Positions 1 to 64,000 of a stretch of 64,000 nucleotides of DNA are shown here, in pieces. Under the pieces are notes generated by a model. The model saw only the letters and a list, made by a program, of their open reading frames with translations, did not search any database and was not told where the DNA came from. The first letter of the stretch is position 1; the number at the start of each line of letters is the position of its first letter. This DNA is from Hyphococcus sp. (GTDB lineage: Bacteria; Pseudomonadota; Alphaproteobacteria; Caulobacterales; Parvularculaceae), in NCBI GenBank assembly GCA_028281665.1, contig JANQJK010000016.1, positions 124,001 to 188,000 on the forward strand, in the 5' to 3' direction. Made by a program: the position numbers and the translations under genes.

Positions 1-658
1 TTCCGCCGTTGGCACGACCGGCCAGCGCTGCACCAGCCTGCGGCGGCTGTTCCTGCATCGAGACATCCGTGACGTCTTCCTGGAGCGCGTAAAGAAAATC
101 GTCGGTTCGATTTCAATCGGCGATCCGCGCGAAGGCAAAAATCTCATTGGCCCGCTGATCGATGAAGACGCCTATGAGGGAATGCAGCGCGCACTTGCCC
201 GCGCTCGCGAGTCGGGCGCGACAGTGCACGGCGGCGAGCGCATCAGCGCAGACGGCGTTTACGTCACGCCCGCGATCATCGAAATGAAGGCCCATGGCGG
301 GCCGGCGCCGGAAGAAACCTTCGCCCCAATTCTATACGTATTTCCGTATACCGATATTGCTGAAGCCATCGCCATGCAGAACGCGGTGGGCGCGGGGCTT
401 TCTTCATGCATCTTCACGACGGATATGCGGGAGGAGGGGCTGTTCCTGTCCGCGGCGGGGTCCGATTGCGGCATCGCCAACGTAAATCTCGGAACCTCCG
501 GCGCTGAAATCGGCGGCGCCTTTGGCGGCGAAAAAGAAACCGGAGGCGGGCGCGAAAGCGGCTCCGACGCCTGGAAAGCCTATATGCGCCGGCAGACCAA
601 TACGGTGAATTATTCGTCGGACCTGCCCCTCGCCCAGGGCGTTGAATTCGATGTCTGA
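1..658 (+). CDS. Aldehyde dehydrogenase, ALDH7 (aminoadipate-semialdehyde dehydrogenase) type, C-terminal part
   Basis: The gene runs in from the left edge, so only about the last 218 residues are present (reading frame begins at base 2). They open with the catalytic loop GQRCTSLRRL, whose Cys is the thiol nucleophile. The Leu-Arg-Arg after it is typical of the ALDH7/AmaB (antiquitin) branch, which oxidises L-2-aminoadipate-6-semialdehyde with NAD in lysine breakdown. The conserved PEETFAPILYV segment (general base Glu region) and the FGGEKETGGGRESGSDAW C-terminal segment are also seen. No lysine-catabolism neighbours are visible, so the exact substrate is inferred from the family. The ORF ends in TGA 19 bases before the convergent ubiX gene. 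Confidence 0.85.
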   Translation, partial: SAVGTTGQRCTSLRRLFLHRDIRDVFLERVKKIVGSISIGDPREGKNLIGPLIDEDAYEGMQRALARARESGATVHGGERISADGVYVTPAIIEMKAHGGPAPEETFAPILYVFPYTDIAEAIAMQNAVGAGLSSCIFTTDMREEGLFLSAAGSDCGIANVNLGTSGAEIGGAFGGEKETGGGRESGSDAWKAYMRRQTNTVNYSSDLPLAQGVEFDV

Positions 659-676
659 TCGAGACCGTCTGGGCTC

Positions 677-1240
677 TTAGGCGCCCCGCCAGCGATTGAC
701 GAAATCGCTTTCAATATCGAGCAGGTCCATCACCCGGCCGACGGAATGATCGATAAGGTCGTCCACCGTTTCCGGTTTGGCGTACATCGCCGGCATGGGC
801 GGGGCGATGATCGCGCCGAGCTGCGCGGCTTCGTGCAGCAGTTTGCAATGGCCGGCGTGAAGCGGCGTTTCCCTCGGCATGAGGATGAGCGACCGGCGCT
901 CCTTGAGGCAAACGTCGACGGCGCGCGTTAGCAGGTTATCCGCATAGGAATGAACAATCGCCGAGAGCGTTTTCATGGAACAGGCGGCGACGACCATGCC
1001 GTCGGTCCTGAACGACCCGGAGGCGATTGCCGCGGCGATATCCGTATGGCGATAGGCGTGATCGGCGAGGGCCGCGACGTCCGCCGGTTTCCATTCCGTC
1101 TCCAGCCCCAGATTCATGATCGCCGTCTGGCTCATGACGAGGTGCGTCTCAACGCCCTCGGCCTCGCGCAGCTTCTCCAGAAGCCGGACCCCGTAGATGA
1201 CGCCCGAGGCGCCGCTGATCCCGATGATGATTTTTTTCAT
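677..1240 (-). CDS. ubiX: UbiX family flavin prenyltransferase
   Basis: This 187-residue protein has the usual UbiX length and opens with the flavin-binding ISGASGVIYGVRLLEKL. An SMKTLSAIVHSYADNLLTRAVDV block follows at about residues 87-110, then the MPRETPLHAGHCKLLHEA and PPMPAMY signatures. The family prenylates reduced FMN to make the cofactor of UbiD decarboxylases, which act in ubiquinone synthesis. It lies convergent to the aldehyde dehydrogenase, with no ubiD next to it. The start is the ATG of MKKIIIGISG. Enzyme class is confident; participation in ubiquinone synthesis is family knowledge. Confidence 0.9.
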   Translation of the reverse strand: MKKIIIGISGASGVIYGVRLLEKLREAEGVETHLVMSQTAIMNLGLETEWKPADVAALADHAYRHTDIAAAIASGSFRTDGMVVAACSMKTLSAIVHSYADNLLTRAVDVCLKERRSLILMPRETPLHAGHCKLLHEAAQLGAIIAPPMPAMYAKPETVDDLIDHSVGRVMDLLDIESDFVNRWRGA

Positions 1241-1573
1241 ACGCTGTATCTAGGCCATCTGGCGCCGCGTCGCCATCGGTCGTTTGGCCGCCGCGGCCCC
1301 GCGGCGCGCGACACTTATAAGGAGAACAAGCATCGATCCCGCTCGCCCATTAGGCGAAAATCGCGCGGAATCCCGCATTTGGTAGATACGTATCAACGTC
1401 TTCTCGGGCGGGCGTATAATGATGCGATGATGAATGTTGCGACAATCCTTCCAAGGGCGGAGCGTTTGTGGCTGCCTCAATGATGGCGCCCCGCATTGGG
1501 CCGACGCGCCCCTGAAGCGGACCTCCGGCGAGGGGTAGCGGCGCCGGCGCCGGGCGCCTATGTTCCGGGCCTT
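1241..1573. other. Intergenic region between divergent ubiX and mnmA
   Basis: No convincing gene is seen. A TATAAT hexamer at 1415-1420 could be a -10 element for mnmA, but no matching -35 is evident. The reading frame of mnmA stays open upstream to a TTG at 1496; its extension is proline/alanine/arginine-rich and does not look like MnmA, so it is probably leader. Confidence 0.4.
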
Positions 1574-2746
1574 ATGAGCCGCGAGATAGACATCGCCGCC
1601 CTTGACGCCCCGCCGATAGATTTCGGCGTGCCCGCCGGCGCGCGCGTCATTGTGGCGATGTCCGGCGGCGTCGACTCGTCGGTCACGGCGGCGCTGGCCA
1701 AGCTCGCCGGATACGATGTGGTCGGCGTTACGCTACAGCTTTACGATCACGGCGTCGCCATCCAGAAGAAAGGCGCATGCTGCGCCGGTCAGGACATCGC
1801 CGATGCCCGCCGCGTCGCTGAAGCGATGGATTTTCCGCACTATGTCCTCGATTACGAAGACCGCTTCAACGACGCCGTCATGGAGGACTTTGCCGACACC
1901 TATCTTGCCGGCGCGACGCCGATCCCGTGCGTGCGCTGCAATGAACGGGTGAAGTTCCGCGATCTCATGGAGACGGCCCGCGACCTTGGCGGCGCCGCCA
2001 TGGCGACCGGCCATTACATCCGCCGGGTTGTCGGCCCGAACGGGCCGGAGCTTCGCCGCGCATACGATGCGTCAAAAGACCAAAGCTATTTCCTGTTCTC
2101 GACCACCAGGGAACAGCTCGACTTCCTGCGCTTTCCCCTTGGCGGTCTGCCGAAAGACGAAGTCCGCCGGCTTGCGGGCCAACTCGGGCTCGTCGTCGCC
2201 GACAAGCCTGACAGCCAGGACATCTGCTTCGTGCCGGAAGGGAAATACGCCTCGGTTGTCGAGCGGCTGCGCCCTGGGTCGGCCGAACCCGGCGCGATCG
2301 TCCATGTGGACGGAACGGTGATGGGCCGACATCCCGGCGTCATTCACTACACCGTCGGGCAACGCCGTGGCCTTGGGATCGCCACCGGCGCGCCGCTCTA
2401 TGTGGTGCGGCTCGACGCAGACCGGAAAGAAGTTGTCGTGGGCCCCCGCGAAGCGTTGCTGATCTCGCGGATCCGATTGAAAGACGTCACCTGGATCGGC
2501 GACGGCGAGGGCGAGGACGCCGCGCGCGCCGGTGCGTCGGTTGCGGTCAAGGTGCGCTCGACGCGCCCGCCGGTTCCGGCCCGTCTCGCCTGGGTCGACG
2601 GCGGCTGGGCTGTTGATCTCGACGATGCGGAAGAGGGCGTAGCGCTCGGACAGGCTTGCGTTTTTTACTCACTGGACGAGGCCAACGACCGCGTTCTCGG
2701 CGGCGGCTGGATCGCCGGGACCGCCGTCCTGTGCGAGGCCGCGTGA
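1574..2746 (+). CDS. mnmA: tRNA-specific 2-thiouridylase MnmA
   Basis: The 390-residue protein makes the 2-thiouridine at position 34 of Lys, Glu and Gln tRNAs, using ATP and a relayed sulfur. The PP-loop SGGVDSS is at residues 30-36. The catalytic Cys122 lies in [11 protein letters not shown] and the partner Cys218 in [11 protein letters not shown], the two positions that alternate in persulfide chemistry. The [12 protein letters not shown] block typical of MnmA follows. I chose the ATG at 1574 because it gives the normal family length. The stop overlaps the GTG start of the next gene (GTGA), so mnmA leads a tight operon with an acetyltransferase and a YkgJ-like protein. Confidence 0.95.
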
Positions 2747-3198
2747 CGCTGACCGTGCGGCCTTTGGAGAAGCGCGACGAGGCGGCGTGGCGCCGTCTCT
2801 GGTCCGGCTATCTCGATTACTACAGGACGGCGCTGCCCGATCATGTGACCGACGGTCTCTTTCAACGCCTGCTTGCGGGCAAGCCTCACTTCGCCCGCGT
2901 CGCCGACAAGGACGGCGCCGTGATCGGCTTCGTTCACGCCTTGCCCCATGCGTCAACATGGTCGCTCGACGGATACTGTTATCTTGAGGATCTTTATGTG
3001 GATGCATCGGCGCGAGGGACCGGCGCCGGTCGCGCGCTCATCGAAGCGGTTTACGCCGAGGCCGATGCGCGCGGCCTCACGCGCGTCTACTGGAACACCG
3101 AAGCGGGCAACGGGACGGCGCGACAATTGTATGACAGGCTTGCGAAGCTGACCGACTTCGTTCAGTACCGCCGGGAAGCGTTAGTCAGAGACGGGTAA
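2743..3198 (+). CDS. GNAT family N-acetyltransferase
   Basis: This is a 151-residue GNAT fold protein. [16 protein letters not shown] at the N-terminus matches strand 1 and helix 1. The acetyl-CoA pyrophosphate loop appears as [14 protein letters not shown], preceded by [13 protein letters not shown], and the family's [16 protein letters not shown] closing segment is present. The start is a GTG that overlaps the mnmA stop as GTGA, which indicates translational coupling. The stop overlaps the next gene as TAATG. The acceptor substrate cannot be told from the sequence; small amines are common for this subgroup. Confidence 0.85.
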
Positions 3199-3566
3199 TG
3201 GCGAAGAAATTGTATGATTGCTTAAAGTGTTCGGCGTATTGCTGTTCATACACGCATATTCCAACGACCAAGGCCGACATTAAGCGGCTGGCGAAGTTTC
3301 ACGGCGTTTCATACGAGAAGGCCGAGCGGAAATTCACCAAGAAGGGCGATGACGAAAACCCCCGCGTTCTTCGGCATACGGATGATGAGCATTTCGTGAC
3401 GTCATGCATGTTTCTGGACAAGGAAACGCGAAACTGCACGATTTACGAAGGGCGCCCGAAAATCTGCCGGGAGTTCCCCACCCAGAAACGGTGCGGCTAT
3501 TATGAGTTTCTCACCTGGGAGCGCGAAGTCCAGGACGACCCGGATTGGGTGGCGACGACAGACTAA
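3198..3566 (+). CDS. YkgJ family cysteine-cluster protein
   Basis: The 122-residue protein opens CLKCSAYCCSYTHIP and later has CMFLDKETRNCTIYEGRPKICREFP and KRCGYYEF. This is the eight-cysteine pattern of the YkgJ/CxxCxxCC family, thought to bind zinc or an iron-sulfur centre. Function in the cell is not established. It is the third gene of the mnmA operon, with its ATG overlapping the previous stop (TAATG). Confidence 0.8.
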   Translation: MAKKLYDCLKCSAYCCSYTHIPTTKADIKRLAKFHGVSYEKAERKFTKKGDDENPRVLRHTDDEHFVTSCMFLDKETRNCTIYEGRPKICREFPTQKRCGYYEFLTWEREVQDDPDWVATTD

Positions 3567-3632
3567 GGACGTAAACTGAATCGATGGCGGTGATCCGGGA
3601 GTGCGGGCGCGGCGCGATCGGGCTGACGCCCC

Positions 3633-4736
3633 GTGGTTGAAAAGGTCGATACGGTGGTGATCGGCGCCGGCGTTGTCGGGCTCGCGGCGGCGCGCGCGCT
3701 CGCCCGCGCCGGCCGCGATGTCATCGTGCTGGAAAAGAACGGCGCCTTCGGCGAGGAAACCTCGTCGCGCAATTCGGAGGTCATCCATGCCGGCCTGTAT
3801 TACAAACGGGGTGGCATGCGCGCCCGGTTCTGCCATCCCGGCAAACTGAAACTTTATGAGTTCTGCCGCGCCTATCACGTTAAGTTCGAAAACTGCCAGA
3901 AACTGATCGTCGGCCACGGGGACGGTGAAATCGCGCAGCTTCGCGCAATCAAAACCCTCGCGGCGGACAACGGCGTCACCGATCTTGAAATGTTGAGCCG
4001 CGCCGAGGCCCAGGCGCTGGAGCCGGCAATCGAATGCGCCGCGGCGCTCCTCTCGCCGTCGACGGGCATTGTGGATTCCCACGGGCTGATGCTGGCGCTC
4101 CTCGGCGACCTTGAAGATGCGGGCGGCGCCCTGGCGCTTGGCGCGCCGGTCGAAAGCGGCCGCGTCGGCGATGGCGGCGTCACGCTTGATGTGGGCGGCG
4201 ACGGCGCCATGCGCCTTGACGCGTCGCTGGTCGTCAATTGCGCGGGTCTGTGGGCGGACCGGGTGGCACAATCCATTGACGGCGTGCCGAAAGAAACGAT
4301 CCCGGCATTGCAGTACGGAAAAGGCCAGTACTTCTCATATACGGGCGCGGCGCCTTTCGAGCGGCTTGTTTATCCGGCGCCCGGTCATGACAGTCTCGGC
4401 GCCCATTACACGCGCGATCTCGGCGGACAGGTTCGCCTCGGGCCGGACATTACCTATGTGGCCTCGAACACCGATTACGATGTCGACCCGAGCCGTCGCG
4501 ACGGGTTCGTGAAATCGGTCAAACGGTTCTGGCCGTCGCTCGACACGGAGAAACTCCAGCCCGGCTATGCGGGCATCCGGCCGAAGACGGCGGGTTCCGG
4601 CGAAGAGGGCGACTTCATCATTCACGGACGCAAGGCCCACGGGCTGGCGTCCTATATCGGTCTTTACGGGATTGAATCACCGGGCCTCACGAGCTGTCTC
4701 GCAATCGCCGATTATGTCGTCGACTTAACAGCTTGA
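3633..4736 (+). CDS. FAD-dependent oxidoreductase, L-2-hydroxyglutarate oxidase (LhgO)-like
   Basis: The 367-residue protein begins, from a GTG, with the FAD dinucleotide-binding motif VIGAGVVGLAAARALARAG and an acidic strand end (VIVLEKN). The segment ETSSRNSEVIHAGLYY is characteristic of the L-2-hydroxyglutarate dehydrogenase/oxidase group of the DAO superfamily. A second FAD-contact region, ASYIGLYGIESPGLTSCLAIA, closes the protein. The family oxidises L-2-hydroxyglutarate to 2-oxoglutarate and passes electrons to quinone or oxygen. It lies 66 bases after ykgJ. Substrate assignment rests on family similarity only. Confidence 0.8.
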   Translation: MVEKVDTVVIGAGVVGLAAARALARAGRDVIVLEKNGAFGEETSSRNSEVIHAGLYYKRGGMRARFCHPGKLKLYEFCRAYHVKFENCQKLIVGHGDGEIAQLRAIKTLAADNGVTDLEMLSRAEAQALEPAIECAAALLSPSTGIVDSHGLMLALLGDLEDAGGALALGAPVESGRVGDGGVTLDVGGDGAMRLDASLVVNCAGLWADRVAQSIDGVPKETIPALQYGKGQYFSYTGAAPFERLVYPAPGHDSLGAHYTRDLGGQVRLGPDITYVASNTDYDVDPSRRDGFVKSVKRFWPSLDTEKLQPGYAGIRPKTAGSGEEGDFIIHGRKAHGLASYIGLYGIESPGLTSCLAIADYVVDLTA

Positions 4737-4793
4737 GGCCGCTTGCGCGGCTTGGCGCGGCCCGTTATAGACGCCCGCTCGAAACGGCGTCCC

Positions 4794-4870
4794 GGCGGGG
4801 TAGCTCAGTTGGTGAGAGCGCAGGATTCATAACCCTGAGGTCGGCAGTTCAAATCTGCCCCCCGCTACCA
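4794..4870 (+). tRNA. tRNA-Met (anticodon CAT, elongator type)
   Basis: The 77-base cloverleaf includes an encoded CCA. The acceptor stem GGCGGGG pairs with CCCCGCT, the T arm is GGCAG-TTCAAAT-CTGCC, and the anticodon loop TTCATAA gives CAT. G1 pairs with T72 and the body resembles elongator tRNA-Met rather than initiator. A tRNA-Ile with lysidine-modified CAT is the alternative and is less likely. Confidence 0.93.
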
Positions 4871-4926
4871 GTCGACGCGAAGACTTTACGTCTCGTCGGC
4901 CAAATCGTCAGCGCCGCAAACGCTCA

Positions 4927-5246
4927 CTACAGATAGTCGCTCACGAGGCTCTCAATGGCGGCGACCACGGCCTCGATCTTTTTGTCGTTCCGGGCGTCGG
5001 GGTGAGGGCGCGCGAAGGCGCCGCGGTCATTGTCGAAATATTTGCCGGAAGCGTTCGCAAACTCATCGCTCAGTGCGGCGCGTGTAAGAATGTCGGCGCC
5101 AATTTTGAGATCGCCTGCGAGACTTTTTCGAGCTTTGCGGCGTTGCGCCCGTGAAGCAGCAGGTGCGCGCCCTCTACCCGCAGCATCTTCGCCGTCTCCA
5201 GGCCGATGCCGTCGGTCGCTCCGGTGATCAATATGGCCTTTATCAT
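4927..5246 (-). pseudogene. Short-chain dehydrogenase/reductase remnant (internal deletion and frameshift)
   Basis: Reading leftward from the ATG at 5246, the first 50 or so residues are a normal SDR start: [19 protein letters not shown], the NAD(P)-binding TGxxxGIG motif, then [14 protein letters not shown]. Near 5100 this frame runs into a stop at 5070. A second frame ([20 protein letters not shown] onward to IESLVSDYL and a TAG at 4927-4929) reads as an SDR C-terminus. The whole catalytic middle, with the Ser-Tyr-Lys triad, is missing. Two in-family ends joined out of frame are best explained by a deletion. It cannot encode a working SDR. Confidence 0.75.
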
Positions 5247-5407
5247 GACGTCGTCCTTTCGTGTTTGTCGGGATTCCGGCAACACGTCCTTCGCCAGACG
5301 TTCCATCGTCTCTTCAATGTTTGCTTCGTTGAAGCGGAGGTTCAACGCGACATGGGTGACGCCGATCTGTTCAAGCGTCTTCAGGTGATCCAGCAGGCTT
5401 TCTGTTT
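5247..5407 (-). pseudogene. C-terminal remnant of a luciferase-like monooxygenase
   Basis: Upstream of, and in frame with, the SDR remnant start lies a stretch reading [20 protein letters not shown], then [22 protein letters not shown]. This resembles the C-terminal end of LLM-class flavin-dependent oxidoreductases. It is preceded by a stop codon at 5408-5410, so it lacks the remaining barrel. It reads through directly into the SDR remnant. Together the two fragments mark a decayed locus between two tRNA genes. Confidence 0.6.
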
Positions 5408-5472
5408 TTAAGCGATATCCAAGATTAATGGGTTGCCGCTGCCACCGGTTGCTCAGTCCGCCCGACGTTCAT

Positions 5473-5494
5473 CGCCTCGCGAAGGGGCGAGGCG
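5473..5494 (-). terminator. Hairpin just downstream of tRNA-Thr(GGT)
   Basis: Perfect 8-bp arms CGCCTCGC/GCGAGGCG with a 6-base loop begin two bases past the tRNA CCA end. There is no U-tract on the tRNA strand, so this may be a processing or rho-type structure rather than a classic terminator. Confidence 0.45.
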
Positions 5495-5496
5495 CA

Positions 5497-5571
5497 TGGT
5501 GCCGCGAGAGAGAATTGAACTCTCGGCCTCACCCTTACCAAGGGTGCGCTCTACCACTGAGCTACCGCGGC
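5497..5571 (-). tRNA. tRNA-Thr (anticodon GGT)
   Basis: The 75-base cloverleaf on the minus strand has acceptor GCCGCGG/TCGCGGC, D arm GCTCAGTGGTAGAGC, anticodon stem CACCC/GGGTG with loop TTGGTAA (anticodon GGT), T arm GAGAG-TTCAATT-CTCTC and encoded CCA. Confidence 0.95.
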
Positions 5572-5648
5572 GTTATTCGGCCCTGCCGAAAGAGGGCGCG
5601 GTATAGCGCGCGGTGCGGGCCAAGGGAAGCGGGCGACAGGGATTTCTG

Positions 5649-6101
5649 TCACGCGCCTGAAACGCCAAAGGGTTCAAGGATCTCCGGGCCGACGCGGCGG
5701 GGTTTGCGGGTTTTTGCGTCGATCAGGCACCATTGGGTGACGACTTGGGCCGAGGCGCGCGGGGCGTCCGGTTTGCGGATATCGACATGGCGGGCGAAGC
5801 GCGGGCCAGACGCCGCGCCGAGCCAGGTGCGGATGACGACGGTTTCGCCTTCCAGCACCTGGTCGCGGTAGTCGATCTCGTGGCGCAGGGCGACCCAGAC
5901 GAAGGCGCCATTCAATGCGTCGCCGGCGACCGCGCGCCAATGAGCCGTGGCGATATCCTGAGCCCAGACGAGATAAACTGCGTTGTTCACATGTCCGAGT
6001 TCATCGATGTCTTCAGGCTGTGCGGTCCGCGTCATCATCGCGGCGCGTTGAAACGAATCAGCGCCTTTGAGATGGCCCGTCAGGGAGAGGTCGCTGTTCA
6101 T
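5649..6101 (-). CDS. Acyl-CoA thioesterase, hotdog fold (4HBT type)
   Basis: The 150-residue protein carries the 4-hydroxybenzoyl-CoA thioesterase signature DIDELGHVNNAVYLVWAQDI, in which the Asp/Glu-containing loop and the GHVNN turn form the active site. It continues with RHEIDYRDQVLEGETVVIRTWL, the central strand of the fold. The family hydrolyses acyl-CoA thioesters; the natural substrate is unknown. The first 20 or so residues are not conserved-looking, so translation could instead begin at the MM pair (residues 22-23). No ribosome-binding site clearly favours either start. Confidence 0.8.
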   Translation of the reverse strand: MNSDLSLTGHLKGADSFQRAAMMTRTAQPEDIDELGHVNNAVYLVWAQDIATAHWRAVAGDALNGAFVWVALRHEIDYRDQVLEGETVVIRTWLGAASGPRFARHVDIRKPDAPRASAQVVTQWCLIDAKTRKPRRVGPEILEPFGVSGA

Positions 6102-6358
6102 CTGGGGTCGCTGCTCACAAACTCGTTGCGGTCAGTCCATATTTCCGCGCCGATGTGGGCTTCCGCGCGGGCGCTGACCACTTCGTCCGGGCATGATGGG
6201 CGGCGCTTGCGCCGGCGCGGCCGCCTTTGAAGAGCAACAGGCCCTGAGTTTGGCCCATACGTGACGCAAATGCCCATGGCGCGTTCAATGGCACGAGTTG
6301 ATGAGCGAGGCAAAAGCGGCGCTTGACCGGGCGCCCCCCTTGCGTATGGTCCGCCGCC

Positions 6359-6550
6359 ATGCCGACGCCCACGGACCGAAACAACAAGGACGGCTCGAAG
6401 CCGCCCGCCAATCGCCCGACAACGGCCCCAAATAAGCCTCCGGCCGGCGCCAGGAACAAGCCGGCGCGGGAAGAGCGCCTGGCCGAAGCATTGCGCGACA
6501 ATCTCCGCCGCCGCAAGGCGGGCGGCAAGAGCGAGAACAAGGACGCCTGA
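6359..6550 (+). CDS. Small hypothetical protein upstream of murA
   Basis: This 63-residue, very basic and hydrophilic protein is rich in Pro, Asn, Lys and Arg (MPTPTDRNNKDGSKPPANRP at the start, REERLAEALRDNLRRRKAGG near the end). The N-terminal half looks disordered and the C-terminal half could form one helix. Its TGA stop directly abuts the murA ATG, so the two are probably cotranscribed. I chose the ATG at 6359 because the upstream extension has no helpful features. Function unknown. Confidence 0.6.
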   Translation: MPTPTDRNNKDGSKPPANRPTTAPNKPPAGARNKPAREERLAEALRDNLRRRKAGGKSENKDA

Positions 6551-7810
6551 ATGGACAAGTTGGCGATAATTGGCGGGCGCCCGCTTTACGGGAACATTCC
6601 CATCAGCGGTGCAAAGAATTCCGCGCTGAAACTGATGGCGGCGGCGTTGCTGACGGACGAAGAAATCGTTCTGGAAAATGTGCCGCGGCTTGCAGATGTC
6701 AGCATGCTTTTGCGCCTGCTTAATCAGCATGGAGCGCATTCATCGTTCGATGGCGCGACCCTGCGACTGCGCGCAAAGGACATCGCGTCGACGGAAGCGC
6801 CTTACGATCTTGTGCGTAAAATGCGCGCAAGCTTTAACGTGCTTGGGCCGCTGCTCGCCCGGGAAGCCAAGGCGAAAGTCTCATTGCCCGGCGGTTGCGC
6901 CATTGGCGCGCGGCCCGTCGATCTGCATTTGCAGGCCTTAACGGCGATGGGCGCGAAGATCGATCTTGACGAGGGCTACGTTATCGCAGAGGCGCCCGAA
7001 GGGCTTCATGGCGCCGATATCTCATTTCCATTTGTGTCAGTTGGCGCGACGGAGCATGTGATGCTCGCCGCCGCGCGCGCCGAAGGCGAAACGACGATTT
7101 CGAACGCGGCGCGCGAGCCCGAGATCGCCGATCTCGCTGAATGCCTTAACGCCATGGGCGCCAAGGTCAGCGGTGCGGGAACGTCGACGATAACGATTGC
7201 CGGCGCAGGCAGGCTGAAAGGCGTTGCGCACCGCGTTTTGCCGGACAGGATTGAAACCGGCGCCTATGCGATGGCGGTTGGCGTCACAGGCGGCGAGTTA
7301 ACCCTTGCGAATACGGATGTTGATCTGCTTGGCGCCGCGCTGCCGGTTTTGGAGAAAGCCGGCCTTTCATTTTCCGCGACAAGCGATGGCGTGAGGGTCA
7401 AGAAGGAGCCGGAGCGGTGCGCTGCCGTCGATATCGAGACGCAGCCTTACCCCGGCATTGCCACCGATCTTCAGGCGATGTTCATGGCCATGATGACAAC
7501 GGCGGATGGCGTATCGCATGTTAAAGAAACCATTTTCGAAAATCGGTTCATGCATGCGCCGGAGCTTTCGCGGATGGGCGCCAAAATATCTGTAGACGGA
7601 CAAAGTGCGACGGTAACGGGCGTGGAGCGTCTCAAAGGCGCGCCGGTGATGGCGACGGATCTGCGCGCGTCGATGTCGCTGGTCATTGCCGCGCTGGGCG
7701 CGGAGGGCCAGACCATGGTCAATCGCGTCTATCACCTTGACCGCGGCTTTGAACGGCTTGAAGAAAAGCTTGCCGAGTGCGGCGCATTGATTGAACGGGT
7801 CAGCGAATAA
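6551..7810 (+). CDS. murA: UDP-N-acetylglucosamine 1-carboxyvinyltransferase MurA
   Basis: The enzyme performs the first committed step of peptidoglycan synthesis, transfer of enolpyruvate from PEP to UDP-GlcNAc. The 419-residue length is normal. [18 protein letters not shown] (residues 18-35) contains the conserved Lys-Asn pair. The catalytic Cys116 sits in [16 protein letters not shown], so the fosfomycin-sensitive Cys form is present rather than an Asp variant. The final block [20 protein letters not shown] with its Arg is typical. A DUF2948 gene follows 10 bases later. Confidence 0.97.
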
Positions 7811-7820
7811 GGAGAGGCGG

Positions 7821-8273
7821 ATGGCGGGCCTCAAGGACTATCAGCCCCTGCGCCTGATGGCCGGCGACAAGGAAGATCTCGACGTTATCTCGACCGTTCT
7901 TCAGGACGCTGTCGCGAAACTCGGTGACTTTGCTTACGTGTCCGCCGAGCGCCGTTTTGCCTTTGTCGCGAACCGCTTTGTTTGGGAATGTGCGGGCAAT
8001 CGCAAGTCCGGACCGTTCCTGCGGGTGCGCGCCGGCATTCATTTCGACGACGTAATGTCAGTGCAATTTCAGCACTTAAAAGCCGACGCCAGGGACGCCG
8101 TCGTGGAGGTACTGGCTCTGCGGTTTGAACCGGGCTTAGACGGGGCGGGGACTGTGCTGCTGGACCTTGCTGGCGGCGGCGCGGTCAGGCTCGAAGTCGA
8201 ATCCGTCAACGCCTACCTTTCCGACATTTCGGACCCCTGGCGAACACGATCACGGCCTGAACATAGCGAGTAA
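7821..8273 (+). CDS. DUF2948 family protein
   Basis: The 150-residue soluble protein starts MAGLKDYQPLRLMAGDKEDL and continues with VISTVLQDAVAKLGDFAYV and RFAFVANRFVWE, the pattern of DUF2948, an uncharacterised family of Alphaproteobacteria commonly found after murA. The C-terminal segment GGAVRLEVESVNAYLSDISD is also typical. A GGAGAGG ribosome-binding site precedes the ATG at 7821. The biochemical function is unknown. Confidence 0.8.
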   Translation: MAGLKDYQPLRLMAGDKEDLDVISTVLQDAVAKLGDFAYVSAERRFAFVANRFVWECAGNRKSGPFLRVRAGIHFDDVMSVQFQHLKADARDAVVEVLALRFEPGLDGAGTVLLDLAGGGAVRLEVESVNAYLSDISDPWRTRSRPEHSE

Positions 8274-8619
8274 CGCTCTTTCGCTATATTATTCAACGTT
8301 CGGTTCGGACCCGGATCATTAACGTTCTGTTTACGAATGTTAACAAAGGGTAAAATGTGAATATGGTTAACGCGCTTTTCCGTTGACCGCCGAGCGTCTT
8401 CGGGTTTCCATTCAAGGGTAGGTGATTTCCCCCTCCCTCAAACCTACGCGTAACTGGTACAACGAAACTTGAAAGGATACCGTTTCGAAAACACCAGCAA
8501 ATTCATGGTCCCGACCTGCGCAAGCGAACATGCTCAATATAGAAGACCGCATTGGCCAGACTGGGTTCCGTGAGGAAAGCGCGGCCCGACGCACAATCGG
8601 GCCGCGTTTTCTTTTTTGA
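8274..8619. other. Intergenic region ending in a strong terminator; possible small RNA
   Basis: No protein gene is convincing. The region between DUF2948 and the end of flgH has AT-rich sequence with several GTTAAC-like words (8300-8375), then about 200 bases of mixed composition ending in a classic terminator hairpin on the plus strand. The terminator lies over 300 bases past the DUF2948 stop, so the transcript ends with either a long 3' tail or a separate small RNA. I could not match it to a known RNA family. Confidence 0.35.
8581..8617 (+). terminator. Rho-independent terminator
   Basis: A 9-bp perfect stem GCGGCCCGA/TCGGGCCGC with a 7-base loop is followed by GTTTTCTTTTTT. It terminates rightward transcription from the murA-DUF2948 side. 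On the minus strand the tail is poorer, so it serves flgH weakly if at all. Confidence 0.85.
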
Positions 8620-9354
8620 TCAGAACGGAAACAGAATATCGTAGAGCTGTTGACCGTAGCGGGGCTGTTGAACATCCGTTAACTGTCCGCGCCCGCCATA
8701 GGAGATGCGCGCCTCGGCGATCTGTTCGTGACGAATGCGGTTGGCGTTGGAGATATCCTCAGGCCGGATAATGCCGGTGACGGTCAGTTCGCGCAGTTCG
8801 TAGTTGACGCGCACTTCCTGCTTGCCGGCGACAACGAGATTGCCGTTCGGAAGGACCTCCGTAACGATTGCGGCGATGGTGAGTTGCACGTCCTCGCGGC
8901 GATCGACGCTGCCTTCGCCTCGCGAATTCGACCCTGATGACAAATCAACCAGCTGCGAAGCGTTGGCGCCGTCCGGCAGGATGTCGACAAGGGATTGTTC
9001 AAGCCCGCCAAAAGCCGGCAATTCGGCCGTTTCGCCATTTGCCCGGCGGCGCTCGGTCGTGTTGTCGAGGCGGGCCCGGTCATCGATATCAATCACGATG
9101 GTGACGATATCGCCGGCGCGGCGCGCACGCTGATCCTTGAAGAAGGAACGCGACCCCTGTCGCCAGAGAGAATTGTTAAGCGGCGCCTCATTGTACGCAG
9201 CGGGCATTGGCAGCGCGACTTCGCGTCCCTTGAAAAGCTCTGCCGGGTTTTCCGTGGGCGTGAGGTCCGGCGCTTCGCCGATGCTGCTCATCCGGTCGAA
9301 AGTTGTGCATCCGGATATGAAAAACAGGGCGGCTATAACTGGAGCAAGGCGCAT
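8620..9354 (-). CDS. flgH: Flagellar L-ring protein FlgH
   Basis: FlgH forms the outer-membrane L ring of the flagellar basal body. The 244-residue protein starts with a lipoprotein signal (MRLAPVIAALFFISGC), with the lipobox Cys at residue 16. The family blocks SLWRQGSRSFFKDQRARRAGDIVTI and NGNLVVAGKQEVRVNYE are present, and the C-terminus is GRGQLTDVQQPRYGQQLYDI. The ATG at 9354 is used because an earlier in-frame ATG would place 15 charged residues before the signal peptide. It is the last gene of the leftward flgF-flgG-flgA-flgH operon and starts 4 bases after flgA ends. Confidence 0.95.
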   Translation of the reverse strand: MRLAPVIAALFFISGCTTFDRMSSIGEAPDLTPTENPAELFKGREVALPMPAAYNEAPLNNSLWRQGSRSFFKDQRARRAGDIVTIVIDIDDRARLDNTTERRRANGETAELPAFGGLEQSLVDILPDGANASQLVDLSSGSNSRGEGSVDRREDVQLTIAAIVTEVLPNGNLVVAGKQEVRVNYELRELTVTGIIRPEDISNANRIRHEQIAEARISYGGRGQLTDVQQPRYGQQLYDILFPF

Positions 9355-9358
9355 CGAT

Positions 9359-10096
9359 TTATCCTTCGAACGCCGCATGATGCGGAATGATGGAAACAAG
9401 ATTGCGGTCGGCGACGACGCCTTTCAGCGTGCGGTCGCTCTTGATGTTGCGGACCGACACGATGTCGCCGGCGGCGCCATTGTGCATGGCGACGCCCTGA
9501 TGGGTCATGCGAAGCCCGTCGACCTGATAGGTCAGCGTGACGACGGCGCCTTTTTTTACGAGCGTCGGCGTTTCAAGATCGCCGGCGCGTATCGGTTTGT
9601 TGGCGGCGAGGGGACGACGCGCGCTTTTGCCGAGAAGCGTCTCAGCGTCCGTAACGAAGCTGCGCGTTGAAGCGCCCGGGGCTTCGAAATAGGAAAGGTC
9701 CGCCTCGCCGATGATCTCGCCGCGATCCATCTCGCGATTGACGACGGCGTAGCGTTGCATGCGCGCCACGATGCCCGTAACTGCGCCGGCGCCTTGCGCC
9801 ATGCGCAAAACAAAGCGGCCGGAGAGGGGATTGTAACTGGCGTGGGCCACGGCCGCGCCGCCGACGGGCTGCGCCGGATTGTCGAGCTGAACGATGCCGT
9901 CCGCCGGCGCACCGTTGGCGGTAAGCACGGCTTCGAGGGACGGCAATATGTCGCCGGCTGTGAGCGAGACATCCTCGGCGGCTGCGCGTCCCGCGCTCAA
10001 AATCGCGAGGAGGAACCACAGGACGACGGCGACGAAAGCGACGAACCCGCGCATCCGTCCGCCAAAGACATCATCGGTGCCGTTTCGATGGTTCAT
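9359..10096 (-). CDS. flgA: Flagellar P-ring assembly chaperone FlgA
   Basis: FlgA is the periplasmic chaperone needed to assemble the FlgI P ring. The 245-residue protein has an export signal (residues 15-40, RGFVAFVAVVLWFLLAILSA then an AAA cleavage region) and a SAF/ChapFlgA C-terminal domain: ADLSYFEAPGAS, ARRPLAANKPIRAGDLETP, VKKGAVVTLTYQ and GAAGDIVSVRNIKSDRTLKG. A start at 10054 (MRGFVAF) would put the signal at the very N-terminus and is equally plausible. No flgI follows in the window, unlike many operons. Confidence 0.9.
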   Translation of the reverse strand: MNHRNGTDDVFGGRMRGFVAFVAVVLWFLLAILSAGRAAAEDVSLTAGDILPSLEAVLTANGAPADGIVQLDNPAQPVGGAAVAHASYNPLSGRFVLRMAQGAGAVTGIVARMQRYAVVNREMDRGEIIGEADLSYFEAPGASTRSFVTDAETLLGKSARRPLAANKPIRAGDLETPTLVKKGAVVTLTYQVDGLRMTHQGVAMHNGAAGDIVSVRNIKSDRTLKGVVADRNLVSIIPHHAAFEG

Positions 10097-10106
10097 TTAC
10101 CGGGCT

Positions 10107-10895
10107 CTAGCTTTGGAGGTTTGCGTTTACCGACAACATCTGGTCAGCGGTTTCGATGACGCGCGCGTTCATTTCATAAGCACGCTGTGCGGCGATGAGA
10201 GCGGTGATTTCCTGCACGGGATCAACATTCGATGTTTCGATGAACCCTTGCAGGATGGTGCCGAAGCCGTCGTCGCCGGGATTGCCGATCACCGGTTCGC
10301 CGGACGCGGCGGTCTCAAGCAGAAGATTGTCGCCAATGGCTTCCAGTCCGGACTCATTGAAGAACGTGACCAGTTCAAGCTGGCCGATTTCCCGCAAATT
10401 CTGTTGGCCGGAAATGCGCGCCTCGACGGTGCCGTCTTCGGAAATGGAAATGTCGATGGCGTCGTCGGGTATGGAAAGGCCCGGCGCGACTTCATGGCCG
10501 TCTTCGGTGACGATCTGACCGTCCGCTGAAATCGCAAAGTTGCCGGCGCGCGTATAGGCCTCGTCGCCATTGGGCAGCAAGACACGGAAGAGGCCGCGCC
10601 CCGAGATCGCGATGTCGAAGTCATTGCCAGTGGCGGTAACGTTGCCCTGTTCGACGATCCTGTAGACCGAACCGGTCTTGACGCCCGTGCCGATCTGAAT
10701 GCCGTTCGGGACAACCGTGCCGGTTTCGGACGAGATGGCGCCCGGGCGTTCCAGCGTCTGATAGAGCAGATCCTGAAACTCGGCGCGCTGGCGTTTAAAG
10801 CCGACCGTGTTCAGGTTCGCGATATTGTTTGAAATCACTTCCACATTGCGCTGTTGCGCCAGCATGCCCGTGGCGGCGGTATTGAGAGCGCTCAT
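10107..10895 (-). CDS. flgG: Flagellar distal rod protein FlgG
   Basis: FlgG builds the distal rod of the basal body. The 262-residue protein carries the N-terminal rod signature MSALNTAATGMLAQQRNVEV with SNNIANLNTVGFKR, a middle hook-like domain (GRGLFRVLLPNGDEAYTRAG) and the C-terminal heptad region SNVDPVQEITALIAAQRAYE with NARVIETADQML. Length and all three zones agree with FlgG. It lies between flgF and flgA in the same direction with gaps of 14 and 10 bases. Confidence 0.96.
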   Translation of the reverse strand: MSALNTAATGMLAQQRNVEVISNNIANLNTVGFKRQRAEFQDLLYQTLERPGAISSETGTVVPNGIQIGTGVKTGSVYRIVEQGNVTATGNDFDIAISGRGLFRVLLPNGDEAYTRAGNFAISADGQIVTEDGHEVAPGLSIPDDAIDISISEDGTVEARISGQQNLREIGQLELVTFFNESGLEAIGDNLLLETAASGEPVIGNPGDDGFGTILQGFIETSNVDPVQEITALIAAQRAYEMNARVIETADQMLSVNANLQS

Positions 10896-10909
10896 CTTGT
10901 TTTCTCCAG

Positions 10910-11641
10910 TTAGGCCGCTTCGGTCAGCGTGCGCACGGCGTTGCGGGAAAGTTCGGACGACGTTTCGATAATCTGCGCGGCGCTTTCATATGCGCGCAAA
11001 ATGTCAATCATCTCGGTCATCGCCTTGACCGGCGACACATTTGATATTTCAACAAAACCCTGACGCAGTTGTGCGTTCGCCGCGAAGGCGGGCGCGGCGT
11101 CGCTCGCGAACTGATTAAACCCCGTGCGCCTCAGCGTTGCGACGTCGTCAAAGGCGAAGACGCCCAGGCGGGCAATCGGCGCGCTGTTTTGCTGCAATTC
11201 GCCGTCAGGCGACAGAAGAACCGGCCCTGCTTCGGGGTCGATCAGGATGGCCGCGCCGGAATCATCGAGCACGGCTGCGCCGTTGCGATCCACAAGCTCG
11301 CCGAAAGAACTGATTTCAAAATGTCCGTCGCGCGTATAGCGCAGCCCTTCATCGGTCTGCACCGCGAAGAATCCATTTCCGTCAATAGCGAAATCGAGCG
11401 GAGCGTGGGTCGCCTGCATGCCGCCGGGGGAAAAGTCGGTGTAGCTGTCGAGATCATAAACAAGCGATACGGTCGTATCTTCGTCGCCGCTTCCGGCGAT
11501 GGTGGAGACATACTCGCTGAAACGCGCCTGCTCGGCCTTGAAGCCGGTTGTCGTCTGGTTCGCGACATTGTTCGCCGCAATGTCGAGCGCCCGTGACAAC
11601 ACGATTTGTTTCGACAGGGCCGCAGTAATGGCGTTTTCCAT
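10910..11641 (-). CDS. flgF: Flagellar proximal rod protein FlgF
   Basis: FlgF is a proximal rod subunit. The 243-residue protein has the shared rod N-terminus (SRALDIAANNVANQTTTGFK), the central DFAIDGNGFFAVQTDEGLRY segment and a C-terminal SNVSPVKAMTEMIDILRAYE helix. It is somewhat divergent and acidic. As first gene of the leftward rod operon it is preceded by a sigma-54-type site about 58 bases upstream of its ATG. Confidence 0.93.
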   Translation of the reverse strand: MENAITAALSKQIVLSRALDIAANNVANQTTTGFKAEQARFSEYVSTIAGSGDEDTTVSLVYDLDSYTDFSPGGMQATHAPLDFAIDGNGFFAVQTDEGLRYTRDGHFEISSFGELVDRNGAAVLDDSGAAILIDPEAGPVLLSPDGELQQNSAPIARLGVFAFDDVATLRRTGFNQFASDAAPAFAANAQLRQGFVEISNVSPVKAMTEMIDILRAYESAAQIIETSSELSRNAVRTLTEAA

Positions 11642-11698
11642 TTGTTAACTCATCGCTCCGTGCGCGCATTTTTCGCGCGCGATTTGTCCTTTTCTGGC

Positions 11699-11713
11699 GC
11701 AAGCCACATGCCA
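11699..11713 (-). promoter_or_regulatory. Sigma-54 promoter for the flgF operon
   Basis: Read on the minus strand, TGGCATGTGGCTTGC matches the -24/-12 consensus TGGCACG-N4-TTGC with the invariant GG and GC dinucleotides at the right distance. It points toward flgF. RpoN control of rod genes is known in Caulobacter-type flagellar hierarchies. Confidence 0.7.
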
Positions 11714-11866
11714 CAAAAAAGGTTATTTGAAACAATGCTCTACCGGATCTCGATTGCGACGCGCGGAAATATTTGCCGGGCAAAACTCGCCGCCGAAACG
11801 GTCCTTTAACCCTGTTCAGCGCTGAATGCGGAAACAGCATTGAGCGGTCGAGAACGGACTTGAGCA

Positions 11867-12379
11867 ATGGCGCAAGCCTTCGCACTTCACGATGGAACCG
11901 GCGGTCCCCGCATGCGCGTGCACACGCCGGGGAAGTACATCGTTCTGTTCCTGTTTGCGCCGGTTGTCCTCGTCGCCATCGGCTCAGGGCTCTGGCTCAG
12001 TAACGCAGAGCGGCGTGCAGCGTTTGCTGGCGTGGAGTATCGCCAGTCTCTCGACGGCGCCCGTGAGGCGTACTACCCGATACCCGAATTTCTCGTCGAT
12101 TTGCGCATGGATGATGCGGGCCGCACGGCGTATCTGCGCTTGAAAGTTTCCATACGCCTCGACAGCGCTTCCCTTAATGATGCGGTGGAGCAAGTCGATG
12201 CGGTAAAGCCCGCTGTCATCGAACGCCTGGCGCTGTTCCTGAGAGAGCTGCGCCCGGAGGACTTTGACGGGTCGGAGAATATGGCGCGGATCAAGTCGGA
12301 AATGCTGCGGCGTGTAAATCTAGCGCTTTCGCCTCACGACGCTCGAGATGTCGTGATCGAAGACCTCATTATTCAATAG
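11867..12379 (+). CDS. fliL: Flagellar basal-body-associated protein FliL
   Basis: FliL is a single-pass inner-membrane protein at the stator-rotor interface. The 170-residue protein has a short cytoplasmic tail, one membrane helix (about residues 24-45, YIVLFLFAPVVLVAIGSGLW) and a periplasmic stomatin-like domain (YYPIPEFLVDLRMD, TAYLRLKVSIRLD). It ends in LSPHDARDVVIEDLIIQ, close to the usual FliL tail. It starts the rightward operon with fliM 8 bases downstream, divergent from flgF. Confidence 0.88.
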   Translation: MAQAFALHDGTGGPRMRVHTPGKYIVLFLFAPVVLVAIGSGLWLSNAERRAAFAGVEYRQSLDGAREAYYPIPEFLVDLRMDDAGRTAYLRLKVSIRLDSASLNDAVEQVDAVKPAVIERLALFLRELRPEDFDGSENMARIKSEMLRRVNLALSPHDARDVVIEDLIIQ

Positions 12380-12387
12380 GCGTCGTT

Positions 12388-13434
12388 ATGGAAGAAGAAG
12401 CATACATCGACATTGCCGACGACGCGGCCGGGCGCGACGTAGAGTGGGACAATGATCTCAACCAGGACGAGATCAACGACATCCTCGGTTTCGATCTTTC
12501 CGCGGAGGACGGCGAGGACCGTTCCGGTCTTCGCGCGCTGATCAACTCAGCGTTTGTTTCCCATCGCCGGATGCCAATGCTTGACGTGGTGTTCGACCGG
12601 GCTGCGCGTCAGATGACGACAAGCTTGCGCCATCTGACGAATGATAACGCTGAGGTCGCGCTCGATGACGTCAGCGCGCTTCGCTTTGGCGAATTCATTC
12701 AATCGGTGCCGACGCCGTCGATTATTGGTGTTTTGCGTGTCGATGCGCTGAGCAATTACTGCCTGATCGCTGTTGACGGGCCCCTCGTTTTTTCGATTGT
12801 CGATCTTCTACTCGGCGGTCGGCGCGGCGGCGCCGTGTTGAATGTCGAAAACCGCGGCTTTACGCAGATTGAAATCGGGCTGATCGAAAAAGTGCTGACG
12901 CTCATCGCGGAAGACTTTGAGACGGCCTTTGCGCCGGTTACGGATCTGTCGTTTGCCCTGGAACGTATCGAAACGACGCCCCGCTTCGCCGCGATTGCCC
13001 AGGACGCCAGCGTTTGCGCCCTTGCGAAATTTCGCATTGAGGTCGAGGACCGTGGCGGCCGCGCAGCGGTTCTCTTTCCCCATGCGACGCTCGAACCGAT
13101 CCAGAAAATCCTGCGCCGTGAGTTTATTTCAGAGGCTTGCGCCGGCGAAGAGGCGTGGCGTGACGCGCTGGTCGCCGGCGTTTCGGGATCGTGCGTGGAT
13201 CTGAAGGCGGTCATCGCCGAAAAAGAAATCTCTGTCGCAGCGCTGGCGAAGCTGAAGCGAGGCGACACCATCGAGTTTGGCGCTGCCACCGGAGAGACAG
13301 CGGAGATTCGCGCCGGGTCCTTGCCGCTGGCGCGCGGCCGCGTGGGTAAACAGGCCGATGTGATCGCCCTGCAACTTATCGCCGAGGCAGCCGATGCAGC
13401 GACTGAGATCGACGGAGGGGTGTTGCCGGAATGA
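12388..13434 (+). CDS. fliM: Flagellar motor switch protein FliM
   Basis: FliM is the C-ring protein that receives phospho-CheY. The 348-residue protein has the N-terminal CheY-binding motif as LNQDEINDILGF (about residues 24-35). The middle CheC-like domain follows (LRALINSAFVSHRRMPMLDV, FSIVDLLLGGRRGG, TQIEIGLIEKVL). The C-terminal SpoA/FliN-like domain has AVIAEKEISVAALAKLKRGD and LARGRVGKQADVIALQL. The stop overlaps the next ATG (ATGA). Confidence 0.95.
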   Translation: MEEEAYIDIADDAAGRDVEWDNDLNQDEINDILGFDLSAEDGEDRSGLRALINSAFVSHRRMPMLDVVFDRAARQMTTSLRHLTNDNAEVALDDVSALRFGEFIQSVPTPSIIGVLRVDALSNYCLIAVDGPLVFSIVDLLLGGRRGGAVLNVENRGFTQIEIGLIEKVLTLIAEDFETAFAPVTDLSFALERIETTPRFAAIAQDASVCALAKFRIEVEDRGGRAAVLFPHATLEPIQKILRREFISEACAGEEAWRDALVAGVSGSCVDLKAVIAEKEISVAALAKLKRGDTIEFGAATGETAEIRAGSLPLARGRVGKQADVIALQLIAEAADAATEIDGGVLPE

Positions 13435-13781
13435 GCCTCGCACTTGAAATCTCAGTTGGCCTTTTGCTGATCGTGACCTGCGTTTACTGCATTGTGCTGG
13501 GCCGCAAGCTTGAGAAGCTGCGCGACGGTCAGATGGAGCTGCTGGCGACGATTGAGCGGTTCGACGAAGCGTCGCGCCGGGCCGAGCAGAACCTCAGCGC
13601 GATGCAGGGTGCGGGAGCGGCGTTGAATCGCGACCTTGGCGCCGCCGAGTCGCGCGCCAATGCGTTGATCGACGAGTTATCCGTGATGGTGAACGCCGGC
13701 GATGACATAGCCGGGCGCATTGAAGCGGCGGTGCGTGACGTGCGCGCGGCAGGCTCCCGTGTAAACAGGCTGGCGTCATGA
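13431..13781 (+). CDS. DUF6468 flagellar-cluster membrane protein
   Basis: The 116-residue protein has an N-terminal membrane helix (about residues 4-24, ALEISVGLLLIVTCVYCIVL) and a long alpha-helical coiled-coil tail (KLEKLRDGQMELLATIERFD, then NLSAMQGAGAALNRDL). This is the form of DUF6468, found beside fliL-fliM in Alphaproteobacteria. It overlaps fliM and the next gene by 4 bases each (ATGA), which implies coupled translation. A role at the motor is inferred from position only. Confidence 0.75.
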   Translation: MSLALEISVGLLLIVTCVYCIVLGRKLEKLRDGQMELLATIERFDEASRRAEQNLSAMQGAGAALNRDLGAAESRANALIDELSVMVNAGDDIAGRIEAAVRDVRAAGSRVNRLAS

Positions 13782-14395
13782 TGGTGAAATCGGCGCCGAA
13801 ACTTACGTCTGTTCTGATCGTCTGTCTTGGCGTCTTTGGCGCGCTGAAGTTGCTTGGCGTGTACTTTTCCTTTGCGGGCGCCGAGGCGCAGCCGCCGGCG
13901 TCGCCGGCGATGCTCGCGGCGGATGCCGATCAAGTGTCGTCGTCCGCATCCCCCGCGATCGCTCCCGGCGAGGTGGAAAGGCGCATTCTTGAGAGGCTGG
14001 CGGCGCGTCGCACGGCGCTGGACGAACGGGAACGGGAAGTTGCGTTGCGTGAAAGCGTAATCGCTGCGGCGGAAGCGAAACTGGAACGGGAATTTGCCGC
14101 CTTCGAACAGGAGCGCGCGGCAATCGCTGCGTTGCGTGAGGAACGCGAGGCGGCGTCCGCAGAGGAAATAGATGCGCTGGTCAGCGCTTATGAAAAAATG
14201 AAGGCCCGTGATGCTGCGGCGATATTCAATGACCTTGATGACGACATCATGCTGACCGTCGCATCGCAGATGCGCACGCAAGCGCTCGCTGGCGTCCTCG
14301 CAGGAATGGCGCCCGCGAAGGCGCGGTCACTGACGGTGATGCTGGCGGATCGGGGCGGCGAAATCGCCGCGACCCCAGAGCAATCGGGCGAGTGA
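13778..14395 (+). CDS. MotE-like flagellar protein (coiled coil plus MgtE_N-like domain)
   Basis: The 205-residue protein has an N-terminal membrane helix (about residues 9-30), a charged coiled coil (about 66-125, EREVALRESVIAAAEAKLER) and a C-terminal MgtE-N/FliG-like helical repeat (YEKMKARDAAAIFNDLDDDI, GVLAGMAPAKARSLTVML). This matches MotE, the periplasmic chaperone of MotC described in rhizobia. Sharing a tight operon with fliL, fliM and DUF6468 supports a motor role. The start is the first of two adjacent ATGs. Confidence 0.75.
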   Translation: MMVKSAPKLTSVLIVCLGVFGALKLLGVYFSFAGAEAQPPASPAMLAADADQVSSSASPAIAPGEVERRILERLAARRTALDEREREVALRESVIAAAEAKLEREFAAFEQERAAIAALREEREAASAEEIDALVSAYEKMKARDAAAIFNDLDDDIMLTVASQMRTQALAGVLAGMAPAKARSLTVMLADRGGEIAATPEQSGE

Positions 14396-16152
14396 TGGGA
14401 CTTTGCCGGACAACCCTTGCCGCCTCGGCCACAGGCGTGCTGGTTTTATCTGCGGCATTGTCGGCCTCGGCACAAACCGAGACCGTCGAAGCCGTTGCGG
14501 AGTCGAGCGATAGTAGTGCAACAGTCGTTGTCGATGAGGTGATCAACTATGTCGGCGTCTTGGAGAGTTGGCGCGCGAGAGCCCGTGCGGAAGGATTTGC
14601 TGTCGTTGAAGAAGCGCTGCTTTCTCAGGCCGCTTTAAGCGGGGAGGCCAGCGCGACGACCGACGTTGCATATTTTTACTTCGCGACGGGACTGTTCCCG
14701 GAAGCCAGTGCCGTCATTCGCACACTTGATGCAGCGTCCCGCACGCCGGATGTGTCACTGCTTGACGCCATCGTCGCCATTAAGATGGGTCGCTGGCGTG
14801 AGGCGGTCGAGCTGCTATCGCAGCCGCCGCTGAACGATCATGCTGACGTGGCGCCGTGGCGCGGCATCGCTTATATGGCGCTCGGCGCCTTTCATGCGGC
14901 TGCAAACGAAATTGTCCACAAAGAACCGGCGACCGTTCCCTTTGAAGAGCATGCAACGCAATATTATCTTGCGCGAGCGCGCGTTGCCCTGGAAATCGGC
15001 CACGTCGATACTGCGCGCAAGGCGCTTGAAGACATCCGTAATCGCCTGGAGACCCAGCGTCAGCGGGACGAACGCCGGTTGCTTGAGGCGCGCGCGATGC
15101 TTGCCCGCGGGGAAACGAATGTTGCCCTGAATCTGATGCAAAACTTAAGTCATGCGGGGGCGACGCCTGTTTCACTGCATGCGCGGCTTGATCTGCTCCG
15201 CTACAGGCAGCGGACGGGCGCCGTCTCCAAAGCGGATGCATTTGAACAATTGAACGTTGTTTCGATGCGCTGGAGCGGAGGCGCCGTTGAACGGGAACGG
15301 CTTCAAATGGAGGCCGCGCTTCACGATATGTCGGGCGATTTGATCGACGCCGTGGCGGCCCGGCGCAAATTATTGATCCGCTTTCCAGAGTCGGATGCGG
15401 CGCGTGGTGCGGAGGGCTACATCCGGACTGCATTGCCAGCGATATTGAGCGACAGCAAATTGTCGCCGCGCGAAGCGGCCAGAGTTTTTTACGAAAACAT
15501 CAATCTGGCGCCGCCGGGCGCGGAGGGCGATACGCTGATCCGCGATGCGGCGACTGTCCTCGCTGGGATGGACCTTCTGCCGGAGGCGGCGGAACTTCTG
15601 CATCATCAGGTTTTCAGGCGCCTGCGTGGCGCCGAGCGATCCGCTGTCGCCGCGGATCTCGCGGCGTTGTATCTGGCGAGCGGCAATCCCGAGGCGGCGA
15701 TCGACGCCATTGAAAACACCCGGCAGACCCGATTGCCCGAGGCAATCGTCGCACGTCGGGGGTATCTGGAAGCGGACGCTTATTTTCGCCGCGGCGAGAC
15801 GGACCGCGCATTGGCGATCATTTCCGATCAGCAGGATTTTGCAGCGTTGCTCCTGCGCGGGCGGATTTTGTCCGCACGCGGAGAGCATAGCACTGCGGGC
15901 GCGGCCTTTGCAGACGCTGCGTCGATTGGCGAGGGGGCGCTTCCGGCGGAACAGGCCGAAGCGGCCGTCCGTGCTGCTTCGGTTTATGCGCAAATCGGCG
16001 ATGGCGAGGCGCTTCGCGCGCTGGCGGGAAATCTGGGCGAGCGCATGACAGACGGTTCTGCGAAAGACCTGTTTGACGCGATCGTTGCAGACGAGCTTCC
16101 CGGCGCGCCGAACGATTTTCAGGCGCGCTACGTCGCATTCTTCAGCGGTTAA
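14392..16152 (+). CDS. Exported TPR-type helical repeat protein of the flagellar operon
   Basis: The 586-residue protein has an export signal (about residues 1-25, ending LSASAQ) and is otherwise almost wholly alpha-helical with Ala-rich tandem repeats: VAYFYFATGLFPEASAVIRT, AIVAIKMGRWREAVELLSQP, AYMALGAFHAAANEIV, ADLAALYLASGNPEAAIDAI. These fit tetratricopeptide-like repeats acting as a periplasmic scaffold. Translation starts at GTG 14392 or ATG 14395; both overlap the previous stop. Position suggests a motor or basal-body role, but I recognise no named family. The gene ends 2 bases before the convergent EAL gene. Confidence 0.7.
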   Translation: MMGLCRTTLAASATGVLVLSAALSASAQTETVEAVAESSDSSATVVVDEVINYVGVLESWRARARAEGFAVVEEALLSQAALSGEASATTDVAYFYFATGLFPEASAVIRTLDAASRTPDVSLLDAIVAIKMGRWREAVELLSQPPLNDHADVAPWRGIAYMALGAFHAAANEIVHKEPATVPFEEHATQYYLARARVALEIGHVDTARKALEDIRNRLETQRQRDERRLLEARAMLARGETNVALNLMQNLSHAGATPVSLHARLDLLRYRQRTGAVSKADAFEQLNVVSMRWSGGAVERERLQMEAALHDMSGDLIDAVAARRKLLIRFPESDAARGAEGYIRTALPAILSDSKLSPREAARVFYENINLAPPGAEGDTLIRDAATVLAGMDLLPEAAELLHHQVFRRLRGAERSAVAADLAALYLASGNPEAAIDAIENTRQTRLPEAIVARRGYLEADAYFRRGETDRALAIISDQQDFAALLLRGRILSARGEHSTAGAAFADAASIGEGALPAEQAEAAVRAASVYAQIGDGEALRALAGNLGERMTDGSAKDLFDAIVADELPGAPNDFQARYVAFFSG

Positions 16153-16154
16153 GC

Positions 16155-17963
16155 TTAGACGCCAGCCTCTTCACGCGGCGTCATATGCCGACGCCATGCG
16201 CGCTTCCATGGCTTTGGCCAAAAGTGTTTCGGCGGGAACTTGTATCTCCGCTGGAGGAGATTTTTTTGCCTTGAATGTTCTGGCGACTCCGCAACGGCCT
16301 CGTCGTGCGTTTCGGTGACGGCGTCCCCATCTTCTTCAATCGGCGATGGCGCCTCCGCTTCCGCGCTGTCCGGCGAAAATGTGTCAGCATCGGGCGGCGA
16401 TGCTTCCTCGTCCTCCACGCTGTCATCTGCAAACGCGATATCGACCGGCAATGCGGCGCTTGCGGTTTCTTCCGGTTTTTCTTCGGCAGGCTGTTCCGCT
16501 GGCGCTGCTGCGGTGTGGCCGCCTTCATCGGGCGCCAGCCCGGTGCGAACGCTCATGCCTGGACGGAAGTAAACCCGCGCAGCGCCGACGGGCATGTTCA
16601 GGCTAACGTCAGCTTCATCGGATACCGCGTCCGCATTTGGCGCCTTTGAGTGATCTTTCGGTTCCTCGTGCGCCATAAGGGACTCACCCCCTTCGGGTTT
16701 ACTGTCGCCGGGATTGTCCGCAGCGGTCGTCTCGACGCTTTCGATGGTCACTTCGGCGTCGCCCTCATCGCCCGGCCCGTCCGTGAACTCCTGCGTAATG
16801 CGGTCCTGAAGCTCGCGCGGATTCTCGCTGACCTCCTGAGCGTGTGTATCCTCGCCCGCCTCTGATCGCTTTTTGGCCAGTGCGACCTTGGCTTTCGCCC
16901 GTTTGATCGCGGCCGCCTTGCGCGCGTCCCGCGCTTTTGCCCGTTTCGTCAGTGCGATGGCTTTCGCCTTCTTGCGAGCCCGGGCGACGAGCGCCTGCTT
17001 GTCTTCATCGGACTCCGCGGGTTCTGCGGGGGCGTTTTCGGCATTCTCCGGCGCGTCGGCCTGTTGCATCGCGTGCTTGGTCGGCTCCTCGGCGTCCTCC
17101 GCCGCTTTGGGCGACGGCGCCGCCGTGCGGAACAGGGCGGTGAGTTCGTCCCCGCTCAGCGCAGGCAATTCCAGCAATTCGCGAACGTGGTTGACGCGAG
17201 CCGGCCGGAAATCGGCGAGGGCGCCGACCTTGGCAAGGTGATTGCCCTGCGCCGCGGTGAAGCCAAGATCGCGCAAGGCTGAAAGGGACGCCTGGTCCTC
17301 AACGCCGACGGCGGTCGTCACGGCGTTCGCCTTCTTTGCAATATCGAGGAGGTCCGAAATGGCGCTGAGGCCGGGTCCGCGCACCGTGCGGGCAAAGCGC
17401 AGAATCGAGGAGCCGCCGGTCTTGATCTCATCAAAGGGGAAGGGGTCCACGGTCCTTAGAAAATCGCTGGCTCGACCCCGCACTTCGATGGCGAGCCGCG
17501 CGCCGGTTTCGCGCAGGCTCGAAAACCGGTCGATCATGCCTTCCAGATCGGAGTCGACCGGCGGCATGGGACATTCAAGGGTTATGAGATCGGCTGGAAA
17601 TTCATGGGCCTGCAATTCGGTCGCGAGGTGCGACGCGAAGGTTTCGTCAGCCAGATCCGCAAGAGACAGGTTCACCGAGAATCCGGGAGCAAAGGGCCCC
17701 CGCCATTCCGCATAACCGTCGAGCGCCGCGCTGAGAATATAGCGGGTCAGCTCGCACATCCGGCCCTGACTTTCGAAAAACGAGATAAAAGCGCCCGGCG
17801 GCAGCACGCCAAGGGACGGATGACGCCACCGCACGAAAGTTTCCATGCGGGCAAGCGCCCCATTGCCGAGGTCAAAGATAGGCTGAAAGAGGACTTCGAA
17901 GTCCTTGTTTTCAAGCGCGTTATTGATGTCGACATTAGAGAGCCGAACTGCTTGCGCGCTCAT
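16155..17963 (-). CDS. Degenerate EAL-domain protein with Lys/Ala-rich and acidic tail
   Basis: Residues 1 to about 250 form an EAL (c-di-GMP phosphodiesterase) fold: FQPIFDLGNGALARMETFVR with Glu41, Asn98 in FSVNLSLADL, Glu130 in LITLECP, Lys181 in DEIKTGG and Gln239 in AAQGN. The paired metal-binding Asp residues of the DDFG motif are replaced (EVRG at 160-163) and the Glu of AEGVE is Val219. Catalysis is therefore unlikely and a c-di-GMP-sensing or protein-binding role is more probable. Residues 324-368 are a highly basic Lys/Ala/Arg run, followed by a long acidic, probably disordered region and a basic C-terminus (about 500-602). At 602 residues it is much longer than a plain EAL protein. 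It is convergent with the flagellar operon. Confidence 0.8.
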   Translation of the reverse strand: MSAQAVRLSNVDINNALENKDFEVLFQPIFDLGNGALARMETFVRWRHPSLGVLPPGAFISFFESQGRMCELTRYILSAALDGYAEWRGPFAPGFSVNLSLADLADETFASHLATELQAHEFPADLITLECPMPPVDSDLEGMIDRFSSLRETGARLAIEVRGRASDFLRTVDPFPFDEIKTGGSSILRFARTVRGPGLSAISDLLDIAKKANAVTTAVGVEDQASLSALRDLGFTAAQGNHLAKVGALADFRPARVNHVRELLELPALSGDELTALFRTAAPSPKAAEDAEEPTKHAMQQADAPENAENAPAEPAESDEDKQALVARARKKAKAIALTKRAKARDARKAAAIKRAKAKVALAKKRSEAGEDTHAQEVSENPRELQDRITQEFTDGPGDEGDAEVTIESVETTAADNPGDSKPEGGESLMAHEEPKDHSKAPNADAVSDEADVSLNMPVGAARVYFRPGMSVRTGLAPDEGGHTAAAPAEQPAEEKPEETASAALPVDIAFADDSVEDEEASPPDADTFSPDSAEAEAPSPIEEDGDAVTETHDEAVAESPEHSRQKNLLQRRYKFPPKHFWPKPWKRAWRRHMTPREEAGV

Positions 17964-18134
17964 TCCACATACCTCCGTCAGCCTAATGGCTGGCCCGCTC
18001 CCAACCTTCTTATTGTCGGTGACAGCGGGTTAACGCCCCCTGAACGGGAGCGCCTGCCGTCTCCTAGACGGCCATATCGCATGAGTGCCGCGATTCACGC
18101 GGTGTGGTAAACCGCTGGTTAAGCGAACATTCGA

Positions 18135-18902
18135 TTAATAATCGAATTGTTCCCGCAGGATACGCTCATCGAGGGAATGGCCCTGGTCGAACAGCAGGGT
18201 CATGGATATCGAGCGGTCCTCGCGCGCCGTGACGCGCGTCACATTCCTGACCTCGTAATTGTCCGCCACCGCCGAAACGGGCCGGAATTCCGGGTTGATC
18301 GTCTCGAACTGGACAACCGCGTCGTGGGACAACAAGGCGCCCCGCCAGCGCCGCGGCCGGAACGCGCTGATCGGCGTCAGCGCCAGCATCTGTGCGTTGA
18401 TGGGCAGAATCGGACCGTGCGCCGAAAGATTATAGGCGGTTGAACCGGCGGGCGTCGCGAGCAGCACCCCGTCGCAGGTCAGGGAATCCATGCGCACCTT
18501 GCCATTGACGGTAATCCGGATCTGGGCGCTCTGGCGCGTCTGCCGAAAAAGTGAGATCTCGTTGATGGCTCTTGCCGTCTCAACATGGCCGTCATCGGTG
18601 GTCGCTTCCATGGTCAGGGGATGGATCACCGCCTCTTCGGCCGCCTCGATTCTGTCGGCGAGGCCGTCGACGTCCTGCGGGTTCATCAAGAAGCCGACAG
18701 TGCCGCAATTGACGCCATAGATCGGTTTGCCGTCGTTCATATGGGTGCGCAGGGTTTCGAGCATGAAACCATCGCCGCCTATAGCGACAATGACATCCGC
18801 CTTGCTGGGCGAACAATCGCCATACCGCTCAACGAGCGCCTGAAGCGTCGAGGCTGCTTCCGGTTTATCGCTCGCCAGAAAACCAAGTCTCTTTGTCGTC
18901 AT
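18135..18902 (-). CDS. nadK: NAD kinase
   Basis: NadK phosphorylates NAD to NADP with ATP or polyphosphate. The 255-residue protein shows the catalytic GGDG motif (VIVAIGGDGFMLETLR), the NE motif (AINEISLFRQ) and the DGVLLATPAGSTAYNLSAHG block. The short form, lacking the N-terminal extension, is common in Alphaproteobacteria. It is divergent from egtB, 74 bases away. Confidence 0.93.
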   Translation of the reverse strand: MTTKRLGFLASDKPEAASTLQALVERYGDCSPSKADVIVAIGGDGFMLETLRTHMNDGKPIYGVNCGTVGFLMNPQDVDGLADRIEAAEEAVIHPLTMEATTDDGHVETARAINEISLFRQTRQSAQIRITVNGKVRMDSLTCDGVLLATPAGSTAYNLSAHGPILPINAQMLALTPISAFRPRRWRGALLSHDAVVQFETINPEFRPVSAVADNYEVRNVTRVTAREDRSISMTLLFDQGHSLDERILREQFDY

Positions 18903-18976
18903 ATTACTATTGTGCCCGAAACCGTGATTTGGACCATTGCGCCTATCTATGTTAGGCGCATCCGCCCGCTAAAGGA

Positions 18977-20269
18977 ATGCGCGGCTTTATGGCCTTTGAC
19001 TCACCAATTTTTGCCGACCGCGCGGCGATACTGGATCGTTACCGGCAGGCGCGCGCGCAAAGCCTGGCGCTTGCCGATCCGCTCTCTCCGGAGGACTGGA
19101 TGCTCCAGTCGATGCCGGACGCGAGCCCGGTCAAGTGGAATCTCGCCCACACGAGCTGGTTTTTCGAAACCTTCATCCTGAAGAAATTCGCGCCCGACTA
19201 CTCCGAGTTTCACGAGAGATTCGGGTATCTCTTTAACTCCTATTACAACCAGATTGGCAAAATGCACCCTCGGCCGGAGCGTGGGCTTTTGTCGCGCCCG
19301 ACGGCGAGCGACATTCGCGCATATCGCGATCATGTGGACGGGGCCATGGAACGGCTCCTCGATAACGCCTCCGATGATCTCGCGACGCAGATTGCGCCCC
19401 TTGTCGCGCTCGGCGTTGCCCATGAGGAACAGCACCAGGAACTGTTGCTTACGGACATCAAACATGCGCTCTCCCAGAATTCGCTATTGCCCGCGGCCTA
19501 TGATCGTCCGGAGGCGGATGATCATTCGGCGCCGGTTGCCCTGAAATTTGAAGAGATGGAGGGTGGGCTCTGCGAGATTGGCTGGAACGGCGACGGTTTC
19601 GCCTTTGACAATGAGGGCCCGCGTCACAAGGTTTTTCTCCAGCCGTTCAAGCTGGCCAACCGTCTTGTCACCAATGCGGAGTTCATCGAATTTATTGAAG
19701 ACGGCGCCTATGAAAACCCGGCGCTCTGGCTTTCTGATGCATGGACCCTTATTCAGAACGAAGGGTGGCGTGCGCCGCTTTACTGGCGTCGAAGCGAGGG
19801 CGCCTGGCGTCGCTTTGCTCTTTCCGGCGAGGAAGAGATCGACCCTCATGCGCCCGTGAGCCATATCAGCCAGTATGAAGCGGCGGCTTTCGCATATTGG
19901 GCCGGCGCGCGTTTGCCAACCGAGTTCGAATGGGAGGCGGCGGCGTCATTGTTCCCTGTGGCGGGGGCGTTCTGCGACAGCAGCGGTCCCGGCGAACCGA
20001 AGCGCGCGGATGGGACTGCGCGGATCGCCCAGCTATTTGGCGATTGCTGGGAATGGACCGCAAGCGCGTATGTGGCGTACCCGAAATACGCGCCGCCCGC
20101 CGGGGCCGTCGGCGAATACAACGGCAAATTCATGTCGGGGCAGATGGTGCTCCGCGGCGGTTCCTGCGCGACGCCGGTCGGGCATATTAGGGTTTCCTAT
20201 CGAAACTTCTTTCCGGCAAATGCGCGCTGGCAATTTTCCGGCGTCCGCCTTGCGAAGGACTGCGATTAG
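18977..20269 (+). CDS. egtB: Ergothioneine biosynthesis protein EgtB
   Basis: EgtB is the non-haem iron sulfoxide synthase joining hercynine to a thiol donor (gamma-glutamylcysteine or cysteine). The 430-residue protein has an N-terminal DinB-like domain with KWNLAHTSWFFETFIL, the iron-binding HxxxHxE motif in VAHEEQHQELLLTD, and a C-terminal formylglycine-generating-enzyme-type domain (PRHKVFLQPFKLANRLVTNA, ARLPTEFEWEAA, GDCWEWTASAY, SYRNFFPANARWQFSGVRLA). An AAAGGA abuts the first ATG; the in-frame ATG at 18989 (MAFDSP) has better spacing and may be the true start. No egtD methyltransferase is next to it. Confidence 0.92.
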   Translation: MRGFMAFDSPIFADRAAILDRYRQARAQSLALADPLSPEDWMLQSMPDASPVKWNLAHTSWFFETFILKKFAPDYSEFHERFGYLFNSYYNQIGKMHPRPERGLLSRPTASDIRAYRDHVDGAMERLLDNASDDLATQIAPLVALGVAHEEQHQELLLTDIKHALSQNSLLPAAYDRPEADDHSAPVALKFEEMEGGLCEIGWNGDGFAFDNEGPRHKVFLQPFKLANRLVTNAEFIEFIEDGAYENPALWLSDAWTLIQNEGWRAPLYWRRSEGAWRRFALSGEEEIDPHAPVSHISQYEAAAFAYWAGARLPTEFEWEAAASLFPVAGAFCDSSGPGEPKRADGTARIAQLFGDCWEWTASAYVAYPKYAPPAGAVGEYNGKFMSGQMVLRGGSCATPVGHIRVSYRNFFPANARWQFSGVRLAKDCD

Positions 20270-20347
20270 GTCGTGCGTCTGCGTAGCCATCGCGGTAAAG
20301 TCGTCGCCGAATAGAATGCGCGACAAAACGAATGATGGAGGTCGCAT

Positions 20348-21181
20348 ATGTCCGCACAGCAGCATACGCCGGAGTCCGTCGGGGTGGAGGCCGGATTTTC
20401 CGTTCCCGATCCGGAGACGCTGCCCTCGTTGAAGGGGAAGGTCTCGGACGAGGAATGGCGCTTACGCTGTGATCTCGCTGCGACCTATCGCCTTGCGGCG
20501 CTTTACAGGTGGGACGACATGATCTTCACGCATATCTCGGTGCGGTGTCCTGATGATGGGAGCGCTCCGCGTTTCCTGATCAATCCGTATGGCGTTTTTT
20601 TCGATGAAATGACGGCGTCATGTCTTTTGAAAGTCGATGTCGACGGTAATGTCGTTGGCGAAACGCCGTATTTTTCGAATCCTGCCGGGTTTACAATTCA
20701 TTCAGCCATTCACATGGCGCGGGACGACGCCCACGCCGTTCTCCATCTTCATACGCCATATGGCGTTGCCGTTTCGGCGCAGGAAGGCGGGTTAAAGCGA
20801 TACTCGCAATTTGCCATGATCTGCCATGACGACGTCGCCTATCACGACTATGAAGGCATCGCGACGGATCACGACGAGCGCGCGCGCATCGTCAAGGACT
20901 TCGGCAATCATGGGTTTCTGATCCTGCGCAACCACGGCACGCTTACCGTCGGCGCGAATTGTCCGACCGCTTTTATGAGGATGTACTTCCTGGAACAGGC
21001 CTGCCGCGCGCAAATTCTGGCGCAGTCCGACACAAAACCGCCCATGGAGGAGCCGTCCGCCATGAGCGCGAAAGTCCTCCAGCAGGGCGCGCCGGCCTTT
21101 GTGCCGGGCATCGGCGACAATCTCGCCTGGCCGGGCCTCATCCGTAAGCTCAACCGCAATAATCCCGGCTTTGACGTCTAG
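20348..21181 (+). CDS. Class II aldolase/adducin domain protein
   Basis: The 277-residue protein has the class II aldolase/adducin fold: LAATYRLAALYRWDDMIFTH with ISVR, FLINPYGVFFDEMTASCLLK, the zinc-binding HLHTPYGVAVSAQ and the later ILRNHGTLTVGANCPTAFMR. The family includes fuculose-phosphate aldolase, but this longer class is often annotated only by fold and its substrate is unknown. A GGAGG site precedes the ATG. It is the last backbone gene before tRNA-Thr and the island. Confidence 0.85.
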   Translation: MSAQQHTPESVGVEAGFSVPDPETLPSLKGKVSDEEWRLRCDLAATYRLAALYRWDDMIFTHISVRCPDDGSAPRFLINPYGVFFDEMTASCLLKVDVDGNVVGETPYFSNPAGFTIHSAIHMARDDAHAVLHLHTPYGVAVSAQEGGLKRYSQFAMICHDDVAYHDYEGIATDHDERARIVKDFGNHGFLILRNHGTLTVGANCPTAFMRMYFLEQACRAQILAQSDTKPPMEEPSAMSAKVLQQGAPAFVPGIGDNLAWPGLIRKLNRNNPGFDV

Positions 21182-21280
21182 GGTCAGCTGCCGGGCCTGC
21201 GGGATTAAACAACCACTGGCAATTCCCCGCGAGTTCGACTATCTACCGCCCTCGCGCGCACGGTCTGTTGTGCGCCGCAG

Positions 21281-21356
21281 GCCGCAATAGCTCAGCTGGT
21301 AGAGCACCTGATTTGTAATCAGGGGGTCGGGAGTTCGAGTCTCTCTTGCGGCACCA
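21281..21356 (+). tRNA. tRNA-Thr (anticodon TGT), island integration target
   Basis: The 76-base cloverleaf has acceptor GCCGCAA/TTGCGGC, anticodon stem CCTGA/TCAGG with loop TTTGTAA (anticodon TGT), a T arm with GGGAG-TTCGAGT-CTCTC and encoded CCA. Its last 17 bases recur at 42323-42339, so it remains intact beside the integrated island. Confidence 0.96.
21340..21356 (+). repeat. Left attachment site (attL core) within tRNA-Thr 3' end
   Basis: TCTCTCTTGCGGCACCA covers the end of the T arm, the acceptor strand and CCA, and is identical to the copy at 42323-42339. The matches stop one base further out on each side. Confidence 0.92.
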
Positions 21357-21469
21357 TGCATCATTCTCACACCTGCGCATTCCTACGTATATTGTGTTGA
21401 TTTTAAAGCAATTTTCAAAAACACCCTTAATCGCTGCATCTCCCCTTTAACCATTGTTTCCCATATTCT

Positions 21470-21481
21470 AAGGTGGGCTGA
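21470..21481 (+). repeat. Candidate integrase arm-type site, left copy
   Basis: AAGGTGGGCTGA, followed shortly by AGGTGGACTGG, recurs at the other island end (42243-42254, followed by GTGGTGGGCC). Short GGTGG-type words near both ends fit arm binding sites of P4-type integrases. Confidence 0.5.
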
Positions 21482-21504
21482 TAGGTGGACTGGAATGTTG
21501 GTGC

Positions 21505-22668
21505 ATGGCGCGAACGATCCATAAGGCGCTTACCGCAATAAAGGCTCGCAAATTGGGTGCTGGGAAGCATTGCGATGGCGGTGGACTTTGGCTCGTCAAA
21601 GCTTCTCGCGAACGAGGCAAATGGATTTTTCGCTTCACGCTTTCATCGAAGAGGCGTGAAATGGGGCTTGGGTCGTGGCCGGATGTTTCTCTTCTTGAAG
21701 CTAGAACTATGGCGCAGGAAGCCCGTGCTAAAATCCGCAATCACATCGACCCAATTGATGAACGCCGCATTCGCCAACGTGTGGTGAAACCAATGACTGT
21801 CGAGGAGGCTGTGCGCGATTGTTTCAAATCACGACAAGCGGAACTTAAGGGCGACGGCAAGAGTGGTCGCTGGCTCTCACCATTGACGGTGCATGTCTTT
21901 CCCTCTGTTGGCAATAAGCCAATTGAGCAGGTTGATCAGCATACTCTGGTCGATGTGCTTTCGCCGATCTGGCAAACAAAGACAGATGCGGCGCGAAAGT
22001 CCCTTAATCGCATCAATCTCACTCTGAAGCATGCTGCTGCACTTGGACTTGATGTTGATCTTCAAGCCACCATGAAAGCGCGTGCACTACTCGGCAAACA
22101 ACGCCATGTTGTTACGCATATCCCATCACTTCATTATGCTGACATGCCCAAGTTTTACAATTGGTTGTGTTCAAAGCAGCAAGTGTCAGTCTTTGCGCTT
22201 CGTTTTTTAATCCTCACGTTGGCTCGCACCAGTGAGGTGCGTTTTGCTCGTGTTGATGATGTGCAAGATGGCGTTTGGATAATCCCCGCTGAGAATACAA
22301 AATCCAACCGAGAGAATCGTGTGCCACTCACCGATGAAGCGTTGAATGTTATCTTGATGGCGCGCACCAACGACGATCAATCGTTACTTTTTCCGTCTCC
22401 GCGCGGTAAGGCGTTGTCGGATGCCGCCATGTCAAAGTTCATGAAGGACAATGGATATACCGCGCGTCCGCATGGATTTCGTGCAAGTTTTCGTACTTGG
22501 GTAGAAGAGCAAACTGACGCCCAGTATGAAGTCGCCGAAGCTGCACTTGGTCACACTGTCGATGGCGAAGTTGCGCGTGCCTATCAACGGTCCGACCGTT
22601 TTAAGAAACGGAAGAAGCTACTTGAACAGTGGATGGCGTTTCTAACCGAAGAGAGTTCAACAGCATAG
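21505..22668 (+). CDS. int: P4-type tyrosine integrase of the island
   Basis: This 387-residue tyrosine recombinase integrates and excises the island at tRNA-Thr. The N-terminal DUF4102-like arm-binding domain is seen in GKHCDGGGLWLVKASRERGK and MGLGSWPDVSLLEARTMAQE. A core-binding domain follows from about residue 95. Catalytic residues are the Arg of ARTSEVRF, the Lys of NTKSNRENRVPLT, HGFRASF (H-x-x-R), LGHT and the Tyr of ARAYQRSD, so the set is complete. It reads away from the tRNA. Family and target are well matched: such integrases usually use tRNA 3' ends. Confidence 0.95.
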   Translation: MARTIHKALTAIKARKLGAGKHCDGGGLWLVKASRERGKWIFRFTLSSKRREMGLGSWPDVSLLEARTMAQEARAKIRNHIDPIDERRIRQRVVKPMTVEEAVRDCFKSRQAELKGDGKSGRWLSPLTVHVFPSVGNKPIEQVDQHTLVDVLSPIWQTKTDAARKSLNRINLTLKHAAALGLDVDLQATMKARALLGKQRHVVTHIPSLHYADMPKFYNWLCSKQQVSVFALRFLILTLARTSEVRFARVDDVQDGVWIIPAENTKSNRENRVPLTDEALNVILMARTNDDQSLLFPSPRGKALSDAAMSKFMKDNGYTARPHGFRASFRTWVEEQTDAQYEVAEAALGHTVDGEVARAYQRSDRFKKRKKLLEQWMAFLTEESSTA

Positions 22669-22692
22669 GACTCCGATTTCTATTTGGGGCCT

Positions 22693-22956
22693 CTAGGCAA
22701 CGCCTTGAGATGCCTTCAAGGCTGCTTCCATCTTTTCTAACCGCCCTTGCGGGTGTGACATGGCCCGAAACTCGTCAATTGAATAGCGCTTAGTGCCGGA
22801 TTCGTTGACCGGTATTGAGGGACCTGCTTTGATGTAGCTCCATTGATGCTCAATAAGCGGTGGATTGTCGCCACTTATCACAATGCGCCACCAATCTTCA
22901 TTTTCCGACAAACCGCCTTTAACACGTTTGTCGAACTCGATCTTATTTTCGGGCAT
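22693..22956 (-). CDS. Hypothetical protein
   Basis: The 87-residue hydrophilic protein (MPENKIEFDKRVKGGLSENE at the start) ends in a helix, GRLEKMEAALKASQ. A GGAGG ribosome-binding site 5 bases before the ATG supports it. It is convergent with the integrase, 24 bases away. No family is recognised. Confidence 0.6.
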   Translation of the reverse strand: MPENKIEFDKRVKGGLSENEDWWRIVISGDNPPLIEHQWSYIKAGPSIPVNESGTKRYSIDEFRAMSHPQGRLEKMEAALKASQGVA

Positions 22957-23024
22957 TAGACCTCCTATTGATTACAGCAAAGCGTATAGAAAGCTGTGGT
23001 CAAAATCAAAAAGGAGAATGTGGG

Positions 23025-23249
23025 ATGGCAAGCAAGCGATGGACAATCTGGGCTATTCTGGGTTCTTTGGTCGGATTAGTTTTTGGCTACTTGGTTGAAG
23101 TAAAGACAAAGGCCGCCCGCGACTCTTTCGGTGAATGGCTTACTGCGTGGGCCTATGACTATGGCGGTTGGTCTTGGTTGGCGTGGCTACTGATCGGGGC
23201 AGCGATAGGTGGTCTGATTGGCTGGCTTCGAAGCCAAAATTCAAACTGA
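23025..23249 (+). CDS. Small membrane protein with two predicted helices
   Basis: The 74-residue protein MASKRWTIWAILGSLVGLVF has one membrane helix near residues 7-25 and a second near 48-66 (WSWLAWLLIGAAIGGLIGWL), joined by a polar loop. AAGGAG lies 9 bases before the ATG at 23025, which is why I prefer it over an upstream ATG. It could belong with the operon that follows after 184 bases, but nothing shows this. Function unknown. Confidence 0.6.
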   Translation: MASKRWTIWAILGSLVGLVFGYLVEVKTKAARDSFGEWLTAWAYDYGGWSWLAWLLIGAAIGGLIGWLRSQNSN

Positions 23250-23433
23250 GACACACCCCTTTGATGCCAGCAACATGCGAACACTTGCGATTGTCGACGA
23301 TATTAATTGCGTGGGCAAAACAATCACCGATTGGCAGGCGGTCCTAATTTTCCACATTTTTTCTTTTCACTATTTCTGCTTATCATGATTTTTGTATAAA
23401 GCCACTACCTTCCGCTGAACCAGGGAATCGGAA

Positions 23434-23610
23434 ATGCGAACCGACGAAGAGACAATTCAACTGAAGGTATCCAGTGAACTCAAAAAACAAATAAAACTAA
23501 CCGCCTTGAAGAAGGATCAAACCGTCAGAGAGTTTGTTCTCATGGCGTTATCGAAAAACGGAATAAAAGTTCCAACATCAGAACTTAGAGATAGACGCAA
23601 ATCAAACTGA
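23434..23610 (+). CDS. Ribbon-helix-helix-like small DNA-binding protein
   Basis: The 58-residue protein MRTDEETIQLKVSSELKKQI continues KLTALKKDQTVREFVLMAL. It shows the ribbon-helix-helix layout: a short strand (IQLKV), helix 1 (SSELKKQIKLTALKKD) and helix 2 (TVREFVLMALSK). Such proteins act as autorepressors or antitoxin-type regulators. It ends 15 bases before the DNA methyltransferase gene, so it probably leads that operon and could time its expression as controller proteins do in other R-M systems. That role is inference. Confidence 0.65.
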   Translation: MRTDEETIQLKVSSELKKQIKLTALKKDQTVREFVLMALSKNGIKVPTSELRDRRKSN

Positions 23611-23625
23611 CATCGGGTACGAAGA

Positions 23626-24672
23626 ATGAGCACGAATGCTTCTGTTGTTGATCTATTTTGCGGAGTTGGCGGGCTGACTCATGGCTTTGTCAAGGAACGC
23701 ATTCCAGTAGTGGCTGGAATTGATATCGACGAAGATTGCCGCTTTCCATACGAGTTCAACAACAATGCGCCATTTATAAATCTGGATGTGGCTAAGGCAA
23801 AGTCGGCTGATATCAGCTCGCTCTTTCACAAGGGTAAAGCGAAAGTGCTCGTTGGATGTGCGCCTTGCCAGCCATTTTCAACTTACAACTATCGGAACGA
23901 TGATCCGAATTGGAAACTATTAAACGCATTTGGCCGGTTAATACGTGATGTTAAGCCGGATGTTGTTTCAATGGAAAACGTACCGCAGCTTGTAAAGTTT
24001 AGGCACGGGCGTGTTTTCAAAAACTTTCTTAGGGTATTAGATAGATGCGGTTACCATATTTCATGGGATATCTTATTTGGTCCCGATTATGGCCTTGCCC
24101 AAACTCGTTCAAGGCTAGTTTTGCTTGCTTCTCGGCTTGGTCCGATCGAATTACCTCATCCCTCTCACAAATATAAACATAAGACAGTACGAGACGTTAT
24201 CGGAAAGCTTCCGCCAATTGCCTCGGGTGAAATCTCTGCATCAGACCCGCTGCACAGATCATCAAAGTTGTCGCCGACAAATCTTAGCCGCATAAAAATA
24301 TCGGCACCCGGAAAAACATGGCGCGACTGGGATAAACGACTCGTAACGCGATGCCACAAGGAAGATACCGGGAGAGGATATTCCTCAGTATATGGGCGAA
24401 TGGAATGGCATAAGCCTTCTCCCACAATCACTACACAATTCTATGGTTTCGGAAATGGTCGGTTTGGGCATCCGGAACAGAATCGCGCTTTGTCTCTGCG
24501 CGAAGGAGCCCTTCTGCAATCATTTCCGAGAAACTATCGCTTTGCTCGACCAGGAGAGGCCATCCATTTTAAGAAAATTGGACGAATGGTCGGAAATGCC
24601 GTTCCAGTACGGCTTGCTCAGCTGATAGCAAGGTCAATAAAAAGGCATCTGACGGAGAACGGGTATGCCTAA
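23626..24672 (+). CDS. DNA (cytosine-5) methyltransferase
   Basis: The 348-residue enzyme transfers methyl from SAM to C5 of cytosine in DNA. All core motifs are present in order: I (VVDLFCGVGGLTHGF), IV with catalytic Cys (GCAPCQPFS, about residue 85), VI (MENVPQL), VIII (QTRSRLVLLAS), IX (KPSPTITT) and X (GRMVGNAVP). A target-recognition segment of about 90 residues separates VIII from IX. It overlaps the following ATPase-nuclease gene by 8 bases, so the pair is translationally coupled. The recognised sequence cannot be told from the protein. Confidence 0.93.
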   Translation: MSTNASVVDLFCGVGGLTHGFVKERIPVVAGIDIDEDCRFPYEFNNNAPFINLDVAKAKSADISSLFHKGKAKVLVGCAPCQPFSTYNYRNDDPNWKLLNAFGRLIRDVKPDVVSMENVPQLVKFRHGRVFKNFLRVLDRCGYHISWDILFGPDYGLAQTRSRLVLLASRLGPIELPHPSHKYKHKTVRDVIGKLPPIASGEISASDPLHRSSKLSPTNLSRIKISAPGKTWRDWDKRLVTRCHKEDTGRGYSSVYGRMEWHKPSPTITTQFYGFGNGRFGHPEQNRALSLREGALLQSFPRNYRFARPGEAIHFKKIGRMVGNAVPVRLAQLIARSIKRHLTENGYA

Positions 24673-26626
24673 CTCTCCGTATGAAATGACGCTCAGTTTG
24701 AATGTCCTTGAGCATTTGGGAATTAATTTATACAGCAATGTACCTTCGGTCTTATCCGAGATCGTCGCAAATGCCTGGGATGCCGACGCGGAGTTGGTTT
24801 CCATCGAATTGTCAGCAGGCGACACTATTGTCATTTATGATGATGGTATTGGAATGACACGATCAGATGTCAACGATCGATTCCTGAGAGTTGGTTATCA
24901 GCGACGAAAGGAACAACCAGCAGAAACAGAAAAAAAGCGAAAACCAATGGGGCGCAAGGGTATAGGAAAGCTGTCGCTATTTTCCATTGCGAACAAAGTA
25001 GAGATTCATACGATCAAAGACGGTGAAAAGAGCGCTCTCAAGATGAACCTTCTTGATATTCGCAAGCAAATTCAGGGCAAGAAAGAAGGCACTTACAGGC
25101 CTGATGAATTAGACGAAGGTGTGGTTAATTTTTCGAGGGGGACACGAATAATTTTATCAGATCTGCGTAAACGCAGGACAACAAGCACTGCAAAGGCTCT
25201 GCGCAAAAAAATTGCACGCAGGTTTTCGATAATTGGAGCGAAAGAAAAGTTTGCCGTAAAAGTTGACAACAAAAAAGTTACCCCGGCCGACAGAGACTAT
25301 TACTCCAAGCTTCAATTTTTGTGGACTTACGGGAAGCAGCCAGATCTAATAAGACTATCCAAAGAAAGCTTATCCAAAGCAGCGGATAGCCGATCGGAAG
25401 TGTTGAAAGGTAAAAGAATTAAGATTGACGGATGGATTGGTACTGTCCATGAGTCCAGGATGCTCAAAGACGAAGAGAGTGGAGACAATCTCAATCGCAT
25501 TGCGATTTTTGTTCGCGGAAAAATGGCGCAGGAAGATATTTTAGACGATTTTGGCGAGCGCGGTGTCTATGCAAGTTATTTAATCGGTGAGTTGCGGGTT
25601 GATACTCTTGATGAAGATGATCAAGAGGATGCAGCGACTAGCAGCAGGCAAAAGATTGTCGAAGATGATCCCCGATATCAGGAATTGCAGGAGGTTTTGG
25701 GTCATGAACTAAAGTACATTCAGAACAGATGGTCTGAATGGAGGGCTGAGGAAGGGGCAAAAAAAGCACTAGAGATACCTGAAATCAGTAGGTGGATGGA
25801 AGGATTGCCTGCGCCACAGCGTTCGCGTGCAAAGAGTTGGATCGGGAAAGTTTACCGTGTGAAAACAAATAGCGAAGATGAAAGAAAGCAGTTGTTAAAA
25901 CACTCTGTATTCGCATACGAATTTTATAAGGCAAATGAACGATTGGAAGACCTTGAATCAATCGAAGATGATAAACTAGATGCTGCCTTAGAGATATTTA
26001 GAGATTTAGATACTTTAGAGTTTAGTCTATACGGTCAGATTGTTAGACAACGACTAAGTATCATTGAAACACTTCAGAACAAAATCGAAGAGAATGATTT
26101 AGAAAAGGCAATTCAGGAGTATATTTTCGATCACCTTTGGTTGCTTGATCCGCATTGGGAGCGAGCGGACACTGAACAATTTATGGAAAGGCAGGTTGGT
26201 AAACTCTTTGCTGACGTTGACGCCAAACTATCCGCAGAGGAAAAAGCTTCCCGCATTGATATCAAATACAGAAAAACTGCTGGCACGCATGTCATTATTG
26301 AACTTAAGAGACCGGAACGAAGAGTGGATCTGCCCGAACTAACGAAGCAGATCGAAAAATATCGAAGCGGGCTTGCTAAGCTTTTAGAGGACCAAGGCCT
26401 TGATGAGCCGATTGAAATAATTTGTTTGCTAGGAAAGCGTCCATCAGAATGGAATAACCCAGGTGGAAAGAAACTTGTCGCAGAAGCACTAAAACCATAC
26501 GGTGCTCGCGTAATACTGTACAAAGAGATGCTTCGAAACGCTTACAAGAGCTACGAAGACTATCTCAACCAGAAGAAGACAGTGGATGGCCTTCAAGATG
26601 TAATTCGAGCAATTGAAGAGTTTTGA
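24665..26626 (+). CDS. GHKL (MutL/MORC/Hsp90-like) ATPase fused to a PD-(D/E)XK-like nuclease domain
   Basis: The 653-residue protein begins with a GHKL ATPase: N-box LSEIVANAWDADAE (Glu32, Asn36, Asp39), G1 DDGIGM (59-64) and G2 GRKGIGKLS (96-104). A central region (about 150-420) may hold the S5-like transducer and helical linkers. The C-terminal part has EKAIQEYIFDHLWLLDPHWE and then SRIDIKYRKTAGTHVIIELK (about 530-548), a D...E-x-K arrangement typical of PD-(D/E)XK nucleases. Overlap with an m5C methyltransferase makes a restriction role likely; MORC/MutL-like ATPases are known in some R-M operons. Nuclease assignment is by motif only. Confidence 0.78.
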   Translation: MPNSPYEMTLSLNVLEHLGINLYSNVPSVLSEIVANAWDADAELVSIELSAGDTIVIYDDGIGMTRSDVNDRFLRVGYQRRKEQPAETEKKRKPMGRKGIGKLSLFSIANKVEIHTIKDGEKSALKMNLLDIRKQIQGKKEGTYRPDELDEGVVNFSRGTRIILSDLRKRRTTSTAKALRKKIARRFSIIGAKEKFAVKVDNKKVTPADRDYYSKLQFLWTYGKQPDLIRLSKESLSKAADSRSEVLKGKRIKIDGWIGTVHESRMLKDEESGDNLNRIAIFVRGKMAQEDILDDFGERGVYASYLIGELRVDTLDEDDQEDAATSSRQKIVEDDPRYQELQEVLGHELKYIQNRWSEWRAEEGAKKALEIPEISRWMEGLPAPQRSRAKSWIGKVYRVKTNSEDERKQLLKHSVFAYEFYKANERLEDLESIEDDKLDAALEIFRDLDTLEFSLYGQIVRQRLSIIETLQNKIEENDLEKAIQEYIFDHLWLLDPHWERADTEQFMERQVGKLFADVDAKLSAEEKASRIDIKYRKTAGTHVIIELKRPERRVDLPELTKQIEKYRSGLAKLLEDQGLDEPIEIICLLGKRPSEWNNPGGKKLVAEALKPYGARVILYKEMLRNAYKSYEDYLNQKKTVDGLQDVIRAIEEF

Positions 26627-26723
26627 GAGTTGCGTCGACACGTTGTCGTATATTGACAATCCTAACGTACGCAATTGGGATGCGGGCAGAAGGCATGGTC
26701 AATCTGGAGCCTAGCAACCGATA

Positions 26724-27923
26724 TTAGTGTACAGGTAACGTTTTCAATGTGAATGTCTTGGATTGCACGCCGTCAACCATAATACGAGCAAACGCCTTAT
26801 AATTTTCTTGGCCGAGCAGATTTTCAGCATCAACGTCATGAAACTGTCTTGCTAGGGTACGCGCATCGGGTGCGCCAACACGAAATACAAAGATCGAGCC
26901 GACATTACCAAGGATAGCGTCTAATACCGGTTTACTTAGTTGCGAGGTATGCTGATGCGCGAGCACCAATCCTAAGCCATACTTCCTAAGCTCGGCCAGT
27001 AGATCGGCAAACGCTTCGGTTGTAAATGAATGAAACTCATCCACATAGAGGAAAAACGGCCGCCGTTCCTGTTCTGTCAAGCTATGTCGCGTGTACGCGG
27101 CATGAGCAATGCTCGTTGTTATCAATCCACCCAAGACATTTGCAATGTCGGCTCCTAGTCTTCCCTTTGCAAGATTGACAATGAGGTGGCCGCCATCATC
27201 CATGATTGTTCGGAAACGGATAGGTTCGTCGGGGTCGCAGAGTACCTTTCGAACTTGCGGCTGTGAGAGAAAAGCACCGAGTTTGTTAGCGATTGGCGCA
27301 ACAGCGTCTGAAGCCGTTTTGTATTTGAGCGCTTTAAACTCATCGCGCCAGAACTTTTGAACGGCGGGATCGGATACTCGCTCTAGAATCCTTGCTCGGT
27401 ATTCATCATCAAGAAACATCGGTACGACATCTTGTATGCTTGCGCGCGGTTGTTCCAGCAATGCGAGAAAGGTGTATCGAAGCAAGTGTTCCATACGAAC
27501 ACCCCATGCATCAGACCATTGCGTTTTCAACGTGTGGATCAAGCCAGACGCGACCAACGAGCGATATTCGTCAGACACAAAAGTGAGGGGATTATACCCA
27601 TAGCGACATTCGGGGTCGGCGGGGTTCCAATAGATTGATGTTTCCGCAGCTTCATCTGTAACTATCTCGGCTAGATCACCGTGTGGATCAACAAGGCAAA
27701 AGCCATTTCCTAATTGCATATCTTGTCGGATCATATTGAGCATCAGGGTCGATTTTCCTGTACCCGTTTGGCCGACAATGTATGTGTGTAAGATGCGATC
27801 ATCCTGATACATCCCAAAGTGCTGGGGCCGGTATCGGTGATCTGCTATTCCAATTTTAATGATGTTTTTGTTTTCATGTATCATGGCCATTTCTGATAGA
27901 ATGCTTTTCATGATTGCTTGCAT
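26724..27923 (-). CDS. VirD4/TraG/HerA-type ATPase (conjugative coupling-like)
   Basis: The 399-residue soluble ATPase has Walker A YIVGQTGTGKSTL (about residues 48-60), then the FCLVDPHGDLAEIV strand typical of the TraG/HerA clade, Walker B FFLYVDEFHSF (about 285) and a sensor region LVLAHQHTSQLSKPVLDAIL. No membrane helix is seen, unlike classical VirD4. Its start overlaps the serine recombinase gene by up to 50 bases (ATG at 27923; an alternative at 27884 overlaps less), so the two are one operon. Likely roles are DNA translocation during transfer or a partner in recombination; defence-type HerA proteins are an alternative. Confidence 0.8.
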   Translation of the reverse strand: MQAIMKSILSEMAMIHENKNIIKIGIADHRYRPQHFGMYQDDRILHTYIVGQTGTGKSTLMLNMIRQDMQLGNGFCLVDPHGDLAEIVTDEAAETSIYWNPADPECRYGYNPLTFVSDEYRSLVASGLIHTLKTQWSDAWGVRMEHLLRYTFLALLEQPRASIQDVVPMFLDDEYRARILERVSDPAVQKFWRDEFKALKYKTASDAVAPIANKLGAFLSQPQVRKVLCDPDEPIRFRTIMDDGGHLIVNLAKGRLGADIANVLGGLITTSIAHAAYTRHSLTEQERRPFFLYVDEFHSFTTEAFADLLAELRKYGLGLVLAHQHTSQLSKPVLDAILGNVGSIFVFRVGAPDARTLARQFHDVDAENLLGQENYKAFARIMVDGVQSKTFTLKTLPVH

Positions 27924-29460
27924 TTTTTAGTTTCGTACGAATACCATCACGTCGAACTTGTTGGGCAGTCGTAATAAGTTTTTGAATGTCTGCGTTATTC
28001 ATGCCGGGGCATGGTCGAGAATTGGGACGAGTAGGGGCACCTGAAACGCATTTTGCGTATTCTTGTGCAGTATGTAGCCAATTTGACAGCTTAAAACCTA
28101 GCTCTTCTTCGTACACGAGCCGGTTCGAGGTCGCGTATTCAAGCAGGAGGCGTTTTTCATAGCCTTTTGCGCTTTTATAAAGCCCCACATAGTTTTTTGC
28201 GAGTTCGAGAAATGCACGGACATCATCTGGCGCGTTAATAGATTTAGCTGTGTCGTCTAGTCTTTCCTGACAGGTTGTTTTTTCAAGAAGTAATTGCTCA
28301 CGTTTTTGGCGAAATGTTTCGTTATCAATCACACGGTCTGTGAGTGCATCTGTAAGGGCTTCCAGCTTATCTTCCGTCTTTGACAGCTTCTGTCGTAATG
28401 TACGCAATAGCTCGTTTGTATTGAGCTCAACAGATATCCAATCCGATACCATTTCCGTTAATCTGTCGATGACTACAGGCGTCAGTTTCACGGATCGCAA
28501 TTTTACTGTCACTGCCTCTTCGATCCGATCTTCTCGGAACGTCTTAATAGGACAATCGCGGGTCTGGCAGCGATAGTAGACGCGTTTCTTTTGAGCTTCG
28601 GGAACCATAGAACGGTGACATAAGCCACACTGGAATAACCCACGATAGAGATGATTGTGTCGGGTGACTTTCTTTCCGCATTTACCATTTTTGACATCTT
28701 GTACGCGGTTAAACAGGTCCGAGGAGATTAGAGGTTCATGAATACCCGCAAACGTATCTCCGGTTGTCGAGATGCGAATAACCCCGCAATAAAACGAGTT
28801 AGACAACATACTTTCAATCAACGGCTTGCTCGGCGGGTTTCCGGCCCTATTCGTCAAGCCACGATTTGTCATTTCGATCCGAAGCGTCCGTATCGAATAT
28901 TGCCCCGTTGCATAGAGCTCGAACATTTCCTTGACTAACGGCGCTCGCTGTGGATCAGGGGTTTTGGGGTTTCCTCCGCCATTGTCGAGATATCCGAGCG
29001 GCGCGTTGAAAGGGTACAAGCCTTGTTCTAAACGGCCCCGTAGTCCTTTCAGTGTCTCTTCCCGAAGATTTCGTATGTAGTCCGCGGCAATGACGGCTTG
29101 AATATCAGCCGATAGCCTTCCACCACGAGAGCGAAAATCAAGCGTCTCTGTTACGAAGTGAATATCGACGCCGGCGTCGTTTAGGTCGCCGATAACAGCC
29201 CAATCTTTGAAGTTCCGTGCAGAGCGGTCAATTTTGTGAATGACAAGATCAATATTTCTTTTCTTGTACAGCTTGGCGACCATTGCATTGAAAATGCGCC
29301 GGCCTTGCTTTGCAGCCGTCTCCTTTTCTTCAAACCATTCAACGATCACTAAGTTGTTGTTTCTGGCGTATGCGAGAATGGCGTCTTTTTGTGCTTCAAG
29401 TGAAACGCCATCTCCCTGTTTCGCAGTTGAAACGCGAACATAGCCGTAGCAGTTTTTCAT
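27874..29460 (-). CDS. Large serine recombinase
   Basis: The 528-residue protein has the resolvase/invertase catalytic domain with nucleophile Ser11 in YGYVRVSTAKQ, IDLVIHKIDRSARNFKDW and the helix E region. A Recombinase domain follows (YPFNAPLGYLDNGGG, PLVKEMFELYATGQYS, IESMLSNSFYCGV), then a zinc ribbon (FQCGLCHRSM with a later YRCQTRDCP) and a coiled coil (about 350-410). This is the layout of serine integrases and transposases, so it could move a sub-element of the island. Its distal end overlaps the ATPase gene. The matching att sites were not identified. Confidence 0.92.
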   Translation of the reverse strand: MKNCYGYVRVSTAKQGDGVSLEAQKDAILAYARNNNLVIVEWFEEKETAAKQGRRIFNAMVAKLYKKRNIDLVIHKIDRSARNFKDWAVIGDLNDAGVDIHFVTETLDFRSRGGRLSADIQAVIAADYIRNLREETLKGLRGRLEQGLYPFNAPLGYLDNGGGNPKTPDPQRAPLVKEMFELYATGQYSIRTLRIEMTNRGLTNRAGNPPSKPLIESMLSNSFYCGVIRISTTGDTFAGIHEPLISSDLFNRVQDVKNGKCGKKVTRHNHLYRGLFQCGLCHRSMVPEAQKKRVYYRCQTRDCPIKTFREDRIEEAVTVKLRSVKLTPVVIDRLTEMVSDWISVELNTNELLRTLRQKLSKTEDKLEALTDALTDRVIDNETFRQKREQLLLEKTTCQERLDDTAKSINAPDDVRAFLELAKNYVGLYKSAKGYEKRLLLEYATSNRLVYEEELGFKLSNWLHTAQEYAKCVSGAPTRPNSRPCPGMNNADIQKLITTAQQVRRDGIRTKLKNASNHEKHSIRNGHDT

Positions 29461-29905
29461 ATGTCGTCATTATTATGCTCACATTGTACCTCGTCTTCCG
29501 CATTTTGCGAGTCTTTCCAAGGCCACGAGCCTTCGCGCTTCATGCGCTCATAGATTTGCTTGCAGAGCACAAGAAACTGCTCCAGTTTTTCATCATCAGT
29601 CATACTAGAGAAATTGTGCCAGACGAAACCGAAAGAACTAGTATGCTTTTCATGTTCGTAATCATGCGGGTGCGTCTAGCATTCGTTTTCCAATCACGTA
29701 ATCTATATCTACCAGGGTAAATGGTTCTGCAAGTTGGTATGTTACGAGCGGAATGGTGAAACCATTCCGCTTTGTACGGTCGATTACATACCAGCGTGCA
29801 TGAAGAACATACCTTGGACGTTTCCACTATGCAGTCGCATTAGCATAACCACCGATTGTGTGTGGAACTGATGAAATGATTATTAGTTCTTTAACTCATT
29901 GACAC
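29461..29905. other. Intergenic region between divergent recombinase and XRE regulator
   Basis: No gene is convincing in these 445 bases. The notable element is a perfect 11-bp hairpin at 29747-29771. The region must hold the promoters of the leftward recombinase operon and the rightward XRE gene, and could hold the serine recombinase's own site. Confidence 0.4.
29747..29771. repeat. Perfect 11-bp inverted repeat
   Basis: AGCGGAATGGT, loop GAA, ACCATTCCGCT. A three-base loop makes a very stable hairpin, but no U-tract follows on either strand, so it is not a standard terminator. Confidence 0.7.
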
Positions 29906-30259
29906 ATGCACAAAGAATATGCCCTCGATCTCAAGGTTGCGCGGCGGAATGCAGGCTTTACACAGGCCGATCTTGCCCATCTCTTAGGTCTGGATGAATG
30001 CGTTATTTCAAGGACAGAGACGGGAAAGCGAACACCGACGATTACAGAAATGTGCAAGCTTTCACTAATCTACGGAAAGACGTTCGAAAATCTGTTTCAT
30101 GGCATCATGAAAGATGCACGCTCTGATCTCTTTGCGAAGATCATCAGCATTCCAGATGCGCCGCTCAATGCACGCGGTTCGTTCAATCGGGAGAAAACGC
30201 TTGATGCGTTGATGGAACGATTGGAGGCGCTGGATAGGCGCGACTATGACGAAAGGTGA
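29906..30259 (+). CDS. XRE family transcriptional regulator
   Basis: The 117-residue protein has a Cro/CI helix-turn-helix at residues 7-60: LKVARRNAGFTQADLAHLLG, then DECVISRTETGKRTPTITEM. The C-terminal half is charged and helical (KTLDALMERLEALDRRDYDE). It overlaps the next gene by 14 bases and probably regulates it. The target operator was not identified. Confidence 0.85.
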   Translation: MHKEYALDLKVARRNAGFTQADLAHLLGLDECVISRTETGKRTPTITEMCKLSLIYGKTFENLFHGIMKDARSDLFAKIISIPDAPLNARGSFNREKTLDALMERLEALDRRDYDER

Positions 30260-30719
30260 GCACTTGGCTGTGATGGCGCTTACGGTTCGTGCTGGCAGAA
30301 TGGCATACGTCCTGCTGATTGACGAAATAGTCAAAGACTTGGCGTTATCACGGGTCGCGACGCGTAACGAGGAGAGCGCATGTGCCAAATTAGACGAATG
30401 GTTGCGTTTACTGCGTCCAAATGCTGTGGTGATCGAAGACTATAGGATGGACTGTAAAAAATCGGATAAAACGAAGCGAGTAATACGCGCGATCAAACAC
30501 CGGCTTGAACAATATAGCGTGGATGTGTTTGAAGCGCCGAGAACGCAGGAGTACCGGAATATCTATGATGAAGCGCGATGGTATGGGAAATGCTTTCCCG
30601 AAGTCGCTCATCTTGTTCCGAAAAGAAGAGAGCCGTGGGCTTCAGAGCCAAGTACGGTGATCTACTTTGAAGCTCTAGCGTTGGCTCGGCTCGCAGGGTT
30701 CTTTCCCGACAAAGTGTAG
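30246..30719 (+). CDS. Unknown protein coupled to the XRE regulator, possible RNase H-like fold
   Basis: The 157-residue protein overlaps the XRE gene and is probably translated with it. It reads HLAVMALTVRAGRMAYVLLI (two strands), then LRPNAVVIEDYRMD, KRVIRAIKHRLEQYSVDVFE, and ends SEPSTVIYFEALALARLAGF. A strand ending in VVIED and a final helix with Glu resemble the layout of RuvC-like RNase H-fold proteins. The usual first Asp is not clear, so this is only a structural guess. No family is recognised with confidence. Confidence 0.55.
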   Translation: MTKGEHLAVMALTVRAGRMAYVLLIDEIVKDLALSRVATRNEESACAKLDEWLRLLRPNAVVIEDYRMDCKKSDKTKRVIRAIKHRLEQYSVDVFEAPRTQEYRNIYDEARWYGKCFPEVAHLVPKRREPWASEPSTVIYFEALALARLAGFFPDKV

Positions 30720-30755
30720 CGCACAGTTGCTCTGGCAACGAAATCATTCGCCATA

Positions 30756-30795
30756 AAAAGCTGGCAGGATTTCCCTTGAGTGCCTGCCAGCTTTT
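30756..30795. terminator. Bidirectional terminator
   Basis: AAAAGCTGGCAGG and CCTGCCAGCTTTTG form a long perfect stem between convergent genes, with a U-run on both strands. It ends the XRE operon and the leftward lipoprotein gene. Confidence 0.85.
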
Positions 30796-30810
30796 GTGTT
30801 GTAAGGCATG

Positions 30811-31449
30811 TTATTGCTGGAAGGCCTCGGCGAGTTTGTCCCAACGACTAATCGCGTCGCTTTCTGACAGCATTGCTGCGTTGTCCTTGTCATTGCTATC
30901 CCATATCAAAACCTGATCGCATCCCGTGCGCTTTATTTTGAACGCATGCCGATCTTCTACTTGCAAACGCTCGTGCGAAAATGCGCGAATTGCTTCACGA
31001 TCTAACTGTTGAGCGTTACGAAATGCATTGAATGTGAACCGTTCAGAGAGCTTCGCTCGTGTCAGGACGTCATGAATGACGGCGGGATATGCTTCTGACA
31101 AATGTTGGCAATAGCCAACGGCGATTTTATCGGAGCGAAACAAGATGCCGGCAATACCTTCGGGTATATCGACGTCGCGCAACCCTTCATCAATCGGTAT
31201 GTACGTCATCGCAATCGTTGAGCCATAGGCCTCAGTTGAGACGCGAATGTTCCCGTTATCAAGATGCGTATATGTTCCGGCAAACGTTGCGTTTGCTCCA
31301 GCGGAATAAATGTCCACCTCGGTGCCGCTTCGGACGGTAATTTTTGTTGTTTCGTGTATGTCTTGATACGTTTCGCCAACGCGGAGCGACACATCTTCAG
31401 CATTGCAGCTAGTGAATAAGAGAAAGAATAGGATACATGCCTGTCTCAT
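30811..31449 (-). CDS. Putative lipoprotein, unknown
   Basis: The 212-residue protein begins MRQACILFFLLFTSCNAEDV, a lipoprotein-type signal with a plausible lipobox Cys15 (FTSC). The mature part starts with strand-rich sequence (VSLRVGETYQDIHETTKITV, AGTYTHLDNGNIRVSTEA) and ends in a helical region with two more Cys. No family is recognised. It stands alone between two terminator-bounded regions of the island. Confidence 0.6.
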   Translation of the reverse strand: MRQACILFFLLFTSCNAEDVSLRVGETYQDIHETTKITVRSGTEVDIYSAGANATFAGTYTHLDNGNIRVSTEAYGSTIAMTYIPIDEGLRDVDIPEGIAGILFRSDKIAVGYCQHLSEAYPAVIHDVLTRAKLSERFTFNAFRNAQQLDREAIRAFSHERLQVEDRHAFKIKRTGCDQVLIWDSNDKDNAAMLSESDAISRWDKLAEAFQQ

Positions 31450-31781
31450 GTGGTGGTCTCCAAAGTTTTCAAGAAGGTGTGTGCTGGATCGTTTGTGTCC
31501 AAATACGTATCAAGAGTCTGCGCCTACTAGACGTTTTCTGATTTCGAGCGCCAGCCGACAGCACGGGATGTAATGGCGATGCGCCATCGGGCAAAGCGAA
31601 GCGCAACATTTATACAATAGTTGGGCTTGCCTTTAGTTGTGCGGTAGAATTAGCAACATACGTTGCTTGCGATGATTCAGGGTTTGGAAAGCGTGGCTTT
31701 ACGAAAGCTCTTGCTCGCAATCCCAACTAATGTATAAAAGTTGGGTTTCCGCTACATCATCAGATTTCTAGCAGTGTTGGC
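31450..31781. other. Intergenic region upstream of the small tyrosine recombinase
   Basis: No gene is seen in these 332 bases. It contains the word AGTTGGG at 31619-31625 and 31739-31745, the second paired with CCCAACT at 31722-31728 as an inverted repeat with a 10-base spacer. This may be a recombinase or regulator binding site. Confidence 0.4.
31722..31745. repeat. Inverted repeat upstream of the tyrosine recombinase
   Basis: CCCAACT, 10-base spacer, AGTTGGG. The spacing resembles tyrosine-recombinase core sites or a dimer operator; a third copy of AGTTGGG lies at 31619-31625. Confidence 0.55.
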
Positions 31782-32432
31782 GTGGAGTACGGCACTCGCG
31801 CATTGTCATCTATGAAGTCGACGGAGCGAAATCAAAATCATCCAAAGAAAGGCTCGACAATCAAGGTCGATCCCATTCGCGATACCAGAGCGATATTGCG
31901 CATCAAGCGAATGTTGCGAAACAAGCCGCGCGATCTTTGTCTTTTCACATTAGGAATCAATACAGCATATCGAGCAAGCGAACTGCTTTCCATAACTTGC
32001 GGTCAAGTGCGCTTCCTGCAAGCTGGCGACGTGCTTGATGTGTGGCAGAGAAAGACAAAGAAATATCGGGCGACAACCCTTAATCACGCAGCTATTAACT
32101 CGATTACGGAGTGGCTTACCGTTCATCCCGAACCACTACCCAATGCACCTTTGTTCAGATCGAGAACAGGGCAGGCGCTTACTGTGTCAACACTATCGAA
32201 TATGGTGAAAGACTGGTGCCATAATGCTCATATACACGGAAATTATGGAAGCCATTCGTTGCGTAAGACGTGGGGCTATCATCAATTGCGTCGGAACCAA
32301 AAAACAAAACCCCACATGGTGCTTCCTATCCTCATGCACGCCTATGGCCATACAAACCAGGAACAGACGCTTGAGTATCTATGCATTCAATCGGATGAGG
32401 TGGCAAACCTGTTTATGCAGATTGAATTATAA
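31782..32432 (+). CDS. Short tyrosine recombinase (catalytic domain only)
   Basis: The 216-residue protein is a stand-alone tyrosine recombinase catalytic domain: Arg in NTAYRASELLSI, Lys in RKTKKYRATTL, HSLRKTW (H-x-x-R), YGHTNQEQTLEYLC with the His and a nucleophile Tyr. All catalytic positions are present, but the N-terminal core-binding domain of full integrases is missing. The start is a GTG; an ATG at codon 11 is an alternative. Small recombinases of this form act in integrons, invertons and mobile elements. Its target is unknown. Confidence 0.82.
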   Translation: MEYGTRALSSMKSTERNQNHPKKGSTIKVDPIRDTRAILRIKRMLRNKPRDLCLFTLGINTAYRASELLSITCGQVRFLQAGDVLDVWQRKTKKYRATTLNHAAINSITEWLTVHPEPLPNAPLFRSRTGQALTVSTLSNMVKDWCHNAHIHGNYGSHSLRKTWGYHQLRRNQKTKPHMVLPILMHAYGHTNQEQTLEYLCIQSDEVANLFMQIEL

Positions 32433-32897
32433 TCAGAAAACCAAATTAGCCAATTTCTAATCCGAAATTGACTAGGATCGCTCCATTCGAATGCATGCAT
32501 TGATTTCGAATATCCAGGTCTGTTCCAGTGAAGCACATTCAGAAGCATTCAGGCAGTCGATGTGTACGGAATATATAGCTATACGAATAGATGTGATATT
32601 ATTGACTAAAATAACTCGATTCGTATGAAGATTCGAAAATGCTTTGTTTTATTGATTGTCTTAATTGCTTTGCTGGTCATGGGTTCTCTTGTCTGGGACG
32701 CTGCGGGTTGTCGCATTATTGTTTCGTCAGACCACAATTCCATTTCTGAGCAATGCCTTATTCAGGTAAGGCCGTAGGATTGAGCACGAGCAACCCTGTT
32801 GCAATTAGGGTTAGCTCTATGGGTTCCGAAGTAGCGCATATTACTATATTGTCTCGAATCGCCAGTCGCATTTGCGCTCAAAGAGGCAAGGTGGACC
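32433..32897. other. AT-rich region before the subtilase gene
   Basis: The region holds at most one weak small ORF (32625-32777). Nothing else is recognised. It presumably contains the promoter of the protease gene. Confidence 0.3.
32625..32777 (+). CDS. Possible small membrane protein
   Basis: A 50-codon ORF starts MKIRKCFVLLIVLIALLVMG, a single strong membrane or signal helix, and continues with a short polar tail containing two Cys. No clear ribosome-binding site is seen. It lies upstream of the subtilase in the same direction. Confidence 0.3.
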   Translation: MKIRKCFVLLIVLIALLVMGSLVWDAAGCRIIVSSDHNSISEQCLIQVRP

Positions 32898-35354
32898 ATG
32901 TTGGCTCTTTTATTTCACGTAATTCTGATTCGTCGATGTTTGTGCTGTTTGGTGATATTTATAGGTTCAATAACTTCGACTTATGCAGAAAGCCATTTTA
33001 AATGGGATGCGAGGGAGGCGCGTGTCGACGCTATTGTTGGTACAGTTAGTCACGAAACAATCCCATTCAATTATTTTCAAGGGGCGAAGGGCCTTACCAT
33101 TGATGTATATTGCCCTAGTGATTATCTGAGGTATTTCTCGTTCAACTTTTTTAGTAAACGTCAGCGTCATCGCCACATATCTAGATGTGAAAAACTAAGG
33201 GAGTATCTTTCTGTTTCCATATTTGCGCCTGGCAATAATCCTAGATCAACCGGAGGTATACGAATTAATTTAGAAGTGCCTGCTGATGCGAAGCTGGGCA
33301 AATATAGAGGCTGGCTTCAAATTAAAAGAGGCTCGCGACGAATTGGTTTACCGTTACCGCTAGGGGTAAAAATCCGCGATGGTATTATGGGTGAAATGCC
33401 AAGTGCAATTGCGGTTACTTCGAGAGATCGAATTGCAATCGATGACAGCAGTGGAACTCGCTACGTTCAGGACGAGGTCCTTGTCAATTTGAAATCCGAT
33501 GCGGATATTTTGGAGTTTTCGAACTATATTTCAACGCAGAACGCATTCATAATTGGCGGCATTGCCGAGTTTGGTATGCTTCAGGTGCGATTTAACGGCG
33601 ATCCAACTGAAGAAACATTAGACGGGTATGTTAGTGAGCTTCGGTCTTTGAGCTATGTTGAGTCCGCTCAAAGAGCATGGGATTACCCGGTTACATTTAT
33701 CCCAGACTTTGGAAACGATCCTGAGTTTGAAGAAAGTAGCTGGACTGATTTTCCAGCATTCGGACGAAATGCACCGCTAGAATACGTACGGTTCCCAGAT
33801 GCTTGGAGCTTAGTTTTTGGCAGTATTGATGACGCGCCAAATGCCGGAAGCGGTATTAAGATCGGTGTTGTTGATACAGGGTTTGACTTTGAACACGAAG
33901 ATTTACGTAACAATATCGATTTGTCCAGTTCTCAGCCTGGTACGGATTTCGCTCTCTTGTGTGATTTGTTACACGGCAATGCTGTTGCTGGTGTAATTGG
34001 CGCAGAAGCCAATAATTCAGTTGGTATTACCGGCGCAATGTGGAACCCATCATTAATTTTACGCGGCGCTTCGTCGACGATATGTTTAAACGATATTAGC
34101 ATTCTAAATCCGCCGTTCCTACACAAGTATTCTTTGATTGAAGAATTGAGAAGTGCCGTTCGACAGGGGGCGCGTGTCATTAATGGAAGTTTTGTTGGTA
34201 TACGACAGGATTCTGCCGAAGCCTTTGCAGAGCGCGCTGATTTTTTAGAGTTGATTGGAGAAGACTGTATTCCGAATATCCCATGCGCTCAAGACGTTCT
34301 ATTTGTGTTTGGAGTTGATAATCTGTCTACTGCTATTACGAAGGATTTTTCAAATACATTTCCGGCTGCGCTTTCTCTAGAACCTGTCTATAAAGGACGT
34401 GTGATCAAGAACGTACTAAGTGTTGCAGGTATCGGGACGGAACCCGGATTTTCGTATCGCCCGTCGCTAGGAGAAATAGTTTCTCAAGGAGGGGATGTAT
34501 CCGTGGCGGCACCTGCTAGCGTCTATACGACTCAAAGAGCCAACGAATATAGTCGAGACGCGGGTGCATCCTATGCAACGCCACTTGTTTCAGCCTTGGC
34601 TGGGCTCGTATTTACCGAGAATCCATCTTTGAGCCCCGCTGATGTCAAGCGCATCATTATTGAAGGCGCTTGCGCCGGAGGGAAAAAAGTTGAAGGTGAA
34701 AATTTCTATGTTATTGATGCGGTAGAATCTGTGAAGTTAGCTAAATCCAATACTTCAGTAGACCCCAATGATTATTGTAACGAGCCGCTTCCGGCCGACG
34801 ATACTCTTCGAGTAGTAGGAACAGTTGAATCTGCCGTCGAAAACCCCGGTCTAGCGAGTGAATTTTTTCCAGACGGTGTGCAAATTGGCGACCCATTTGA
34901 AATATTAATTACGGTACGAACTAACCTGCCGGATAATTATCCGAGCGACACAATCGGAAACTATGGAAAGTTAGCTAACGACGCCATACCCGCAGTTACA
35001 TACTTAGAAATGCGCGTGGGTACAAATGTTTATATAGCAGAAGTTGGCGATTTGGAATCAAATTCAAACGTCGTGATAATAACAAATAATGGCTTCGGTT
35101 CCAGTTGTGAAACGCCATGCGATACCTTTGTACTCACTGTCTTGCCAATACCCAGAGAGAACAAAGAATGGGGATTTTCGATGACTATTGAAGATGAGAC
35201 CGCCAGTCTTTTCAATTCGGATGAGTTTCCAAATATCGAGGTATTGCTTCCCAGTGTTGGATTTTACTCGCGATCGCAAGAGAGTGACAATTTTATCTCG
35301 TTCAGCCGGTGGAGCGGCGGCGCCACTTCAATAATGAGGATTACTGAACCATAG
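32898..35354 (+). CDS. S8 family (subtilisin-like) serine protease, exported
   Basis: The 818-residue protein has an N-terminal export signal (hydrophobic run then TSTYAES) and an N-terminal beta-rich region of about 290 residues of unknown type. A subtilase domain follows with Asp326 (IGVVDTGFDFEHEDL), His359 (LHGNAVAGVIGAE) and Ser558 (GASYATPLVSALAGL), so the triad is complete. About 200 C-terminal residues form a further beta-rich domain that I do not recognise (EILITVRTNLPDNYP, SFSRWSGGATSIMRI). A role in the envelope or outside the cell is likely. Its AT-rich codons match the island. Confidence 0.85.
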   Translation: MLALLFHVILIRRCLCCLVIFIGSITSTYAESHFKWDAREARVDAIVGTVSHETIPFNYFQGAKGLTIDVYCPSDYLRYFSFNFFSKRQRHRHISRCEKLREYLSVSIFAPGNNPRSTGGIRINLEVPADAKLGKYRGWLQIKRGSRRIGLPLPLGVKIRDGIMGEMPSAIAVTSRDRIAIDDSSGTRYVQDEVLVNLKSDADILEFSNYISTQNAFIIGGIAEFGMLQVRFNGDPTEETLDGYVSELRSLSYVESAQRAWDYPVTFIPDFGNDPEFEESSWTDFPAFGRNAPLEYVRFPDAWSLVFGSIDDAPNAGSGIKIGVVDTGFDFEHEDLRNNIDLSSSQPGTDFALLCDLLHGNAVAGVIGAEANNSVGITGAMWNPSLILRGASSTICLNDISILNPPFLHKYSLIEELRSAVRQGARVINGSFVGIRQDSAEAFAERADFLELIGEDCIPNIPCAQDVLFVFGVDNLSTAITKDFSNTFPAALSLEPVYKGRVIKNVLSVAGIGTEPGFSYRPSLGEIVSQGGDVSVAAPASVYTTQRANEYSRDAGASYATPLVSALAGLVFTENPSLSPADVKRIIIEGACAGGKKVEGENFYVIDAVESVKLAKSNTSVDPNDYCNEPLPADDTLRVVGTVESAVENPGLASEFFPDGVQIGDPFEILITVRTNLPDNYPSDTIGNYGKLANDAIPAVTYLEMRVGTNVYIAEVGDLESNSNVVIITNNGFGSSCETPCDTFVLTVLPIPRENKEWGFSMTIEDETASLFNSDEFPNIEVLLPSVGFYSRSQESDNFISFSRWSGGATSIMRITEP

Positions 35355-35545
35355 GAATCGTGCAATACCCCGCCGACTTAATCCCATTATGAGATGTGCC
35401 AACTTTCTTATCAGACTCCGCCAGCGAGTATCTCGCGCTAGAAGGTCGGCGTCGCTGGCATGAAGAGCTGCAAGTTAAGTTCGACCAACTGAACATCGCC
35501 ACTACGCGATGACCAAACTAAAACCGCCCTATGAGGGGTGGGTTT

Positions 35546-37561
35546 CTATATCGGGTCATTTTTCGGTATTCCCGAACTTTCAGGAGGAGTGGAGGGCGGC
35601 AGATCGTCAGGAACTTCTTCATTGCCCTTACCGTGATGCCGTGTGCCGTACCGTTCCTCCATAATTCTTTGCAATGCGTTCTCACTTCGCTTCGTCACAA
35701 AGTCACTTAATGGATCGGAAGGGGCGCTCACATCAACAAACCTGTGTGACTTGTGATACAGACCAAAACGATATTTCGGTAAATCTAATATTGTGTCGGG
35801 TTTCACGCGCATTGCCTTCGCCATAAAAGAAGCATCGTTTGGAGATGACGTAGCGACAATTTGAGTTGCTGTGTTTCCAACTACTGTATCGACACTCAGA
35901 TTTGGGCGGTCACGTATTTGTTGTAGGTTTTGGAATGCAATCGTAATCCCAATACCGGCTTTACGAGCTTGAGTAAGCAATTTGCTCATGTTCTCATCGA
36001 AGTATTCGTGTGCCTCGTCAATGATGACAAAAACTTCCCCGAACTTTTCAATGGCATTGTCGTCGCTTTCATCAACGCGCCTAGTCGCCGCCTGTACGAT
36101 CATCGCTATGTATAGACGGCCAAGAAACTCGCTCCCGTGTGCTCCTAACGCTTCTGCGTGAGTATCTAGCAAGATGAGCGCACGGTCTTGCAGTTCATTG
36201 AACATATTGAACCGATTTTGGGTGGCGCTAAATAATCGATCGAATGTGGCGTTCGTGAATATCTTGTTGAGTTTTCCGCGAAGCGCATCGCGTGTCTGTT
36301 TGTATCGAGGCAGTCCCCAATCGCGATCAAAGAACGTTTGAGCTGCAGGCGTCAATTCCTCCACGTGTTTACGATACGGTTCAATGCCATCGTCAACCAG
36401 CAAGTCTGAAAGCGTCTTAAAGGTTCCGTTTGGGATGGCGAGAGTAAGTTGAATAATGTAATCGAGAATGACCTGCTGCGGGTCAGTCATTCTTCCATCA
36501 AGTACGCCTTCAAGGACGAAGCGAATTAGCCACCCCGATTTATTGATGACTTTTTCGCGCTCTTTGACCGCAAGCTTTTCCCACCCAACATCAAATAGGT
36601 TAAGCCCCAAGTCCCATTCTGGATTGAGGTATGTAATAAGATCTTCAGGTAAATCTAGCTTTGCGAGCTTTTTGGGAATGAGTTCACGCTGACTGTCAAT
36701 CACGACGACATGACCAGTCCTCGTGTTTTCTTCGTCGAACATGTCGAGCAAATCACACTTGATGAGGTACTCAATCATCGTAGTTTTGCCGGCGCCAGTA
36801 TCGCCCATGACCATGGTGTGCATGTTTCGATCTTGAAGGCCTATTCCTTGCGCTCGATATTGCAGTCGAACGAGTGGTGTTCCTCCCAAATAGGCGTTGA
36901 TGATTTCAGCGTCGCCACGATATTCGCTGATACGGCCATTTATGCGGTAGTTTCGATCAATTCGTCTTTTGACCTCGGCAAATGTCCCGTTTTGTTCATA
37001 CGCATAATCGACGTCTACGGCTATCTGATTGACTTCCGTATCGGTGACCTGGCGCAGAGTCGTGAAAACGCCGCCACCGGAAAACTTGTACGGTGTGAGA
37101 ATATATATAAGCGCATCGGCGAACGCCTCGTACCGCTCGGTATTCTGATTGAGTTCGATATATTTGTTAAGCCGGTCGAGATAACGTCCGCCTTCGATGG
37201 ATGTTGCCGTTAGCGGTCGTTTTTTTGGAAGCTCTAACCCTTCGAGTTCAAGCAAGTCAGCCGTCACTTCTAGCATAAGGTCGCTTGTTAGTTCAGCTTC
37301 TTTCAGTTTTTTTGCGACATATTCAATTGGCGGCTTGAGCGCTTTTGCTCGTTTCTCTTTGGCGGTTATCTCTTTTTGCTTCGCCTTTTCCTCACGCGCA
37401 GGTTTGGTTTTGAAATACAACCACGTCGATAGCCAAATCACGACGGCGAAGAAGGCAAACCAGCCCCATCCTATTGCTTGACCAATGCCAATGAGGCCAA
37501 AAAATAGGAAAATGCAAAACGCCCAAAACGCGCCAACGAGAAGCGGGTTGTCGTCGTTCAA
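35546..37561 (-). CDS. Membrane-anchored TraG/VirD4-like coupling ATPase
   Basis: The 671-residue protein has two N-terminal membrane helices (about residues 7-27 and 31-50), as in VirD4-type coupling proteins, then a charged linker. Walker A is MVMGDTGAGKTTMIEYLI (about 265-282), with DSQRELIPKK after it and Walker B VFVIIDEAHEYFDENM (about 530). A GIGITIAFQNLQQIRDRP sensor segment follows, and a Pro-rich tail ends the protein. The start is a TTG overlapping the previous stop (TTGA). With a Replic_Relax protein two genes upstream, a DNA-transfer role is likely. Confidence 0.85.
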   Translation of the reverse strand: MNDDNPLLVGAFWAFCIFLFFGLIGIGQAIGWGWFAFFAVVIWLSTWLYFKTKPAREEKAKQKEITAKEKRAKALKPPIEYVAKKLKEAELTSDLMLEVTADLLELEGLELPKKRPLTATSIEGGRYLDRLNKYIELNQNTERYEAFADALIYILTPYKFSGGGVFTTLRQVTDTEVNQIAVDVDYAYEQNGTFAEVKRRIDRNYRINGRISEYRGDAEIINAYLGGTPLVRLQYRAQGIGLQDRNMHTMVMGDTGAGKTTMIEYLIKCDLLDMFDEENTRTGHVVVIDSQRELIPKKLAKLDLPEDLITYLNPEWDLGLNLFDVGWEKLAVKEREKVINKSGWLIRFVLEGVLDGRMTDPQQVILDYIIQLTLAIPNGTFKTLSDLLVDDGIEPYRKHVEELTPAAQTFFDRDWGLPRYKQTRDALRGKLNKIFTNATFDRLFSATQNRFNMFNELQDRALILLDTHAEALGAHGSEFLGRLYIAMIVQAATRRVDESDDNAIEKFGEVFVIIDEAHEYFDENMSKLLTQARKAGIGITIAFQNLQQIRDRPNLSVDTVVGNTATQIVATSSPNDASFMAKAMRVKPDTILDLPKYRFGLYHKSHRFVDVSAPSDPLSDFVTKRSENALQRIMEERYGTRHHGKGNEEVPDDLPPSTPPESSGIPKNDPI

Positions 37562-37929
37562 AGCTCGAAGCTTTCGTCCTCGGCTTCGGTAGCATTGCCT
37601 TCGATCATCGCTTTCAGCTTAGGCAGGTTCTCTTTGGCTTGATCGATAAACCCTTTGATTTCACCGTTGCTACGCCCCACATGCTCAAGCCCGCTCTTTT
37701 CACTGTAGAGCAGACTAGACACTCGAACATTCCACTGTCCGTCATAAGATTTCGCGGCGTCACGATCCGCAGGACAGTCCCGTTCGATCACGATAACATC
37801 TTCAAGTCGGTTTTGTTTGATGATCGCTTTCTCTTCTTCCGTGAACTCAACCTTCAGGGTTACCGTTGGGTAGGTCTTCTTGAAGACCATTCCGGTCGTT
37901 CTGTCGCCTGTCTTGATATCAACTTTCAC
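37558..37929 (-). CDS. Hypothetical protein of the mobilization-like operon
   Basis: The 123-residue acidic protein (MKVDIKTGDRTTGMVFKKTY, then TVTLKVEFTEEEKAIIKQNR, ending in an Asp/Glu-rich tail) is not recognised. It overlaps the upstream Replic_Relax gene by 11 bases and the downstream ATPase gene by 4, so it belongs to the same operon. It may be an adaptor between them, which is inference from position. Confidence 0.6.
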   Translation of the reverse strand: MKVDIKTGDRTTGMVFKKTYPTVTLKVEFTEEEKAIIKQNRLEDVIVIERDCPADRDAAKSYDGQWNVRVSSLLYSEKSGLEHVGRSNGEIKGFIDQAKENLPKLKAMIEGNATEAEDESFEL

Positions 37930-38953
37930 GAGTGCCCCCCTTTCGAATTAGGCCATAGGATGTATCGTCGGTATACGTCCGGCTTCTCCACGCAGTGTGG
38001 AAGAATGTGCGACAAACTTCTTGTATTGTCGAGAAGCGATAGAATTGATGGAGATCAGGATCGGTATCGGCAAGTGCGCGCCTAATGTTCAATAAGTGTT
38101 TGTCGCCATCAGTAATGAACAGCAGGGTGAAATATTCGAAATCGCCGTACGCCTGGTAGCGGGATCGGAACATCTGTCCGCGCAAGTACCGATCGTATTT
38201 TGCGATTTTATAACAAATATCTTGGGCATGATGATGCGAACGTCTCCGTTGTATCGTGACGGTTGCCCGATCGACTTCGATTAGGAAGAGGGCGCGCCTG
38301 CCGGTTGAACAGTTTTCCAGGACAAAGCCAGCATCCGGAACGATCCTGTTCTCAGCTGAGTTAGGCGCTGCAACATGATCGACGGTTTCGCCAATCAGGT
38401 TTTGGCCGTCGCGTTTTCTTCGATATTCAACGAACGTCTGAATAAGGCTGTAATCGGGGAGGGCGCAAACGTCGCGTTCGAGCGTCATCAGGACATCAAC
38501 GGTTGCGATCCGGTGCTCCATTGTCGGCGTCCATCGTGACGTTCGATTGACTGGCCTATACGGTGCAATCTGACGCCCGCAGGCTTCATATTCGCCCGCC
38601 AGCAGCGCGTGCCCCCGCCTCGTCAGAAAGTATGCCTTTGGCATTTTCCCACGGCCATAAATCGGCACATTACCGAAATGCCCGAGCAGTTTTTGACGCT
38701 CAAGGCGCAGCAGCATATTGGAGCACGACTTTGGCCGTAGGCCGGTAACCGTCGCCACCTGCTGTATGGTGAGGTGACGATACCGTTCAATATATTCCAG
38801 CGCTGTTAAAACCTGCTCCGATAGAACAACGCCGCTTGCGTGAGGCATATTGTAAACCCGTCCAGCTATATGAAGGAGATGGAACAGATACTGCCAAGGA
38901 CATTGTTTGTAATCGGTTGGTATGCTGAGCGACACGTACCGGTACGCAGGCAT
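37919..38953 (-). CDS. Replication-relaxation family protein (Replic_Relax)
   Basis: The 344-residue protein starts with a winged-helix region (ALEYIERYRHLTIQQVATVT, GLRPKSCSNMLLRLERQKLL, KAYFLTRRGHALLAGE). The core follows: HRIATVDVLMTLERDV, then IVPDAGFVLENCSTGRRALF with LIEVDRATV. A PD...E-x-D pattern in this place is typical of Replic_Relax proteins, found on plasmids and integrative elements and thought to start DNA processing. Translation may begin at the internal ATG at 38848 (MPHASGVV) instead. It heads an operon with the small protein and TraG-like ATPase. Confidence 0.75.
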   Translation of the reverse strand: MPAYRYVSLSIPTDYKQCPWQYLFHLLHIAGRVYNMPHASGVVLSEQVLTALEYIERYRHLTIQQVATVTGLRPKSCSNMLLRLERQKLLGHFGNVPIYGRGKMPKAYFLTRRGHALLAGEYEACGRQIAPYRPVNRTSRWTPTMEHRIATVDVLMTLERDVCALPDYSLIQTFVEYRRKRDGQNLIGETVDHVAAPNSAENRIVPDAGFVLENCSTGRRALFLIEVDRATVTIQRRRSHHHAQDICYKIAKYDRYLRGQMFRSRYQAYGDFEYFTLLFITDGDKHLLNIRRALADTDPDLHQFYRFSTIQEVCRTFFHTAWRSRTYTDDTSYGLIRKGGTRES

Positions 38954-39315
38954 AGTCAGCTATACGCCTGTCACTTTTGTTGCAATTTTTTGTCTGGAAA
39001 TAGGAAGGGATTTCGAGGCGGGTTTCGAAGTGACATGAACGGCTCCGTATTCCTATGAAGGTTCAACGCCATACGATATTTTGCGTAGTCCGGATTTATA
39101 TCGATATTTATCGATATAAACACCAGAAGTTCGCGACTATTTTCGATATTTCCGAAGCTTCCATCGCTTCGTTCCTACGCCAATGTGGCAGACCCCGCTT
39201 GGAATTATGCGTTAGGTGAGCAAGCACAGTTACCTATGTGACGATATAGTCAGTACACTTGCTAATATCTTATTCACGGGCATATTCGGAGCGTAGCAAA
39301 CAACAGGTACCGCCT
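38954..39315. other. Divergent intergenic region with inverted and direct repeats; possible origin or operator
   Basis: No gene is seen. The region lies between the leftward Replic_Relax operon and the rightward small-protein pair. It has a 12-bp inverted repeat at 39095-39120 and three copies of CGATATTT (39074, 39102 and 39144). This is the usual place for an operator, replication origin or transfer origin in such modules. Confidence 0.45.
39095..39120. repeat. 12-bp inverted repeat upstream of the Replic_Relax operon
   Basis: TTTATATCGATA, spacer TT, TATCGATATAAA. The match is perfect over both arms and ends where stated. Confidence 0.75.
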
Positions 39316-39483
39316 ATGAAAAGACGAAACTTTGGATCACGACGACAGGTAGCGAAATCCTGGGAAGGCGTTCGTGATGTCATTCAAGATGGCATCTTCG
39401 GCGGCGTTCCCAATCCTAACCGCCGCCACCCACGCGCGCCGCGCATGGTGCCTAGCCGTGTGTACAGAAGGGGTAGCAAATGA
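39316..39483 (+). CDS. Tiny basic protein A
   Basis: The 55-residue, Arg-rich protein begins MKRRNFGSRRQVAKSWEGVR and ends RAPRMVPSRVYRRGSK. Its stop overlaps the next ATG (ATGA), and a terminator follows the pair, which supports real translation. A nucleic-acid-binding role would fit the charge; no family is recognised. Confidence 0.5.
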   Translation: MKRRNFGSRRQVAKSWEGVRDVIQDGIFGGVPNPNRRHPRAPRMVPSRVYRRGSK

Positions 39484-39623
39484 GTAGTTTCCTTGATTTC
39501 AATCCACAGCCAAACGGAAGCGGACGCTTTCAGGACATTGCGCGAAGGAAGCGTCAGAAGGATGAGGAGCTTCGTCAAAGGCAACGTCAAAAACAGGAAG
39601 CCCTCAGGCAGCGCCAACGGTGA
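39480..39623 (+). CDS. Tiny Gln/Arg-rich protein B
   Basis: The 47-residue protein begins MSSFLDFNPQPNGSGRFQDI and ends in a repetitive charged helix of the type RQRQRQKQEALRQRQR. It overlaps tiny protein A as ATGA and ends 24 bases before a strong terminator. Single-helix basic proteins of this form can bind DNA or RNA; function unknown. Confidence 0.5.
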   Translation: MSSFLDFNPQPNGSGRFQDIARRKRQKDEELRQRQRQKQEALRQRQR

Positions 39624-39647
39624 TGCAATTTTCTGAAAACAAAACCA

Positions 39648-39672
39648 AAGCCCCCACTAAGGGGGCTTTTTT
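39648..39672 (+). terminator. Rho-independent terminator after the tiny-protein pair
   Basis: AAGCCCCC, loop ACTAA, GGGGGCTT, then a run of T. A strong stem directly after the 39480-39623 gene. Confidence 0.9.
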
Positions 39673-39850
39673 TACGGACAAAGAATTGATTGCTTTAGTG
39701 AGCGTCCGTTGAATCGGCCTTTGTGCGAAGGTGTAGGAGCATATTAAGTATCCACTTGTTTTAGTGGACACTAAGTGAGTGGGTTGAGAAAATGAAAGTA
39801 TGAAAAGGAAAAGATGCCGACGCTCTACAATCAGGCGCCGGCAATCACGC

Positions 39851-41191
39851 CTAGAGGTTATCGCAGGACTTTCCTTTAGACCAGTCATCCGGACCGCTGA
39901 CGACCAGCGCCGTCAATGCAGGCTCCCACTTTATATCGCCGCCATTATCGTTGACGATGACTAGCTGATTATCGCCATACCAGGCCAACCCTTCCCAGTT
40001 GGCCGCCGCCAGGTTTTTTATATTCGTTTGACCGGTCGGCACCTTTCCATTTGAGTTGTCCCCGTCGCTTATATCTTTGATAAGTAAGCTTCGCCCGGTT
40101 TCACCTTTCGCAGACACCTCAAAGAGGCAGGTGTAGACAAAGTCTGTTCGTTCAGTTTTCTGCTCGTCGTCTTCTACTACCTTTTTTCCCTTGTCATCAA
40201 ACACTTTGTATTTAGCGCGATCAGGCGCGGTGCTCGCCAGGATAATATAATCGGACTGGTCTGTTGTTGATCTATTCCACACCAGATCCGTCGCGCGAAA
40301 GCGTTGGTTAAACCTATTGTTAAGCGTGGCGACGGGTCCGTTAATAGCTGGAACAGGCAATATTATAGGCGCTTCACGGGCGTTCTCGTCCTCGCCGTCG
40401 CCGCGCTCGATTCCAACGGTTTCATCACCAATAAGAACGATTGGCTTATTGGTGACAATCAGAACAGGATCAAGCGCAGTCGCATCTAGTCCCACATTTC
40501 TGCAGTAATATGACGTTATATCTTTTCCGTTTGCGTCGGGCTTGACCACTTTGGTAAGGGGCGGGGGGCAGTCCTCGCCCGACAACTCTTCGACCATGCG
40601 CTTGTGCTCAGGATAGCCGCCCTCCCATAAGCCGACGATCTGGTGACCCAGATTTGCGTCATTTCGAACAACAACGCCTTCCAGTCCGTGGCCGCCCACC
40701 TCTGAGTAAGCGTTGTAATACTGCGCTTTCAGAGTCCCCTCAGAAAAGAGCGTTGCCTTATTTGAGTTTGTTTTACCATGGGCGGCGACGAGCGCACGGA
40801 GTGACTCCGACAGTATCAGGTATTCGTTGGCGCGAATCATCTCGATCGACTCGAAATCCGTCGCCGCAGACGCATTTTTGATTTTGTATTCCAGGCAATC
40901 GCCTATCTCGAAATATTTAACCAGCGGCGCTTTATTACTTGCTACTGCTGGCGCGTCGCTGTCGCTGCATGAAAAATAACGCCCGGCTTCTTCGTCTGCG
41001 ACAAGGACCAGCGGTTTGCCATCCTTGCGGTCGCGATCGACAACGATACCGGAAACTTCCAACGGCGTTCGGCTCACAGCCGTAGGCTTGGCAGGTTTGC
41101 TGCTTACCTCAATCTTGATGTGTCCGAAATAATAAAGAACTGCCGCAGCCGTCGCCAATGCGACGACTGCGCCGATGATAAAACTTCTCAT
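39851..41191 (-). CDS. Membrane-anchored or exported unknown protein
   Basis: The 446-residue protein starts with a signal-anchor (MRSFIIGAVVALATAAAVLY). The ATG at 41191 is preferred over an upstream TTG. The first half is not recognised. The second half, with LNNRFNQRFRATDLVWNRST, LFEVSAKGETGRSLLIKDIS and NIKNLAAANWEGLAWYGDNQ followed by LVIVNDNGG, resembles beta-propeller proteins of the esterase-like-phytase/SdiA-regulated kind (strand-rich, NWEG and DN motifs). That relation is tentative. Confidence 0.65.
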   Translation of the reverse strand: MRSFIIGAVVALATAAAVLYYFGHIKIEVSSKPAKPTAVSRTPLEVSGIVVDRDRKDGKPLVLVADEEAGRYFSCSDSDAPAVASNKAPLVKYFEIGDCLEYKIKNASAATDFESIEMIRANEYLILSESLRALVAAHGKTNSNKATLFSEGTLKAQYYNAYSEVGGHGLEGVVVRNDANLGHQIVGLWEGGYPEHKRMVEELSGEDCPPPLTKVVKPDANGKDITSYYCRNVGLDATALDPVLIVTNKPIVLIGDETVGIERGDGEDENAREAPIILPVPAINGPVATLNNRFNQRFRATDLVWNRSTTDQSDYIILASTAPDRAKYKVFDDKGKKVVEDDEQKTERTDFVYTCLFEVSAKGETGRSLLIKDISDGDNSNGKVPTGQTNIKNLAAANWEGLAWYGDNQLVIVNDNGGDIKWEPALTALVVSGPDDWSKGKSCDNL

Positions 41192-41245
41192 TTTCGCCCC
41201 CAATGCTAAAGCTTGCTTTAGTCGCTAATTTCAAAGTGCGTTACT

Positions 41246-41500
41246 TTAGAAATCGCCGCGCTCTTTCAAATACTCGCATTCATACCAGGTTTCGCTACGA
41301 TCATCGTCTTCATCCTCGGGCAATGTCTTCTTGCATTCTTTTCTATCTGCAAAAGGCCCGGCGTAGATTCCCTTGCCCGCGCCGCCATCGCTACCTGTTA
41401 TGTATTTGATCTGATACCAGCCTTTTCCATTCCAGTCGGCCGCATTTGCCGAAGCCGTCCCGATGATCACAAGCAGCAATATCAATGGCCAATTCTTCAC
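41246..41500 (-). CDS. Small secreted protein, unknown
   Basis: The 84-residue protein has a clear Sec signal (MKNWPLILLLVIIGTASANA) and a short mature part with three Cys (RKECKKTLPEDEDDDRSETW, YECEYLKERGDF). It lies upstream of the membrane-anchored unknown in the same direction, 54 bases away, so the two may share an operon. Confidence 0.6.
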   Translation of the reverse strand: MKNWPLILLLVIIGTASANAADWNGKGWYQIKYITGSDGGAGKGIYAGPFADRKECKKTLPEDEDDDRSETWYECEYLKERGDF

Positions 41501-41935
41501 GGTATTTTCTCCGATACTTATCGGCCTCGCAATAATAGTTTCGATTGGCGACAGTTATGACACTGCAGAGATTAGGATGGCATAATTAGAAGTGTCAAAC
41601 GTACAATGTTACGTGAATGAATACATGAGCCTATTGCGTTGCAGCGCTTCAACCTGACCTCTGATCAAAAATTCAATGAAATGAACCGCTAATGTTATGT
41701 TGCTGCGCGACGTATCGGTCGCGGAATTGTTCGGACGGTTGCCAGATACGAAAAGTTCAAAAACGTTGAACCGTTCATCAACGTCGAACACATTGTTACA
41801 GCATAACAACAACGTAATCATTCCATGAACTCCGGCCATTCATCGGTCGCTCACTCGCTTTACGAAGTATTCTCAATTAAAAAAGATGGCCGGAGCGAGC
41901 CCCGACCATCCTTCTCTCCCTCTCGGGAGTGTCTG
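41501..41935. other. Intergenic region near the island right end
   Basis: No credible gene is seen in these 435 bases. Its right part holds the terminator of the alpA-like gene (41878-41910). Confidence 0.4.
41878..41910 (-). terminator. Terminator downstream of the AlpA-like gene
   Basis: On the minus strand the stem GATGGTCGG.../...CCGGCCATC (one G-T-type mismatch) is followed by six T. Confidence 0.7.
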
Positions 41936-42124
41936 TTAGGCTGCTTCTCTGCGATCCATCCGTTCTTGGACCCAATCCAATACTTCGCTTTCAATCCATC
42001 CCACTCTGTTTTCGCCGAGTTGTATCCGCTTGGGGAACTTCCCCGCCTTCTCCAGCCGTGCGATGTGTGACAGTGAGTACGGTATCAAGTCCTTCAGTTG
42101 GCGCTTCGATATCACCTTCATCAT
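41936..42124 (-). CDS. AlpA family transcriptional regulator / excisionase-like protein
   Basis: The 62-residue protein MMKVISKRQLKDLIPYSLSH continues IARLEKAGKFPKRIQLG and GWIESEVLDWVQERMDRR, the MerR-like winged helix of AlpA/phage excisionase-type proteins. An AGGAG site precedes the ATG. AlpA proteins regulate integrase and excision in P4-like elements, and the partner integrase is at the far end of this island. The palindrome just upstream (42145-42160) is a candidate binding site. Confidence 0.85.
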   Translation of the reverse strand: MMKVISKRQLKDLIPYSLSHIARLEKAGKFPKRIQLGENRVGWIESEVLDWVQERMDRREAA

Positions 42125-42144
42125 GACAGTCTCCTAAAGATGGA

Positions 42145-42160
42145 GGACATCATGATGTCC
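42145..42160. promoter_or_regulatory. 16-bp perfect palindrome upstream of alpA-like gene
   Basis: GGACATCATGATGTCC is its own reverse complement and lies 21 bases before the alpA-like ATG, a position suited to an autoregulatory operator. Confidence 0.55.
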
Positions 42161-42242
42161 GAGGCTTCGACAAAGCCCAGGCGGGCGAAGTATATGCACG
42201 GAGGCAAAAGAGTGTCACCATTCGCATAGCTACTCATTGGCA

Positions 42243-42254
42243 AAGGTGGGCTGA
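42243..42254 (+). repeat. Candidate integrase arm-type site, right copy
   Basis: AAGGTGGGCTGA, identical to 21470-21481 near the left end, with GTGGTGGGCC following. It lies 69 bases inside the right attachment repeat. Confidence 0.5.
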
Positions 42255-42322
42255 GTGGTGGGCCATCCGATACATTGAGAATAATTGTTCAACTAAATTA
42301 GTTAGTTACGAAAACAATCTGT

Positions 42323-42339
42323 TCTCTCTTGCGGCACCA
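42323..42339 (+). repeat. Right attachment site (attR core)
   Basis: TCTCTCTTGCGGCACCA is a perfect copy of the last 17 bases of tRNA-Thr(TGT). Backbone sequence resumes after it. Confidence 0.92.
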
Positions 42340-42477
42340 GTAATATCAAGAGCATAGGTATATATCAGCCCTCTATGGCGGGTGAGGAATATGGTACTTT
42401 TATCATACTTTCTCATTTACCGGATTTAAGACATCGGATTGCATCCTTTGAACACAGTTTCAGGATGCTTTGGTGGA

Positions 42478-43374
42478 TCAGAGGCTGGCCGCCGCCGTCA
42501 ATGGCTGGTTTAATTCATGAGCGATGGACGTTGCGATTTCGCCCATGGCGCCGACGCGGCCGGCGTGCTGAAGCTGGAACTGTGTTTCGGCAAGCCGGCG
42601 TTCCGTCTCATCTTTCTCGGAGATGTCCTCAACAAAGCCCACGAAGACGCATTTGCCGTCCATAAATTCGCTGACGTGCAAAACCGCTGGAAATACATCG
42701 CCGTTCGACCGAACAGCGTTTACAGTTCGGGCGCGTCCAATGATGCGTTTTTCGTCGGACTGCAAGTAGCGGTTTAAATAGCTGTCATGGTGAGAGCGGT
42801 CCGGTTCCGGCATCAGTATATTGACGTTTTTTCCCAGAACGTCCGCTTCCTTGTGGCCGAAGGTCAACTGCACCTGTCGGCTGAAGGTAAGGATGCGCGC
42901 TTCCTCGTCAATCGTAACAACGGCAATGGGACAGGCGTCAATGATTGATTTTAAGTAGGCCTCGCTTTCAGCGCGGTGAACCTCCGCCAGCCTTAGATCC
43001 GTTACGTCAAGCGCTGTCGCAAGGACGACGGAGACCTCTCCGTCTGACGTACGCAGTGTTTTGTTTGACCACTGCTGGAGGCGCTTCGCACCGCTTTTTG
43101 TTTTCCAGTAGTTCGTATAGTGCGTTGGGATATCGCTTTGGGACGTCTTGGAGAAAACGTGACGGACAGATGCGATCTCCTCATCGATGATGAGAAATTC
43201 CCATACCTTGCGGCCAATGGCCTCGGATTCGACGTATTCGGTCAGCGTTTCGCAGGCCCGATTGAAACGCAGAATGGCGCCGTTACCGTCAAGCAGAGCG
43301 ATCAGCGTTTCCACCGTTTCGAGAATTTCATCGACAAAAGTTTCGCCGACCCTGGAAAGGTCGATATTCTTCAT
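42478..43374 (-). pseudogene. Truncated FixL-like PAS-PAS sensor kinase
   Basis: The 298-residue ORF has two PAS domains: about residues 12-125 (ALLDGNGAILRFNRACETLT) and about 140-260 (YLKSIIDACPIAVVTIDEEA, SRQVQLTFGHKEADVLGKNV). A HisKA H-box follows, GEIATSIAHELNQPLTAAAS with the phospho-acceptor His, then a stop immediately. The rest of HisKA and the HATPase domain are absent, so it cannot autophosphorylate by itself. It ends 139 bases from attR; earlier insertion or deletion at this tRNA hotspot may have removed its 3' half. Confidence 0.75.
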
Positions 43375-43529
43375 TCCACTCGACAGTTAGGCTTTGAGGT
43401 GTAGTTCATGACCTCAAGCGGCTCAAGTGGATGCCGCGTCAGGCGCCTCAGGCTTATGCCGTTTGTCTGGCGTTGCCGCAGCAGGAAGTCGGAAAATCCC
43501 CGACGTAATTGTACTAACCGCCCAAAAAC

Positions 43530-43826
43530 TCAGGGGCAGAAACGCTTATACAGGAGCTGAACGATCTTTTCCGCGGTTTTGTCTGCAATCCTGTAATAAA
43601 CCGACTGGGCCTCGCGACGCGTCTCAACCAGGTCTTCTTGTCGCAGTCTGGCGAGGTGCTGGGAGATTGTCGCCTGCCTCAAATCGAGCGCTTGAGTAAG
43701 CTCTGACACTGATTTTTCGCCGTCCGCCAGGGCGCAAAGCAGCATCAACCGGTTTGGGCTCGCGATCGCTTTCAGCAATTGCGACGCGTTCTCGACACTT
43801 TCTTCCATTTTTTCGAGGTCGGCCAT
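43530..43826 (-). CDS. ArsR-family repressor, BigR/SqrR type (sulfide/persulfide-responsive)
   Basis: The 98-residue winged-helix protein reads LLKAIASPNRLMLLCALADG, SVSELTQALDLRQATISQHL and ETRREAQSVYYRIADKTAEK. Cys31 and Cys97 sit at the two positions that in BigR/SqrR form a disulfide or tetrasulfide bridge when sulfide or persulfide is present, releasing DNA. The ATG at 43826 is chosen because the upstream extension runs across the operator. A perfect palindrome overlaps its promoter region. Divergent DUF2892 and transporter genes are its likely targets. Confidence 0.85.
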   Translation of the reverse strand: MADLEKMEESVENASQLLKAIASPNRLMLLCALADGEKSVSELTQALDLRQATISQHLARLRQEDLVETRREAQSVYYRIADKTAEKIVQLLYKRFCP

Positions 43827-43839
43827 CTTGAATATTAAT

Positions 43840-43859
43840 ATATTCGTATATACGAATAT
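43840..43859. promoter_or_regulatory. Operator of the BigR/SqrR-like repressor
   Basis: ATATTCGTATATACGAATAT is a perfect 20-bp palindrome. It contains ATTC-N8-GAAT, as in known BigR/SqrR operators, and lies 14 bases upstream of the repressor ATG in the divergent promoter region. Confidence 0.75.
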
Positions 43860-43963
43860 AACAACCCCGCAGACTACTGACGCTTTCTGTAGTGGAGTTG
43901 ATACAGCGCGAGGCTTGCGGGCGCAACGCCCCGCTATGTGAGGGACCAATTGGAGGACGCACT

Positions 43964-44167
43964 ATGAATATCGATCAAATGGTTTTCGCTTTCGCAGGCG
44001 TCGTCGTTCTGGTGGGGCTGGCCCGTGGCGTTTGGGTTCACCCCTTTTGGTTTCTTCTAACGGCGTTCGCAGGCCTCAACATGTTTCAGGCGGCATTCAC
44101 GGGGTTCTGTCCCGTTGCGAAGGTTTTCAAGGCGTTGGGCGCCAAAGGTGGCGCGGCGTTTCGCTAG
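43964..44167 (+). CDS. DUF2892 (YgaP-like) membrane protein
   Basis: The 67-residue protein MNIDQMVFAFAGVVVLVGLA has two membrane helices; the second is followed by the GFCPVAKVFKALG motif with its Cys. Members often accompany rhodanese and sulfide-responsive genes. GGAGG lies 8 bases before the ATG at 43964. It is divergent from the BigR/SqrR-type gene and 18 bases before the RND gene. Confidence 0.85.
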   Translation: MNIDQMVFAFAGVVVLVGLARGVWVHPFWFLLTAFAGLNMFQAAFTGFCPVAKVFKALGAKGGAAFR

Positions 44168-44185
44168 GCGAAAAAAGGCTGAGCA

Positions 44186-46840
44186 ATGAGCTATCTTTCA
44201 GAACGCGCAGCTGACAGGCCGGGAATTGTCGCCTGGGCGATCGGCGCCTTCTCGGCGCTTATGCTCGCCCTGGTCGCCGCGCCGTCGCTCGCGCCTGACA
44301 GCTTTTCCTTTTTAAACGCCCTGAAGGTCGATACGGACCCGGAAAACATGCTCAGCCCGGACGAGCCCGTTCGGGTCTATCACAACGACATGAAAGCGGA
44401 GTTCGCGCTTCATGATCTTATTGTTGTCGGGGTTATCAATGAGACCCATGAGAACGGTGTTTTTAACGTTGACACGCTCGGCAACATTTACGATTTGACG
44501 AATGCGGCCAAGTCGATCAGCTGGGTCGACGGCGAAGAACCGGCCGGTGTTGTCGCCGTCGATATTATTGCGCCATCGACCGTTGACAACATTGCGCAGG
44601 CGGGCGCCGGCGCGGTGAGTTTTAACTGGCTGTTGCCTGAGCCGCCGCAAAGCGATGCGGAAGCGCTCGCGGTGCGCGACAAGGCGGCGCGCATTCCCAC
44701 ATTGAGTGACACGCTAGTCTCGGATGATGGGCGGGCGATCGCGCTCTATATTCCGATCACCTCAAAGGACGTGAGCTATCGCGTCGCCAGGGCGCTGAAA
44801 GAAAAGATCTCCGAGTTCTCCGACGGGGCGGACTATCACATCACAGGCCTGCCCGTCGCGCAGGACCAGTTTGGCGTTGAGATGTTCCGCCAGATGGCGA
44901 TTTCCGCGCCGGCGGCGATGGTTCTCATCTTTTTTCTGATGTGGTTATTCTTCCGCCAGCCGACTCTCATCGTCTCGCCAATGCTGGTGGCGATGGCGGC
45001 GGTGATCGGCGCCATGGGACTGCTCGTCGTCACCGGAAACACCGTTCACATTATGAGTTCGATGATCCCGATCTTTGTGATGCCGATCGCCGTGCTTGAC
45101 GCCGTTCATATCCTCTCCGACTTTTATGACCGCTATCCGCAATATCGCGACAGGCGCAAAACCATCAGCCATGTGATGGACGAATTGTGGCGGCCGATGT
45201 TTTTCACAACGCTTACCACCTGCGCCGGCTTCGCTTCGCTGGCGTTCACGCCGATTCCCCCTGTGCGGGTCTTTGGAATTTTCGTTGCCTTCGGCGTTTT
45301 TCTGGCCTGGCTTTTCACCGTCACGCTGGTGCCCGCCTACATCATGATGATGCCGGAAAAGGCGTTATCCCGGTTTGGCGCAGGCGCGCGGCGAAAAGAT
45401 GAAGAACACGGGCCGCTCGCCGGTTTCCTCCATATGACAGGGGACTTTGCAGTCGCGCGACCAAAAGCAATCATAGCAATGCTGTTGATTGCGCTTGCGG
45501 TCGCCGGATACGGCATCACGCAGATTCGCATCAACGACAATCCGGTCAAATGGTTTGCCGAAACCCACGAAATCCGGGTCGCCGACCGTGCGCTCAATGA
45601 GCGGTTCGCCGGCGCGTACATGGCGTATCTCACCCTGGAACCGGCGGAGGGCGTCGAGACCGTTTCGGTGTTAGCCGATGAAATGAAAACGCTGTTGGCG
45701 AACCTGAATACGCAAGCGGCAACGCAGACGCTCGCGCAACTGCCCGCCGCCGTGGAGAGCGCGGCGACGAATGAAGTGTTCATCGAGACGCTTGAACGCT
45801 ACGCTCTGGAGAAATCCGACGCAGCGACAACGGATGCGGAGTGGGAGGCGTGGGACGATGTTCTCCTGTCGCTGGACCGCGCCCGTCTTCGCGCCGACAT
45901 TTTCAAGCGTCCGGATATGCTGCGGTTCATTGAGGGCCTGCAGGAACATCTGCAATCGAGCGGGCTGGTTGGAAAATCCAACGGCTTGCCGGACATCGTC
46001 AAAACCGTTCACCGGGAGTTGTTCCTCGGGGAGGAGGACGCGTTTCGAATTCCCGATACGCCTGAGGCGGTCGCGCAAATTCTGATTACCTATCAAAACA
46101 GCCATCGACCGCAGGACCTCTTCAAGCTGGTGACGCCGGACTACCGGAAAGCCAATCTGTGGATTCAGTTGAAGAGCGGCGACAATATCGACATGAACGC
46201 GGTCATCGCCTCGGTGGATGCGTATATGACCGACAATGCCGCGCCGGTCGCCTTAACGCACAACTGGTTCGGGCTCACCTATATCAATGTTGTCTGGCAA
46301 CAGAGAATGGTAACGGGGATGCTCGCGGCTTTCCTGGGCAGTTTCGTTATCGTCCTTATCCTGATGGCGTTTCTCTTCCGGTCGTTCGTCTGGGGGCTCC
46401 TCTCCATGGCGCCGCTTAGCGTTACCATTGCTGTCATATATGGCGTGATCGGGCTTATCGGAAAAGATTACGATATGCCGGTGGCGGTGCTGTCGGCGCT
46501 GAGCCTTGGGCTCGCCGTCGATTACGCGATCCACTTTAACGCGCGCAGCCGGCAGCTGTTTGAAGGGGCCGGCGCGTGGCGCGATACCGTGCGCGCCGCA
46601 TTTGGCGAACCGGCCCGCGCGATCTTCCGCAATGTGATCGTCATCGGCGCCGGTTTCCTGCCGCTGCTGCTGGCGCCGCTCGTGCCGTATCAGACCGTCG
46701 GTATTTTTATCTCCGCAATTCTCGTTCTCGCCGGCGCCACGACACTGATCGCACTGCCGGCGTTGATCACCGTCTTTGAGAAACGTTTCTTCCCAAGTCA
46801 GACCGTGAAAGGAAAGCTCCATGTCCAGTCTGCGGAGTAA
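44186..46840 (+). CDS. RND/MMPL family transporter
   Basis: The 884-residue inner-membrane protein has the RND plan: one N-terminal helix, a large periplasmic loop, then a cluster of helices (about 235-400: SAPAAMVLIFFLMWLFF, IPIFVMPIAVLDAVHILSDF), a second loop and a final helix cluster (about 710-870: LSLGLAVDYAIHFNARSRQL). It resembles MMPL/HpnN-type exporters (single polypeptide, no membrane-fusion partner nearby) more than AcrB. It is followed by a LolA-like periplasmic protein and an outer-membrane barrel, suggesting lipid or hydrophobic-molecule export. The substrate is unknown. Confidence 0.88.
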   Translation: MSYLSERAADRPGIVAWAIGAFSALMLALVAAPSLAPDSFSFLNALKVDTDPENMLSPDEPVRVYHNDMKAEFALHDLIVVGVINETHENGVFNVDTLGNIYDLTNAAKSISWVDGEEPAGVVAVDIIAPSTVDNIAQAGAGAVSFNWLLPEPPQSDAEALAVRDKAARIPTLSDTLVSDDGRAIALYIPITSKDVSYRVARALKEKISEFSDGADYHITGLPVAQDQFGVEMFRQMAISAPAAMVLIFFLMWLFFRQPTLIVSPMLVAMAAVIGAMGLLVVTGNTVHIMSSMIPIFVMPIAVLDAVHILSDFYDRYPQYRDRRKTISHVMDELWRPMFFTTLTTCAGFASLAFTPIPPVRVFGIFVAFGVFLAWLFTVTLVPAYIMMMPEKALSRFGAGARRKDEEHGPLAGFLHMTGDFAVARPKAIIAMLLIALAVAGYGITQIRINDNPVKWFAETHEIRVADRALNERFAGAYMAYLTLEPAEGVETVSVLADEMKTLLANLNTQAATQTLAQLPAAVESAATNEVFIETLERYALEKSDAATTDAEWEAWDDVLLSLDRARLRADIFKRPDMLRFIEGLQEHLQSSGLVGKSNGLPDIVKTVHRELFLGEEDAFRIPDTPEAVAQILITYQNSHRPQDLFKLVTPDYRKANLWIQLKSGDNIDMNAVIASVDAYMTDNAAPVALTHNWFGLTYINVVWQQRMVTGMLAAFLGSFVIVLILMAFLFRSFVWGLLSMAPLSVTIAVIYGVIGLIGKDYDMPVAVLSALSLGLAVDYAIHFNARSRQLFEGAGAWRDTVRAAFGEPARAIFRNVIVIGAGFLPLLLAPLVPYQTVGIFISAILVLAGATTLIALPALITVFEKRFFPSQTVKGKLHVQSAE

Positions 46841-47624
46841 ACTCATCGGCGCGGCGCTGCTGGCTGCCGCCGCGCTTCCGGCGTCAGCGCAAACCGAGAT
46901 GACCGTGCAGAACATCGTCGATAAGGCTTCCGCCGCGGCGTATTATCAGGGGAAGGATGGAAAAGCCAAAGTGGCGATGACAATTTCTGATGTGCGCGGC
47001 CGTGAGCGATCCCGGGAGTTCGTTATCGTTCGCTCGGATATTGACGACGTAGACAACGGCGAACAGCGTTTTTACGTATTCTTCAACCGGCCCGCCGATG
47101 TTAATCGCACGGCCTTCATGGTCTGGAAACACGTTGAGGGTGACGACTATAGATGGATCTATCTCCCGGCGCTCGATCTCGTCAAGCGCATTGCAGTCAG
47201 CGACGAGCGCACGAGTTTTGTCGGGTCCCATTTTTTCTACGAAGATGTTTCCGGGCGGGCGCCGAATGAAGACAATCATCTTCTTCTGGAGGAAACCGAC
47301 AACTACTTCATTGTTGAGAGTTCACCGAAGGACGCAAGTGGCGTCGAGTTCGCGAAGTATAAGAACTGGATCCACAAAGACACTTTTATTCCGGTGAAGA
47401 CGGAATATTACGACGCCAACGGCGACGCCTATCGAACCTATTCCGCCGTCAGGGTTGAAACCGTCGCGGGTCATCCGACTATCGTCGAGTCGCGCATGGA
47501 GGATCATCAGATCGGCGGTGCCACAACCATGGTCTACAGCGCTGTCGAATACGACATCGGTCTCCCGGAGGGTATTTTTTCTGAGCGTTACCTACGCAAT
47601 CCGCCGCGCAAATATCTGCGGTGA
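46821..47624 (+). CDS. LolA-like outer membrane lipoprotein-sorting family protein
   Basis: The 267-residue periplasmic protein has a Sec signal (MSSLRSKLIGAALLAAAALP) and the LolA-like half-barrel: YYQGKDGKAKVAMTISDVRG, YVFFNRPADVNRTAFMVWKH, YRWIYLPALDLVKRIAVSDE, GSHFFYEDVSGR. Such proteins commonly follow MMPL-type RND genes and are thought to carry hydrophobic cargo across the periplasm. It overlaps the transporter gene by 20 bases and precedes a barrel gene by 6. Confidence 0.85.
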   Translation: MSSLRSKLIGAALLAAAALPASAQTEMTVQNIVDKASAAAYYQGKDGKAKVAMTISDVRGRERSREFVIVRSDIDDVDNGEQRFYVFFNRPADVNRTAFMVWKHVEGDDYRWIYLPALDLVKRIAVSDERTSFVGSHFFYEDVSGRAPNEDNHLLLEETDNYFIVESSPKDASGVEFAKYKNWIHKDTFIPVKTEYYDANGDAYRTYSAVRVETVAGHPTIVESRMEDHQIGGATTMVYSAVEYDIGLPEGIFSERYLRNPPRKYLR

Positions 47625-47630
47625 TGCGCC

Positions 47631-49064
47631 ATGTGGCGATGGGTTTTCTTCCTCTGCGTATTGATTGCAGCGCCCGCGGGCGCGCAGGAGCTCCCATTGC
47701 CAAGCGGCCTGGGCGAAACGCCGCAAGAGGAGGAAACAGAAAAAGCGGCAGACGAGCCGGGCTTGCCGTCAGGTCTGGAGACTGCCGAACCGGGCCTACC
47801 AAGTGGGCTGGCCACATCGGCGCCGGCGCCGCGTATTACGCAGGAACGCAGATCCGACTCCGACTTTCTACCGATCACCGGGTTTCTCGAAGGGCGCGTT
47901 GGACCGCGCTTGCAGAACGACCCTGACGAAGGCGCATTTACAATCGGCGAGGCGCGACTGCGCCTTGAGGCGCAGTGGGAGCCGGGCGACCTCGTGGTGC
48001 GCGTTGTTGGCGACGGCGTATTCGATCAGGTCGTCAAAACCCGCGAGCCCGATCTGGAGACAGGCGAGGGGGCTTTCGATCTTCGCGAGGCCAATATCGT
48101 TTGGCGGCCGTTGCCCTTCGCCGACCTCAAGGCCGGGCGCCAAATCCTGACGTGGGGCGTCGGCGATCTTATCTTCATCAACGACCTCTTCCCGAAAGAT
48201 TTCAAGTCCTTCTTTATCGGTCGCGACGAAGAATACCTCAAAGCGCCATCCGACGCGGTAAGGCTTTCGCTGTTCCATGAGTTCGCGAATATCGATTTAG
48301 TTTACACGCCGCGTTTCGACGCCGACCGGTATATTGACGGTTCCAGGCTCTCTTATTTCAATCCGATCGCTGGCAGCGTTGTTGGTGAGAGTTTCATTCT
48401 GAGGCCGGTGACGCCGGATGACTGGTTTTCAGATGACGAGTTTGCAGGCCGTGCATATCGCCAGCTCGGCGCCTTTGAGGTCGCAGCCTATGGGTATATC
48501 GGTCGCTTCAAGGGTCCGGGCGGTGTGACGCCCACGGGCGATTTCTTCTTTCCGAAACTTGCTGTCTATGGCGCCAGCATGCGGGGGCCGTGGCGCGGCG
48601 GCGTCGTGACAGCGGAGTTCGGCCGCTACATCAGTCAAGACGATTCCCTCGGCGCCGATCCGCTGATTCCGAACGGCGATTTCCGCGTGCTTATCGGTTA
48701 CGAAAAGGAAATCGCAGAGGAATTGACCGCCGGGGTGCAGTACTTCGCGCAAGTGCGTTCAGATCACGATGCGTTCCTCGCGGCGTTGCCTGCCGGCGCC
48801 GAACCCCGCGATCGGGTGCGGTATCTCTTCACACTGCGCCTGACCAAGCTTGCGCTTAATCAAAACCTGACGATCAGCGCTTTCAACTTCTGGAGCCCCA
48901 ACGAGCATGACGGCCATCTGCGGCTGCGCGCCAGCTACAAGCTCAACGATGACTGGCTGGTCGAGGGCGGCGGCAACTTTTTTTACGGACCGCGAAACGA
49001 CATTTTCTTCAGCCAGTTGAAAGACAATACAAATCTGTTTTTCGCCGCGCGACGGAGTTTTTGA
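47631..49064 (+). CDS. Outer-membrane beta-barrel protein (DUF1302-like)
   Basis: The 477-residue protein has a signal peptide (MWRWVFFLCVLIAAPAGAQE), then a short linker with three copies of LPSGL, and a C-terminal domain of alternating beta strands: ITGFLEGRVGPRLQNDPDEG, LRLEAQWEPGDLVVRVVGDG, LKAGRQILTWGVGDLIFIND. It ends in a Phe (FFAARRSF), the usual barrel-assembly signal. DUF1302-like barrels occur with RND/LolA-like pairs, and it is probably the outer-membrane part of this export unit. Confidence 0.75.
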   Translation: MWRWVFFLCVLIAAPAGAQELPLPSGLGETPQEEETEKAADEPGLPSGLETAEPGLPSGLATSAPAPRITQERRSDSDFLPITGFLEGRVGPRLQNDPDEGAFTIGEARLRLEAQWEPGDLVVRVVGDGVFDQVVKTREPDLETGEGAFDLREANIVWRPLPFADLKAGRQILTWGVGDLIFINDLFPKDFKSFFIGRDEEYLKAPSDAVRLSLFHEFANIDLVYTPRFDADRYIDGSRLSYFNPIAGSVVGESFILRPVTPDDWFSDDEFAGRAYRQLGAFEVAAYGYIGRFKGPGGVTPTGDFFFPKLAVYGASMRGPWRGGVVTAEFGRYISQDDSLGADPLIPNGDFRVLIGYEKEIAEELTAGVQYFAQVRSDHDAFLAALPAGAEPRDRVRYLFTLRLTKLALNQNLTISAFNFWSPNEHDGHLRLRASYKLNDDWLVEGGGNFFYGPRNDIFFSQLKDNTNLFFAARRSF

Positions 49065-49195
49065 GCCGCGGCGCACGGAGAGGTCCGCAATGCTGCATTC
49101 CTCATCATTGATCTGCATCAAGGCGCGGGACGAAATAGTCCGACAACGTCGGTTTTGCCTATCGATGATCTGTTACGAACGCTGGGAGGCTGGCG

Positions 49196-49642
49196 ATGGG
49201 GGCTGCAAAAATTAGCCGTATCTTCGTTTTGGTCGGCGTCGCCGCTATTACCACCGCGTGTGACGGAGGTCCGAAATCAGGCCGCGGGTTTACACTGCCG
49301 GAAGGCGATCCCGTCGAAGGCGAGGCGGCCTTCAAGCGCTTTCAATGCGCCGATTGCCATTCGGTCGCTGGCCGCGCAGACCTTCGCGACAGTGTCGAAC
49401 CGAGCATGACGGTAATGCTTGGTGGAGAAACGACTATCATCAAAACATATGGCCAGCTGGTGACCTCCGTTATCAACCCGTCACACCGTATATCACAGCG
49501 ATACATGAAAACGTATGGAGCGTTGACAAGGCGCCGTTCTCATTCAGCGCGCCTTACGCGCCGGTTCTGCCGTCGGACCTCGCTGCGTTTGCATACGCCC
49601 CGTGGACGCCGCCGCCGCGTTATTAGGCCGATCCCGGTTTGA
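49196..49642 (+). pseudogene. c-type cytochrome lipoprotein, frameshifted or truncated
   Basis: The ORF starts with a lipoprotein signal (lipobox TTAC, Cys22) after GGGAGG. A haem site follows (FQCADCHSV, about residues 49-57), then SMTVMLGGETTIIKTYGQLV with TSVINPSHRISQRYMK, which fits a small cytochrome. From about 49507 the frame becomes an Arg-rich run typical of out-of-frame reading. No haem-ligand Met and no normal C-terminal helix are found. An alternative frame ends LAAFAYAPWTPPPRY at 49626. A frameshift or deletion is likely. Confidence 0.65.
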
Positions 49643-49674
49643 ATACGGCCCCAGTCGCAAAGGCGTTTGGCTGT

Positions 49675-51894
49675 CTATATGCTCCGAAAGCCCGCGCGCG
49701 TCAGCGGCAACTCGCGTATGCGGGTTCCGGTGGCGGCGAAGATGGCGTTTGTCAGCGCGGGGGCGACCGGGGGCGTGCCCGGTTCGCCCAGCCCGCCGGG
49801 CGGAAGGTCGCTTTTGATGAACCGGACAGGTTGTTCCGGCGCATTGCGGAGGCGGATCATCTCGTAGTCCGGGAAGTTTTGCTGAATAACTTCGCCGTTC
49901 TGAAGCGTGATCTCGCCGAAGAAAACGGCGGACAACGCAAAGATTACCGATGAGTGGATCTGGGCTTCCGCCGCGTTCGGATTAATCACCTGGCCGCAAT
50001 CGACAACCGAGGTAATGCGATGAATGCGCACCCGGTTGCCATCTTCGATGGTGATCTCCGCGACCTGTCCGACGATTGACGCGAAACTGTCGACGATAGC
50101 GACGCCCTGGCTGGCGCCGGGGGTTTCCGGCCGGCCCCAATTCGCCTCATCTGCGAGCCGTTCCAACACTGCGCGATGGCGCGGATCAGATTTGTGGGCG
50201 TGCCGAAATTCCAGCGGGTCGGCGCCGGCCGTGTGGGCGAGTTCGTCGATAAAGCTCTCGTTGAAAAAGCCCATTTGTGTGAAATCGACGCTGCGCCACG
50301 CGCCGACCGGGATCGGGCTCGGATAGGGATGGCGCGCAATGCGCTTGTTCGGAACGTCATATTGAAATGCAAATGGCCGCTCCGAATCAGGCATCCCGGC
50401 GTCGGAATAGACATAGGCGTGGGATATCGCGCTGATCTTGCCGTCTTCCACGAGACCGCTCATGCGTGAAACGACGGCGGGGCGGTAGAAGTCGTTGGTC
50501 ATGTCCTGTTCGCGCGACCAGATCAGTTTCACCGGGGCGCCGATTTCCGCCGCGGCGCGCACGGCTTGTACGACGTTATCTGTCCTGCCGCGTCTGCCAA
50601 AACCGCCGCCAAGATATGTGTTGTGGACGGTGACGTCGCTTTTTTTCAGGCCCAGCGCGCTGGCGGCGTCGTCGCGCGCCTCAATCGGGTTTTGATGGCC
50701 GACCCACACGTCGCATTTGCCGTCGCGAACCGATGCGGTGCAGTTCATCGGCTCCATGGTTGCGTGGGCAAGATAGGGGACTGCATATTCAACCGAAATC
50801 GCGTCGGCCGCTTGCAACAATGTCGCCGCGTTCCCGGACTTATCCATAATTTCTTCATGCCGCGTTTCGCCGAGATGGGCGTTATGCATTGCGCGCAAGG
50901 CATCGCTTGTCAGCGTGGCGTCGCCGCCTTCCCATCGTATATCAAGCTGGCGGAGTGCGTTCGACGCCTCCCAATAGCTGTCGGAAGCGACAATGACGGC
51001 GTCTCCAAGATTGACAATTTTCTGCGCCGCGTTCCCGGGATCTTCAATGTTGATGGCGCGTGCGCCGAATACAGGCGCCTGCGCGATGGCGGCGTACTTC
51101 ATCCCCGGCACGATCACGTCCATGCCGAATTGCGCCTCGCCGGTGACTTTCTCCGGCAAATCCAGACGGCGTTTGGGCGCGCCGACAATTTTGTAGTCCT
51201 TCGGCGCTTTCAGCGTCGGCTTCAGGTTGGGCGCAAAACGCGCGGCCGCCGCCGCAAAGGCGCCAAAAGGGGCCGAGCGGTCTGATGCATCGTGATAGAG
51301 ACGGCTGTTTTCAGCGCGCAGTGAGTTTGCCGACACGCCCCATTCTTCCGCCGCCGCGCGCATCAGCATTTCGCGCGCCGCCGCGCCGGCGCGGCGCATG
51401 CCGTAATACCCAGTCAACCGGATGGCGGTGCTGCCGCCGGTTATTTGCCCGACGAGACCTTTCGAAATCTGCAGGAATGCAAAATCAAGCATCGGATAGA
51501 CGAAACCGGGAATCTGTGCGCCTTCGCCAACGATGTATCCGCGACCGAGGTCGCTATTGATGTAGTTGTCGTCCGCCGGCGCCTGCTGGATCGCAACGGT
51601 GTCCCAGTCGGCTTCCATTTCCTCGGCCAGCATTTGCGCAAGGCCTGTGCCGACGCCCTGACCCATCTCCGAGTGCGGAATAATAACCGTGAGCTGATTG
51701 TCGGGCGTTAACTTCACCCATGTGTTGAGGATGACTTCATCGCCGGACGCTGCGTCATCGCGATGCATTTTCAGCCGGTTCGGCGAAAGCGTCAGACCAA
51801 GTGCGACGCCGCCGCCGACGACCCCGGTGGAAACAAGAAATGTGCGGCGTGCAATTTTTGCGACATTCGACGACGGCTTTGTATGATTGCTCAT
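49675..51894 (-). CDS. Molybdopterin-binding oxidoreductase large subunit, isoquinoline 1-oxidoreductase beta type
   Basis: The 739-residue protein has a Tat-type N-terminus (RRTFLVSTGVVGGGVALGL) and xanthine-dehydrogenase-family blocks: IIPHSEMGQGVGTGLAQMLA, HATMEPMNCTASV, NTYLGGGFGRRGR, PIPVGAWRSVDFTQ, and GGLGEPGTPPVAPALTNAIF with the Glu base. The cofactor is molybdopterin, and hydroxylation of an N-heterocycle or oxidation of an aldehyde is the likely reaction. Its 2Fe-2S partner gene lies 3 bases upstream. The substrate is unknown. Confidence 0.9.
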   Translation of the reverse strand: MSNHTKPSSNVAKIARRTFLVSTGVVGGGVALGLTLSPNRLKMHRDDAASGDEVILNTWVKLTPDNQLTVIIPHSEMGQGVGTGLAQMLAEEMEADWDTVAIQQAPADDNYINSDLGRGYIVGEGAQIPGFVYPMLDFAFLQISKGLVGQITGGSTAIRLTGYYGMRRAGAAAREMLMRAAAEEWGVSANSLRAENSRLYHDASDRSAPFGAFAAAAARFAPNLKPTLKAPKDYKIVGAPKRRLDLPEKVTGEAQFGMDVIVPGMKYAAIAQAPVFGARAINIEDPGNAAQKIVNLGDAVIVASDSYWEASNALRQLDIRWEGGDATLTSDALRAMHNAHLGETRHEEIMDKSGNAATLLQAADAISVEYAVPYLAHATMEPMNCTASVRDGKCDVWVGHQNPIEARDDAASALGLKKSDVTVHNTYLGGGFGRRGRTDNVVQAVRAAAEIGAPVKLIWSREQDMTNDFYRPAVVSRMSGLVEDGKISAISHAYVYSDAGMPDSERPFAFQYDVPNKRIARHPYPSPIPVGAWRSVDFTQMGFFNESFIDELAHTAGADPLEFRHAHKSDPRHRAVLERLADEANWGRPETPGASQGVAIVDSFASIVGQVAEITIEDGNRVRIHRITSVVDCGQVINPNAAEAQIHSSVIFALSAVFFGEITLQNGEVIQQNFPDYEMIRLRNAPEQPVRFIKSDLPPGGLGEPGTPPVAPALTNAIFAATGTRIRELPLTRAGFRSI

Positions 51895-51897
51895 GGC

Positions 51898-52365
51898 TTA
51901 AGCCTCCCGCCGGGCGCGTGCAGCGGCGTGAATCGCCGTTCTCACCCGTTCGTAGGTTCCGCAGCGGCAAATGTTGGTGATGGCGTTGTCGATGTCTTCA
52001 TCGCTCGGGTCGGGGTTCTGATCCAGTAGCGCTTCCGCCGCCATGATCATGCCGGACTGGCAATAGCCGCATTGCGGCGCCTGATGCTCAAGCCATGCCG
52101 ATTGCACCGCCGACAATTCGCCGGGCGCGGGCGCAACGCCTTCAATCGTTTTGATTTCGGCGCCTTCGATGGCGGCGACAGGCATGACGCAGGTCCGCGT
52201 CGCGACGCCGTTTATGTGAACTGTGCAGGCGCCGCAGGCGGCGATGCCGCATCCGAATTTTGTGCCGGTCATCTCAAGTTTTTCGCGCAACACCCAAAGC
52301 AGCGGCATGTCCTGAGGCGCCTCGACGGCGGTCGCCTTGCCGTTTAGGGTAAAGGAAATTTTCAT
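51898..52365 (-). CDS. 2Fe-2S subunit of the isoquinoline 1-oxidoreductase-type enzyme
   Basis: The 155-residue protein has a plant-ferredoxin 2Fe-2S cluster (KFGCGIAACGACTVHING with a later TRTCVMP) and a second cluster domain (CGYCQSGMIMAAEALL, ICRCGTYERVRTAI). This is the small alpha subunit of xanthine-dehydrogenase-family enzymes. It passes electrons from the molybdenum subunit encoded next. It has no signal and is presumably carried out with its partner's Tat signal. Confidence 0.93.
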   Translation of the reverse strand: MKISFTLNGKATAVEAPQDMPLLWVLREKLEMTGTKFGCGIAACGACTVHINGVATRTCVMPVAAIEGAEIKTIEGVAPAPGELSAVQSAWLEHQAPQCGYCQSGMIMAAEALLDQNPDPSDEDIDNAITNICRCGTYERVRTAIHAAARARREA

Positions 52366-52508
52366 GATCTCACCTGTTTTCGGAATGAGCCGGCGCCGGC
52401 TGCATCAAAAAACTATAGAACAGTTTGTCGCGCCGCGTTAGAAAAATATCAGTGCACGCATGCAGATGTGAACGGGCCTTGTTGAATTTGTCGCCGCCCA
52501 CGGGGCGT

Positions 52509-53705
52509 ATGGAGAATGACTTGACAACGTCACAGCGAGCGCCGGGCATCCCGGGAACCATCTTGATCGCCGCTGCCGTCTTGCTGCTTGCCGTTCCGTT
52601 TGCTGCAAATGCGCAGGAACGTGCGCGCGATCTGGGTATTGTGCCTGGCATATTGGCGCCGGGGCCACTCAACGCCATTACCGATGTGGAGGGCGTGCGC
52701 GTCGGGCATGTAACGCTCAACAAGGGCTCCGACATACGCACAGGCGCGACGGCAATTGTTCCGCATGGGGGCAATCTTTATCAGGACAAGGTTCCGGCCG
52801 GCGTGGTTGTCGGCAACGGTTTTGGGAAGCTGATGGGCGCAACCCAAATTCAGGAGCTTGGAGAGATCGAAACTCCAATTATTCTTACGAATACGTTGAA
52901 CGTCGCTGAAGGCGCGATCGCGGCGATAGAATGGACGCTGGATCAGCCGGGCAACGAACGTGTTCGGTCTGTGAACGCCGTTGTCGGCGAGACGAACGAC
53001 TCTCGCCTCAACAATATTCGCAAGCGCGCGCTGACGGCGGACGTCATCCGACGGGCAATCGAAAATGCTGCATCGGGGCCTGTTGCCGAAGGCGCGGTCG
53101 GCGCCGGGCGCGGCACGGTTTCCTTCGGCTGGAAAGGCGGCATCGGCACGAGTTCGCGCGAGTTGCCCGCCGCGCTTGGCGGTTACACCGTTGGCGTTCT
53201 CGTGCAGTCAAATTATGGCGGCGTGCTCGTGGTGGACGGGACGCCGGTGGGCGAGCGACTGGGCCGGTACTTTCTCAGCAATCATGTGGACAATGGCGAC
53301 GCCGACGGCTCGATCATGATCGTCGTTGCGACCGATGCGCCGCTGTCCGACCGCAATCTTGAGCGGTTGGCGCGACGCGCTCTCGCGGGTCTGGCGCGGA
53401 CCGGCGCGTCCTTGACCAATGGCTCCGGCGATTATGTCATCGCCTTCTCAACGGCGGAAACCGTGCGCAGGACGCCGGCGCGGCGGAGTGGCGTCGCCCG
53501 TTTGGAGGAACTCCCGAACGATCTCTTTTCGCCATTGTCCCAGGCGGTGATCGAGGCGACCGAAGAAGCCATCCTGAATTCGCTCTTCATGGCCGAAACG
53601 GTTGAGGGATATGATACCGCGCGCGATGCGCCCGCCCGCGTCGAAGCGCTGCCGCTGGACAAGGTTCGCGCAATCCTTGCGGATGAGCGGGGAACGGACG
53701 ATTAA
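52509..53705 (+). CDS. P1 family peptidase (DmpA/BapA-type N-terminal nucleophile aminopeptidase), exported
   Basis: The 398-residue protein has a signal or anchor helix (IPGTILIAAAVLLLAVPFAA). Family motifs follow: LGIVPGILAPGPLNAITDVE with GVRVGHVTL, IRTGATAIVPHGGN, ILTNTLNVAEGAIAA, VGETNDSRLNN and GWKGGIGTSSRELP. The nucleophile is Ser268 in ADGSIMIVVATDAPL, where the precursor cleaves itself between Gly and Ser. Members are D-/L- and beta-peptidyl aminopeptidases. The ATG at 52509 is chosen because it puts the hydrophobic helix near the N-terminus. It is divergent from the oxidoreductase pair. Confidence 0.87.
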   Translation: MENDLTTSQRAPGIPGTILIAAAVLLLAVPFAANAQERARDLGIVPGILAPGPLNAITDVEGVRVGHVTLNKGSDIRTGATAIVPHGGNLYQDKVPAGVVVGNGFGKLMGATQIQELGEIETPIILTNTLNVAEGAIAAIEWTLDQPGNERVRSVNAVVGETNDSRLNNIRKRALTADVIRRAIENAASGPVAEGAVGAGRGTVSFGWKGGIGTSSRELPAALGGYTVGVLVQSNYGGVLVVDGTPVGERLGRYFLSNHVDNGDADGSIMIVVATDAPLSDRNLERLARRALAGLARTGASLTNGSGDYVIAFSTAETVRRTPARRSGVARLEELPNDLFSPLSQAVIEATEEAILNSLFMAETVEGYDTARDAPARVEALPLDKVRAILADERGTDD

Positions 53706-53753
53706 CAGCCTGTCGGAAATGCGCGGCGAAAGCGCGGGCGTATCGCTATCCCC

Positions 53754-55343
53754 TTAGGGCGTATAATATGTCGGCGAGCCTGGTCCGACCGGCAGATTGA
53801 GTCCGAAGGTCCAGAGGACGAAGAATACCGACCAGGCAAATATAAAGAATATCGTGTAGGGCAGCATCATCGCGATTAGCGTGCCGACGCCGAGATTTTT
53901 GTCGTAGCGCGAAGCCCAGGCCAGGATCAGTCCGAAATAGCTCATCATGGGCGTAATGATATTGGTAGAGGAATCTCCAATCCGGTACGCCGCTTGAATC
54001 GCTTCCGGCGAGTATCCGATCAGCATCAGCATCGGCACGAAAATCGGCGCGGTGACCGCCCATTGCGCAGACGCCGAGCCAAGCGAGAGATTGATGACGG
54101 CGCATATCAGGATGAAGACGAAAAAGACGCCGGGGCCGGTCATGCCTGTGTCCTGCAGGAATTGCGCGCCCGTGACCGCGCTGATGGCGCCGAGATTGGT
54201 CCAGCCGAAGAAGGCCACAAACTGCGCCGCGAAAAAGACAAGCACAATATACAGGCCCAGCGAGGACAGCGCCGCAGCCATGGCGTTGATGATGTCGCGA
54301 TCGGTTTTCATCGTACCGACGGCGCGCCCATAGGCGTATCCGGTGACAACGAAGAAAATCAGTATCCAGACGACAAAGCCGCGGAAGAAAGGCGAGTTGA
54401 TGCGGTCGCCGGTTTCAGGATTGCGCAGAACGCCCCATTCCGGAATGAGCGTAAACGCCATAAACGCAAAGACGCTGAACACGGCGAGACCCGCCCAGAG
54501 AAGACCCTTCTTCTCCTCGCCGGTCAGTCGCTCCATCATGCGTTTGTCGAGGATCGTTGGATCCGCGCCGGAGGGATCGTATTTGCCGAGCTTTGGCTCG
54601 ACGATGAAGATCGTAACGAGCGAGCCGATTATGGTGATGAGAAAGGTTGACGCGACCATGAAGTACCAGTTGGCGGTCGCCACGACGATATAGTCCGGGT
54701 CGATCAGCCGCGCGGCCTCCTGCGTAATGCCGGCGAGAAGCGGGTCGATCGTGCCGATCAGGAGATTGGCGCTGTAGCCGCCGGAGACGCCCGCGAACGC
54801 CGCCGCCATGCCGGCGAGGGGATGGCGGTCCAGCGCATAGAAGATTGCGGCCGCAAGGGGGATCAGCACGACATAGCCGACCTCCGAGGCGGTGTTCGAG
54901 ACGATGCCCGCAAAAACGATGGCCACCGTCACCACATGGCGCGGCGCCGACAGCACCATGGCGCGCACGGCCGCGGACAGGAGCCCGGATTTTTCCGCAA
55001 CGCCGACGCCGAGCATGGCGACCAGCACGACGCCGAGGGGCGCAAAGCCGGTAAAGTTTGTGACGAGGTTTGTGAAGATGCGCCTGACGCCGTCGCCGTT
55101 CATGAGGCTGACCGCGCGGATCATGCCGTCCTCTGCCACGCCGCGACCGCCGGCGGGCCGCGGGTCTTCAACCGCCAGCCCGATCCAGCCGAAAAAGCCC
55201 GACAGGAACACGATGCCCACAGCCAGAACGGCAAAGAGCGTCACCGGATGGGGCAACAGATTGCCCAGCCATTCTACGGTGTCGAGAAAACGGGTGAAGG
55301 CGTTGCGGCGGGGTGCGGCCGCCTGCGGCTGCCCAGTCGGCAT
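53754..55343 (-). CDS. AbgT family transporter
   Basis: The 529-residue membrane protein has about a dozen helices and the AbgT signatures: FTGFAPLGVVLVAMLGVGVA, ASEVGYVVLIPLAAAIFYAL, AFAGVSGGYSANLLIGTIDP, and MSYFGLILAWASRYDKNLGV near the end. The family covers p-aminobenzoyl-glutamate importers and sulfonamide-exporting pumps. The ATG at 55343 has GGAG 7 bases before it. It is convergent with the P1 peptidase. Confidence 0.92.
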   Translation of the reverse strand: MPTGQPQAAAPRRNAFTRFLDTVEWLGNLLPHPVTLFAVLAVGIVFLSGFFGWIGLAVEDPRPAGGRGVAEDGMIRAVSLMNGDGVRRIFTNLVTNFTGFAPLGVVLVAMLGVGVAEKSGLLSAAVRAMVLSAPRHVVTVAIVFAGIVSNTASEVGYVVLIPLAAAIFYALDRHPLAGMAAAFAGVSGGYSANLLIGTIDPLLAGITQEAARLIDPDYIVVATANWYFMVASTFLITIIGSLVTIFIVEPKLGKYDPSGADPTILDKRMMERLTGEEKKGLLWAGLAVFSVFAFMAFTLIPEWGVLRNPETGDRINSPFFRGFVVWILIFFVVTGYAYGRAVGTMKTDRDIINAMAAALSSLGLYIVLVFFAAQFVAFFGWTNLGAISAVTGAQFLQDTGMTGPGVFFVFILICAVINLSLGSASAQWAVTAPIFVPMLMLIGYSPEAIQAAYRIGDSSTNIITPMMSYFGLILAWASRYDKNLGVGTLIAMMLPYTIFFIFAWSVFFVLWTFGLNLPVGPGSPTYYTP

Positions 55344-55435
55344 ATGGGTCTCCAATCGAGCGAGTCGCTGATGTCGCCGCAATTGGAGAGTGATCGGCCC
55401 GTATAATCAACCGGTAAGCGAATGCCGCCGCGCCG

Positions 55436-56662
55436 TTAGGCCGGCCGCACCAGCGTCGCCTGGCGCACATTCGTCGTATCGGCGCGGAAGCCGGCTTCGC
55501 AATAAGCGAGATAGAACCGCCAGAGTTTCTTGAACCGATCGTCAAAGCCAAGGGGCGCGATGTCGTCCCAGGCGCCCATGAACCGTCGATGCCACTCATT
55601 GAGCGTGCGGGCGTAGTCCTCGCCAAATTCCGCCACGGACTGGACGGTAAGGCCGGCCTTGTCGGACAGCTGTTTCAGGATGGCAGGGCTGGGCAGCACG
55701 CCGCCGGGGAACACATAGCGCTGGATGAAGTCCGTCGATCGCAGATAGTTTTCATAAAAACGGTCGGCGATGGTGATGATCTGGAGTCCGGCTGCGCCGC
55801 CGGGTTTCAGCGCGCTGCGCAGCTTGTCGAAATAGGCCGGCCAATATTCCTTGCCGACGGCTTCGAACATTTCGATCGAGGCGATCTTGTCAAAACGTTC
55901 TTCCACATCGCGATAATCTTGCAGCCTGAACGACACGCGTTCTGCAAGACCTTCTTCAAAAGCGCGCTTCTTTGCGTATTCGAGTTGCGACGGCGACAGC
56001 GTCAGTCCGGTCACTTTGGCGCCGCGCTCCTTCGCTGCATGCACGGCGAAGCCGCCCCAGCCCGATCCGATTTCGAGGACGGTTTCATCCGGTTTCAAGT
56101 CGATGGACTGGGCGAGCGTGCGATACTTTATTTCCTGCGCTGTTGAAAGGTCGACGTCCGGCGTCGGGTATCGCGCGGACGAATAAGTCATCGTCCGGTC
56201 AAGCCACTTTTCGTAAAACTCGTTACCGAGATCATAGTGCGCCATGATGTTCCGGCGCGCGCCGGAGCGCGTGTTTTTGTTCAGCGTGTGGCGGACATTG
56301 TTGATCCAGTCGATCAGGAAAGAGGCCTTGAACGCTTCCTGCACAAGATCGGCATTGCGGGCAAAGATATACAGGACGCCGGCGAGGTCCGGCGTTTCCC
56401 ATTGTCCGTCTGCGTAGCTTTCGTAAAACCCGATATCCCCGCCGACGATTGAGCGCCAAGCAAACGCGAAATCGCGCACGACAATAAGCGCCTTTGCGTC
56501 GGTTTCTTCTACGCCAGAAAAGACAAGGCGGCGCCCGTCGGGCAGGAGAAAGGTCAGTTCGCCATATTGGATGCGCGCCGCAAGGCGGCAGGCCTGACGA
56601 AAGAAGAACGGCAATCCGTTAAGATCGGCTGGCGATGGCGTGCGTTTCGTTCCCATAGTCAT
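55436..56662 (-). CDS. Cyclopropane-fatty-acyl-phospholipid synthase-type methyltransferase
   Basis: The 408-residue protein has the SAM site VLEIGSGWGGFAVHAA with KVTGLTLSPSQLEYAKKRA, ARYPTPDVDLSTAQEIKYRT before it, and IASIEMFEAVGKEYWPAYFD, FVFPGGVLPSPA-like (RYVFPGGVLPSP) and RTLNEWHRRF as family marks. It adds a methylene to phospholipid acyl chains, or is one of the related methyltransferases of photolyase-linked clusters. It overlaps the photolyase stop as ATGA and so forms an operon with it. Confidence 0.9.
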   Translation of the reverse strand: MTMGTKRTPSPADLNGLPFFFRQACRLAARIQYGELTFLLPDGRRLVFSGVEETDAKALIVVRDFAFAWRSIVGGDIGFYESYADGQWETPDLAGVLYIFARNADLVQEAFKASFLIDWINNVRHTLNKNTRSGARRNIMAHYDLGNEFYEKWLDRTMTYSSARYPTPDVDLSTAQEIKYRTLAQSIDLKPDETVLEIGSGWGGFAVHAAKERGAKVTGLTLSPSQLEYAKKRAFEEGLAERVSFRLQDYRDVEERFDKIASIEMFEAVGKEYWPAYFDKLRSALKPGGAAGLQIITIADRFYENYLRSTDFIQRYVFPGGVLPSPAILKQLSDKAGLTVQSVAEFGEDYARTLNEWHRRFMGAWDDIAPLGFDDRFKKLWRFYLAYCEAGFRADTTNVRQATLVRPA

Positions 56663-58122
56663 AAGCGTGACCCGGCTTTGGCCTCATCATAGCGTTCAAG
56701 TGCGCGGCGGCGAGCCTGTCCGTGATCTAAAATAGGCATCGGATAGGTTTTTCCAAGGCTTACGCCCGCCCGCCGCAACACATCCTCTGGCGCTTCCCAG
56801 GGCGCGTGAATGTATTTTGACGGCATTTTTGCAAGTTCCGTGACAAATTCGCGGACATAATCCCCCTCCGGATCGAATTTTTTTCCCTGCGTCACGGGGT
56901 TGAAAATCCGGAAATATGGGGCGGCGTCAGCGCCGCAGCCGGCGACCCATTGCCAGCTCGCGGCGTTATTGGCGAGATCGGCGTCAACAAGCGTGTCCCA
57001 GAACCAGGCTTCGCCTTTCTGCCATGGAACAAGCAGGTCTTTTATCAGGAAGCTCGCCGCAATCATTCGCACGCGATTGTGCATCCACCCGGTGCGCCAA
57101 AGCTGCCTCATGCCCGCATCGACAATCGGATACCCGGTAAGGCCCTTTTCCCATGCCTTGAGTCCCGCGTTGTCTTTGCGCCAGGAAAAATTTGTGAACT
57201 CCTTGCGCAGGGGCGCCTCCGGCAGGTCGCCATGATGAAAAAGGAGATTGTAGGAAAACTCCCGCCAGGCGATCTCCGAGAGGAATTTCTCGCCGGCGCC
57301 GGGGGATATTTCGCCGGCGTCGATGCGCGCGTGCGTTTCCCGCCAGATCGTCAGAGGGCTGATTTCGCCGAACGCAAGGTGGGGAGACAGTCGGGACGTG
57401 TACTCACGATCCGGGCGGTCTCGCCCATCCGCATAATGATTAATGGCGCCGTTCAGAAAGCCGATAAGCCGGTCGCGCGCGCCCTTCTCGCCGGGCGACC
57501 AGACGGAACCGATTTCCTCCGCCCAATTCGGACTGGTCGGTAAAAGGTTCCAGTCCTCAACTGCGTCTGAAGCCGGATAGCGGGCTGGGCCGGCAATCTT
57601 TTTCAAGGCAGGGGCAGGGGTTGCGCGAGCGGGACCGGCCTTTTGCAATGCGCGCCAGAATGGCGTGAAGACTTTGAAGTGCCCACCGGTTTTGGTTTGC
57701 AGCTCCCACGGCTCGCGCAGCAGACCGCCATTGTATGACTTGACGACGACGCCCTCTGCGACGAGCGACGCTTTCAGGGCTTTGTCGGTCTCCACGTAAG
57801 CGGGATAATAACGCCGGTTCCAGTAAACGGCGCCAGCGCCGGTTTCCTCGATCAGCGCCTTTAAGACATCGGCCGTTGCGCCGCGCCGAAGGATTAACCT
57901 TGCGCCGGCAGCGGTCAGTGCGGCGTCGAGGGACGATAGCGAATGATGCAGCCACCAGCGCGATGCGGCGCCTGGCGCATGGGGCGCGCTTTCGTCGAGC
58001 ACGAACACAGGCAGCACCGGCGCGCCGCTTTCGCGCGCATGAAAAAGGGCCGGGTTGTCGGCGATCCGGAGATCGTTCCGGAGCCAGACGAGCGCCGGCG
58101 CCGGGTGGGTTTTTTCGGACAT
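56659..58122 (-). CDS. phrB: Deoxyribodipyrimidine photolyase
   Basis: The 487-residue photolyase has an N-terminal antenna domain (LVWLRNDLRIADNPALFHAR) and a C-terminal FAD domain (FLSEIAWREFSYNLLFHHGD, MRQLWRTGWMHNRVRMIAAS with FLIKDLLVPW, and DADLANNAASWQWVAGCGAD). These are class I CPD-photolyase marks, including the Trp/Asn pocket and the WMHNR motif. It repairs pyrimidine dimers in UV-damaged DNA using blue light. It overlaps the cyclopropane-synthase gene and leads the operon. Confidence 0.95.
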   Translation of the reverse strand: MSEKTHPAPALVWLRNDLRIADNPALFHARESGAPVLPVFVLDESAPHAPGAASRWWLHHSLSSLDAALTAAGARLILRRGATADVLKALIEETGAGAVYWNRRYYPAYVETDKALKASLVAEGVVVKSYNGGLLREPWELQTKTGGHFKVFTPFWRALQKAGPARATPAPALKKIAGPARYPASDAVEDWNLLPTSPNWAEEIGSVWSPGEKGARDRLIGFLNGAINHYADGRDRPDREYTSRLSPHLAFGEISPLTIWRETHARIDAGEISPGAGEKFLSEIAWREFSYNLLFHHGDLPEAPLRKEFTNFSWRKDNAGLKAWEKGLTGYPIVDAGMRQLWRTGWMHNRVRMIAASFLIKDLLVPWQKGEAWFWDTLVDADLANNAASWQWVAGCGADAAPYFRIFNPVTQGKKFDPEGDYVREFVTELAKMPSKYIHAPWEAPEDVLRRAGVSLGKTYPMPILDHGQARRRALERYDEAKAGSRL

Positions 58123-58202
58123 AAATCAACTACGTAGCGCCCGGGTGGACCGGATTAACGATAATGGATAAAAAGGCCAGAGTTGTCTGCGGGGTGGGAT
58201 TG

Positions 58203-58712
58203 ATGAGTTTGGGTGATTTTATTGCTGCATTGCAATCGGTCGAGTTGCCGGTCGTCGGTATGTTGACGCCGGAGCTTGCGCTTTTTGCGTTGTCCGTTGC
58301 TTTTTTCGGCTTCGGGACGGCGATTTGTGCGATGGCGGTGAAAGCGTCGAACGGCGCGCGGGACGCCCGCGAGGACGCGCGGCTGATGATGCGAACCGTA
58401 CAGGATTACGCTGTTGAAGTTCGCCAGCTCGCCGCACGCGCGGAGAAAGCCGATCTTTCCGGGCATGCGTCGAACAACGGCGCGCCGCAGGAAGGCCTCT
58501 CCGAACGCATTCAGGGGGTTCGCGTCGGTGCGCGCAACGACACCGAAGAAGCGAGCCTGACGGTTGAAGAAGCCGACGATGGCGTTCTCGCCGATGAGGC
58601 CGAACTAGAAGCGATTGTTGAAGATGAAGACGCCAATGCGCGCCTTGCTGACGCAACCCGCGCGGCTACGGAGCCACGCTCGCTTCTTTCCGGCATGTTG
58701 CGTCGCCGCTAG
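58203..58712 (+). CDS. Hypothetical membrane protein with acidic tail
   Basis: The 169-residue protein starts MSLGDFIAALQSVELPVVGM with a membrane helix at about residues 25-47 (LALFALSVAFFGFGTAICAM). A helical coiled region (ARDAREDARLMMRTVQDYAV, VRQLAARAEKA) and a very acidic tail (SLTVEEADDGVLADEAELEA) follow. It ends in a basic LSGMLRRR. An upstream ATG at 58164 lacks a ribosome-binding site, so the later one with GGGGTGGG is preferred. Family unknown. Confidence 0.6.
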   Translation: MSLGDFIAALQSVELPVVGMLTPELALFALSVAFFGFGTAICAMAVKASNGARDAREDARLMMRTVQDYAVEVRQLAARAEKADLSGHASNNGAPQEGLSERIQGVRVGARNDTEEASLTVEEADDGVLADEAELEAIVEDEDANARLADATRAATEPRSLLSGMLRRR

Positions 58713-58715
58713 TGA

Positions 58716-59582
58716 CTAAGAGATCTCTTTCAAATAGGCCCTGAATTCCGCGCCGAGTTCAGGGTGCGCTGCGCCGAGGGCGGCGTTGGCTTTCAGGAAG
58801 CCGAGCTTCGAGCCGCAATCGTAAATTCCGCCATCGCAAATCACGGCGTGAAAAGTCTGTGCGCCGTTAAGCGTGTTCATTGAATCCGTAAGCTGGATCT
58901 CGCCTCCGGCGCCGGCGCCCTGTTTTTCGAGCAGCTGGAAGATATCCGGCTGCAGAACGTATCGCCCGATAATGCGGAAGTTCGATGGCGCGTCAGCGGG
59001 CGCCGGTTTTTCAACCATGCCGGACATCTCAATGAGATTGTCCCGGCGCGACTTCGGCGCGATGACGCCGTACTTCGCCGTATCTTCCTTGGGCACTTCT
59101 TCGACAGCGACCAGATTGCCGCCGACCTCCTTGTAGGCGTCCACCATCTGACGCAGAAAACCGGGGCGGCGCGCCACGATTTCATCGGGAAGGGAGACCG
59201 CGAACGGCTCGTCGCCCACAAGCTCGCGGGCGCACCAGACCGCATGTCCAAGGCCGAGGGGCGCCTGTTGTCGCGTATAGGAGACGGCGCCGGCCGTCGG
59301 AACGGTTTTTTCCACTTCCTCAAGGATCGCCGTTTTTGATTTTTGCTTAAGCGTTGCTTCCAGCTCGAATGCGTGATCGAAATAATCCTCGATTGCGCCC
59401 TTGCCGCGCCCGGTGACGAGGACGACCTGCTCGATCCCCGCGTCGCGCGCTTCATCGACCACATAATCGATGAGCGGACGGTCGACGACGGTCAGGAGTT
59501 CCTTGGGAATCGATTTCGTTGCAGGCAGAACCCGCGTGCCGAGCCCGGCGACAGGGATGACAACTTTACGGATCGGTTTCAT
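58716..59582 (-). CDS. galU: UTP-glucose-1-phosphate uridylyltransferase
   Basis: The 288-residue enzyme makes UDP-glucose from UTP and glucose-1-phosphate, a precursor of surface polysaccharides. The nucleotidyltransferase signature VIPVAGLGTRVLPATKSIPK is at the N-terminus, with LPDEIV (metal Asp), KYGVIAPKSRR, GMVEKPAPADAPSNFRIIGR and EIQLTDSMNTL after it. The start at 59582 (MKPIRKV) has GGGAG upstream. It is convergent with the acidic-tail membrane protein. Confidence 0.95.
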   Translation of the reverse strand: MKPIRKVVIPVAGLGTRVLPATKSIPKELLTVVDRPLIDYVVDEARDAGIEQVVLVTGRGKGAIEDYFDHAFELEATLKQKSKTAILEEVEKTVPTAGAVSYTRQQAPLGLGHAVWCARELVGDEPFAVSLPDEIVARRPGFLRQMVDAYKEVGGNLVAVEEVPKEDTAKYGVIAPKSRRDNLIEMSGMVEKPAPADAPSNFRIIGRYVLQPDIFQLLEKQGAGAGGEIQLTDSMNTLNGAQTFHAVICDGGIYDCGSKLGFLKANAALGAAHPELGAEFRAYLKEIS

Positions 59583-59871
59583 GAGGCGAACAAGCTCCCG
59601 GATTGGCAAAAATTCGCCGCCTTATCGGCGGGCCCGAAGCCAAGATCAACCGCTCGCCGGGCGCGCCCGTTAATTTCGCCTTAATTCTCGGTCAATCCGC
59701 CGAAAGACGCCAAAAAATGCCCGGTTAAAGCCTTTCAATAGACCAAACCAGCGGTCATATACTGGGATTGTTACTGGAACTTTCGTTGCGCGTTGATCAT
59801 TTCATTAACCATGCCCTCTAGATTGGGCGGCGGCGAATGGAAGGCCTTACGAACGGAAGGCGGGAGAGGAA

Positions 59872-60666
59872 ATGGACGACAAACGGGATCGCGACAATGA
59901 ACGCCGCAGCGATGCGCCGTTGATTCAGCCCAAGCGACAGGGCGTGCTCGCGGACCTGCGTTCGAGTTTCCTCGCCGGGATTGTCGTCGCCGCGCCGATC
60001 GGCATCACGATTGCGCTGATCTACTGGTTCGTCACCGGGCCCATGGCGAAGCTTGACGCCTTCGTCAAACGGACGATTCCCGATCTTGGCGGCAACGCCG
60101 ATACGTTCGTACAGGTCCTGCCGGGCGTCGGCGTTCTGATCGCCGTAATCGGATTGATCATTCTCGGAACGCTCGCCAAAAACTTTATCGGCCGCTCATT
60201 CATCCGCGCAGGCGAACGGCTTGTCGATTCCGTGCCGATTGTGCGCAACCTTTATCGCTTCTTCAAAAACGTTTTTGAAACGGCGCTGCAACAATCCGAC
60301 CGGTCTTTCAAACAAGTTGCGCTCATTGAGTATCCGCGCAAGGGCGCATGGGTGATGGCGTTTGTCGTCGGCGACGGCAAGGGCGAGGTTGCAGCGAAGC
60401 TCGCGGACCAGGGCGAAGGGCTGACGGCGCTGTTCGTGCCGACCGTGCCGAACCCGACCTCCGGCTTTTTGATCTTCCTGCCGCGCGAAGACATTCGCGT
60501 CCTGTCAATGAGCGTCGAAGACGCCGCCAAAGTTGTCTTCTCTCTCGGTCTTGTTGTGCCGGAGTTCAACGACCCCGATAAGGCGGTTGATGCGCTGAAC
60601 GAGGTCGTCGACAAACTGAAAGACGAAAAACCCAGACGACGCCTGTTTTCAATCGGCGGCAAATAA
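59872..60666 (+). CDS. DUF502 family membrane protein
   Basis: The 264-residue protein has two membrane helices (about residues 29-52, FLAGIVVAAPIGITIALIYW; about 78-100, VGVLIAVIGLIILGTLAKNF) and the DUF502 core: RSFIRAGERLVDSVPIVRNL, FETALQQSDRSFKQVALIEY, TVPNPTSGFLIFLPREDIRV. GGGAGAGGAA precedes the ATG. The family has no proven function. Its stop directly abuts the convergent recG stop. Confidence 0.88.
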   Translation: MDDKRDRDNERRSDAPLIQPKRQGVLADLRSSFLAGIVVAAPIGITIALIYWFVTGPMAKLDAFVKRTIPDLGGNADTFVQVLPGVGVLIAVIGLIILGTLAKNFIGRSFIRAGERLVDSVPIVRNLYRFFKNVFETALQQSDRSFKQVALIEYPRKGAWVMAFVVGDGKGEVAAKLADQGEGLTALFVPTVPNPTSGFLIFLPREDIRVLSMSVEDAAKVVFSLGLVVPEFNDPDKAVDALNEVVDKLKDEKPRRRLFSIGGK

Positions 60667-62751
60667 TTATCCCGCGCTCAACAGTTTCACCGCATCGTCG
60701 CGGCTGAACAGGTAGAGCAGGGTCCTTAGCGCTTCGCCGCGCGGCGTTTTAAGGTCAGGGTCTTTTTCGACGATCATTTTTGCATCGTCCCGCGCTGCGG
60801 CGAGCAGTTCGCCGTGGGCGGCGATATCGGCGAGGCGAAAGCGGGGGAAGCCCGACTGCGCAGCGCCCAACAGATCGCCGGCGCCGCGCAGGCGCAAATC
60901 TTCTTCGGCGATCACAAACCCGTCTTCAGTATCGCGCAGGACCTTGATGCGCGCCTCCGCCGTCTCTCCCAGCGGCGCTTTGTAGAGGAGGATGCAGCTC
61001 GATGGTTTTTCGCCGCGGCCGACCCGCCCGCGCAGTTGATGGAGCTGGGCGAGCCCGAACCGTTCGGCGTGTTCGACGATCATGATTGTCGCGTTGGGCG
61101 CGTTAACGCCCACCTCGATCACGGTGGTCGCAATCAGGACGGCAAGCTCGCCCCGATGAAAGCGTTCCATGACGCGATCCTTGTCGCTGGCCGCCATGCG
61201 CCCGTGAATGAGGCCGACCCTGTCGCCGAAAACGGTCTTCAGGCTTTCGAACCGGTCCTCGGCGGCGGTGAGGTCGAGCATGTCCGACTCTTCAACCAGC
61301 GGGCACACCCAGTAGGCCTGGTCGCCCTTGCCGGTCGCCCGCTTGATGGCGGCCACGACCTCATCGAGGCGCGACAGGGGCGCGGCGCGCGTGTCCACGG
61401 GCCGGCGTCCGGGCGGTTTCTCCGTAATCTGACTAACATCCATGTCGCCGTAGGCGGTCAGCGCCAATGTCCGCGGGATGGGGGTTGCCGTCATCACAAG
61501 AAGATCGGGGCGGGGCCCTTTCTGCGTAAGCGCAATGCGCTGATGCACGCCGAAGCGATGTTGCTCGTCAATGACAACGAGCGCGAGGTCTTTGAACGCG
61601 ACGTCTTCCTGAAAAACCGCATGGGTGCCCACGACAATATCGATGTCGCCTGCAGCGATTGCATCGAGCTTCGTCTGCCGCGCGGCGCCTTTATCGCGGC
61701 CGGTGAGGACATCCATGGTGACGCCCGCCGCCTTGAGAAACGGTGTCAGGGATTCAAGGTGCTGGCGTGCAAGGATTTCAGTCGGCGCCATAATCGCGGC
61801 CTGTGCGCCAGCCTCAACCGCGGCCAGCGCCGCGAAAAACGCGACAATGGTTTTGCCTGAACCCACGTCGCCTTGCAGCAGGCGCACCATCCGTTCTCCG
61901 GACGCCATGTCGTCGAGAATTTCCTTGAGCGCCTGACGCTGTGCATCCGTCATGGCAAAGGGCAGCGCTTTTGCAGCCGCTGCGCGTTTATCGCCGCCGC
62001 CTTTGATGACGCGGCCGCGCGAGCGCACCCGCGCCCGGCGGATCAGAAACAGCGCCAGCTGGTTCGCCAGCAGTTCATCATAGGCAAGGCGCTGACGCAC
62101 CGGCGCAGACAAGGCGATATTGTCGGGCGTTTTCGGCCGATGGAGTTCGAGAACGGATCCTTTCCAGTCTCTCCAGCGTCGACGCTTCAGATATTCCGCA
62201 TCCTGCCATTCCGGCAGGTCCGGCGCGCGCTTCAGCGCCTCGCCAACGGCCTTGCGCATAACATTGGCGGTGAGGCCGGCGGTCAGCGGATAGACCGTCT
62301 CGTAAAGCGGCATTTCACTCTCCGCCTCCGGATCGACGATATAATCCGGGTGAGCCATCTGACGCCCCCCTTTGTATTCCTCAACCCTGCCGCTGATGAG
62401 GCGTGTTTCTCCCTCGGGCAGAATTTTTTGAAGGTAGTCGGCGCGGGCGTGAAAGAAGACCAGGGTTACGAACCCTGTATCGTCGGAGCAGATCACCTTA
62501 TAGGGCAGGCGCTTTCCCTTCGGCGGCGGATCGTGTCGGTCGATGCGCGCTCGCAGCGTCAGGATTTTGCCGGCCGGCGCGTCTGCGATTTTCGGCTGAA
62601 ACGACCGGTCGACCACATTGATCGGCGCGGTGAGGATGAGATCGACGACGCGGGGACCCGCGACGCGGTTGATCAGCGCGGCGATCTTCGGGCCCACGCC
62701 GGCAAGCGCCGTGATATCGGCAAAGAGCGGGTTGAGAATCGCAGGGCGCAT
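60667..62751 (-). CDS. recG: ATP-dependent DNA helicase RecG
   Basis: RecG remodels stalled forks and Holliday junctions. The 694-residue protein has an N-terminal wedge/OB domain (LAGVGPKIAALINRV, FVTLVFFHARADYLQKILPE). The superfamily 2 helicase motor follows: Walker A LLQGDVGSGKTIVAF, DEQH box VVIDEQHRFGVHQR, motif III MTATPIPRTLALTAYGDMDV, VIEVGVNAPNATIMIVEHAE and the GRVGRG motif. Length and layout are normal. It and DUF502 meet end to end with no gap. Confidence 0.96.
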   Translation of the reverse strand: MRPAILNPLFADITALAGVGPKIAALINRVAGPRVVDLILTAPINVVDRSFQPKIADAPAGKILTLRARIDRHDPPPKGKRLPYKVICSDDTGFVTLVFFHARADYLQKILPEGETRLISGRVEEYKGGRQMAHPDYIVDPEAESEMPLYETVYPLTAGLTANVMRKAVGEALKRAPDLPEWQDAEYLKRRRWRDWKGSVLELHRPKTPDNIALSAPVRQRLAYDELLANQLALFLIRRARVRSRGRVIKGGGDKRAAAAKALPFAMTDAQRQALKEILDDMASGERMVRLLQGDVGSGKTIVAFFAALAAVEAGAQAAIMAPTEILARQHLESLTPFLKAAGVTMDVLTGRDKGAARQTKLDAIAAGDIDIVVGTHAVFQEDVAFKDLALVVIDEQHRFGVHQRIALTQKGPRPDLLVMTATPIPRTLALTAYGDMDVSQITEKPPGRRPVDTRAAPLSRLDEVVAAIKRATGKGDQAYWVCPLVEESDMLDLTAAEDRFESLKTVFGDRVGLIHGRMAASDKDRVMERFHRGELAVLIATTVIEVGVNAPNATIMIVEHAERFGLAQLHQLRGRVGRGEKPSSCILLYKAPLGETAEARIKVLRDTEDGFVIAEEDLRLRGAGDLLGAAQSGFPRFRLADIAAHGELLAAARDDAKMIVEKDPDLKTPRGEALRTLLYLFSRDDAVKLLSAG

Positions 62752-62759
62752 CGCCGCCG

Positions 62760-63812
62760 CTAGCCGGCTTTCGCCTGCAAATCCTTGGCGGAAGTCGTGT
62801 GTTGGAACTTCAGTTTCTTGTCGGGGAAAACATAATGAAACGCGCCGTGGGACATCAGCGCGGATTCATGAAAGCCGGAAAGGATCAGCTTCAGCTTGCC
62901 GGGATAATACGCCATGTCGCCGATGCAGAATATACCGGGTACAGAGCTTTCGAACTTTTCCGTGTCGACGGCGATGCGGTTTTCCTCAAGGTATAGCCCA
63001 AACTCCGCGATTGGGCCAAGCTTCATGGTGAGGCCGTAAAAAGCGAGCACCGTATCGCACGTGATATCGAGCTGCTCGCCTTCTTTTGTTTCCGTCTCCA
63101 CGGCTTCGATCTGGCCGTTATCCCCCTTCAATCCTTTGATCTGCGTGATGCGGAGGTCGATTTTTCCCGCATCGGCGAGCGCCTGCATTTTCTCAACGCT
63201 GTCGGGCGCAGCGCGAAAGTCAGGCCGGCGATGAACGAGGGTGATTTTTTTTGCAATCGGTTCGAGGTTGATTGTCCAGTCCAGGGCGCTATCGCCGCCG
63301 CCGGCGATGACGATCGTCTTGTCACGGAATTTCTCCCGTTCGCGGACGGCAAAAAAGACGGACGATCCTTCATAGTCGTCGACACCGGGGATCGGCGGCT
63401 TTTTCGGCTGAAACGATCCGCCGCCCGCGGCAATGCATATGACCGGCGCGTCTATCGTCGTTCCCATGTCGGTGCTGATGCGCCATTTGCCCTCGTCGGT
63501 TTTGTCGACGCTGATCGCCATTTCGTTGAGGTGAAACTGTGCGCCGAACGGTTCGATCTGATCCAGCAGTTGACTCGTCAACTGTTCGCCGGAAATCGAC
63601 TTGATGGCTGGAATATCGAGGATCGGCTTTTCAGGGTAAAGCTCGATGCATTGCCCGCCGGGGCGCTCAAGAATGTCAACTACCCGCGCCCTTATCCCCA
63701 ACAGGCCCAGTTCAAAAACGGCGAACAGACCGACTGGCCCGGCGCCGATAATGATAACATCGGTTTCGTGCCGTCCGCCCGGCACCGCGGTCTCAACCAT
63801 TTTTTCAGCCAT
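62760..63812 (-). CDS. Ferredoxin-NADP reductase, thioredoxin-reductase-like (YumC type)
   Basis: The 350-residue flavoprotein has FAD motif VIIIGAGPVGLFAVFELGLL, the GGQCIELYPEKPILDIPA segment characteristic of this FNR group, and NADPH motif VIAGGGDSALDWTINL. It ends in GDMAYYPGKLKLILSGFHES. The CxxC redox pair of thioredoxin reductase is absent, as expected. The enzyme moves electrons between NADPH and ferredoxin or flavodoxin. ATG 63812 (MAEKMVET) is preferred over the upstream 63857 start, whose extension is Lys/Arg-rich. Confidence 0.9.
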   Translation of the reverse strand: MAEKMVETAVPGGRHETDVIIIGAGPVGLFAVFELGLLGIRARVVDILERPGGQCIELYPEKPILDIPAIKSISGEQLTSQLLDQIEPFGAQFHLNEMAISVDKTDEGKWRISTDMGTTIDAPVICIAAGGGSFQPKKPPIPGVDDYEGSSVFFAVREREKFRDKTIVIAGGGDSALDWTINLEPIAKKITLVHRRPDFRAAPDSVEKMQALADAGKIDLRITQIKGLKGDNGQIEAVETETKEGEQLDITCDTVLAFYGLTMKLGPIAEFGLYLEENRIAVDTEKFESSVPGIFCIGDMAYYPGKLKLILSGFHESALMSHGAFHYVFPDKKLKFQHTTSAKDLQAKAG

Positions 63813-63878
63813 CCGGTTCGCCTCGATCCGTTTCTTTGCTTTTTTAGCAAAGCGCAATTTGGCGATGACGGGAAGACG

Positions 63879-64000
63879 TTATGTGACGCCCGCAACCTCT
63901 TTCGGCGTTGCAAAAAGATCGAGCGCGGCGGCGCCCTTGCCGAAATCGGCCCAGGCGTCTGGCCCGGCGAAAGAGGCGATGGCGGCGGTGGGATACTTCT
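63879..64000 (-). CDS. C-terminal end of an unidentified protein
   Basis: The last 40 or so codons of a leftward gene enter from the right edge: KYPTAAIASFAGPDAWADFG, GKGAAALDLFATPKEVAGVT, then TAA at 63879-63881. Base use matches the backbone. Too little is present to name it. It lies 66 bases upstream of the ferredoxin-NADP reductase and may share its operon. Confidence 0.6.
   Translation of the reverse strand, partial: KYPTAAIASFAGPDAWADFGKGAAALDLFATPKEVAGVT

Follow-up and report, generated by a model that had tools for sequence, protein, structure and literature searches.

The gene for a predicted ribbon-helix-helix repressor heads a probable type II restriction-modification operon of BbrUII/HgiDII (paraMORC3) type on a mobile island

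The C proteins of type II restriction-modification (R-M) systems are helix-turn-helix (HTH) proteins. They are encoded immediately upstream of the restriction gene (R), and type I R-M islands have a repressor of their own, RptR, a protein of 79 aa with four alpha-helices (PMC12255303). Restriction proteins with a GHKL ATPase and a nuclease on one chain were described as paraMORC3, in which GHKL and S5 domains are followed by a C-terminal restriction endonuclease (RE)-fold domain with E-D-ExK residues, in R-M neighbourhoods (Iyer, Abhiman, and Aravind, 2008; PMC2292703). VcSduA (Shedu type I-D), a stand-alone protein whose anti-phage activity was tested in 2025, loses phage protection through either of the point mutations E27A (ATPase) and K557A (nuclease) (PMC12137116). 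M.HgiDII is a characterised GTCGAC m5C methyltransferase (MTase) (PMC5867850).

The window analysed here, a stretch of 64,000 nucleotides from Hyphococcus sp., contains three genes on the + strand in the order ribbon-helix-helix (RHH) protein, m5C MTase (M), GHKL-nuclease (R), with gaps of +15 and -8 bases in the list of open reading frames (ORFs). All three ORFs were confirmed at the predicted coordinates, strand and spacing, and the proposal that they form an R-M operon is borne out: the MTase and a BbrUII-family R are matched by profiles, and an m5C MTase lies within 700 bases of R in 58 of the 59 full-length R loci (near-copies included). We consider it probable that the locus is a mobile type II R-M operon of the BbrUII/HgiDII (paraMORC3) family with a predicted role in defence; together with a predicted GTCGAC target, ATP gating and RHH repression, this is the joint best explanation of the data. 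The original prediction went too far in suggesting that a single-polypeptide GHKL-nuclease may be undescribed. The architecture was published in 2008 as paraMORC3 (PMC2292703), the family has been named by NCBI (NF050001) and the stand-alone relative VcSduA was tested in 2025 (PMC12137116), so the fusion is not new. The core enzyme type is already known, and it is the RHH gene that is newer.

R (653 aa; 24665..26626, +) is by profile a clear member of the NCBI BbrUII/HgiDII equivalog family, matching NF050001 (restrict_BbrUII) over residues 6-650 with 807.5 bits (cut-off 550), and it also matches PADLOC REase_II (1.4e-91). Like this family, it is matched over its whole length and adjoined by an m5C MTase; the window operon is headed by an RHH gene. 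The GHKL ATPase domain (residues ~26-137; 24740..25075, +) is matched by Pfam HATPase_c_3 at residues 27-137 (5.9e-20) and carries E32, N36, D59-G61-G63 and GRKGIGK at 96-102. In an alignment of 36 sequences (A4, comprising 34 of 72 viral loci, L003 and the window), E32, N36, D59, G61, G63, G96, R97, K98, G99, G101 and K102 are invariant and I100 is nearly so. Split R genes (L090, L124, L125, and L127), the distant or partial loci L128-L147 and near-copies of kept rows were excluded from A4, as was L034 from alignment A2 for a stop codon within the chosen stretch. As judged from these residues, R has the intact GHKL motifs of paraMORC3. It probably shares the domain architecture of that group, its S5 part being putative; for paraMORC3, the available text of the 2008 description mentions no RHH partner (PMC2292703).

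For the fold of R we used an AlphaFold2 model built from the 36-sequence alignment (pLDDT 84, pTM 0.67), in favour of which a single-sequence structure (pLDDT 42.9) was set aside. Among the 50 Foldseek rows shown for this model, all of them Hsp90-type or MORC2 proteins, the TM-score over the whole model is only 0.29-0.39 and no nuclease is named. Alignments with TRAP1/Hsp90 and MORC2 exceed the length of the GHKL domain (mostly 380-475 columns, gaps included) and point to a putative S5/middle region at residues ~159-330 (25139..25654, +), the limits of which are approximate; no S5 model matched. The predicted PD-(D/E)XK nuclease core follows at residues ~480-620 (26102..26524, +). Its D...ExK motif consists of D532, E546, and K548, which are invariant in the 36 aligned sequences, window included, as are E480 and Q562; in a separate set of 12 sequences, position 546 is D in two copies from archaeal plasmids. 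In the model, the core runs as helix 480-489, strands 506-510, 530-536, and 542-547, helix 556-576 and strand 583-589.

SduA_C (PF14082) did not match the window R in the Pfam scan at E<=1, and four of the 36 family members match it at E<=0.01 (best 3.4e-5). When the C-terminal part was compared with five SduA_C domains by hhalign, the probability was 89%, against 0.2% for an N-terminal control. Secondary structure, motif and profile comparison together suggest a nuclease fold, and R as modelled has the C-terminal RE-fold domain with E-D-ExK of paraMORC3. The nuclease-like C-terminus that had been predicted is thus borne out by its motif, by the secondary structure of its core and by its profile kinship to SduA_C, and the check on whether this domain folds otherwise did not overturn it. 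In R, as in VcSduA, a single chain combines an N-terminal GHKL part with a C-terminal PD-(D/E)XK part; VcSduA needs the two for phage protection (PMC12137116).

This kinship to SduA_C could also be read to mean that R is a methylation-blind Shedu-type nuclease and that M acts on something else, especially as VcSduA is described, in the available text, without a methylase partner (PMC12137116). The window operon differs in having a methylase and R-M logic, and both the presence of an m5C MTase beside R in all but one of the full-length loci and the naming of NF050001 after restriction enzymes make a methylation-blind R very improbable. On the R-M reading, R would form dimers by way of its GHKL-S5 part, in the manner of Hsp90, MutL, and MORC, and would cut unmethylated sites through its Shedu-like PD-(D/E)XK domain, with ATP binding or hydrolysis gating or coupling the nuclease. 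The original prediction had proposed an ATP-driven closure of the clamp around unmodified DNA, with expression timed by the small protein.

HgiDII is listed as a conventional GTCGAC endonuclease, and the three-gene operon lacks a helicase or translocase gene (ORF and Pfam scans). Both points would fit an ordinary Mg2+-dependent type II endonuclease that can dispense with ATP, its GHKL part being a scaffold for dimerisation and DNA holding. We regard this as possible, if somewhat unlikely, given the invariance of the named GHKL residues in 36 sequences and the loss of protection in the ATPase mutant of VcSduA (PMC12137116).

The MTase (348 aa; 23626..24672, +) matches Pfam DNA_methylase (4.7e-57), PADLOC MTase_II (1.3e-91) and TIGR00675 dcm (136.1 bits, cut-off 100.65), and its PCQP, ENV, and GNAVP stretches are invariant across the 10 sequences of alignment A3, window included. 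It stands next to R, as expected of a BbrUII/HgiDII pair, and is presumably its cognate enzyme. By family homology, the target on which it would place m5C is predicted to be the short site GTCGAC, with the proviso that specificity can drift within a family. The host genome contains 2071 GTCGAC sites (444 for the same string read backwards), so self-protection would be needed. Avoidance of the site was considered and rejected: neither the genome nor the window (30 sites, 31.4 expected by a maximal-order estimate) is depleted, and the counts are neutral as to the target. The operon lies between two of the sites (23293 and 26634), which, at 30 sites in 64 kb, we put down to chance; L003 has none.

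The operon sits on an island of ~21 kb between 17-bp tRNA-Thr repeats. The last 17 bases of tRNA-Thr(TGT) (21281..21356, +) form the left attachment repeat (21340-21356), of which an identical copy (17/17) lies on the right (42323..42339, +), and a tyrosine integrase (21505..22668, +) is recognised by Phage_integrase (2.6e-13) with arm and core-binding domains. In 2-kb steps, the GC content is 0.44-0.50 inside the island and 0.58-0.63 outside, and mixed in the two steps that span its ends.

With the window's own genome counted each time, R exceeds the NF050001 cut-off in one of 62 genomes of the family and two of 398 of the phylum, and a protein search found R in two of 398 genomes of the order; family counts at E<=0.001 (59/62, 388/398) were not used, as they stem for the most part from other GHKL proteins matched weakly in their ATPase part. 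A genome of the same genus (G032) has an MTase followed, at a contig end, by the first 121 residues of an R that is 42% identical (E 4.6e-44), with no RHH match at this locus; the genus is therefore not entirely without a relative. In E. coli, blastn matched 23 of 5426 genomes over 5-7% of the query, the MTase being what matched in the 10 matches listed. No relative emerged when viral contigs were scanned with the single protein; a profile scan yielded 72 viral loci.

An operon on an integrative island equipped with an integrase and attachment repeats, with R above the cut-off in no other of the 62 family genomes, would suit an addiction (post-segregational killing) module that holds the 21-kb island in the host, with defence secondary. 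Such a role is compatible with defence, however, and the presence of relatives on contigs derived from viruses and in a phage record fits either; with the MTase and partial R of G032 in the same genus, we hold it unlikely that addiction is the chief function.

At the head of the operon, the 58-aa RHH protein (23434..23610, +) is a predicted autorepressor. Six Pfam families match it at E 0.015-0.17, all under their cut-offs (RHH-type models at E 0.039-0.17), NCBIfam and PADLOC give no match at E<=1, and the PHROG 'Arc-like repressor' matches at 5.3e-4; from HMM libraries alone, the RHH assignment is weak. Homologues occupy the place just before the MTase gene in L003 (50% over 54 aa, E 1.8e-13), L183 (41% over 54 aa, E 2e-11), L063, and L071, and chance would not give such conservation of place in four other loci. 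The three-gene order, on whose conservation elsewhere the original prediction depended, recurs as RHH-M-R in five divergent loci, window included, in three of which the RHH stop overlaps the annotated or predicted M start. The gene was found in four of the 59 full-length R loci, with a search profile whose source rows already contained all four of the RHH-bearing loci that it recovered, and separately in L183. L090, 66% identical and with a split R, gave no RHH match. Most family members in the set are without the gene, which the system can therefore do without.

The comparison with controller proteins in the original prediction is an analogy only, since the relatives of the RHH protein include plasmid partition-linked proteins. 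It resembles C proteins as a small predicted DNA-binding regulator within an R-M operon, but it is of RHH type and precedes M, whereas C proteins are encoded directly upstream of R (PMC12255303), and PADLOC places it in no C-protein HTH family at E<=1. With RptR it shares the place of first ORF in an R-M island or operon and the role, predicted here, of small repressor; the two are set apart by description, RptR having four alpha-helices (PMC12255303) and the window protein a strand-helix-helix RHH form according to its alignment and weak HMM matches.

No sigma70-like promoter was called upstream of the RHH gene; the scan of 23000-26900 gave two matches elsewhere (shuffle mean 5.6). A shared operator, TATCATG, upstream of RHH in four of six loci, is not claimed, as dinucleotide shuffles matched it often: as many 7-mers common to at least four loci arose in 43 of 300 runs, and 8-mers common to at least three in 111 of 300. 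The six loci examined thus gave no significant shared operator. This result, the adjacency of RHH relatives to ParA or Rep genes on plasmids and the confinement of the gene to one clade of six in the R tree would be expected of a passenger, a partition or antitoxin remnant of the mobile element rather than an operon regulator. Five divergent loci in different hosts nevertheless have it directly upstream of M, with a stop/start overlap in three, and short RHH genes of the same family also precede two unrelated methylase genes; a passenger is, in our judgement, unlikely. Our best reading is that of a plasmid-type autorepressor recruited by R-M systems. Bound to its own promoter, the RHH protein would hold the operon down, and a copy that has just entered a cell would be expressed freely at first and at a low level later.

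The RHH family is otherwise found largely beside plasmid partition genes. Related genes for short RHH proteins stand immediately before those of a type IIG-like enzyme, an Eco57I-type methylase, IetAS, a GHKL ATPase, MazG-UDG, and ParA-ParB. From these contexts, read in 11 genomes and 18 of 29 plasmid records, we tentatively propose, at somewhat less than even confidence, that very small RHH autorepressors may be interchangeable head-of-operon regulators before unrelated self-damaging or plasmid-upkeep modules, their stop often touching the next start, and that they may delay repression after cell entry. As a single-chain system, the operon lends itself well to testing whether a PD-(D/E)XK restriction nuclease is under the control of GHKL ATPase cycling. 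Its RHH gene belongs to a family of candidate regulators that forms a link between plasmid partition genes, R-M systems and other defence modules. Should RHH proteins repress the operons at whose head their genes stand, C proteins and RptR would be joined by another type of small R-M regulator, and the RHH genes could serve as a handle in searches for defence operons.

The three genes lie on the plus strand in the noted order and spacing: a ribbon-helix-helix (RHH) ORF (23434-23610, 58 aa), the methyltransferase M (23626-24672, 348 aa) and the GHKL-nuclease R (24665-26626, 653 aa), with gaps of +15 (RHH-M) and -8 bases (M-R). M matches Pfam DNA_methylase, of the C5 kind, and TIGR00675 above its cut-off; R matches HATPase_c_3, PADLOC REase_II and NF050001 ('BbrUII/HgiDII family restriction enzyme'; 807.5 bits across residues 6-650, cut-off 550). 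An integrative island of ~21 kb at tRNA-Thr(TGT) (21340-42339) carries the operon as cargo; it shows an integrase next to the tRNA, an exact repeat of the 17-base tRNA 3' end (21340-21356) at 42323-42339, and a GC content of 0.44-0.50 between the repeats vs 0.58-0.63 outside (2-kb steps). Minus-strand island genes (26724-29460 and 35546-38953), encoding a TrwB/VirD4-like ATPase, a large serine recombinase, a second, TraG-like ATPase (mad8, 5.5e-16) and a Replic_Relax protein, suggest mobilization functions. The island also encodes an 818-aa subtilase (32898-35354; Peptidase_S8, 2.8e-26) with weak PADLOC matches to subtilase (2e-7) and IetS (1.3e-5).

The claimed C-terminal D...E-x-K nuclease domain of R is supported by conservation, core-like secondary structure and profile kinship. 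Invariant across 36 aligned R sequences (the window, 34 viral-contig copies and the Candidatus Thiobius locus L003) are E32, N36, D59, G61, G63, G96-G99, G101 and K102 in the GHKL part and E480, D532, E546, K548 and Q562 in the nuclease part; in a second set (n = 12), E546 is replaced by D in two archaeal plasmid copies. The AlphaFold2 model built from the 36-row alignment (mean pLDDT 84, pTM 0.67) has in its C-terminal part a helix (480-489), three strands (506-510, 530-536 with D532, 542-547 with E546), a helix (556-576, with Q562) and a further strand (583-589), ordered as in a PD-(D/E)XK core. Foldseek against the PDB placed TRAP1/Hsp90 first (E 4.1e-13), and the best 50 of 1001 matches, with whole-model TM-scores of 0.29-0.39, include MORC2 (E 4.4e-11) and no named nuclease. 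Pfam SduA_C, the Shedu C-terminal nuclease domain, was found in 4/36 aligned members (best E 3.4e-5), with no match in the window R; in a profile-profile comparison with five SduA_C domains, residues 474-653 scored 89% (E 2e-6) and the N-terminal control 0.2%.

The suggestion that a single-polypeptide GHKL-nuclease might be undescribed is not borne out. As defined in 2008, paraMORC3 combines GHKL, S5 and a C-terminal RE-fold domain with E-D-ExK and occurs in R-M neighborhoods (Iyer et al., 2008; PMC2292703), the Vibrio cholerae relative VcSduA shares both R domains and loses phage protection upon E27A or K557A substitution (PMC12137116), and M.HgiDII is a characterized m5C methyltransferase for GTCGAC (PMC5867850). 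One phage record labels its R copy 'ParaMORC3', with a Dcm protein alongside. Neither the fusion nor its association with R-M is therefore new.

Full-length R hits (at least 600 profile positions and more than 600 bits) were found at 59 loci, many of them near-copies, and the counts refer to loci, not independent events. A methyltransferase lies within 700 bases of R in 58 (32 tandem M-R, 25 convergent, 1 divergent). Vsr endonuclease genes, expected beside m5C methylation, occur near the pair in L064 and L067 (annotated) and in L080 and L119 (by eye). The pair is convergent in an Escherichia phage record (L062, 3498-6546) and also in virus-derived contigs such as L096, L101 and L105. Methyltransferases 56% and 49% identical to M (L042, L038) have as neighbors GHKL proteins (751 and 760 aa) whose match to the R family is confined to the ATPase part. 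R is rare among host relatives, exceeding the NF050001 cut-off in 1/62 genomes of the host family and 2/398 of the phylum sample (own genome in both); in a genome of the same genus (G032), a contig ends 121 residues into an R that is 42% identical, with a methyltransferase before it.

The RHH-M-R order recurs elsewhere, with an RHH homolog directly 5' of M in L003 (RHH 50%, E 1.8e-13; R 64% identical), L063 (a Rhizobium acidisoli plasmid; RHH absent from the PLSDB gene table, which is incomplete), L071 and L183 (same class; R 46%, M 66%, RHH 41%), the last of which surfaced in the RHH profile scan rather than in the R search. By profile, RHH is present at 4/59 full-length R loci, four others (L033, L076, L083, L092) offering no sequence 5' of M in which to look for it. 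In a quick R tree (46 rows, without L183), 4/5 RHH-bearing loci share a clade of six (SH-aLRT 100) with L076, cut off 5' of M, and L077, without an RHH match. No description of an RHH gene heading such an R-M operon was found among the open-licence PMC papers listed for RHH/R-M and GHKL/restriction/defense or in the passages of them consulted, and one may still be published; in DefensePredictor, 4% of the uncharacterized predicted defense clusters are reported to contain RHH domains (PMC13092281).

RHH relatives also occur in other contexts. The profile matched 11/385 genomes of the class (E<=1e-7), and raw tallies of all 11 surroundings gave four R-M contexts (the window; paraMORC3 in G1063; type IIG-like in G848, PADLOC 3.7e-85; an Eco57I-type methyltransferase in G790, PADLOC 7e-179), four with a ParA-like gene just upstream (by eye or Walker A motif; three from one genus), one Rep-like and two others, with an apparent PEP carboxykinase or apparent transporter downstream (the last three by eye). 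Among 29 plasmid records matching the L063 RHH (tblastn), the 18 contexts read comprised, as raw tallies, one paraMORC3 R-M (L063 itself), two GHKL-ATPase (the same proteins or nearly so), one IetA-S8 peptidase (IetA, 2.5e-144), six MazG-UDG, six with ParA alongside and two with neither. In the R-M, IetA, GHKL, MazG-UDG and Caulobacter ParA-ParB contexts RHH leads, and it either overlaps the start of the next gene or ends no more than ~25 bases from it; most of the remaining ParA contexts have, downstream of ParA, a longer protein that ends in RHH. The recurrent operon of RHH, MazG-type pyrophosphohydrolase and uracil-DNA glycosylase on alphaproteobacterial plasmids (L166, L167, L168, L186, L187, L072) may be a module for nucleotide or uracil-DNA hygiene or for defense. 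On Burkholderia glumae plasmids (L169 and L188, 2414-4827) the RHH gene touches that of a 722-aa protein, which in L169 matches HATPase_c_3 toward the N-terminus and HATPase_c toward the C-terminus. L162 (5103-7953), with RHH, an Eco57I-type methyltransferase and a converging PLD-like protein, may be an R-M system that uses a PLD nuclease.

Anatomy, kinship and conservation are what the data show; in the most likely mechanism, M would protect GTCGAC-like sites and R would act as a GHKL-gated dimeric nuclease cutting unmethylated ones. ATP-driven clamp closure by R, as in the original prediction, is plausible because of the Hsp90/MORC kinship and the VcSduA mutant. The RHH protein would most likely dimerize, bind the promoter and repress.
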